DNA of 33,167 nucleotides, taken from assembly GCA_013152585.1 (NCBI GenBank), contig JAADGC010000055.1, positions 1 to 33,167 of the forward strand, given 5' to 3'. This stretch comes from Chloroflexota bacterium (GTDB taxonomy: Bacteria > Chloroflexota > Anaerolineae > J102). The notes below the pieces were generated by a model. It was not told the DNA's origin. It was given only the letters and a program-made list of their open reading frames with translations, and ran no database searches. The translations under genes were made by a program, and so were the position numbers. Below, in pieces: positions 1 through 33,167 of the stretch (position 1 is the stretch's first letter; each line of letters starts with the position of its first letter).

Positions 1-49
1 CGGTGGGGTGTGATCTTGGTGGGTGATTCGGTGGGTGCGCCGTGGGCGC

Positions 50-64
50 CGGATTCGCAATCCG
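50..64. repeat. short palindrome of the GGATTC-N-ATCC family
   Basis: CGGATTCGCAATCCG forms a 6-bp stem around a 3-base loop. The same core recurs at 25611-25629, and related palindromes occur at 18601-18635 and 29094-29128. All are intergenic, so this looks like one member of a dispersed palindromic repeat family rather than a gene-specific site. Confidence 0.5.
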
Positions 65-140
65 CCGGTGCAAAAAAGAAAGGCGCCCCTCAATTGAAAT
101 GCTTCCGGAGTTGATGATGGGGGCGAGCGACGGGCGCCCG

Positions 141-149
141 TGGTATAAT
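141..149 (+). promoter_or_regulatory. extended -10 promoter of the hydroxylase gene
   Basis: TGGTATAAT is a perfect -10 hexamer (144-149) preceded by the TG dinucleotide of an extended -10 element. No good -35 box lies at the normal distance; TTGATG at 111 is too far away. The resulting leader would be about 110 bases. The gene has a ribosome binding site AGGAG at 257-261, seven bases before its ATG. Confidence 0.5.
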
Positions 150-268
150 GGCGTGATCCATGAAGTGGCATAGCCAGATTTCCGAATCCAACAAGGAAAC
201 GCAGCGGACTCCACGCCAGTCACACACAACACATGACACGTGTTTAATTCCAGCCCAGGAGCTTTTCC

Positions 269-2821
269 ATGCAATTTACACTGAACGGCCGACCCCACAT
301 CTATCATGGCGACCCCGAACTCTCGTTGCTGAGCTATCTGCGGGAGCACGAAGGGATCACGTCTCCGAAAAATGGCTGTGCGCCGCAGGCGGCGTGCGGC
401 GCCTGCACCGTGCATCTCAACGGCAAGGCGGTGCTTTCGTGCGTGACAACCATGAAGCGGGTGGCCGATGGCGCTGTCGTCACCACCGAGGGCCTGAGCG
501 AGTTCCGGCAGCAGGTGTACGCCCACGCCTTCGTGGCCAAAGGGGCGGTGCAGTGTGGCTTTTGCACGCCGGGCATCGTCATGCGGGCCGACGCCCTGAT
601 TAACAAGAACCCTGCCCCCAGCCGCCAGCAGATCGAGCAGGCGCTGACGCCGAATCTCTGCCGCTGCACGGGCTATAAAAAAGTGGTGGAGGCTATCGAG
701 GATGCAGCCGAGGCAATACGTGAAGATCGCTCTGTCCCTCGCCCCACGGGGGATGGGCGGGTGGGAACTTCCCATCCCAAGTATGATTCTTTTGCCGCCG
801 TGTTGGGACAGCGGCCTTTTATAGACGATATGCGCATCGAGGGAATGGCGTACGGCGCCCTCAAGTTTAGTGATCATCCCCGCGCCCGCGTGCTGAAGAT
901 CGATACCCATGCCGCGGAACAGCTCGATGGCGTGCTGCGCGTGCTCACGGCCGCGGATGTGCCCGGCGAGCGCGTCGTTGGCCTCATCCGCCAGGACTGG
1001 CCGCTGATGATCGCCGAGGGGGAGACGACCCGCTACATCGGCGATGTGTTGGCGGAAATCGTGGCCGGCTCGGAGGAGATCGCCCGTCAGGCCGTGGAGT
1101 TGATTCGGGTCGAGTACGAGGTGCTGGAACCGGTCACAGATGCGCACGAGGCCATGCAACCCGCGACCCCGGCCATTCACGAAGGGGGCAACATCCTCTC
1201 GCGCACGGTGATCCAGCGGGGTGACCTGGCGCAGGCACAAGCCCGCACGGCCTTTGCCTCCCATGGCATCTACCAGACCCAGCGCATCGAGCATGGGTTT
1301 ATGGAACCGGAAGCGGCCATCGCCACGCCGGTGGAGGGTGGTGTGGAGGTGCTGTCGCAAGGGCAGGGCGTGTACGACGATCGCCAGCAGATCGCCAGGA
1401 TTTTGGGGTTGCCAGAAAAGCAGGTGCGGGTGATCCTGGTGCCCAACGGCGGTGGCTTTGGTGGCAAGGAGGATTTGACCGTGCAGGGTCATGCGGCGCT
1501 GATGGCGTATCTCACCGGGGCGCCGGTGAAAGTGCGGCTGACGCGGGCCGAGTCCATCACCATGCACCCCAAGCGGCATCCCATGTGGATGGATTACACG
1601 GTGGGCTGCGATGCCGAGGGCCAGCTCACCTTTGTCAAGGCCCGCTTTGTGGGGGATACGGGCGCCTATGCTTCGGTGGGCATGAAGGTGTTGGAGCGTT
1701 CCGCCGGTCACGCCACCGGCGCCTATCATGTACCGGCGGTGGACGTAGATGCCGTGGCCGTCTACACGAACAACATCCCCTGCGGGGCCATGCGCGGCTT
1801 CGGCGTGAATCAGGCTGCCTTCGGCCTGGAAAGCTGTATCGATGAGCTGTGCGAGCAGGGCGGTTTTGATCGCTGGCAGTTCCGCTATGACAATGCCCTG
1901 GATGTGGGGGGCGTGACCGCCACCGGGCAGGTGATCGAGGCCGGGGCCGGGGCCAAAGCCACATTGCTGGCGGTGAAGGACGCCTTTGCTGCGGCCAAAT
2001 ATGCGGGATTGGCCTGTGGCCTGAAGAATACGGGCATCGGCAACGGTATCCCGGATGCAGCCTGGGCCAGCGTCACCATCGTCGCCCCCGACCATGTGAT
2101 CATCGATCACGGTTGGACGGAGATGGGCCAGGGCGTGCATACGGTGGCCTTGCAGACCTTGTGCACCGAAACCGACATTGATCCAGAGATCGTGGAAGTG
2201 CGGGTGGATACGGCCACGGGACAGGTGGGGGGCATGACCACGGCCTCGAGAGCAACTTCCTTGGTGGGTAATGCGGTGATGGATGCTGCTAAAAAGGTGC
2301 AGCAGGATTTAGAGAAGCATGATCTGGCTGAGTTGGTGGGTCGGGTGTATCACGGCAGTTGGGTGGTGGATTGGACGACAAAACCCGGCGCCCAAGGGGA
2401 GCAGGTGGTCACGCACTACTCCTACAGCTATGCCGCGCAGTTGGTGCTGCTGGACGACAAGGGGCAGGTGGCGAAGATCGTGGCCGCACACGATGCCGGC
2501 AAGATCTTCAACCCCACCCTCTTCGCTGGCCAGATCGAGGGGGCGTTGCACATGGGCCTGGGCTATGCCATTAGCGAGGAGCTGCCCATGGAAAATGGCC
2601 GCCTCAAGAGCACCAAACTGCGGGCGACCGGGATTTTGCGGGCCAAGGAGATGCCCGAGGTAGAGGTGATCGGCGTGGAGGTGCCCGATCCGTATGGGCC
2701 TTATGGCGCCAAAGGTGTGGGCGAGATCGGACTGGTGCCCACGGCTGCCGCCGTCGCCAACGCCCTGTATCAGTTCGATGGCGTGCGGCGTCATCGATTA
2801 CCCATGCGCTTGCCCAAGTAA
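269..2821 (+). CDS. fused [2Fe-2S]/molybdopterin hydroxylase (xanthine dehydrogenase / aldehyde oxidase family)
   Basis: Predicted molybdenum hydroxylase of 850 residues that oxidises a purine, aldehyde or N-heterocycle by water-derived hydroxylation. Residues 1-150 form the two-cluster ferredoxin part: C37, C43, C46 and C58 for the plant-type cluster, C96, C99, C131 and C133 for the second. From about residue 165 onward is the molybdopterin-binding part, with the glycine-rich GGGFGGKE loop, the MGQGVHT motif and a late GAKGVGEIG segment that normally carries the active-site glutamate. No FAD domain is present, and no separate FAD subunit is adjacent. The one-chain order (FeS then Mo domain, about 850 aa) resembles the group called selenium-dependent xanthine dehydrogenase; selenium use cannot be read from the sequence. 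The start is supported by AGGAG seven bases upstream. The substrate is unknown. Confidence 0.88.
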   Translation: MQFTLNGRPHIYHGDPELSLLSYLREHEGITSPKNGCAPQAACGACTVHLNGKAVLSCVTTMKRVADGAVVTTEGLSEFRQQVYAHAFVAKGAVQCGFCTPGIVMRADALINKNPAPSRQQIEQALTPNLCRCTGYKKVVEAIEDAAEAIREDRSVPRPTGDGRVGTSHPKYDSFAAVLGQRPFIDDMRIEGMAYGALKFSDHPRARVLKIDTHAAEQLDGVLRVLTAADVPGERVVGLIRQDWPLMIAEGETTRYIGDVLAEIVAGSEEIARQAVELIRVEYEVLEPVTDAHEAMQPATPAIHEGGNILSRTVIQRGDLAQAQARTAFASHGIYQTQRIEHGFMEPEAAIATPVEGGVEVLSQGQGVYDDRQQIARILGLPEKQVRVILVPNGGGFGGKEDLTVQGHAALMAYLTGAPVKVRLTRAESITMHPKRHPMWMDYTVGCDAEGQLTFVKARFVGDTGAYASVGMKVLERSAGHATGAYHVPAVDVDAVAVYTNNIPCGAMRGFGVNQAAFGLESCIDELCEQGGFDRWQFRYDNALDVGGVTATGQVIEAGAGAKATLLAVKDAFAAAKYAGLACGLKNTGIGNGIPDAAWASVTIVAPDHVIIDHGWTEMGQGVHTVALQTLCTETDIDPEIVEVRVDTATGQVGGMTTASRATSLVGNAVMDAAKKVQQDLEKHDLAELVGRVYHGSWVVDWTTKPGAQGEQVVTHYSYSYAAQLVLLDDKGQVAKIVAAHDAGKIFNPTLFAGQIEGALHMGLGYAISEELPMENGRLKSTKLRATGILRAKEMPEVEVIGVEVPDPYGPYGAKGVGEIGLVPTAAAVANALYQFDGVRRHRLPMRLPK

Positions 2822-2841
2822 TCGTCCATTAGTACACGAGG

Positions 2842-2864
2842 GCGTCAAGTGATGCGCCTGACGC
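2842..2864 (+). terminator. weak hairpin after the hydroxylase gene
   Basis: GCGTCA and TGACGC form a 6-bp stem around 11 bases, 20 bases after the stop codon. It is followed by AAAAGG rather than a T-run, so termination is uncertain. The loop contains GTGATGCGCC, which recurs in other intergenic palindromes of the window. Confidence 0.25.
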
Positions 2865-2960
2865 AAAAGGAAAACTCCAACCATCTACGGACTACCGCCT
2901 CGCTGTACTGGCGCCGACCGCCCGATGGCTTCAGCCTCGGGCGGGGTGGGCCGCGAAACC

Positions 2961-4505
2961 TCACCTTATTGACGCCGGGCCGTGCGCTTCTCTTAGCTCC
3001 GTTCGCAACAGCGAGATCGTCACCGTCGTGCCTTCACCCAGTCGCGATTCCACGCGGATATCCCCCCCGGCTTCTGTCACCAGGGTTTTGACCATGGCCA
3101 GACCCAGGCCGCTGCCTTTGCGGTCGCGAGCTTTGTCCACACGGTAGAACCTGTCGAAGATATGGGGGATGTCTGCCTCGGGAATCCCCGTGCCTGTGTC
3201 TGCGACCACGATCTCCAGGTGGTCGTTCCGGCTACGGGCGGATAATCGGACTTCGCCGCCAGCAGGCGTGTATTTAATGGCATTGTCGACCAGGTTGCGA
3301 ATAATCAGTTCAAAATCCTGGGCTGCTGCCTGCACCGGCGGCAATGATTCCGGGATGTCACTGACAAAGGTCAATCCGGCGTCATGGGCGGGGGACGCCA
3401 TCATTTGCACGACCTGCTGCAAACTTTCTGCGGGGGCAAGGGCCGGCATGGGGTCAGTATAGCTCCCTGCTTGCAAACGGTCGAGGTCCAACAATTGTTC
3501 CAGCAGGTGTCCCAGGTGCTCTGATTCTTCTTTGATATCAACCAGATAGCGTTGGAAGCGAGATTCATTTTTGACCAGCCTGTTTTGCAGTAATTCGGCC
3601 CGCAACTGGATGGCGGTGATAGGGCTGCGCAATTCGTGGGAGGCGTTGGCGATGAAAACCCGTTCGCGCTCCAGCCGGGTGCTGATTTCAGTGGCCATGT
3701 GGTCGAATGCTTGCGCCAAAGCGCCCAGTTCGTCGTCGCGTTTCATGTCCAGACGCACGCTGAAGTCGCCTTCTGCCACCTGATTAGCGGCTTTTGTCAG
3801 CGCCCGCACCGGACGCGTGAGCTGGCGTCCCAAGAAAATCGAGGCCAGGATCGATAGAGCCGCCAGTGCTGTTGCCGTGGTGAGCAACATGATCCAGGTT
3901 TGGCGCACCTTGACCATGATCTTTGACATGGGTACCGACAATTGCACGATGCCCTGGGGAGCATTGACTGTCCCCACCAACGCTCCTACAAACAGACGCT
4001 GTTCCTGGCTCCACTCGTCTAGCCGAATGTCATGTTGCTCGCCGTTTGTAAGTGCCGCCACGATCTCCGGATGCTGGTCTTCGATATGGATGGGCACCAG
4101 GGGGTCTGATGAATAACGCACGCTCCGGGATGTGTCCATCAACGTGATGCGGACGTCGGCCTCGGAGGCATAGGCATCCACGATCGATTGCAGGTTCCTG
4201 TCTCCAAATGGCGCCAGACTGAGATTAGTATCGGTTTCATCGCCCTCTTCATCACCGGGTTCGTGCAGCTTCTCCTGCTCGTCTTCAAACCGCAGTTGAT
4301 TTTGCAGCGGCTCTTGTAAACCGTTGGCTACAATCAGCGCCTTCAGCTCCCACCCGTGCTCGGCTTCTTCGATCAGGCTTGTCTGCAGGCGAAGACCCGT
4401 CCACAGCACCAGTCCTGCCAAGGCGAATAACAGCACGGCCAGATTGACCAGGATCAAGCGCGAGGTCAGATTGCGCCGGGGGGGCAGAGCGTCAGGCCAC
4501 TTCAT
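2961..4505 (-). CDS. EnvZ/BaeS-like sensor histidine kinase
   Basis: Membrane sensor kinase of 514 residues, the partner of the response regulator just upstream. It has TM1 at about 17-39, an acidic extracytoplasmic sensor region about 40-200, TM2 about 203-225, HAMP about 226-280, a HisKA domain with the phospho-acceptor H290 in ASHELRSP, and a HATPase domain with N-box around 404-410, DTGTG (436-440) and GSGLGLA (464-470). I chose the ATG at 4505 because upstream in-frame sequence overlaps the regulator and reads as low-complexity filler. This start overlaps the regulator stop by 14 bases, suggesting coupled translation. The sensor region contains an Asp/Glu-rich stretch (about 73-92), compatible with cation sensing, but the ligand is unknown. 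Confidence 0.9.
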   Translation of the reverse strand: MKWPDALPPRRNLTSRLILVNLAVLLFALAGLVLWTGLRLQTSLIEEAEHGWELKALIVANGLQEPLQNQLRFEDEQEKLHEPGDEEGDETDTNLSLAPFGDRNLQSIVDAYASEADVRITLMDTSRSVRYSSDPLVPIHIEDQHPEIVAALTNGEQHDIRLDEWSQEQRLFVGALVGTVNAPQGIVQLSVPMSKIMVKVRQTWIMLLTTATALAALSILASIFLGRQLTRPVRALTKAANQVAEGDFSVRLDMKRDDELGALAQAFDHMATEISTRLERERVFIANASHELRSPITAIQLRAELLQNRLVKNESRFQRYLVDIKEESEHLGHLLEQLLDLDRLQAGSYTDPMPALAPAESLQQVVQMMASPAHDAGLTFVSDIPESLPPVQAAAQDFELIIRNLVDNAIKYTPAGGEVRLSARSRNDHLEIVVADTGTGIPEADIPHIFDRFYRVDKARDRKGSGLGLAMVKTLVTEAGGDIRVESRLGEGTTVTISLLRTELREAHGPASIR

Positions 4506-5208
4506 CGGTCGATGCGAAATGATAGCCGTAGCCGCGCACGGTGAGAATGAGCCGGGGATGGGAGGGGTCGGCCTCCAGTTTCTCGCGCAGCCAGCGGATG
4601 TGGACATCAAGCGTACGGGGATTGCCGATCCAGTTTTCGCCCCAGACCAGGTCCAGTAACATATGGCGATGAACGACCTGTCCGGCGCGGGTCATCAGCG
4701 CTTCCAGCAGCGCAAATTCCTTTTCTGTGAGATCGATGAGGTGTGCGTTTTTGCGCACCAGATGGGCCTTCAGGTCCAGCGCCACGCCGCCAATCTCGAT
4801 GCTTTGCGGTTCCGGCTGGAGTTGGCGCTCGATCTGCACGCGGCGCAAGGTCGCGCGCACGCGGGCCAGGAGCTCGCGGAAACTAAAGGGTTTAGCGATG
4901 TAGTCGTCGGCACCCGTTTCCAGGCCCATCACCCGATCCATTTCCTGGTCCCGGGCAGTGACCATGATAATCGGCACCGCCGATTCCCGGCGCAAATGCC
5001 GCAGCAACTGGAAACCGTCCATGCCCGGCAGCATCACGTCCAAAAGCACCAGGTCCGGATCCTGTTCCCGCACCAGGGCCAGGCCCTGATGCCCGTCACT
5101 GGCATGGAGCACGACAAAGCCCTCTTCTTCCAGTCCGAAGATAAGCGGTTCAGCGATGCGCAGATCGTCTTCGACAATCAGTAGTTTTTTGGCTTGTTCC
5201 AACATCAT
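4492..5208 (-). CDS. OmpR/PhoB-family response regulator
   Basis: Two-domain DNA-binding response regulator of 238 residues. The receiver domain has the acidic pair in IVEDD, the phospho-acceptor Asp in LLDVMLPGMDG (D56 counted from the second ATG) and the conserved Lys in AKPFS (K105). The C-terminal winged helix ends in the typical RTLDVHIRWLREKLE and VRGYGYHF signatures. Two tandem ATG codons (5208 and 5205) are possible. The first overlaps the stop of the upstream ferric-reductase-like reading frame as ATGA, which points to translational coupling. No good Shine-Dalgarno sequence precedes it, which fits coupling. It probably binds the phased GTTAA boxes at 5703-5740. Confidence 0.92.
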   Translation of the reverse strand: MMLEQAKKLLIVEDDLRIAEPLIFGLEEEGFVVLHASDGHQGLALVREQDPDLVLLDVMLPGMDGFQLLRHLRRESAVPIIMVTARDQEMDRVMGLETGADDYIAKPFSFRELLARVRATLRRVQIERQLQPEPQSIEIGGVALDLKAHLVRKNAHLIDLTEKEFALLEALMTRAGQVVHRHMLLDLVWGENWIGNPRTLDVHIRWLREKLEADPSHPRLILTVRGYGYHFASTDEVA

Positions 5209-5602
5209 GACTTGATATTGATGAAAATACGATACAATGTAAGACATAGAATACTCGTTAGGCTGGAAAAATACAAGGGCCACAGCAGGGATGTATCGGA
5301 GCCGGCCAGCACGCCGTGCACTGTCACCAGGCCGTAGACGGCGAAACTTGCGAAGTGGAGTCGCCGCCAGGTCTTGCGGCCGATGCGGGCCCGCACATAA
5401 AAGCTGAAACTGACCAGGGCTCCCAAATACAACGCCAGTTGCCCCCAGCCGGTGCTGATGGGACGGTAGCTGTGGGCGGCAAAGGGAGTGCGGCGAAGGC
5501 CGACTCCTGGCCGCAGGCCTGAAGAGCCTGACTTCAGTCAGCAAGAGCAAAACGAAAAGGTATTTTTAGACGTTCACTAAGAGCGGCTGTACGTTGGGTC
5601 AT
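5205..5602 (-). pseudogene. decayed ferric-reductase-like transmembrane gene
   Basis: The promoter-proximal gene of the two-component operon appears broken. A well-placed start (ATG at 5602 with AGGAG just upstream on the minus strand) opens only 22 codons ending at a TGA (5534-5536). In another frame, about 5205-5535 encodes a convincing C-terminal part: a segment containing HSYRPISTGWGQLALYLG, then RIGRKTWRRLHFASFAVYG and VTVHGVLAGSD, with two probable haem-ligand histidines and three hydrophobic helices. No ATG opens that frame. The N-terminal helices of the family (about 70-90 residues, inferred) are missing. The junction contains short inverted repeats (GACTGAAGTC). A functional short protein starting at a TTG (5432) cannot be excluded, and a sequencing error would explain a frameshift but not the missing helices. 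Confidence 0.6.
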
Positions 5603-5702
5603 GGTGAATGCTCCTGTGGGCAATGGATATCGATGGGGCGAACGCATACCCTGTGCGTTGCCTGAAACTGTGTCCAGCATAGCCTGTGCGCCTGGTCGTT
5701 GG

Positions 5703-5740
5703 GTTAACGCCGGGTCATCGCCATGTTAAGCAGATGTTAA
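5703..5740. promoter_or_regulatory. three phased GTTAA boxes, probable response-regulator binding sites
   Basis: GTTAA occurs at 5703-5707, 5725-5729 and 5736-5740, with spacings of 22 and 11 bases, i.e. on one face of the helix. The last two lie in the longer direct repeat ATGTTAA-N4-ATGTTAA. Direct repeats with an 11-base period are typical of OmpR/PhoB-family operators. They lie about 100-140 bases before the start of the minus-strand regulator operon, and the nearest box is about 40 bases before the -35 box of the divergent kinase gene. Confidence 0.5.
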
Positions 5741-5779
5741 ATCAGGGGGAGGGGGGAGACCAGGAGAGACGAGCATACG

Positions 5780-5809
5780 TTGCCATGATGTCCATCGACA
5801 TGGTATGAT
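5780..5809 (+). promoter_or_regulatory. promoter of the HAMP-GAF kinase operon
   Basis: TTGCCA (5780-5785) and TATGAT (5804-5809) are separated by 18 bases, and the -10 box carries the extended TGG. This would give a leader of about 25 bases to the ATG at 5842. Confidence 0.5.
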
Positions 5810-5841
5810 CGTCTCATCCCATACGGCGGGGCCGATTTTTT

Positions 5842-7944
5842 ATGCGTTTTTCTTTTGCCAATTACTTCCACATCAATTTACTGAAAACGGTGCGCGGGCG
5901 GCTGATTTTTGGTCTGTTGCCGGGACTGGTGGCGCTGATTACATTGCTGGCGATTGGCCTCCTGGCCACCGACATACTGGTCAAGGCCAATGCCCACCTG
6001 GCCGAATCCGGTAGGGAATTGGCCATCACGCGCTCGATGCAACCCCAGCTACACCAAATCATCGTATCTTTGATGGATGCAGTGGAGAATAAAAAAACTG
6101 ATAGCAGGGAGCAGTATCTGCAACAGGTAAATGACCTCGATCAGATCTTCCTGGAGGCGCTGCCCCTTTATGGTGAGACGGCAGAACAGGTGCTGTCTGA
6201 TCAGGTGCTGGAGCAATGGCAGCTTTTGCGAGTTAACGCCGATCATCTTCTAGCCGTTTCTGCTCAGGAGAATACCGACCAACTCGCACGAGAGGTAAAC
6301 GCCCAATCCGAGACCATGTTCCAGCGCCTGGAGGCGCTGAGTGACGCTGTTTTCGATGAAATGAAAAAAACCGAAGCTGCCGGGCGCACCGCGCACGATA
6401 CCGCCAGTGCCCTGCTCATCGGCAGTACACTTATCGCCTTTTTATTGGGTCTTGTTTTTGTGTGGCTCTTTCCCGACTATATCACCCGTCCCCTTGTGGC
6501 GCTGCGTGAGGGGGCGGCCAAAATCGGCAGCGGCGATTTAAACTATCGCCTGCAGATCGAGCGTCAGGATGAGGTCGGTGAGCTCGCCCGCGAGTTCAAC
6601 CTCATGGCCGCACGTTTGCGGGATAGTTATCAGCACCTCGAAGACCGGGTGGCCGAGCGCACCGCTCAGTTGTGGGCTTTGAACGAAGCCAGTCGCAGCG
6701 TGGTGGGCGATTTACGGATCGAGCGGGTGCTACAGACGATCGCTGATCTGGCGCTGACATTGGGAGACGCCGCCTATGCCGCGGTGCTCGTGCCCCGCCA
6801 GCAAGACGACACTGCTCCCCGATTTATTGTGGCGCCGGCCACCCTGGAAGCGAACCCCCTGAAATTGCCCGAACCAGTGGGCCAGGGCCTGTTAGACCTC
6901 CTCCTTAAAACAGACAGACCCCTGCGCACCGAAGATCTGCAACGGCAACCACAGACCACAGGCTTGCCCGAGAGACATCCGGCCATGCAGAATTTCCTGG
7001 GCATTCCCATCCGCGTGCATGGGCGAACTATCGGTGGTTTGTATTTGACCAATAAACGCAACGGCGCCCAGTTTACGGATGAGGATGAACAGATACTCTC
7101 GATGCTGGCCGCTTATGCCGGGATCGCCATCGAAAATGCCCACCTGTATCAAGAGCTGACGCAGATGAACGAGGAGCTGGAGTTACGGGTGCAACAGCGT
7201 ACTGCCGAACTGGAAGCCGTCAGTGCCGAACGGGCGGAATATGCTGCCACCCTACGCCAGGTGCTCAATCGCAACGTGCAAATCCAGGAAGAAGAACGCC
7301 GACGCATCGCCCAAGACATTCACGATGGCGTCAGCCAGTGGCTGATGGGTGCATTGTTCGAATTACAGGCGGCCAGAGTGCGCTTGCCGGCAACTGCCGT
7401 CGATATCCAACAGCATCTGGCCGAGGCGCAGCGCGTGCTCAAAGAAGTCAAGGATGAGATGCGACGGGTGATCTACGATCTCCATCCTCCCTTGCTCGAA
7501 AGCAACGGTCTTGTCACGGCCATGCGCAACCAGGTGCAGGAATTGGAGACGCATTCTCGATTGCGAGTGCAATTCCTGGTCGAGGGCGATGCCGTACGCC
7601 TGCCGCTCGAGCAGGAGCTGGCCTTGTTCCGAATTGGCCAGGAGGCGCTGAACAATGTCGTCAAACATGCCGATAGCGAGGCGGCCAGCGTGCGTCTGCG
7701 CTTTAGCAAGGATGAAGTTCGGCTGTGCGTGATCGACGAAGGCGTTGGCTTTGACCACGGCGTCCGACAGGCGGCCGTGCGGGCGCAACTGGGCCTTCTG
7801 AGCATGTCGGAACGGGCTGCCGCCGTGGGCGCCGCCCTCGAAATTACTTCGTCGCCCGAGCGGGGGACACGCGTACAGGTCACGCTTCCTTATCATCCGG
7901 CCACAGCCCCGACTTTTTCCCCACCCCAACCTGACATCGCTTGA
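5842..7944 (+). CDS. HAMP-GAF sensor histidine kinase (NarX/DegS-like, HisKA_3)
   Basis: Membrane-bound kinase of 700 residues. TM1 is about 21-43, followed by a helical extracytoplasmic region (about 45-185), TM2 about 190-211, HAMP about 212-265, a GAF domain about 285-440, and a coiled coil. The HisKA_3 dimerisation helix carries the phospho-acceptor H494 in RIAQDIHDGVSQ. A HATPase domain completes the protein, with an NNVVKH N-box and the CVIDEGVGF G-box. The GAF domain suggests a second, cytoplasmic signal. The gene is followed after 3 bases by a NarL-type regulator, its evident partner. The signal is unknown; no Cys-rich or haem motif was noticed in the GAF part. Confidence 0.9.
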   Translation: MRFSFANYFHINLLKTVRGRLIFGLLPGLVALITLLAIGLLATDILVKANAHLAESGRELAITRSMQPQLHQIIVSLMDAVENKKTDSREQYLQQVNDLDQIFLEALPLYGETAEQVLSDQVLEQWQLLRVNADHLLAVSAQENTDQLAREVNAQSETMFQRLEALSDAVFDEMKKTEAAGRTAHDTASALLIGSTLIAFLLGLVFVWLFPDYITRPLVALREGAAKIGSGDLNYRLQIERQDEVGELAREFNLMAARLRDSYQHLEDRVAERTAQLWALNEASRSVVGDLRIERVLQTIADLALTLGDAAYAAVLVPRQQDDTAPRFIVAPATLEANPLKLPEPVGQGLLDLLLKTDRPLRTEDLQRQPQTTGLPERHPAMQNFLGIPIRVHGRTIGGLYLTNKRNGAQFTDEDEQILSMLAAYAGIAIENAHLYQELTQMNEELELRVQQRTAELEAVSAERAEYAATLRQVLNRNVQIQEEERRRIAQDIHDGVSQWLMGALFELQAARVRLPATAVDIQQHLAEAQRVLKEVKDEMRRVIYDLHPPLLESNGLVTAMRNQVQELETHSRLRVQFLVEGDAVRLPLEQELALFRIGQEALNNVVKHADSEAASVRLRFSKDEVRLCVIDEGVGFDHGVRQAAVRAQLGLLSMSERAAAVGAALEITSSPERGTRVQVTLPYHPATAPTFSPPQPDIA

Positions 7945-7947
7945 GCC

Positions 7948-8592
7948 ATGACTTACCCCATCCGTGTACTTATTGTCGACGACCATCCCATTGTGCGCCA
8001 GGGCGTGCGCAGCTTGCTGGGCGCCTTTCCCGACATTGCTGTTGTCGGCGAGGCCGATTCCCCTGCATCTGTCGCCACCCAGATTTCCGAACAACACCCG
8101 CAAGTCATCCTCCTCGACGTGCGCCTGGGCCAATACGACGGCATCCAGATCGCCCGCAACCTGCGCCGCAGCCATCCCGATTGCCGGATCATCATCCTCA
8201 CCACCTACGACGATGACGACTATCTTTTCGGCGCCCTCGAAGCCGGTGCCCATGCTTATCTCCTCAAAGATGTCTCCCTCGATGAACTCCCGGCTTCGAT
8301 TCGGGCCGTCCATGCCGGCCGGCGTTTGCTCAGTCCTTTACTCATGAACCGGGTGCTGACCGAGTTTCATCATCTGGCAGCGGAAAAAACCGCCGAAGAA
8401 CACGGTGTCAGTGCGGATGAACAGCAAATCCTGATTTTCATGGCTGATGGCCTCACCAACCGTGAGATCGCCGAGCGTCTGAATTATAGTGAGGCCACGG
8501 TAAAGAAGAAGGTGCAAGAGGTGCTGGAGACATTGGGCGTGGCCAACCGCACGCAGGCCGTGGCGCTGGCTATTCGCCGGGGGCTGATTTAG
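7948..8592 (+). CDS. NarL/FixJ-family response regulator
   Basis: Response regulator of 214 residues, coupled to the preceding kinase (3-base gap). The receiver domain shows IVDDH, phospho-acceptor D57 in ILLDVRLG, and LLKDVS with the conserved Lys. The C-terminal LuxR-type helix-turn-helix (about 148-208) contains MADGLTNREIAERL and SEATVKKKVQEVLETLG. The second helix reads TVKKKVQEVLETLG where most family members have TVKxHVxxIxxKLG, a mild deviation. It is presumably activated by the kinase at 5842-7944. Target genes are not evident; the next gene is on the other strand. Confidence 0.92.
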   Translation: MTYPIRVLIVDDHPIVRQGVRSLLGAFPDIAVVGEADSPASVATQISEQHPQVILLDVRLGQYDGIQIARNLRRSHPDCRIIILTTYDDDDYLFGALEAGAHAYLLKDVSLDELPASIRAVHAGRRLLSPLLMNRVLTEFHHLAAEKTAEEHGVSADEQQILIFMADGLTNREIAERLNYSEATVKKKVQEVLETLGVANRTQAVALAIRRGLI

Positions 8593-8762
8593 CACCTCAG
8601 CAACGAAAAGGAGCTTCGCTGGTGTGCGGCGGCGTCAATCATGTATCGGTTCCGCTGGCGCCGACCGCCCGGCGGCCGTGGCAACGGGTGGCGAGAGCGT
8701 GTGGGCGAGGGCAAGCGGGCGCGGCGCCGGCCGACTCTGGCGCCAAGCGCCCAAACTTACTG
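8593..8762. other. GC-rich spacer between convergent genes
   Basis: No gene is supported here. The spacer separates the convergent regulator and ABC lipoprotein genes. It contains CTGGCGCCGACCGCCCG (8655-8671), a 17-base exact copy of 2908-2924, and several GGCGCC palindromes. No clear T-tailed terminator was seen. Confidence 0.4.
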
Positions 8763-10052
8763 TTACTGGCCGCCAAAAACCTGCTGGCGGGCCGATTCCA
8801 TTTCCTGCATCACGGCGGTGGTCTGCCCGGGATGCCGCCAGAAGTGGAGCATGGCTGTGAGCCCGGCGTCGGCCATAGCTTGAGGCGTGTCCCGGTCATA
8901 AAACTGGCTGATGTCCTGGGCCTGAGCGATGAGGGCAAAGCCTTTGTGCTGGAGGGGATCGGCGGCGGATGGCAGGGCAGCGGCTTGGGCGGGCAGACGG
9001 CCGGTGCTGCGGGCAAAATCTGCCTGCACTGCCCGGCTGCCGACGAAGCTGAGGAAGTGCAGGGCCGCGGTGGGTTGGGCCGCGTTGCGGGGGATGAGAA
9101 AAACGTCGAGGGGGACGTCTTCGGCCGGGGGGATGTCGGGGCGGATGCTGGGGAAGGGCACGAAATCGTAATCGCTGCGTTGGTCGCTGGGCACGGATTG
9201 CATCAAAAACGATCCCATCAAATACATGCCGGCCTGTTTCTGCTTCATAAAATCGAGTGCTTCCAGCCAGGTGAGATCCTGGGGTGCGTCGATGAAGCAT
9301 TGATGCGTCATGAGTTGCGCCCAGTGGTCGAACACATCCCGCACGGGAGCCGAGTCGTATCGCTCCTGCCCCGCCAGCAAACGCTTGTGGAAGTCGGCGC
9401 CGTTCAGGCGTAGGTCCAGATAGTCAAACCATGCCGCTGCCGGCCAGCGTTCTTGCAAACCGATGGTGATGGGAATGTAGTCTGCGGCGCGCAGGGCATC
9501 GCAGCTTTGCAGCAGCTCGTCCCACGTGTGCGGTGGTTCGATGCCGGCGGCGGCGAAAAGTGATTTGCGATACCATAATCCCCACCAATACCAGCTCACG
9601 GGCAAGAAAGAGGGCTCACCTGCGACAGTGATTGCTGAGCGGAACTGCGTGGGGAGGCTGGTATCCCACCCGGCTTCCTGCCAGATATCGTCCAACCCCA
9701 ACACCAGGCCGTCTGCGGCCAGTTGTCGTAACTCGTAGTTCAGTGGGGCGACAAGCACATCGGGCGCCGGGTGCTGGCGCAGCCACGAGGGCAGTTGGGC
9801 GAGATAGCTGTCGGCGGCCAAGGCGGCGTGCTCGACCTTGATGTGCGGGTTCTGCTGCTGAAATGCGGTTAATGTATCCTGATTCCAGCGTTGGGCCGGT
9901 GCCGCCGTAAAGGAGGACAGATAGTTGAGGCTTTGCTGGTTGGGGGCTGTGGCCGCGGGTGGGAGCGGGAGGGGAGGCAGGAAGGCAGCGCCGTTGCACG
10001 CGGCCAGGATCAGGATGAGGAGGATGCTGAAGGGCAGGAGATGGCGCGACAT
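8763..10052 (-). CDS. ABC transporter sugar-binding lipoprotein (family 1 extracellular solute-binding protein)
   Basis: Exported solute-binding protein of 429 residues. The N-terminus is a lipoprotein signal peptide with the lipobox LILAAC, cysteine at residue 19, so the mature protein is probably lipid-anchored outside the membrane. The rest matches the MalE/UgpB-like fold by its motifs: QNPHIKVEHA, APDVLVAPLNYELRQLAADG, the WYWWGLWYRKSLFAAAGIEPPHTWDEL region and a late RNAAQPTAALHFL segment. I chose ATG 10052 because it begins the signal peptide. An upstream in-frame GTG (10085) lies inside the promoter -10 box. No permease or ATPase gene is adjacent, so it is an orphan in this window. The ligand is probably a sugar or oligosaccharide, by family only. 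Confidence 0.87.
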   Translation of the reverse strand: MSRHLLPFSILLILILAACNGAAFLPPLPLPPAATAPNQQSLNYLSSFTAAPAQRWNQDTLTAFQQQNPHIKVEHAALAADSYLAQLPSWLRQHPAPDVLVAPLNYELRQLAADGLVLGLDDIWQEAGWDTSLPTQFRSAITVAGEPSFLPVSWYWWGLWYRKSLFAAAGIEPPHTWDELLQSCDALRAADYIPITIGLQERWPAAAWFDYLDLRLNGADFHKRLLAGQERYDSAPVRDVFDHWAQLMTHQCFIDAPQDLTWLEALDFMKQKQAGMYLMGSFLMQSVPSDQRSDYDFVPFPSIRPDIPPAEDVPLDVFLIPRNAAQPTAALHFLSFVGSRAVQADFARSTGRLPAQAAALPSAADPLQHKGFALIAQAQDISQFYDRDTPQAMADAGLTAMLHFWRHPGQTTAVMQEMESARQQVFGGQ

Positions 10053-10083
10053 AGGGGGGGAACCAGAGAGATCGGGTGGGGTC

Positions 10084-10113
10084 ACTATAGCAGTGCCGGT
10101 AGGGGGTTGTCAA
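10084..10113 (-). promoter_or_regulatory. sigma-70-type promoter of the sugar-binding lipoprotein
   Basis: On the minus strand TTGACA (10113-10108) and TATAGT (10089-10084) are separated by 18 bases, close to consensus. Transcription would begin about 25 bases before the ATG at 10052. Confidence 0.7.
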
Positions 10114-10172
10114 TGGCCGTGGGGAGCGTCCTTAGCTGTCCCACCGGGGCGCTTTTTTAGATGTCGGCGATT

Positions 10173-10201
10173 TTGCCAAATCGGCTGCACGCTGCTAAAA
10201 T
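10173..10201 (+). promoter_or_regulatory. promoter of the tRNA-Arg gene
   Basis: TTGCCA (10173-10178) and TAAAAT (10196-10201) have the ideal 17-base spacing. The tRNA begins 13 bases after the -10 box. Confidence 0.65.
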
Positions 10202-10213
10202 AGATGACGTTAC

Positions 10214-10286
10214 GCCCTGGTAGTTCAGCGGATAGAACGCTTCCCTGCGGAGGAAGAGGTCAGAGGTTCAAATCCTCTCCAGGGTA
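10214..10286 (+). tRNA. tRNA-Arg, anticodon GCG
   Basis: The cloverleaf reads cleanly: acceptor GCCCTGG/CCAGGGT (first pair G-U), D stem GTTC/GAAC, anticodon stem CTTCC/GGAAG with loop CTGCGGA, variable loop AGGTC, T stem AGAGG/CCTCT with loop TTCAAAT, discriminator A. The anticodon is GCG, which reads arginine CGC (and CGU by wobble). The D loop has the A20 expected for arginine identity. No CCA is encoded; the following bases are CCT. Most bacteria use ACG (inosine) for this box, so GCG is uncommon. Confidence 0.92.
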
Positions 10287-10299
10287 CCTGGATTACTTG

Positions 10300-10328
10300 A
10301 AAGAGCGAAGCCAACTGCTTCGCTCTTT
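10300..10328 (+). terminator. perfect hairpin after the tRNA
   Basis: AAAGAGCGAAGC and GCTTCGCTCTTT form a perfect 12-bp stem with a 5-base loop, 13 bases after the tRNA. The 3' arm itself ends in CTTT. It probably terminates the tRNA transcript; the T-run is short. Confidence 0.6.
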
Positions 10329-10491
10329 GCATAAATACGCCATAGTTTCCCGGGGGGGCGAAGGGGCGTCAAGAATACAAAAAGATGGTTCAATCGTATC
10401 TCAGGGGATCTCACTGCCACCCCCTACGGAAACGCCTCTCTCCAGCGTCTCATTGATAAGGCCCTTTTTTCGTTCTGCACGGAGGCATATC

Positions 10492-13400
10492 ATGGTTCGA
10501 CAATTCATCCTCAGCCTGGGGTTTTCACTTTTATTGGGGCTGGGCTTGTGGGGTGCCCTGCCCATCCGGGCATCTTCCGGCGCCGGTTACGTGCTCACCA
10601 CCGCCGACGGCCTCGCCCTCACCCTCTCCGCCGACGGCCGGGTGACCGGCGTGCAGGTTGACGGCCAGGCGCTGGCGGCGGCACCGGCACCGGCCCTCAT
10701 CCTGCGCGACCTCAGTCTGGCCGGACAGGTGATCGCCCCCAATGGGGTTGCCAACCCCGGCTTCGAGGCCGGGCTCAGCCACTGGAGCGAAGCCCTCAAT
10801 CAGGGCCTGGATGTCGGCGTTGTCGTCTCTCCCACCCACAGCGGCACCTACGCCCTGGCCTTCACCAATCCCCACACCAGCACGCTCACCGCCGGTTTTG
10901 CCAGTAAGCCCATGCCTGTCGATCCCGGCCAACGCTACCGCCTCTCCGCCTGGTTTCTCAGCAGCATCGGCTATGTCACCATTCCCAGCGGCACGCCGCC
11001 CCTGATGCAAATGGAAATCTGGCAGACATTTCAGGCCGGTAATGGCCTCTATGTGCAATGGCTGGACGGGGATGGTACGGTGCTGGGGCAGCCGCAATTG
11101 GTGGCACCGCTGCACACCGAGGCCACTCGCTGGCGGCTCATTCGCGGCGAGATCACGGCGCCTGCCCAGGCCAGGCAGGCGCGGGCCCTTCTCGGCGCCC
11201 GCATCAGTGATCAGACCCTGTGGGTGGATGATGTGGCCTTCGTGCCCAGCCCGGAGCCGGACGTTGCCCTGGCCGGGGTCGTGGCCCCTTGTCCGGGTCA
11301 GGATGATTGCCTGCAACAATCGGTTATCGCCGCCGGCCTGGCCATCACCATCACCTACACTGCCCATGACGACCACATTGCCGTGCACGGGGAGCTGGTC
11401 GATAGCACCGGCACCGATCGGGCGCTGGATGTGAGCTGGGGTGTGCCCTTGGCGGCCGGGGGAGGTGTCTGGTGGGATGATGCGCACACGGCCCGCACCA
11501 TCACCGATGTCGGCATCTACGCCAACGAAATGAGCGCCATTTACGACGGCTGGCTGCCCATGTCGCTGTATCCCTACGCCGGCGTGCAGGTGGGGGATGC
11601 CGGTCTCGCCCTGGGCCTGCCTTTGGATCGTCCCCAACTGGCTTTGCTGGCTCTGGACGGCAGCACGGGCCGCTACGGTGCCCTCTATCACCTGGGCGTT
11701 TCCCCCCGGGCGGTCAAAATCGGCCCCCGCGCCACCTTCGATCTCATGCTTTATCGCTTCGACCCCTCCTGGGGTTTCCGTGACGTCATCGCCCGGCACC
11801 ATGCACTGGACCCCGAGGTTTACACCAGCCCTCGCAACCTCTACGCCTATCAAGGACGCTCCCAGGGATGGTATTTTACGGCAGGCGGGGCTCAACAGGT
11901 TCTGGCCGAAGATCAGGCCCACATTTACTCCGCCCAATACACGGCCGCCGAACTTCATCTCAAGCTCACACACAGCGATCAGCCGCGCCCGACGCTTCCT
12001 CAGGCCATTGCAGCCGTATCCGACACCCAATCCAGTCCCCACCCCTGGGATATCGCCCTGGGCCGTGCTGTGACGGCGAGTGCCGCCCTGGACCCCAACG
12101 GCGATTGGTCCCTCAAGCATCTCGGCATCTTTCCCTGGGCGCCCGATTGGTGGGAAGTTGTTTGGGCAGCCAATACCGACCCCGACCTGGCGGATGGATT
12201 GGCCGGTTACCTCCTCGACTGGTGGATCGCACCCGCTTTCACCGCCACCGCCCAGGTCGGGGCCCACCTGGATGGCGTACAGATCGACAACTTCATGAGT
12301 AACCCCACCTTTGACCTGCGCCCCCAAGCGTTGGCCGCGACCGACTGGCCCCTGAGCTATACCCCTCACACCTACCAGCCCGCCGTGCACACCGGCTACG
12401 CTCAGGAAGAATACCTGGCCACCCTGCGTCGCTATCTGGATGAAAACTGGGGCAGCGACCGCGGGATCACCATCAACTTCTGGGGCCTGGGCCATCCCAA
12501 CTACCTGGGTCGCTATATCGATGGTTTTGGCAGTGAAGGTCAGGTGGCGTCCAATGGCGAGGGCAAAAATTTCAACCCGGAGATACTGGACTACCGCCGT
12601 GCCATTGCCTACCATCGACCCTACTTGTTCACGATTCAGGCCTCGGGCGTCGATGCCTCCCTGGCCTACACCATTGGTCAACTGGCCCTGCTTAACGGCG
12701 TTTACCCCGGCCACGGCCCCAACGGCTCCGGCTGGGACCCGGCCGCCGATCAGATCATCAGCGACACCGCCCATCTGGTGGGACGCTATTGGGCCGCGGG
12801 CTGGGAGCCGCTGACTTATGCCAGAGCGGAGGACGATGCCGTGTGGATCGAACGCTTTGGCAGTGGGTTCCAGGTTGCAAATTCACGGTTGCGAGTTGAG
12901 AACCTGCCCCCTGCAGCTTTGAGCCCAGAACTGTACTTCACCATCCATAACCGCAGCGACATCACCCGCACCGCGGCCATCACCCTGGAGACGGCACCCC
13001 TGGGCCTGAGCGACCCCGCCTCGGCCCTGATGACCGACATCGCCATCACCCAAACCGTGCCCTTCTTCGTCGTCGATGGTGACATTCGCTTCGATCTGGT
13101 GCTGGGGCCACGACAAACGCGCATCGTGCAGCTCAGCGGCGGGGTGCAGCAGCCTACCGCCACGCCCAGCCCCTCCCCATCTCCCACACCCACGCTTTCG
13201 CCCACACCCAGCCCTTCTCCGTCTCCCACGTCCCCCATCCCCCCTTCGCGTGTTTACCTGCCAATGGTGGTCACGGACGGTGGAGGCATTGATGTGTCGC
13301 AACTGGTGGAGACGGATGACGACATCCTGGGCATCAGCGCTCTCGTACCCGGCCCCTTTGCGGAGGTGATGGCGGCTGGCGCCCGGGTTGTCAATCTGGC

Positions 13401-14067
13401 GCCGATGAACACCTTTTTCGTCCTGTGGGTTCCCGATGGCTACGAAAGCATGGCAGCCCGACGGGTGATGGTCATCGCCCACGGTCATGGCGGCACCGCC
13501 TACCGGGAGGTCGGGAACGAACTGGAATTTGCCCGGGAACACGGCTACGCTATCGTCGCCATCCAGTGGTGGCCCGGCGAGGGCGATGCAATGTACTCGG
13601 GGCAGCAGTTTTATGAATTCATGGACGTCGCCTTGCGCTATATGGAATACAAATACCACGCCCAATTGCCCAAATGCGCCTATCGCGGTTGGAGTCTTGG
13701 CTCGGAGATCAGTTACGAAGTGACCTATCTCGACAGAGCCAGCGGAACCAACCGTCTGGCCTTGACGATAAGCCATGATGGGGGGATGATGCCGGACCCG
13801 GATAACATGTCTGTGGGCAAAGAGTTCACGCGGAACCTTTACGACGGCGTTTACGGTGACAATGCCTTCGCCGGTGCTCATTTCTACCTGTACGCAGGTG
13901 AAGAAATGCAAATAGAGCACATGCGTAACACGGCGCAGGTGATTGCTTCTTTCGACGGTGTGGTGGAACGCCTGGTATTGGATGAGGGCGCGGGGCACGA
14001 CGGCTTCTATCGGCATCCCCAGTACCACGAAGATGCGTTGGAGCTCTTTTTCAGGCTGACGCCGTGA
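10492..14067 (+). CDS. exported two-part protein: carbohydrate-binding/glycosidase-like region fused to an alpha/beta-hydrolase
   Basis: Secreted protein of 1191 residues. ATG 10492 has GGAGG six bases upstream and starts a signal peptide (about 1-27). Residues 83-250 resemble a CBM4/9-type jelly roll: they open with NPGFEAGLSHWS and end near LWVDDVAFVP. Residues about 260-880 look like a large glycosidase-type region; HLDGVQIDNF around D594-D599 and INFWGLGHPNYLGRYIDGF resemble strand-end acidic motifs of TIM-barrel glycosidases. A Pro/Ser/Thr-rich linker (about 888-922) ends in RVYLPMVV. The C-terminal 265 residues are an alpha/beta-hydrolase with the nucleophile elbow GWSLG (S1068) and a likely catalytic H1169 in GAGHDGF. 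I do not recognise the exact glycosidase family. Internal RVYLPMVV suggests fusion of two once-separate surface proteins. It probably acts on an external polysaccharide or ester. Confidence 0.75.
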   Translation: MVRQFILSLGFSLLLGLGLWGALPIRASSGAGYVLTTADGLALTLSADGRVTGVQVDGQALAAAPAPALILRDLSLAGQVIAPNGVANPGFEAGLSHWSEALNQGLDVGVVVSPTHSGTYALAFTNPHTSTLTAGFASKPMPVDPGQRYRLSAWFLSSIGYVTIPSGTPPLMQMEIWQTFQAGNGLYVQWLDGDGTVLGQPQLVAPLHTEATRWRLIRGEITAPAQARQARALLGARISDQTLWVDDVAFVPSPEPDVALAGVVAPCPGQDDCLQQSVIAAGLAITITYTAHDDHIAVHGELVDSTGTDRALDVSWGVPLAAGGGVWWDDAHTARTITDVGIYANEMSAIYDGWLPMSLYPYAGVQVGDAGLALGLPLDRPQLALLALDGSTGRYGALYHLGVSPRAVKIGPRATFDLMLYRFDPSWGFRDVIARHHALDPEVYTSPRNLYAYQGRSQGWYFTAGGAQQVLAEDQAHIYSAQYTAAELHLKLTHSDQPRPTLPQAIAAVSDTQSSPHPWDIALGRAVTASAALDPNGDWSLKHLGIFPWAPDWWEVVWAANTDPDLADGLAGYLLDWWIAPAFTATAQVGAHLDGVQIDNFMSNPTFDLRPQALAATDWPLSYTPHTYQPAVHTGYAQEEYLATLRRYLDENWGSDRGITINFWGLGHPNYLGRYIDGFGSEGQVASNGEGKNFNPEILDYRRAIAYHRPYLFTIQASGVDASLAYTIGQLALLNGVYPGHGPNGSGWDPAADQIISDTAHLVGRYWAAGWEPLTYARAEDDAVWIERFGSGFQVANSRLRVENLPPAALSPELYFTIHNRSDITRTAAITLETAPLGLSDPASALMTDIAITQTVPFFVVDGDIRFDLVLGPRQTRIVQLSGGVQQPTATPSPSPSPTPTLSPTPSPSPSPTSPIPPSRVYLPMVVTDGGGIDVSQLVETDDDILGISALVPGPFAEVMAAGARVVNLAPMNTFFVLWVPDGYESMAARRVMVIAHGHGGTAYREVGNELEFAREHGYAIVAIQWWPGEGDAMYSGQQFYEFMDVALRYMEYKYHAQLPKCAYRGWSLGSEISYEVTYLDRASGTNRLALTISHDGGMMPDPDNMSVGKEFTRNLYDGVYGDNAFAGAHFYLYAGEEMQIEHMRNTAQVIASFDGVVERLVLDEGAGHDGFYRHPQYHEDALELFFRLTP

Positions 14068-14112
14068 TGCGACCGCAGCCCTCGTGTGCATGCCCGTAGG
14101 TGGGCGCAAGCG

Positions 14113-14127
14113 AATCCGTGATGCGCC
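14113..14127 (-). repeat. partial copy of the GGCGCATCACGGAT palindrome arm
   Basis: Read on the minus strand this is GGCGCATCACGGATT, 14 bases identical to the palindrome core at 25576-25594 and 29058-29076. It lies between the exported hydrolase and cmk. Confidence 0.35.
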
Positions 14128-14210
14128 GTTGGTGTCTGTATCCCGAAAAATTCACAGGCCAGCGCCCCCATAGCGGCGGCTGGCGGGATTGCGATTGCCC
14201 GGCGTCCGAT

Positions 14211-14240
14211 TTCACATCACAGCCCACTTCGGCTTACAAT
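14211..14240 (+). promoter_or_regulatory. candidate promoter of cmk-plsC
   Basis: TTCACA (14211-14216) and TACAAT (14235-14240) are separated by 18 bases and lie about 70 bases before the chosen start of cmk. Confidence 0.4.
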
Positions 14241-14308
14241 GGGGTGGATGCGGTTGCGTCCGCACCTGTCAGCTCACCCCACCTCCCAACGATAGCTTCC
14301 ATCCCTCT

Positions 14309-15049
14309 ATGCCCTGCCCCCCCACCCCTCCCCGCTCCACTCCACTTGTCATTGCCATCGACGGCCCCGCAGCCTCGGGCAAAAGCAGCGTCGGCCACGA
14401 ATTAGCCCGGCGCCTGGGCTTCCTGTTTTTCGATACCGGCGCCATGTATCGGGCCGTGACCCTGGCCGCCATTCGCCGTCACATTCCCATCGACGACGAG
14501 CAGCAGATCACGCGACTGGCCAACGAACTGCCCATCCATGTGCAGCCGCCAGCCATCGACGATGGTCGCCGCTATACGGTGCTGGTAGGCGAGGATGACG
14601 TCACCTGGGAATTGCGTGGCAGTGAGGTCGATGCCCATGTCTCGGCTGTCAGCGCCTATCCCGGGGTGCGTCGGGCCCTGACGCGGCAGCAGCGGCGCAT
14701 CGCCAGCCAGGGCAACGTGGTCATGGCGGGTCGCGACATCGGCACGGTGGTCTTTCCGGAAGCGCCGTTGAAAATCTATCTCGATGCCTCGGCCGCAGAA
14801 CGGGCACGCCGACGTTACGAGGAGCAGTTGCAGCGCCAGCAGGCGGCCGATTATGAGGCCATTTTGCGCGGTGTGCGTGAGCGCGACCAGATCGACAGTC
14901 ATCGTCCCACGGCCCCTTTGCGCATCGCCTCCGATGCCGTGGTGCTGCAAACGGATGATTTGGAGCAGCAAGAGGTGGTAGCAGCCGTTTTGAAGCTCGT
15001 GCATGAGCGTTTGCACCTTGAAATCCATCATCAACAGGTTCATCAATGA
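14309..15049 (+). CDS. cmk: cytidylate kinase
   Basis: Phosphorylates CMP and dCMP with ATP in cytosolic pyrimidine nucleotide salvage. The protein has 246 residues. The P-loop is AIDGPAASGKSSVG, followed by the family signature FFDTGAMYRAVTLAA, the GRDIGTVVFPEAPLKIYLDAS segment read here in two parts (GRDIGTVVFP, then KIYLDA), and a late RPTAPLRIASDAVVLQTDDL as in bacterial Cmk. I chose ATG 14309 because earlier in-frame sequence does not resemble the family and would run through the promoter. The stop overlaps the plsC start by 4 bases (ATGA), so the two are probably translated together. Confidence 0.95.
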   Translation: MPCPPTPPRSTPLVIAIDGPAASGKSSVGHELARRLGFLFFDTGAMYRAVTLAAIRRHIPIDDEQQITRLANELPIHVQPPAIDDGRRYTVLVGEDDVTWELRGSEVDAHVSAVSAYPGVRRALTRQQRRIASQGNVVMAGRDIGTVVFPEAPLKIYLDASAAERARRRYEEQLQRQQAADYEAILRGVRERDQIDSHRPTAPLRIASDAVVLQTDDLEQQEVVAAVLKLVHERLHLEIHHQQVHQ

Positions 15050-15777
15050 CCCCGAAAGATTACACCTACTTGAGCTTACCGCAAGCACCGCAGCGCCTGG
15101 GACGGCGGTTTTGGCATTTCCTGCTGGAGGTGCTGATAAGGCTGTTGGTGCGCTTGGATGTACAAGGCGTGGAGCGCCTGCCGGCTACTGGCCCCGTCAT
15201 CCTCTATTTCAATCACATCCACTATGTCGATCCTTTTGTGATTATTGGTCTGTTGCGCAAAGTGCGCTATGCGGTGCCCTTGGCCAAGATCGAGCTGGCT
15301 CATGGGCCTATCATCGGCAAGATGGTGCAATGGTTTGGCACAGTGTTCGTGGAGCGGGGCGAAGTGGACATGGCGGCGCTGCGAGCGGGTCTGGCCGTGC
15401 TCGAGGCCGGCTATGTGTATATGATTTCCCCCGAAGGCACGCGCAACAAGATCACCCACAGCCTGCAACCGGCGCAACGGGGTATGGGCTTGCTTGTGCG
15501 CCGCACCCAGGCCACACTTTTGCCGGTGGCCATTTGGGGCACGCCCGATTTTCCCGGCGCCTACCGCAAAGGCCACCGCCCCACGATCCACATACGCTAC
15601 GGCAGGCCTTTTAAGATGCACGTGCCCGCCGATGTGGATCGGCGCACGGCTGAATCGGAGATTACGAGCTATGCCATGCAGGAGTTGGCAGCGTTATTGC
15701 CGAAGCAGATGCGGGGTGTGTATGCGCCACCGCCGCAACCGCACCCTTGGGCGGAGTATCTCGGGCGTGGAGCATGA
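15046..15777 (+). CDS. plsC: 1-acyl-sn-glycerol-3-phosphate acyltransferase
   Basis: Transfers an acyl chain to lysophosphatidic acid to make phosphatidic acid at the membrane. The 243-residue protein has the acyltransferase box HIHYVD (HX4D), followed by VFVERGEVD and the substrate-binding PEGTRNK motif, and a hydrophobic N-terminal helix near residues 25-40. It overlaps cmk by 4 bases. The cmk-plsC order is common in several bacterial phyla. The acyl donor preference cannot be read from the sequence. Confidence 0.9.
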   Translation: MTPKDYTYLSLPQAPQRLGRRFWHFLLEVLIRLLVRLDVQGVERLPATGPVILYFNHIHYVDPFVIIGLLRKVRYAVPLAKIELAHGPIIGKMVQWFGTVFVERGEVDMAALRAGLAVLEAGYVYMISPEGTRNKITHSLQPAQRGMGLLVRRTQATLLPVAIWGTPDFPGAYRKGHRPTIHIRYGRPFKMHVPADVDRRTAESEITSYAMQELAALLPKQMRGVYAPPPQPHPWAEYLGRGA

Positions 15778-15830
15778 AGCAATAGGCCGCTTCTTACCTT
15801 GCGGCAGACACTGCCCTCGGCGATGTCGTC

Positions 15831-15839
15831 TGGTAAAAT
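15831..15839 (+). promoter_or_regulatory. extended -10 promoter of the glycosyltransferase gene
   Basis: TGGTAAAAT has a near-consensus -10 hexamer with the extended TG, 39 bases before the ATG. No convincing -35 was seen at 17-18 bases. Confidence 0.35.
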
Positions 15840-15878
15840 CTCCTTACTCACTCACTTTGCAGATATCCGAACAATACC

Positions 15879-17240
15879 ATGACTTACACCATCGGTATGT
15901 TTCACTATCAGGTCGGGAGAACTGACGGCGTTTCGCTGGAGATGGACAAGTGGCGCCGTGTGCTGGAAGGCATGGGACACACCGTCCACTACTGCGCCGG
16001 CGATTTGGGATCTGCCGAGGGCGTGCTTATCCCTGAAATGTATCATCACACCGCCGCCGCGGAACGGCTGTACGCCAACACGTTTGTCGCCCTGCGGGAC
16101 GACCGCAGCGAGGCTGAGTACCGCCAGGCGTTGTACGATCTGACCGACGTCATCGCAGAGAAATTCCGGCGCTGGGTGCAGGAAAAAGACATCGATTTTC
16201 TCATCCCGCAAAATGTGTGGTCGGTGGCGGTGAACCCAGCCGTGGCTATCGCCGTCACTCGCGTCATGCGAGACCTGAAGCTGCCGGCGTTGGCCCACAA
16301 TCATGATTTCTATTGGGAACGTGTCGGAGGCATCCGGCTGACTTGCAGTACGGCGGTAGAATTGGCAGACAAATACATCCCCCCCCACGACGAATCGGTC
16401 CGGCACGTGGTCATCAATAGTCTGGCACAACGGGAATTGGCCGAGCGCAAAGGCGTCCATGCCCGCGTCGTGCCCAACGTCTTCGATTTCGCGGCGCCGC
16501 CCTGGCAGCCTGACGCTTACAACGCCGATTTCCGTCAGCGCATCGGCCTGCGGCACCAGGACGTGATGATCTTGCAGGCGACCCGCGTCGTAGCTCGCAA
16601 GGGCATCGAGCTGGCCGTTGATCTGGTGCAGGCGTTGGACTCGCCTCACCACCGGGCGCAGCTCCGGCGTGCGGGCTTGTACGATGGCCGGGCTTTTGAT
16701 GAGGACAGCCGTATCGTCCTGGTGCTGGCGGGTTATGTGCGGGATGACGTCAGCGGGGCCTATGTGCAGCGGCTTAAGCAGAAGATCAAGCAGGCCGGGA
16801 TCGACGTCCTTTTCATCGGGGATCTCATCGACCACGAACGTCGCCAGGTGGGCGATGAAAAGGTCTATTCGCTGTGGGACGCCTATGTTTACGCCGATTT
16901 CGTCACCTATCCCAGTTGGTGGGAGGGTTGGGGCAATCAGTTGTTGGAAGCCGTGCGCGCCCAATTGCCCATTGCCTTGTTCGAGTATCCTGTGTATGTG
17001 GCCGACATCAAAGACGCGGGTTTCCGCGTGGTATCTTTTGGGGATCAGATTCAGGGCGAGGATAGTCAGGGCTTGATTCAAGTCTCAGCCGACATCATCA
17101 CCGCCGCCGCCGAGCAAGTGGTTGAGCTGCTGGTCGACGCCCGGTTGCGGCAAGAGATTGTCGAGCACAACTTCCGGATTGCCGATTCGTACTATTCCCT
17201 GCCGGCGTTGCGAGAGCATCTCAGGGCTTTATTCGCATAG
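15879..17240 (+). CDS. GT4-type glycosyltransferase
   Basis: Retaining glycosyltransferase of 453 residues with a GT-B two-domain layout. The N-terminal acceptor half includes the glycine-poor MFHYQVGRTDGVSLEM opening, in which RTDGVSLE resembles the usual acceptor loop. The C-terminal donor half includes LQATRVVARKGIEL, VLAGY and the EX7E motif in EGWGNQLLE, plus SWWEGWGN. The opening and the donor half are reminiscent of mannosylglucosylglycerate-type synthases, which make compatible solutes; this is a possibility and not a firm call. It has its own candidate promoter. The downstream gene dinB is convergent, so it is probably monocistronic. Confidence 0.8.
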   Translation: MTYTIGMFHYQVGRTDGVSLEMDKWRRVLEGMGHTVHYCAGDLGSAEGVLIPEMYHHTAAAERLYANTFVALRDDRSEAEYRQALYDLTDVIAEKFRRWVQEKDIDFLIPQNVWSVAVNPAVAIAVTRVMRDLKLPALAHNHDFYWERVGGIRLTCSTAVELADKYIPPHDESVRHVVINSLAQRELAERKGVHARVVPNVFDFAAPPWQPDAYNADFRQRIGLRHQDVMILQATRVVARKGIELAVDLVQALDSPHHRAQLRRAGLYDGRAFDEDSRIVLVLAGYVRDDVSGAYVQRLKQKIKQAGIDVLFIGDLIDHERRQVGDEKVYSLWDAYVYADFVTYPSWWEGWGNQLLEAVRAQLPIALFEYPVYVADIKDAGFRVVSFGDQIQGEDSQGLIQVSADIITAAAEQVVELLVDARLRQEIVEHNFRIADSYYSLPALREHLRALFA

Positions 17241-17286
17241 TCAGTTAGCTATACAGCTCAGCGTCACTCTGGCTCAACCCCAGCCT

Positions 17287-18462
17287 TCAATCCCACAACG
17301 CATCCACACCACGCCGCACCGCTTGCTTGCCGTACTTTTGCCGCAAGCGGTCCAGCGTTTCCTGCAGCTTTCGCTCCCGGCCATCCTCCTCATCCCACAG
17401 GCTCAACTGCCGCCAACCCTCCTGCAGGCCGCTCACGCCCACGCCAATCAGGCGCACGGGGCGTCCCGACGGCCAGGCCTCGGCGAAGAGCTGTAAGGCA
17501 GCCGCGATGATGTCGTCGTCCTGATCTGTGGGCAGGGGAAAAGGTCGCTGTCGGCTAATGGTGCTGAAGTCGGACCAGCGCAACTTGAGCCTGACGGTGC
17601 TGGCGTTTTTGTGTTTGCGGCGCAGGTTGCGGCCCACGCCTTCGGCCAAACGCTGTAAGACGCGACGGAGCTGCCGCTCATCGGCCACATCATGGGCGAA
17701 GGTCGTTTCTTTGCTGATCGACTTGATCCGATGTTCTGTGATTACGGGGCGGTCGTCCCGCCCCTGCGCCCGTCGCACCAGATCATAGCCGTGTTTGCCG
17801 AAGCGTTCCTGCATGACCTCAGGTGCCTGGGCGGCGAGCTGGCCGATGGTGTGGATGCCCATCCTGGCCAGGGCCTGCGTCATTTTGGGCCCTACGCCCC
17901 ACAGCGCCTGCGTGGGCAGGGGCGCTAAAAAAGCAGCTTCCTGCCCCGGTGGCACCAGGGTGATGGCGTTGGGAGGTTGGCCGGTGCGCACCTGGCTTTT
18001 GCCCACATCATTGGCGATTTTGGCCACCAGTTTATTGCTGGCGACCCCCAGCGAGCAAGGCAGGCGCAACTCTTCCTGGATGCGGCACTGCATCCGCCGC
18101 GCCATGCTCTCGACCGGCTCCGGCACATCGCTCATGTCCAAAAAAGCTTCATCGATGCTGATGGGCTCGACCAGCGGCGTTTCATCTCTGAGGATGGCCA
18201 TCACCTGCCGCGAAACTTCGCCATAGCGGGCGTGTTGGCCGGAGACCACGATCAGCTCGGGGCACAGGCGCAGGGCCTGGGCCGTGGGCATGGCCGAGTG
18301 CACGCCAAACATGCGGGCCGGGTACGAGCAAGACGCCACCACCCCCCGCCCTTCGGGACTGCCCCCCACGGCAAAGGCTTTCCCTGACAGCGAGGGCTGC
18401 CGCAGCTCTTCCACAGCGCAGAAGAAGGCGTCGAGGTCGAGATGGATGATTTTGCGGGGCAT
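17287..18462 (-). CDS. dinB: DNA polymerase IV (Y-family translesion polymerase)
   Basis: Error-prone polymerase of 391 residues that extends past damaged template bases. The palm has the catalytic acidic residues in HLDLDAFFCAVEE (D9) and SIDEAFLDMS (D104, E105), and the finger motif CSYPARMFGVHSAMP. Helix-hairpin-helix and little-finger regions follow. Near the C-terminus QLSLWDEE is a plausible sliding-clamp-binding motif. I chose ATG 18462 because it starts the family N-terminus MPRKIIHLDLDAFF. No Shine-Dalgarno sequence is visible. No LexA-like box was recognised upstream. Confidence 0.94.
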   Translation of the reverse strand: MPRKIIHLDLDAFFCAVEELRQPSLSGKAFAVGGSPEGRGVVASCSYPARMFGVHSAMPTAQALRLCPELIVVSGQHARYGEVSRQVMAILRDETPLVEPISIDEAFLDMSDVPEPVESMARRMQCRIQEELRLPCSLGVASNKLVAKIANDVGKSQVRTGQPPNAITLVPPGQEAAFLAPLPTQALWGVGPKMTQALARMGIHTIGQLAAQAPEVMQERFGKHGYDLVRRAQGRDDRPVITEHRIKSISKETTFAHDVADERQLRRVLQRLAEGVGRNLRRKHKNASTVRLKLRWSDFSTISRQRPFPLPTDQDDDIIAAALQLFAEAWPSGRPVRLIGVGVSGLQEGWRQLSLWDEEDGRERKLQETLDRLRQKYGKQAVRRGVDALWD

Positions 18463-18509
18463 GAGGAGGGGAGGAGAAAGAGGATGTAGGAGCGGCTGGG
18501 AGAGGAAGT

Positions 18510-18600
18510 TTAGTTTTCCCGCAAATACAGCGCCACCCCCACCTGGCGCGCTGCTTCTTGCAGGCGGGCGGTTCCGGATCGACGACAATGGAGAAACGAG
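18510..18600 (-). pseudogene. possible C-terminal gene remnant upstream of dinB
   Basis: Between the hairpin at 18601 and dinB a minus-strand frame ends in RLQEAARQVGVALYLREN followed by TAA. The composition looks like a real protein C-terminus, but the frame runs into the palindrome and has no start. It may be the tail of a deleted gene; it may equally be chance. Confidence 0.2.
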
Positions 18601-18635
18601 GGCTCTGAGGCGGATTCATGATCCGCCTCAGAGCC
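18601..18635. terminator. perfect 15-bp-stem hairpin, probable terminator of the NYN-domain gene
   Basis: The arms GGCTCTGAGGCGGAT and ATCCGCCTCAGAGCC pair perfectly around TCATG. It begins 8 bases after the stop of the minus-strand NYN gene. T-rich sequence follows on the plus strand (TTATTTCTTATTT), while the minus-strand tail is only moderately T-rich. Its inner core belongs to the dispersed GGATTC-N-ATCC palindrome family, so it may be a repeat used as a terminator. Confidence 0.65.
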
Positions 18636-18642
18636 TTATTTC

Positions 18643-20205
18643 TTATTTCCCCTTCCGCAATCCGTCCAGAATCCATTTATCCACCAATTTCTTTTCTTTG
18701 GCGGTTAATTCCAGTTCGGCGTCTTCACAGCGCGTGAGCACGCTGTTGCGATACACGCGTGCCAAACGCAGGGGCGTATCACGTTTGTTGAAACGATGCT
18801 TGGCATAGGTGATGCCCTTGAGCACGAAGGAGACGGCAGCCCGGGAGATGGACTCACCGCGCTCGATGCACAGGTCGCGCACGGCCTTGGAGGTGGTGGT
18901 GAGATTGTAGGAATGGGTGCTCAGGTGTTCGGCCAAAGCCGTGAAGAATATGGCATATTGATGCGGACTAAGGTTAGGGATACCCGTGATCTGGCTGACA
19001 CGTTCGCTGAAAGCGGTTAATTCCGGATCCTGTTCTTTCTCGGCTTTGCTTTGCTCTTCGCTGGGCAGCTCATGTCGTCGGGGGTCAAGCAGGAAACCCG
19101 GCGACGGAGTTGTGGCGATCTCAAAGGGCAGATTGTCGTAGCTTTGCAACAGGTTCTTGAATGTGCCGGCGCCCAGCCAGTGCGATTCCAGCACCTGCTG
19201 GCCGATAGTGTTGATGATATCGTGAGCCGCTTTGGCCATGAGGATGGGCTCATCTGCTTCTGCGATCAGTTGTTTGACGCGCTCCAGAATCCGGCGCCGC
19301 ATCGAATCTTCGTTGTTGGCGGGAGCCTGTTTGCCGCTGACTTTGGGGCGACTACGAGCGCGTTTGGGCACCGAAACAATCACGCGCCAGGGATCCCCTT
19401 CGGCAATCTGCAGGTCGGGACGGCGGCGGGTGAGGCTGGTGCTCAGCGCCCGTAACGAGAAATAGCCCAACCAGTTGGTGTCCCGACGAAATTCCGGAAA
19501 ATCACGCAGCAGGCGCGGGAGCTGCGTGGCCAGGATCTCGCCGTTGGCGCTGGCCTCGGCATAGAGCTTGTCGGCCATGGCGTCCAGCAATTCGGGCGTG
19601 GCGGTGACAGCCACAGGGCGGATACGCTCGCGCTGGCTGCGGTCTTTGCTGGCAGCCAAAGCATGTTCGATGAACACATCTTCGCTGATCACCAGATCGC
19701 AGGCGGCGATATACGCCGGCGAGGCCGGGCCCGCGGCCAAAATGGTGGTCTTGCGACCATGGGCCCGCAGGCGCAGCAACACGGGCGTGAAATCGGAATC
19801 GCCGGAAAGGATGATAAACTCATCAAAATGCGTCTTGTGTTCCAGGGTATCGATGATATCCATGACCATGTAGATATCGGCGCTGTTTTTACCCTGGGAT
19901 GTGAGCGATGGGCAGTCCACAACGGAGAATGCCGATCGGATGAAGTAGGGGCGATAGCGATGGAAGTCGCGCGGGTTCAGATAGGAACGGCGGATGAGAA
20001 TGTCACGCTGGGGTTGAGGCGGGGTGGTGCCACCGCCGGCAGTTTCAAACCCGGGCATGCCATTTTCCAGCCATTTCAGCCAGGTCGATGGTTTGCTGGC
20101 AAAGACCTCGGCCGCATATTCGTCCAATTGTCGTAGCCCCAAATAGATGTTATCGAAATCGATAAACAAAGCTGATTTCAGGGGGGGAAGTTGATTTTCA
20201 ATCAT
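18643..20205 (-). CDS. NYN-domain (PIN-like) RNase protein with LOTUS/OST-HTH-type domains
   Basis: Predicted RNA-acting protein of 520 residues, not linked to a known pathway. Residues 10-190 form a NYN domain with the acidic active-site set FIDFDN (D16, D18), NSADIYMVMD (D110) and SGDSDF (D136, D138), as in the LabA/DUF88 group. It carries an inserted Gly/Thr/Pro stretch (about 51-68). Two winged-helix segments of the OST-HTH/LOTUS kind follow, about 205-275 and about 300-375. A further helical C-terminal part (about 395-520) I do not recognise. Lys/Arg-rich KRARSRPK lies between the two modules. It starts 61 bases after ileS on the same strand, so co-transcription with the synthetase is likely. 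Confidence 0.8.
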   Translation of the reverse strand: MIENQLPPLKSALFIDFDNIYLGLRQLDEYAAEVFASKPSTWLKWLENGMPGFETAGGGTTPPQPQRDILIRRSYLNPRDFHRYRPYFIRSAFSVVDCPSLTSQGKNSADIYMVMDIIDTLEHKTHFDEFIILSGDSDFTPVLLRLRAHGRKTTILAAGPASPAYIAACDLVISEDVFIEHALAASKDRSQRERIRPVAVTATPELLDAMADKLYAEASANGEILATQLPRLLRDFPEFRRDTNWLGYFSLRALSTSLTRRRPDLQIAEGDPWRVIVSVPKRARSRPKVSGKQAPANNEDSMRRRILERVKQLIAEADEPILMAKAAHDIINTIGQQVLESHWLGAGTFKNLLQSYDNLPFEIATTPSPGFLLDPRRHELPSEEQSKAEKEQDPELTAFSERVSQITGIPNLSPHQYAIFFTALAEHLSTHSYNLTTTSKAVRDLCIERGESISRAAVSFVLKGITYAKHRFNKRDTPLRLARVYRNSVLTRCEDAELELTAKEKKLVDKWILDGLRKGK

Positions 20206-20266
20206 GATTATTCACTTGTGAGTCTTGTGGGGAGGGAACAGAAACAGCAACGTCTCTGGTCCCGAA

Positions 20267-23200
20267 TTATGAGTTTTGGCGTTGGATGCCAATCGTCAGC
20301 GGTACCCCCTCGATCTTGTGTTGTTCGACAAAAGCGCTGTCTGGCGCCCCTGCCACGTGCAATTGATCGCTGAGGGTTTCTGCCTGGATGGTGTCGCCCC
20401 AGGCGGCTAGAGTGGCGTTCAGCTCCGGGTCGTCGGTCTGCACCCAGGTGATGATGTGGTCGGCAATGTTGAAGCCGGCGTTCTTGCGCATGGCCTGAAT
20501 GCGGCGCACCACTTCGCGGGCCTTGCCTTCGGAGATCAGCTCGGGTGTAAGCACGGCGTCGATGCCAACGGTGACGACCTTGTCTGCAGCCACGGCCAGA
20601 CCGGCGGCCGGTTCTGTCTGCACCAGGATTTCCCGGGCAGCCAGCTCGACTTCTCGTCCGTCCAGGGGCACGACGACGACCTCTCCGGCCTGCACCCGGG
20701 CAGCAACCTCATCCGCCGGCAGGGCAGCGAGGGCCGAGCGGACTTGAGGGAAATCTTTGCCCAGTTTGGGGCCGAGCAGACGGTTGTTGGGTAGCACCCG
20801 AAACGAGACCAGTTGGCCGGGGTCCGAGACGAATTCGATAGCCTTGACGTTGAGCTCATCGGCGATGATTTCCAGGAATTCCCGGCCCAGGGCCTGGCGC
20901 CCGGCCTGCACATGCACGAGTATTTTAGCCAAAGGCTGGCGCACACGCAAGTTGGCATGACTGCGGGCGCTGAGCCCCTGACTGGTGATGCTGCGGGCCA
21001 GCGCCATCTGCTCCATGAGATTGCTGTCGATCACCGCCAGATCGGCCTGGGGCCAGTCGGTGTGATGGACGCTTTCGCGAGCAGTGGCCTGCACCGAGTG
21101 CACCAGATTCTGGTACATGACTTCGGTGACAAAGGGCATGATAGGCGCCAGGGTGCGGATCAGCTTGACGAGGACGTGATAGAGGGTGGCATAAGCCTGC
21201 TCTTTGTCGGCGTCGAGTTCGCTCTTCCAGAAACGGCGACGGCTGCGGCGCACATACCAGTTGGTCAGGTCTTCGAGCAGGGCTTCCAGCACCAACGTGG
21301 CTGCAAAGGCGTCGGAGTTCTCCAGGTTTTCGGTCACGCGGGCGACTACATCGTTCAGGCGCGCCAGAATCCATTGGTCCAGGGGGTTGCCGACGGCCGG
21401 GGTATGCCCCTCGGGGTGGGCCGGATCAAAGGTGGGGAAACGGGGACTCCAGTCGTCGAGGGCGGCATAGGTGATGAAGAAGTTGTACACATTCCACAGG
21501 GGGATCAACACCCGGCGTCGCGCCTCGTCGGCTTTCTGGTAGCCAAAAAGTAAGTTGTTTTCGGGCTTGTGCGCCGCATACAGCCAGCGCATCACGTCCA
21601 CGCCCATCTTATCGGCAGCCTCGTTGAATTCGATAGAATTGCCCCAGCTCTTGTGCATTTCCTGGCCATCTTCGGCCAGTAACGAGGCGTAGCCAAAGTT
21701 CTGCAGGAACGGCGGCGAGTTGTCGATCACGGTGGCCATGGCCAGCAGACTGTAGAACCAGTTGCGGAATTGGCCCGGGAACGATTCGCTGATCCAGGCT
21801 GCGGGATACCACTGGCGCCAGTAGTCCGGGTCGCTACGATAGCGCAGGGTGCTGAAGGGCACGACACCGGCATCGAGCCAGGGACTGCCCACGTCGGGGA
21901 TGCGGTGCATGACGCCGCCGCAGTGCGGGCATTTGAGTTTGACCGCATCGATAAAGGGCCGGTGCGGCGTGTGCCCGGCAAGTTCGTCCCCACCGGCAAT
22001 GGCCCGCTCATGCAGTTCGTGTTCGTCGCCCACCACATGGTACTGGTCGCAATCTTCGCACACCCAGAAGGGCAACGCCAGCCCCCAATAGCGCTTTTTG
22101 GAGATCATCCAATCGTGCATGTTGCGCAACCAGTCCAGCTCGCGGGCGTGTCCGAAATCAGGAATCCAGCGGATCTGGTCGACCACATCCATGATTTGGT
22201 AGCGCAGGCTGCGTTCTTTTTCGGCGGGCGTGACCTCTGAGCGGGGCTTGTCGTACAGCTCGCCCATGCTGATGAACCATTCGTCCACCAGGCGGAATAC
22301 CAGCTCGGTGCCGCAGCGCCAGCAGGTGGGGTAGCGGTGGCTGTAGTCGGTCACCCGATAGAGAATGCCTTTCTGCTGCAGGTCGGCGAAGATATCGGAT
22401 GCCACATCGGCCACATGCCGACCGTTGAGCCAGCCGAAGCCGTCCTCGAAACGGCTATCTTCATTGAGCGGGGCGATGATGGGGAAGTCTCTGTCTTTGC
22501 CCAAGTGATAGTCCTCGGCGCCGCAGCCAGGGGCAATGTGCACAATGCCCGTGCCTTCGGCTTCACCCACATCTTCCCACAGGATGACCTGATGCGTGTC
22601 GGCGGCGGTGCGACCTTGACCGATCTCGAGCTGGGACAGGGGATGGAAGCCGCCGGCTTGTTGGGCGGCCGGCAGATCATCGAAGGGGCCGTCGTAGCTC
22701 CAGCCTTCCATATCCCGACCTTTGAGCTCAGCCAGCACTTCGACCTCGCCCTGCAACATGTGCAAAGTGCCCTTCGACAAATACAGCACGTGTTCGCCGT
22801 TGCGAACCTTGACATAATCGAGATCCGGCCCCACGGCAGCAGCGACGTTGCTGGTCAGCGTCCACGGCGTGGTCGTCCACACCAGCAGCGATTCGCCCGG
22901 TCGTTCCCGCAGGGGCAGACGCAGGGTGATACTGCGATGCGTGATTTCTTTGTAGCCGTCGGTGACGATTTCGTGCTGGCTGATGCCGGTGGCGCAGCGG
23001 GGGCACCAGGGCATGACATCGGCGCCCTGATAGAGCCAGCCTTTCTGCCACACCTTCTTGAGGAAGGTCCAGATCATATAATTGTTTTCGGTGGAGAAGG
23101 TGTAGTAGCTGCCGCCCAACTCAGCTAATCCCAGGCGCCCGACAATGCCCTCCACAGTGTCGGTGACAGGTCCTTCTGGCCCCTCAACCGTGATGATCTG

Positions 23201-23689
23201 CGCCGAATCTTCGAGCAGTTTGTCGGCCAGCCAGCGCAACTGGTCTGTATCATTCCAGTCCATCCAATAACCCAGCCGTATAGATTGTGCGGTCTGCACA
23301 GCCGAATAGCGCAGGACGCGGGCCTTGCAGCGGCGCACGAAGGGTTCCAGACCATAAGCCTCGATATCCTTCTTGGATTTGAAACCGAATTCTTTTTCGA
23401 CCTCGACCTCGACCCACAGGCCCTGGCAGTCGAATCCATTTTGATAGCGAAGTTCGTGCCCACGCATGGCCCAATAGCGATTGTAAAGGTCTTTGTAACT
23501 ACGACCCCAACCGTGGTGCACGCCCATGGGGTTGTTGGCAGTGATGGGGCCGTCGATAAAGGACCACTTGGGTTGGCCTTTGCGCAACTGGCGCAATTTT
23601 TGGAAGGCCTTGCTTTCTTTCCAGAAATCAAGCACCTCATGTTCTTGTTGGATGAAGTCCACGTTGGACGGGACTGGTTGAAATGGCAT
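20267..23689 (-). CDS. ileS: isoleucyl-tRNA synthetase, divergent class I signatures
   Basis: Charges tRNA-Ile with isoleucine. The protein has 1140 residues, with AGGAG eight bases before ATG 23689. The HIGH box is HHGW (58-61, in PMGVHHGWGRSYKD). The KMSKS box is replaced by EMHKSWGN (about 676-683), so the first Lys-Met-Ser is altered but the K-S core is kept. An editing (CP1) region contains TTPWTLTSN. Four CxxC pairs (CPRC, CWRC, CEDC, CPHC) may bind zinc. The C-terminus has the helical anticodon-binding part. Overall order fits IleRS rather than Val/LeuRS, but the altered signatures mark a separate clade. A weak promoter may lie at 23690-23770. Confidence 0.85.
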   Translation of the reverse strand: MPFQPVPSNVDFIQQEHEVLDFWKESKAFQKLRQLRKGQPKWSFIDGPITANNPMGVHHGWGRSYKDLYNRYWAMRGHELRYQNGFDCQGLWVEVEVEKEFGFKSKKDIEAYGLEPFVRRCKARVLRYSAVQTAQSIRLGYWMDWNDTDQLRWLADKLLEDSAQIITVEGPEGPVTDTVEGIVGRLGLAELGGSYYTFSTENNYMIWTFLKKVWQKGWLYQGADVMPWCPRCATGISQHEIVTDGYKEITHRSITLRLPLRERPGESLLVWTTTPWTLTSNVAAAVGPDLDYVKVRNGEHVLYLSKGTLHMLQGEVEVLAELKGRDMEGWSYDGPFDDLPAAQQAGGFHPLSQLEIGQGRTAADTHQVILWEDVGEAEGTGIVHIAPGCGAEDYHLGKDRDFPIIAPLNEDSRFEDGFGWLNGRHVADVASDIFADLQQKGILYRVTDYSHRYPTCWRCGTELVFRLVDEWFISMGELYDKPRSEVTPAEKERSLRYQIMDVVDQIRWIPDFGHARELDWLRNMHDWMISKKRYWGLALPFWVCEDCDQYHVVGDEHELHERAIAGGDELAGHTPHRPFIDAVKLKCPHCGGVMHRIPDVGSPWLDAGVVPFSTLRYRSDPDYWRQWYPAAWISESFPGQFRNWFYSLLAMATVIDNSPPFLQNFGYASLLAEDGQEMHKSWGNSIEFNEAADKMGVDVMRWLYAAHKPENNLLFGYQKADEARRRVLIPLWNVYNFFITYAALDDWSPRFPTFDPAHPEGHTPAVGNPLDQWILARLNDVVARVTENLENSDAFAATLVLEALLEDLTNWYVRRSRRRFWKSELDADKEQAYATLYHVLVKLIRTLAPIMPFVTEVMYQNLVHSVQATARESVHHTDWPQADLAVIDSNLMEQMALARSITSQGLSARSHANLRVRQPLAKILVHVQAGRQALGREFLEIIADELNVKAIEFVSDPGQLVSFRVLPNNRLLGPKLGKDFPQVRSALAALPADEVAARVQAGEVVVVPLDGREVELAAREILVQTEPAAGLAVAADKVVTVGIDAVLTPELISEGKAREVVRRIQAMRKNAGFNIADHIITWVQTDDPELNATLAAWGDTIQAETLSDQLHVAGAPDSAFVEQHKIEGVPLTIGIQRQNS

Positions 23690-23860
23690 ATAGCTTCTCC
23701 TAAAACCGGCTGTGCCGGGAAAGGGTCAGTATGATCAAGTGTGGGTCGCTGATGGTATAATAACAGATGTGCAATGAATCGTTCTCAACAGGTGTATCAC
23801 ATGCGTATGGCAGTACAAATTCATTGGCTATGGATTTTCAGATGGGGCTGTTGGCGGTTG

Positions 23861-24598
23861 TTAAGCTTCTGCAAGGGCACCGGGGGCCGGCACCCGAAGG
23901 GCAATATAAATGCGTTTGTTGATGGCGCCTTTGGATTTGTAATTGACGACTTCGATGCCGCCCACCTCGGAGGTGTTGGCCACATGGGTGCCGCCATCCG
24001 CCTGTAAGTCCAGGCCTTCCAGCGCCACGGTGCGTATTTCCTGGATGCCCGGGGGCAGAAGATTGATTTTGGTGCGAATGAGGTCGGGGATTTGGAAGGC
24101 TGCGGCACGGGGTAAGATTTTCACATGCACGGGGCGGGCTGCCGCCACCTCGGTGTTGCATTTGGCCTCGATCTCGCCCACCAGGTCTTTGTGCAGGCTG
24201 GCGAATTCGAAGTCCATGCGGCCTTTACCGGGCTCCATGTTGCCGCCCGTGACCTGGGCGCCGTAATCCCGCCAGACCACGCCGCAGAGGATGTGCAGGG
24301 CGGTGTGTGTACGCATGAGAGCGTAGCGTCGTTCCCAATCGAGCTCGCCATGCAGGGTGTCGCCCACGGCAGGCAGGCCGTCGCCGCTGAGCCAGTGCCA
24401 GACGGTGCCAGCTTCTTTTTTGACTTTCGTCACTTGCCAGGCGCCGAGCTGACCCCGATCGTGGGGCTGACCGCCACCGCCGGGGTAAAACGCAGTGCGA
24501 TCGAGAGCCACGCGGCCCTGTTCAGCATCAACAGCCATAACCGTGGCGTCGAATTCACGCAGGTAGGAATTGGTTTGGTATAATAGTGTAGTGGACAT
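23861..24598 (-). CDS. alanyl-tRNA editing protein (AlaX-like)
   Basis: Free-standing relative of the AlaRS editing domain, expected to remove serine (or glycine) from mischarged tRNA-Ala. Of 245 residues, the N-terminal half has the glycine-rich DRTAFYPGGGGQPHDRG loop. The zinc site shows HTALH (H98, H102) and DGGTH (D201, H205). The residue that is usually Cys in CGGTH is Asp here. The gene lies 171 bases before ileS on the same strand, suggesting a translation-fidelity pair. A T-box leader points at it from about 580 bases upstream, with a toxin-antitoxin pair in between on the other strand. Confidence 0.85.
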   Translation of the reverse strand: MSTTLLYQTNSYLREFDATVMAVDAEQGRVALDRTAFYPGGGGQPHDRGQLGAWQVTKVKKEAGTVWHWLSGDGLPAVGDTLHGELDWERRYALMRTHTALHILCGVVWRDYGAQVTGGNMEPGKGRMDFEFASLHKDLVGEIEAKCNTEVAAARPVHVKILPRAAAFQIPDLIRTKINLLPPGIQEIRTVALEGLDLQADGGTHVANTSEVGGIEVVNYKSKGAINKRIYIALRVPAPGALAEA

Positions 24599-24667
24599 GA
24601 TGATGTTTCGGATGGTAGAATAAATAGAGAAATTTAAGGACTCTCTCTTGATGGTGGAAATCAGCCG

Positions 24668-24874
24668 ATGCAGATTGTTTCAACAATTGATGAAAAGAAA
24701 ACCAAAGATTTGCTTAAGGCAGCACTTGTGGAGCTGATGGAAGAAAACCCAGATGCATTTTCGCAAGCTGTCATCCAGGCAATGCAGGAGGTCGGATTAG
24801 CCAGGGCCATTCGGGAAGGAAGGCAGGATGATTTCATCGATGAAAAGGAAGTCTTTAGTATCCTGGAAAATTAG
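24668..24874 (+). CDS. RelB-like antitoxin
   Basis: Small acidic protein of 68 residues, two bases upstream of a RelE-type toxin, the usual order of type II modules. Helical throughout; the C-terminal ARAIREGRQDDFIDEKEVFSIL resembles the toxin-binding end of RelB/Phd-like antitoxins. No clear DNA-binding fold is visible, so autoregulation is uncertain. The Shine-Dalgarno sequence is weak. It is antisense to the presumed T-box read-through transcript. Confidence 0.65.
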   Translation: MQIVSTIDEKKTKDLLKAALVELMEENPDAFSQAVIQAMQEVGLARAIREGRQDDFIDEKEVFSILEN

Positions 24875-24876
24875 GA

Positions 24877-25143
24877 ATGAAGGTACTATTCGAGAGGAGT
24901 TTTGCCAAAGATCTACGGGCCCTAAAAGACCGAAAGCTGTATGGGCGAGTGTCGCAGACGATAGCTGAGGTGAAGCTTGCCCATGACTTGAGCGAAGTCA
25001 AACAGCTAACAAAGCTTAAGGGCTACAGCAGCTTCTACCGAATACGTGTGGGCAATTATCGCATCGGCATGGAGGTGCTAGAAGATACGGCGATTTTTGT
25101 CAGGATTTTGCATCGGAAGGATATTTACCGCTTCTTTCCTTGA
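24877..25143 (+). CDS. RelE/ParE-family toxin
   Basis: Basic protein of 88 residues. It opens with MKVLFERSFAKDLRALKD and has the core LTKLKGYSSFYRIRVGNYRIG and the end FVRILHRKDIYRFFP, all typical of RelE/ParE toxins. In the RelE branch these cleave mRNA in the ribosomal A site; conserved basic residues are present (R62-like in YRIRVG, R82-like in LHRKD). The gene follows the antitoxin after 2 bases and ends 35 bases before the T-box terminator on the opposite strand. Confidence 0.8.
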   Translation: MKVLFERSFAKDLRALKDRKLYGRVSQTIAEVKLAHDLSEVKQLTKLKGYSSFYRIRVGNYRIGMEVLEDTAIFVRILHRKDIYRFFP

Positions 25144-25177
25144 TGGTTGGATGGTTTCGATAGGACGTGTGTAAAAT

Positions 25178-25211
25178 AAAAAACGCCTCCGTCCTTGCAG
25201 GGACGAAAGCG
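25178..25211 (-). terminator. intrinsic terminator of the T-box leader
   Basis: On the minus strand CGCTTTCGTCC pairs along its full length (with three G-U/T-G pairs) with GGACGGAGGCG around CTGCAA, followed by six T residues. This is the off-state hairpin, alternative to an antiterminator that includes the T-box bulge. Confidence 0.85.
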
Positions 25212-25478
25212 TAACTTCCGCGGTGCCACCCTGGTTCGGCGCATGTCAACACGCCGCACTCTGTGGAAGACCATCATCTCCCCGTGGTTGCTAACGGGCC
25301 ACGAGACCGGTCGCGCTTAGTGAGTGCACACACGGACAAACACTGTTCGGCTGACAGCTCCGGAGGGATTTTCGGCGGGGGTCAGACGTTCGGCTTACAC
25401 CATCCCGAACTCGCTGGGTCTGGTTGAGACCCGACTACTCGTCTCCATCGATGCTTTTACGGTGGATATGTTGCTTAA
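25178..25478 (-). ncRNA. T-box riboswitch leader
   Basis: tRNA-sensing leader on the minus strand. The conserved T-box AGGGTGGCACCGCGG lies at about 25219-25233, just before the terminator. Stem I is recognisable near 25370-25460: GACGAGTAG carries an AGTA loop-E half, the distal loop is TTCGG-GATGGTGTAAG-CCGAA with the conserved GGTG-N-AAG, and on the 3' side GCCGAAAATCCCTCC holds the specifier loop (GAA, then AAUCC). The specifier can be read AUC (Ile) or UCC (Ser). The bulge UGGC would pair with a tRNA whose discriminator is G, which fits Ser and not a typical tRNA-Ile. The nearest same-strand genes are alaX and ileS, beyond the opposite-strand toxin-antitoxin pair. Confidence 0.88.
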
Positions 25479-25484
25479 CATAGG

Positions 25485-25513
25485 ATGTTATCATGTTTGG
25501 GATAATGTGTCAA
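25485..25513 (-). promoter_or_regulatory. promoter of the T-box leader
   Basis: On the minus strand TTGACA (25513-25508) and TAACAT (25490-25485) are separated by 17 bases. Transcription would start near 25478, just before Stem I. Confidence 0.65.
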
Positions 25514-25530
25514 ATACGGGGTTGATTCGG

Positions 25531-25629
25531 GGGTGCGTCCCCGGAAATTGGGCGTAAGGTTGGAGGTGGCGCTGCGGCGCATCACGGATGCGCCGAGCGC
25601 TTGCTCACGAGCCGGATTCGCAATCCGGC
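25531..25629 (+). repeat. composite repeat, copy 1 (72-bp direct repeat plus palindromes)
   Basis: The first 72 bases (25531-25602) match 29013-29084 with four differences. They contain the perfect palindrome GGCGCATCACGGATGCGCC (25576-25594). A second palindrome, GCCGGATTCGCAATCCGGC, follows at 25611-25629. The copy lies just downstream of the dynamin-like gene; the other copy lies upstream of its partner gene. Confidence 0.85.
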
Positions 25630-25677
25630 GAGTTTGAACACAATGCCCCTTTCACGAAAAATTTGGCAAATAATTCC

Positions 25678-27423
25678 TCATCCATCCAACGCCGCAACAT
25701 CCAGTCGCACCTGCGCAATGGTGGTGCCCAAGGTGCTCAGTTCGGTGTGCAGGCTTTGCATTTTGTCGTACTCGACACGGATGAAACGGGTGTAGGGGGA
25801 GATCGCTTCCCGGAATGCTTGCACCGAGTTCGCCAGCTCGCGCTCGAACTGGTCGTTGATAGCATGTTCCAGGCGGCTACGCAGGCCATCGATCTTGGAG
25901 TCGAGATTGCGCTTGGCGGCCCGGCGCCGAGCCGGCAAAATGAAGAGGCCGGCAAAGGCAATGCCACCGGCCGCAATCACGCCCAATGGATCCAGGGCAC
26001 GGGTGAGCACATGCAACAACACGGCGCCAACGCCGATGGCGCCCACCTCCACAGCTCCCATGGCTGCCAACGTCGATTGCACCGACTCACTCAACTGCCG
26101 GGCTTCTGCGGACTTATCATAGCTGGAAACCACCTCACGGGCAGCGCGACCCACGGACTGCAAAAGCTTCTGGCGATTGCTATCGAACTGACCTCCGATA
26201 TCGCCCACCATTTTATCGCGATGCTCGACCGTGCGCTGATTGAGATAGCGCGTGATGTCCTGCCACTGCCGGAAGTTGCGGTCCACCATCCAGTCGATGA
26301 TGTCGCTGACCTCAGCTTCGATTTGGGTGTGGGTGTCGGCCACGACCTGGCGTTCGAATTCGGAGCGCAGGCGGGCGCTGTTGATCAGGTCGAAGAAACG
26401 GCCCATGCGAATGGTCTCTTCGAAGAATTCATCGCCTCGTCCCCGCATATCATGCAGGATATTGTCGATGCGATTGAGACGAAAGCTGAAGTCGTGGCGC
26501 ATGTCGGCCACGTATGCGTTCAACTCGGCGTCGATGGCGTCGATGGTGGAGAAGTCTTCCTGCAGCAGGTCCAGGCGTTCGCGCGTGCGCTGCTGGTACT
26601 CGTTGCGCAGATGTTCGGCTACGCCCAGGGGGCTTTCCAGCTTGAGTCGCAGCCGTTGTTTTTGGTCCAATCGCTGCAGGATGAAGGTCTCTAGCTCGTG
26701 GAAGCGGGACTCGTGGAGCATTGCCTGCCGCTGAGCGGGATCAGGGTTGGTTTTGGCGGCCAGCGCCGCTTTGGCCGAGACCGGAAAGATGACCGGGATG
26801 GTACCCAGGATGGCCGTGATCTGCTCTCTGACAAAAGTTTCGACCTCCTGGCGGGATGCTGGTGTCTCCAGTAAATCGATCTTGTTGATGACGACCACCA
26901 CTTTCTTGCCCCAACTGCGTACTTTTTCCAGAAAATCCCGCTCGCTATCGCTGATGGGTTGACTGGCCGCCGTGACAAAGAGCACCAGATCGGAACGGGG
27001 GATAAAGGCTTCGGTGATCTGCTGGTGGCGCTGGATGATGGCGTTGGTGCCCGGTGTGTCGACGATGTTGATGTCCTGCAGCCAGGCCACGGGATATTGC
27101 AGGCGCAGGAGATAGGGTTCTATCTGGTGGCGGCTGACCTGCTCTCCGTATTGAATGATGTGCACCTGACTTGTGGTGGGAGTGACACCTTCATCCAGCA
27201 GTGGTGTTCCCAGTAAGGCGTTGATAAAGGCGGATTTACCGCTGTTGAATTCGCCCACCACCACCAAAAGAAAGAACTCGTCAAGCTGCTGGCGAGTGCG
27301 GGCAAGCGTGTTCAGGTCGTCCGCCGGGGCTTCGAGTTGCGGTAGAATGCGTTCGAGGGAGCTGAAAAGATCTCGTTCCCGGCGCAGAAGGGCTTCGTGT
27401 TGGGCTGTAAGGATTTTGTGCAT
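25678..27423 (-). CDS. bacterial dynamin-like GTPase
   Basis: Large membrane-associated GTPase of 581 residues. The G domain has the P-loop GEFNSGKS (57-64), the switch threonines in GVTPTTS (79-85), DTPG (122-125) and NKID (180-183). The middle is a long helical stalk (about 255-440). Near 445-500 are two hydrophobic segments, including VEVGAIGVGAVLLHVL and PLGVIAAGGIAFAGLFIL, followed by the basic ARRRAAKR, a likely membrane hairpin, then a C-terminal coiled coil. Bacterial dynamins remodel or protect membranes and occur in some anti-phage loci. The gene starts 9 bases after the upstream uncharacterised gene, so the two form an operon. Confidence 0.88.
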   Translation of the reverse strand: MHKILTAQHEALLRRERDLFSSLERILPQLEAPADDLNTLARTRQQLDEFFLLVVVGEFNSGKSAFINALLGTPLLDEGVTPTTSQVHIIQYGEQVSRHQIEPYLLRLQYPVAWLQDINIVDTPGTNAIIQRHQQITEAFIPRSDLVLFVTAASQPISDSERDFLEKVRSWGKKVVVVINKIDLLETPASRQEVETFVREQITAILGTIPVIFPVSAKAALAAKTNPDPAQRQAMLHESRFHELETFILQRLDQKQRLRLKLESPLGVAEHLRNEYQQRTRERLDLLQEDFSTIDAIDAELNAYVADMRHDFSFRLNRIDNILHDMRGRGDEFFEETIRMGRFFDLINSARLRSEFERQVVADTHTQIEAEVSDIIDWMVDRNFRQWQDITRYLNQRTVEHRDKMVGDIGGQFDSNRQKLLQSVGRAAREVVSSYDKSAEARQLSESVQSTLAAMGAVEVGAIGVGAVLLHVLTRALDPLGVIAAGGIAFAGLFILPARRRAAKRNLDSKIDGLRSRLEHAINDQFERELANSVQAFREAISPYTRFIRVEYDKMQSLHTELSTLGTTIAQVRLDVAALDG

Positions 27424-27432
27424 AGGTGGGAG

Positions 27433-28923
27433 TTAGGGCAGCTTGGGTTCAGCTTCTGCTTCGGGGTCAGGAAGAGCCTGTTCCGTCTCGGTCATGCGGG
27501 GCAGGGCTTCCAGCAACATGGGCAACAGATTGGCGCCATGCCGTTGCAGATAGTCTGTCATCTCCAGGAAGTTGTCCGGGCTCATGCCGGGGGGCTGTGT
27601 CAGACGATGCTCGTAGGTCCAGCCTTGCAGTGCGGGCAGATAGTTGATGCGGGCAGCAATGTCGAGCGGATAGCGTCGGGGATCAACCCCCAACCAGGTG
27701 ACGGGGCCCACTTTGGCAGCGATTTCTTCCCAGGCAGGGGCGCCGGGCGTGTCGGGGGTTTGATGCAGGGAGGGCACCAGCGAGAGCAGGAGGGGGAGGT
27801 GGTCCGGGAGATAGGGTGCCATGCGGGCCAGAAAAGCAAGGCTATCGTCGGTTTGGAAGGGCATCCACAAGGGCAGCAGGTGGGCACGCAGGGCTGCGGT
27901 GGGGTTGATCTGATTGAAGCATTCGATGAGCACGCCCTGGGGGGGGCGGTCGTTCTTGCCCGCTTCCCACAGATAGGCAGTGTACGACAGGGCGCCGAAG
28001 TCTTCGGGGTGGGCGCCGTTGATGGCTTTGAACTGAAAGTCGGAGGCGTCTGCAAATTCCTGCGCGGCGTCTTTGAATTCCGGCAGCGAGCCCCATTCTG
28101 ATTCGGGTTGTTCGACAATGGGCCAATGTTCCGAGAGCGTCCATCCGCCTCGATGCGCTGCCCCGATACTCGCCAACCAGGCGTCAAGTTCGTCGTTGCC
28201 ATCGAAATAATCGGCTGAGACGTATCCGCCCAGGCCACCGACCTGAAAAGTGTGGTGGGGGCCGATCTCGTACTGGTCCCAGGCGTAGGTGCAGTCGGCA
28301 AAGAAGATGATGCCACCGGGAGCCAGATGTTCATAGATGAATTGTTGGAAGGCGTGGGGGAGGCCGCGCAGCTTCAGACGTACGTGGTTGACTTGGTTGA
28401 CGAGAAAACGGTCGTGGATAGGATCGTAGTGGTTGATGGCGTGGAGATCGGGATTGCGGCGGCGGATGGTGTCGATCAGGGCGCTGCCGAAAGCCTGATA
28501 GCCGCGCACGTCGTCGGGGGCAGACTTGTGACTGAAGCTAAGCAGGAATTGCGCCGGCAGATAGGGAATCTGCATCAGAGCCGCCAGGTAGGCAATGCCC
28601 CCGCTGGGCGCACCGATGATGATGCCCGGGTAGCCAACGCCATCTACGACACGTTCGTAAGCTGTTAGCGCCTGCTGCGCCAGCCCTTCGCTGGTCACTT
28701 CTGTTGCCAATGCTGGATCGAGGCCGGTATTGTGCAAGGCCCGTCCTCCCATGGCCGACACGATTTTTCTGGGCAGCCGGTTGGCCACCTGCATGCCGGT
28801 GGCCCCAAACGGGTTGGGGACGAACGGAGGACGATACCAGGCATCGCTGAGGGCAGCGGCGGATGCTTGCAAAATAGCTGCCGAACTCGATTCTAGGGCT
28901 TCACGGATGCGGGGATAGGCCAT
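27433..28923 (-). CDS. uncharacterised 496-aa protein paired with the dynamin-like GTPase
   Basis: I do not recognise this family. The product is soluble by appearance (no signal peptide or membrane helix noticed). Residues about 90-125 (GVGYPGIIIGAPSGGIAYLAAL) and about 200-235 (HLAPGGIIFFADCTYAWDQYEIG) resemble Rossmann-type strands. The second has the look of a class I methyltransferase core, but the SAM-binding glycine motif is not clear. The C-terminal half is rich in aromatic and proline residues and ends in an acidic, low-complexity tail. It is the first gene of the unit with the dynamin-like GTPase and has a good promoter. Its function is unknown. Confidence 0.75.
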   Translation of the reverse strand: MAYPRIREALESSSAAILQASAAALSDAWYRPPFVPNPFGATGMQVANRLPRKIVSAMGGRALHNTGLDPALATEVTSEGLAQQALTAYERVVDGVGYPGIIIGAPSGGIAYLAALMQIPYLPAQFLLSFSHKSAPDDVRGYQAFGSALIDTIRRRNPDLHAINHYDPIHDRFLVNQVNHVRLKLRGLPHAFQQFIYEHLAPGGIIFFADCTYAWDQYEIGPHHTFQVGGLGGYVSADYFDGNDELDAWLASIGAAHRGGWTLSEHWPIVEQPESEWGSLPEFKDAAQEFADASDFQFKAINGAHPEDFGALSYTAYLWEAGKNDRPPQGVLIECFNQINPTAALRAHLLPLWMPFQTDDSLAFLARMAPYLPDHLPLLLSLVPSLHQTPDTPGAPAWEEIAAKVGPVTWLGVDPRRYPLDIAARINYLPALQGWTYEHRLTQPPGMSPDNFLEMTDYLQRHGANLLPMLLEALPRMTETEQALPDPEAEAEPKLP

Positions 28924-28966
28924 ATCACTCTCTCACTTGGTGCGACCGGACAAGGAAATCGGTGAC

Positions 28967-28996
28967 ATTATAGCATCTTATGGTAAATGCAAACAA
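28967..28996 (-). promoter_or_regulatory. promoter of the uncharacterised gene/dynamin unit
   Basis: On the minus strand TTGTTT (28996-28991) and a perfect TATAAT (28972-28967) are separated by 18 bases, about 40 bases before the start at 28923. The direct repeat copy 2 begins 16 bases upstream of the -35 box. Confidence 0.6.
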
Positions 28997-29012
28997 GATG
29001 GGCTGGAGAGGC

Positions 29013-29128
29013 GGGTGCGTCCCCGGAATTTGGGCGGTAGGTTGGAGGTGGCACTGCGGCGCATCACGGATGCGCCGAGCGCTTCATTTTTTCGTGTGTT
29101 GGCCGCATCCATGATCCGGCTAACACAC
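29013..29128 (+). repeat. composite repeat, copy 2 (72-bp direct repeat plus palindromes)
   Basis: Bases 29013-29084 match 25531-25602 with four differences and contain GGCGCATCACGGATGCGCC at 29058-29076. A long imperfect palindrome follows (29094-29128; outer arms GTGTGTT and AACACAC, inner GCCG and CGGC). The second palindrome differs in sequence from that of copy 1 but has the same layout. Confidence 0.85.
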
Positions 29129-29163
29129 ACCACCAAAAACATGGGACACACCCGGAGAGGGGG

Positions 29164-30213
29164 CTATCCCCTGTTCACTGCTTCTTCTACATCCCGAATA
29201 TCTACTACGCCCAAAAGTTTGTGTCCATCGATGACCAATACCCCCGGCAGATGTCTTGATGTCATTATCTGATGGACCTGGTCCAGGGACATGTTCGGGG
29301 GCACGTAATGCGCCCGGGCGGCAATGGTTTGCACCGGGGTGCCAGGGCCGAAGAGGGTGATCGCATCCAGCACATCTGCACGGCTGACCATGCCTTCCAA
29401 ACGGGGACCATCGATCACCGGATACAGGGGTTGGGCGCTTGGCCGAACCTGGGACTCTATGGCGCCCACGAGGTCGAGGGGGTGTAGGGGAGTGGCCGGG
29501 CGGGTGACATCGGCAGCCACCTGTGCCTCCCCACGGGCTTGTTGTTGCACCATGCTGTTTTCGGCTCCGGCGCCAAAGAAGATAAACAGGCCGATCAGGG
29601 TCAGCACCCAATTGCCAGTGTACAGGCCCAGCGCCGCAAAGCCGATGGCAAATAGGCGCCCCACCCAACTGGCAATGCTGGTGGCGGTGGCAAAGGGCAG
29701 AAAGGCATTGAGAGTCGCCCGTAGCACGCGGCCGCCATCCATGGGAAAGGCCGGCAACAGGTTGAATCCGGCCAGATAAAGGTTGGTGATGGTGAGGTCG
29801 CGCAGCAGATCTACCCCCGCCAGGGACAGCGCTTGCTGGGAGAGGCGTTGTACGTCGAGCAGCGAGGGCACGACGAGGCCCAACATCAGGACGATGGCGA
29901 TATTGACTGCCGGCCCGGCGATGGCTATGACGAACTCGTGCAGGGGGCGCCGGGGCATGCGGGTGATCTGTGCCAGGCCCCCCAGAGGCAGGAGCAAGAT
30001 CTCTTTGACGGGGATGCCGTAATACTGGGCAGCGATACTGTGGCCCAGTTCGTGTAGCACCACGCAGGCAAAGAGCAGTAAGATGAAGACCACCCCTCGG
30101 ATGGCGCCGGCAGTGCTGCCGGCACTGAGGCCATAGAAGAGAGGCAGGATGAAGAATGACCAGTGAATTTTGATGGGGATGCCACGAATGGTGGCAATAC
30201 GCCAGCTTCCCAT
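29164..30213 (-). CDS. site-2 protease (M50 family) with C-terminal CBS domains
   Basis: Integral-membrane zinc metalloprotease of 349 residues that cleaves substrates within the membrane. The first active-site helix has HELGH (H54, E55, H58) and the second NLLPAFPMDGGR (D159). About five to six hydrophobic helices lie between residues 18 and 225. Residues about 235-345 form a CBS pair that could bind an adenine nucleotide; it contains YPVIDGPRLEGMVSRADVLDAI and LPGVLVIDGHKLLGVVDIRDVEEA. This is the SpoIVFB-like/CBS branch of the family. Substrates are unknown. It is divergent from the arsR gene and has its own promoter. Confidence 0.93.
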   Translation of the reverse strand: MGSWRIATIRGIPIKIHWSFFILPLFYGLSAGSTAGAIRGVVFILLLFACVVLHELGHSIAAQYYGIPVKEILLLPLGGLAQITRMPRRPLHEFVIAIAGPAVNIAIVLMLGLVVPSLLDVQRLSQQALSLAGVDLLRDLTITNLYLAGFNLLPAFPMDGGRVLRATLNAFLPFATATSIASWVGRLFAIGFAALGLYTGNWVLTLIGLFIFFGAGAENSMVQQQARGEAQVAADVTRPATPLHPLDLVGAIESQVRPSAQPLYPVIDGPRLEGMVSRADVLDAITLFGPGTPVQTIAARAHYVPPNMSLDQVHQIMTSRHLPGVLVIDGHKLLGVVDIRDVEEAVNRG

Positions 30214-30272
30214 AGGATTTCGGGGGGAGAGAGCTTTGTGAGGAACAGAGTTTGAGTCCGGGATCAGAGCTC

Positions 30273-30302
30273 ATCATAACATCAAATTTGGCTTGTACAC
30301 AA
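30273..30302 (-). promoter_or_regulatory. promoter of the site-2 protease gene
   Basis: On the minus strand TTGTGT (30302-30297) and TATGAT (30278-30273) are separated by 18 bases, about 60 bases before the ATG. Confidence 0.5.
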
Positions 30303-30353
30303 AATGCGACTACAATAAAGAAACCTTGCAGGTATTCACATATTTGCATAATT

Positions 30354-30373
30354 GACGTGCCACGTGGCACGTC
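30354..30373. promoter_or_regulatory. 20-bp perfect palindrome, probable operator
   Basis: GACGTGCCACGTGGCACGTC is a perfect inverted repeat with no spacer, 30 bases before the arsR start. Its place in the arsR leader suggests self-regulation by the ArsR-family protein or another dimeric regulator. An AT-rich stretch with partial symmetry (ATATTTGCATAAT) lies just upstream and could be an alternative site. Confidence 0.55.
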
Positions 30374-30403
30374 CACCATCATTCTGTTATTGACGAGGCT
30401 TTT

Positions 30404-30736
30404 ATGCTCCCCCCCCGCTCTGAGTTAAACCGTCTACACGCTGAACTTTGCACCGCTGTGGCGGATCCTGTGCGCATTGCGATTTTGTACACGCTGGCAG
30501 ACGGACCCCATTTTGTGAACGGGATTCAGGAACAATTGGAACTGCCGCAATCGACGATTTCCCGCCATCTACGCATTTTGCGGACGTCGGGAATCGTCGC
30601 TGGCGAGCGCCAGGGCCGGCTGGTGATGTATCGCCTGGCCGATCACCGGGTGATCGAGGCCATCGATTTACTGCGGCAGGTGATGGCCGATCGTATCACG
30701 GCCCGAGCCGATACGATTACGCAGTTGCAAGAATAA
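30404..30736 (+). CDS. ArsR-family transcriptional regulator
   Basis: Dimeric winged-helix repressor of 110 residues. It has the typical opening DPVRIAILYTLADGPHFVNG, the recognition helix PQSTISRHLRILRTSGIV and the wing GERQGRLVMYRL. GAGG lies six bases before the ATG. Only one cysteine (C16) is present, so the classic metal sites (CxC) and the two-Cys persulfide switch of SqrR/BigR are both absent; the signal is open. The gene lies between a protease (divergent) and a ferredoxin plus a sulfur-type membrane operon, so control of the sulfur genes is possible. Confidence 0.9.
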   Translation: MLPPRSELNRLHAELCTAVADPVRIAILYTLADGPHFVNGIQEQLELPQSTISRHLRILRTSGIVAGERQGRLVMYRLADHRVIEAIDLLRQVMADRITARADTITQLQE

Positions 30737-30786
30737 AAGCCAGCATCTCCCGCATCCATACTGTGGTTACGATACAAAGACGACGC

Positions 30787-30972
30787 ATGGTGGTGGATGA
30801 AGCCGTCTGCCACAATTGCCGGAAATGCCTGGTGGCCCGCGGTTGCAAATACATGGCTGTGATCCGTTTCGACCGGGAGGAATCGCCGTTTATCGATATG
30901 GGGCGCTGCACGCTGTGCGGGGCATGTTTGCAGATTTGCCCGTTCGGGGCGGTGAAGCTGGTCGCGGCCTGA
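30787..30972 (+). CDS. small 2[4Fe-4S] ferredoxin
   Basis: Electron carrier of 61 residues. The first cysteine set is CHNCRKCLVARGC (C-x2-C-x2-C-x5-C), the second CTLCGACLQICP (C-x2-C-x2-C-x3-C-P). The start is uncertain: ATG 30787 is used, but an in-frame GTG at 30763 would add eight residues, and neither has a strong Shine-Dalgarno sequence. It begins 50 bases after arsR on the same strand and is probably co-transcribed. It is convergent with the YeeE/YedE operon, 34 bases apart. Its redox partner is unknown. Confidence 0.85.
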   Translation: MVVDEAVCHNCRKCLVARGCKYMAVIRFDREESPFIDMGRCTLCGACLQICPFGAVKLVAA

Positions 30973-31006
30973 ACGAGCAAATCTGGCGATAGACGAGCTA
31001 TTGGGA

Positions 31007-32260
31007 TCAACCACAGCCACCGGCGCCGGTTGGCGCTTTCTTTTGCAGTTTGATCTTGGGAGTGTATTCGATCCCGGTTTCTTTCTGCGTGGGGGTGGCT
31101 CCTGGCTGATTGGCCCCCAGTGCCTGGTCGATCTGCCAGGCCAAGGTGTCATCTGGTTGGTTGGGGAGTGGGGGGTTGGGGATAGGATCGAAGGCGTTGG
31201 GGGCGTAAATGCTGATCCAATGGTTGATGCCTCCTTCCAGGATGTAGGCATTGATCCCCGGTTTGGATACCAGTATCTTCCAGGCTTCTGTCGCTGGGGT
31301 CTCGTCATTGCTCATGACCACGACGACAGTGCCGTCGGGTTCATTTTGTAAATCCGGGATCAGCGATGGCATCTGATCGATATCCAGGCGACGGGCCCCC
31401 TGGATGTGGTAGAGGTTGTAGTCTGCCTCATCCCGAATATCCAGCATAATGACCTTCATGAGTGGGTTGTAGGTGGCTTCACGTAATTCGGCAGGGTGGA
31501 TCTGCACGGCGCGGCTATCCAGCAGGGGCTGCTTTTCGGGAGCCACGCGATTCCAGAGATCTGCCTGCGATGGCTGACCGATGATCAGTGCGATCGTCCC
31601 CAAAACGATCAGCAAAGCTGAGACGCCCACAAGGATTCTATGTTCTTTGTCGGCTGTGGCCGGGTCGAAAAGACCTTCTCGCTTTTTCCAGGTGCGTTCG
31701 ATGGCGTCCGCCCCCCAGATGAGCAAGACGCCGAGGAGAACCAGGACAAAAACCACGACGCCGGTGTCTATCCCCAGCCAGTCGGGGATGGTGAAACGGC
31801 CCATGTAGCTGGAGTTGGAGAAATCATAGAAGCGGTCGACGGTGCCGCCAAAGAGCAGGGCCCCCACCATGGCCCCGAGTACGAACAGGAGGCCGTCGAG
31901 CTTGCCCGTACCCGTTGAGACGATAGAAGTGCCGGGGCAGAAGCCACCGACGATGATCCCGGCGCCCAGCATCAGGCCGCCCACGACGCCGGGCCAGAAA
32001 TAGGTGGGGGGGACGTAGATGCGGTCGTAGTCCAACCACCCCAGGCCCACAGCGATGAAGAGCAGGGGCATGGCGAAAAGCACAGCCGTGAACATCGTCT
32101 TGAAGACGGTTTGGTCTTTGAAGTAAAACTGTGCGGCGAGTTTGGTCGATATGGAAAAGCCTGCGGTTTCCAGGGAAACGCCGAAACCAATACCGACAAG
32201 AAGATAGAAAAGATAGGCAAGGGGTTTACCCCAATTTGCAACGAGATCAATAGGCAGCAT
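31007..32260 (-). CDS. YeeE/YedE-family sulfur transporter half fused to a rhodanese domain
   Basis: Membrane protein of 417 residues. GGGAGG precedes ATG 32260. Residues 1-230 have about seven to eight hydrophobic helices and the conserved GGFCPGTSI loop (C108), the cysteine that passes thiosulfate or persulfide sulfur in YeeE-type proteins. Residues about 255-350 form a rhodanese fold (IMLDIRDEADYNLYHIQGAR). The active-site loop reads VVMSNDETPA, with Ser (S317) where the sulfur-carrying Cys should be. A Pro/Asn-rich tail ends in GAGGCG, so a lone cysteine (C416) is the penultimate residue. It is the last gene of a minus-strand operon after a second YeeE/YedE half and a cytochrome b. Confidence 0.85.
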   Translation of the reverse strand: MLPIDLVANWGKPLAYLFYLLVGIGFGVSLETAGFSISTKLAAQFYFKDQTVFKTMFTAVLFAMPLLFIAVGLGWLDYDRIYVPPTYFWPGVVGGLMLGAGIIVGGFCPGTSIVSTGTGKLDGLLFVLGAMVGALLFGGTVDRFYDFSNSSYMGRFTIPDWLGIDTGVVVFVLVLLGVLLIWGADAIERTWKKREGLFDPATADKEHRILVGVSALLIVLGTIALIIGQPSQADLWNRVAPEKQPLLDSRAVQIHPAELREATYNPLMKVIMLDIRDEADYNLYHIQGARRLDIDQMPSLIPDLQNEPDGTVVVVMSNDETPATEAWKILVSKPGINAYILEGGINHWISIYAPNAFDPIPNPPLPNQPDDTLAWQIDQALGANQPGATPTQKETGIEYTPKIKLQKKAPTGAGGCG

Positions 32261-32337
32261 GAATGCCTCCCAGGGGGTGATAGAGTGCAGGTGCATGGAT
32301 GCGGGTGCGAAACGAAAGCGTCATCATTTCAAAACCA

Positions 32338-32901
32338 TCAGTTCCATAATTTGCGTACGAAATAAGCAAGGGCATAGCCACCGGCAAAGAAGGCCAGGAG
32401 AAAAGCCCAGCTTCCCACCGAAAGAGTGGCAGCGCCGTTCAAGCCTTGCCCCGATGTGCAGCCGCGGGCCAGACGGGCGCCGAAACCGGCGAAGATGCCG
32501 CCCAGAAAAGCCAGGGTCCAGCGCAATTTCGGCGAGACATGGGGCCCTCGGGTGGTGCCTCTCTGGAAGCGGCCCTGAAAATAGGAGGACAGGAAACCGC
32601 CCAGAATAACGCCGAGTCCGATCATGACAATGGCGTGATCGAGAGGCTGTTTGATGCCGCCCCCATATTTGATATAGGCGGGAGTGCTGTTGACCCAGCC
32701 CGGGGCGATGAGCTTGGCCAGCCAGATAGCGATGCGGTTTTCGGCCCCCGAGGCGCCCAGGCCGTCGCCGGAGATGAAGTAGGCAAAGAAGAGAACTGCG
32801 CCCAACAACAAGCCTGCTAACAGGGAGTTCGTGTAGGGTTTCGGTTGGCGCCGGGGTTTCGGGGATTTATGCTTGGATTTTGAGGGTGTTGCGATAGTCA
32901 T
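32338..32901 (-). CDS. YeeE/YedE-family transporter half
   Basis: Membrane protein of 187 residues, partner of the larger YeeE/YedE gene 77 bases downstream. After a basic N-terminus (SKSKHKSPKPRRQPK) come about four to five helices. The conserved loop ARGCTSGQGLNGAA carries the expected cysteine. Two-gene YeeE/YedE (PmpA/PmpB-like) pairs import sulfur compounds such as thiosulfate; the substrate here is inferred. I chose ATG 32901 because upstream residues have no family character and GGAG lies about ten bases before it. Confidence 0.85.
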   Translation of the reverse strand: MTIATPSKSKHKSPKPRRQPKPYTNSLLAGLLLGAVLFFAYFISGDGLGASGAENRIAIWLAKLIAPGWVNSTPAYIKYGGGIKQPLDHAIVMIGLGVILGGFLSSYFQGRFQRGTTRGPHVSPKLRWTLAFLGGIFAGFGARLARGCTSGQGLNGAATLSVGSWAFLLAFFAGGYALAYFVRKLWN

Positions 32902-32970
32902 AGAGTGGTGTCTCCATTGCAAAAACAAGAGGGAGGCCAGGCCCTGGCGGTCAGAGCCTGGCGCCGAATG

Positions 32971-33167
32971 CTAGGCGCTTTTTTCTTCGCCTTCTTCGTC
33001 ATTCACTTCAACTTCTTCCCAACCGCTGATCATACCCTTGATAGCTGCCAGGGGCGTATAGCCGGTCGTGGTGAGATAGACGTGCAAGATCACGAAGGCT
33101 GAAAAAGACCAGGCGATGAAGGTGTGCAGGGGGGCGATGTAACGTATGCCTCCCAGGGCGCTGAGCA
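32971..33167 (-). CDS. cytochrome b561-type membrane subunit, C-terminal part (window edge)
   Basis: Incomplete: the gene runs off the right edge, with its last 65 codons present. The visible part begins LSALGGIRYIAPLHTFIAW and continues through FSAFVILHVYLTTTGYTP, with two histidines that probably ligate haem b. It ends in an acidic tail rich in Glu and Asp. It resembles the C-terminus of Ni/Fe-hydrogenase or thiosulfate-reductase cytochrome b. The neighbouring YeeE/YedE genes suggest a quinone-linked sulfur reduction or oxidation complex, whose catalytic subunit would lie beyond the window. Confidence 0.7.
   Translation of the reverse strand, partial: LSALGGIRYIAPLHTFIAWSFSAFVILHVYLTTTGYTPLAAIKGMISGWEEVEVNDEEGEEKSA

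Follow-up and report, generated by a model that had tools for sequence, protein, structure and literature searches.

Riboswitches that act in antisense form a recognised class, in which two cases are proven, the SAM riboswitch at ubiG-mccB-mccA of C. acetobutylicum and the cobalamin riboswitch antisense to Listeria pocR (PMC9943018). Predicted antisense-acting T-boxes number 107 of 15,851, which is not an enrichment over expectation (P = 1.00; PMC9943018). The same survey places in its group f a T-box of Bacillus thuringiensis YBT-1518 in which an antisense transposase gene lies between the leader and a tryptophan transporter gene (PMC9943018). Antisense transcription over a toxin-antitoxin locus has been described for relBE2-asRelE2 of M. 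tuberculosis, where the antisense RNA is a dedicated one, controlled by Crp and acting through RNase III (PMC9325379). In Chloroflexi, namely in Dehalococcoides, a T-box upstream of ileS is on record (PMC2494555), and TumE-TumA has been described as a toxin-antitoxin superfamily (PMC10584680).

The locus analysed here lies in a 33,167-nt stretch of DNA from an uncultured Chloroflexota bacterium, referred to below as the window. A complete leader, including promoter and terminator, spans 25513-25173 on the minus strand. It comprises a consensus promoter with an extended -10 element (TG; TTGACA-17-TAACAT, 25485-25513), a T-box (RF00230, 25196-25460) and an intrinsic terminator (25173-25212), in which the hairpin at 25212-25183 has a 12-bp stem followed by TTTTTTATTTT. 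In an Rfam search, RF00230 matched positions 25460-25196 over the whole model at 94.9 bits (E = 2.9e-21), just above the gathering score of 93, and the T-box was the only Rfam hit in the region. The original prediction of a full, leftward-transcribed T-box with its own promoter and terminator is thereby confirmed. The specifier is the isoleucine codon AUC (25369-25367), which fits the operon described below and is invariant across the alaX-linked T-boxes of nine aligned genomes. The T-box bulge (25220-25235, minus strand) reads UGGC in the window's genome (G000), in its genus-mate (G001) and in G003, and UGGU in the other leaders checked. The tRNA-Ile discriminator is A (A73) in two family members, and pattern searches found no tRNA-Ile(GAU) gene in the window's own genome. 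The bulge is a point against the T-box control proposed below; as a sign of decoupling it was considered and rejected, since G003 has UGGC without a RelBE pair.

Seven T-boxes were found in the window's genome. One of them (L007; G000:C150:356-695) scores 56.9 bits, below the cut-off, and precedes a branched-chain aminotransferase-like frame named by eye; it encloses a complete tRNA-Ala(GGC) gene at 539-614, and a tRNA-Ala(CGC) gene lies just upstream at 252-326. Additionally, a repeat with the palindrome GGCGCATCACGGATGCGCC occurs in the window at 25530-25602, just upstream of the T-box promoter, and at 28971-29084. Allowing up to 2 mismatches, this repeat has 148 places in the window's genome, 31 in the genus-mate, 1 in G003 and none in G005.

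The T-box is followed on the same strand by two confirmed genes, alaX, encoding an AlaXM-type alanyl-tRNA editing protein (23861-24598, start at 24598), and the isoleucyl-tRNA synthetase gene ileS (20267-23689). About 575 nt without a minus-strand gene separate the end of the T-run (about 25173) from the alaX ATG, in line with the earlier statement that alaX is the first same-strand gene, some 580 bases on. This interval holds two plus-strand genes spaced by 2 nt, a spacing also found in the genus-mate, with the antitoxin gene directly upstream of the toxin gene. The first encodes a RelB-like antitoxin of 68 aa (24668-24874; PF25734 RelB_like_antitoxin, 1.1e-13) and the second an 88-aa toxin of the RelE/ParE superfamily (24877-25143; PF05016 ParE_toxin, 2.9e-9), which aligns over its whole length with the solved RelE3 (3bpq, 2.1e-20). 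The RelE_StbE match (NCBIfam) of the toxin fell below the cut-off. A promoter of the pair's own, TGGACA-18-TAGAAT with TG (24592-24621, plus strand), scores 10/12 in both the window and the genus-mate, and its -35 box overlaps the alaX start codon. The claim of a RelB/RelE pair opposite the T-box therefore holds in that an intact pair with its own promoter occupies 24668-25143 of the plus strand, and needs amending in that the strongest curated match of the toxin is to the RelE/ParE superfamily and not to RelE proper. Since no plus-strand terminator was found 3' of the toxin gene, transcripts of the pair probably continue into the T-box. With the toxin stop at 25143 (plus) and the T-run ending near 25173 (minus), the riboswitch sits on the 3' side of the toxin gene and is transcribed towards it in antisense.

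Relatives lacking the pair carry the T-box either 9-200 nt ahead of an alaX gene with ileS behind it, or immediately in front of ileS. This assigns the T-box to alaX-ileS and identifies the pair as an insertion; for the same reason, the possibility that the T-box is the leader of another gene was discarded. Of the two readings originally put forward, insertion of the pair into a leader-gene junction is thus well supported. The comparison of related genomes that had been proposed with it revealed the T-box directly before alaX or ileS without the pair, and not a different gene always following the T-box. Other genes also occur in these gaps. GNAT acetyltransferase genes separate T-box and alaX, in the orientation of the operon, in three other members of the class (L021:983-1474, L031:517-1485 and a by-eye frame in L025), and from this position they should be T-box-controlled. 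T-box and ileS are separated by an operon-strand gene for a 23S rRNA-intervening-sequence-type protein at L253:1070-1432 and by a matching frame in L258; the two loci belong to genus g6 (G016 and G015), and the family was assigned by a scan of the L253 protein.

The genus-mate (L009/L068, isolate Dive96_bin3.165) is the single other genome of the genus compared. It carries the same pair in the same place, on the same strand and at near-equal spacing, and this repetition of the layout in an independently assembled genome rules out an assembly artefact. The pair proteins are 81% identical between the two genomes, with a dN of about 0.1 and differences mainly at third positions; for the toxin, dN/dS is about 0.06 by NG86 and about 0.1 by other methods. 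These estimates, at about 0.1 or lower, indicate purifying selection on the pair. The leader is likewise conserved: 36 of 45 scored T-box pairs are unchanged, standard pairing is found in the genus-mate at 6 of the 9 changed ones, and the terminator stem persists, its one G-to-A change leaving the pair intact. The T-box promoter there reads TTGACA-17-TAGCAT and the pair's promoter TAGACA-18-TAGAAT. Decay of the T-box after the insertion is consequently not supported, and both leader and pair have remained under selection since then. Differences at fourfold sites amount to 29/46 for the pair, 38/113 for alaX and 30/73 for a dynamin-like gene; as dS is near saturation and the counts are small, we retain a single ancestral insertion despite the larger share in the pair.

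Given the observed anatomy, conservation, ancestral arrangement, selection on both parts and lack of any other predicted promoter, we consider it likely that this is an alaX-ileS operon under an isoleucine T-box, which still controls it across an antisense RelB/RelE-like insert between terminator and alaX. An autonomous pair with its own promoter would have entered the junction in an ancestor of the genus. Under this proposal, uncharged tRNA-Ile would lead to bypass of the terminator, after which RNA polymerase would traverse about 575 nt opposite the entire pair before reaching alaX and ileS. The simplest and likeliest reading of expression is accordingly T-box read-through, with a predicted leader of about 0.9 kb whose last 575 nt would cover the full antisense of the pair. 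Within the limits of a scan for sigma-70-type consensus sites (threshold 9/12), the stretch from the antitoxin start to alaX yielded no minus-strand promoter in the window or in the genus-mate. The T-box had been described as cut off from alaX-ileS; this is not supported, given the retention of T-box, terminator stem and promoter in both species and the lack of a predicted replacement promoter for alaX.

The main way in which the read-through reading could fail concerns the pair's own promoter. Its TAGAATA reads TATTCTA on the operon strand, and the conserved block around the -10 box has this form in both species, so that a weak bidirectional promoter for alaX is conceivable. The pair might then have brought the promoter that now drives alaX-ileS, leaving the T-box to yield only a terminated leader RNA. 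The short distance of about 70 nt from antitoxin start to alaX start would suit such an origin; however, the TATTCTA site has no -35-like box on the operon strand, any hexamer pair there scores at most 8/12, and the T-box, its terminator and its promoter are still conserved in both species. We regard this uncoupled arrangement as quite improbable.

The second original reading, a long antisense read-through RNA that ties starvation to toxin output, would follow physically from continued use of the T-box promoter for the operon, as we prefer. As this RNA would cover both genes of the pair in antisense, some mutual exclusion of read-through and relBE transcription is to be expected, through convergent polymerases and sense-antisense RNA. 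Passage of the polymerase across the pair is itself inferred, as are the direction and magnitude of any effect on toxin output: interference may leave less antitoxin and free toxin, or it may silence the pair. On these grounds, isoleucine starvation may plausibly be coupled to the toxin at the level of regulation.

Whether such coupling has been selected can be weighed across the family. Of 20 family genomes, 10 carry a toxin-antitoxin pair, or its visible 5' end, in antisense within the T-box-(alaX)-ileS operon, and 8 have ileS without an antisense pair before it or before alaX; G009 and G012 fall in neither group, which gives 18 resolved genomes. Antisense TumA/TumE pairs lie between alaX and ileS in G002 and G005, and G006 and G010 have theirs immediately behind the T-box, ahead of ileS. 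They are also present in G014, where the contig begins inside the gap so that no T-box is visible, and in L079, where the gene downstream shares only 33% identity with the ileS of the window. What appears to be the same TumA 5' end with its promoter is seen at a contig edge in G019. Other types were also encountered: a TumA/AF2212-like gene with a short frame lacking a family match in G003, an antisense DUF6036 nucleotidyltransferase pair in G017, whose promoter is near-identical to that of the TumAE pairs in G010 and G014, and antisense PIN/AF2212-like pairs in L115 and L098. A promoter in antisense immediately preceding the operon gene was seen in each of the 10 pair-bearing genomes and in 0 of the 9 valid pair-free ones (G013, whose slice fell inside ileS, was left out), so that its most likely role is to drive the pair; as the genomes are related, no Fisher value is attached to this contrast.

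All six intact TumE proteins linked to ileS group in a single clade (support 100/99), apart from other TumE copies in the same genomes, and their identities are mostly 48-67%, plus one pair at 91%. This deep clade shows that a pair became nested in the operon early in the family and was retained by several genera. In the genus-mate, the TumE frame is apparently broken, as its Pfam match lies in a different frame from the first part. The window holds a 74-nt remnant of the promoter and 5' end of the genus-mate's antisense TumA/TumE pair (23755-23828, recorded on the minus strand, 70% identity), which scores above all 200 shuffles. TumAE has thus decayed in the window's genus, where a different pair, RelBE, is now present one gene upstream.

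The orientation of these inserts bears on the two readings of function. At least five antisense lineages occur in the operon, namely RelBE, TumAE, the nucleotidyltransferase pair and the PIN pairs of L115 and L098, and the same-strand toxin-antitoxin cases are two, MazF-like (L074) and DUF433/DUF5615 (L083). All further genes identified in these gaps (GNAT, HHH, 23S-IVP and unnamed proteins) have the orientation of the operon. Counted as lineages, the antisense to same-strand ratio is 5:2 for toxin-antitoxin pairs and 0:7 for other inserts (Fisher p = 0.02), from a small, rough and partly hand-made count. Elsewhere in these genomes, crude gene calling at about 20 further TumE loci showed only one that is clearly antisense to both of its neighbours.

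A selfish pair may simply have inserted by chance and been tolerated, the transcript overlap having no consequence worth selecting. This reading is compatible with continued T-box control and denies only a selected function; we hold it to be a serious possibility that stops somewhat short of probable. In its favour, pairs come and go in the operon, and none of 20 scanned loci with homologues of the window's toxin elsewhere in the class lies near a T-box; a general T-box linkage of such toxins was rejected on the same count. The persistence of the TumAE clade beside ileS across several genera argues against mere tolerance, as does the frequency of antisense orientation among toxin-antitoxin inserts and its absence among the others, with the caveat that this was a rough hand count.

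Alternatively, read-through during isoleucine starvation could be a functional antisense regulator of the pair, for example by shutting off new antitoxin so that toxin is freed, or by silencing the pair. This too is compatible with the proposed operon control and adds a selected function to it. It is favoured by the recurrence of antisense pairs in the operon (the ileS-tied TumA/TumE clade, RelBE, the nucleotidyltransferase pair of G017 and the PIN/AF2212-like pairs of L115 and L098), by the presence of RelBE in a genus where TumAE decayed and by the single clearly antisense case among the other TumE loci, and antisense control of a RelBE locus has a precedent in M. tuberculosis (PMC9325379). 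Nevertheless, the 8 of 20 family genomes without a pair indicate that it is not required for the operon, pairs decay (the scar in the window's genome and the broken TumE of its genus-mate), and antisense-acting T-boxes are not enriched in the published survey (107 among 15,851, P = 1.00; PMC9943018). Selected coupling is put forward tentatively, as somewhat unlikely. Extended to the whole family, it would mean that antisense pairs are kept as a starvation switch, in which uncharged tRNA-Ile triggers read-through that supplies IleRS and blocks new antitoxin and toxin, a decayed pair being replaced on the same strand; this wider version we consider doubtful.

Should read-through cross the pair, the geometry of the DNA would wire a tRNA-charging sensor to a toxin-antitoxin system and, if true, provide a direct link from amino-acid starvation to toxin output that bypasses ppGpp and proteases. 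The relatives form a natural comparison set, in which the same T-box and synthetase occur with RelBE, with TumAE, with another pair or with none. Persistence of the pair and recurrence in relatives lift the finding above an ordinary insertion, although the 8 of 18 resolved genomes without a pair weigh against this.

As in the known antisense-acting riboswitches (PMC9943018), read-through from a riboswitch leader would run antisense into an opposed gene; unlike in those systems, it would here continue into the riboswitch's own canonical operon, with uncharged tRNA as the ligand and a toxin-antitoxin pair as the antisense target. The YBT-1518 T-box shares a mobile-type gene lying antisense between T-box and normal target, whereas the insert here is an intact toxin-antitoxin pair, kept by two species under purifying selection, with other pairs recurring among relatives. 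With relBE2-asRelE2 the locus shares a convergent, here candidate, antisense RNA over a type II RelBE-type locus, but the candidate RNA is the T-box-gated leader of a synthetase operon. The Dehalococcoides example provides T-box control of isoleucyl-tRNA synthetase in the same phylum, and the available part of that source (PMC2494555) does not mention antisense genes between leader and synthetase. Similarly, the antisense pairs upstream of ileS in relatives belong to the TumE-TumA superfamily, for which a T-box-ileS linkage was not seen in the available part of PMC10584680. A description of the T-box-relBE combination was not found in the literature searched. Each element is thus known; what is new is a T-box-gated operon with a conserved antisense toxin-antitoxin pair, together with the succession of such pairs.
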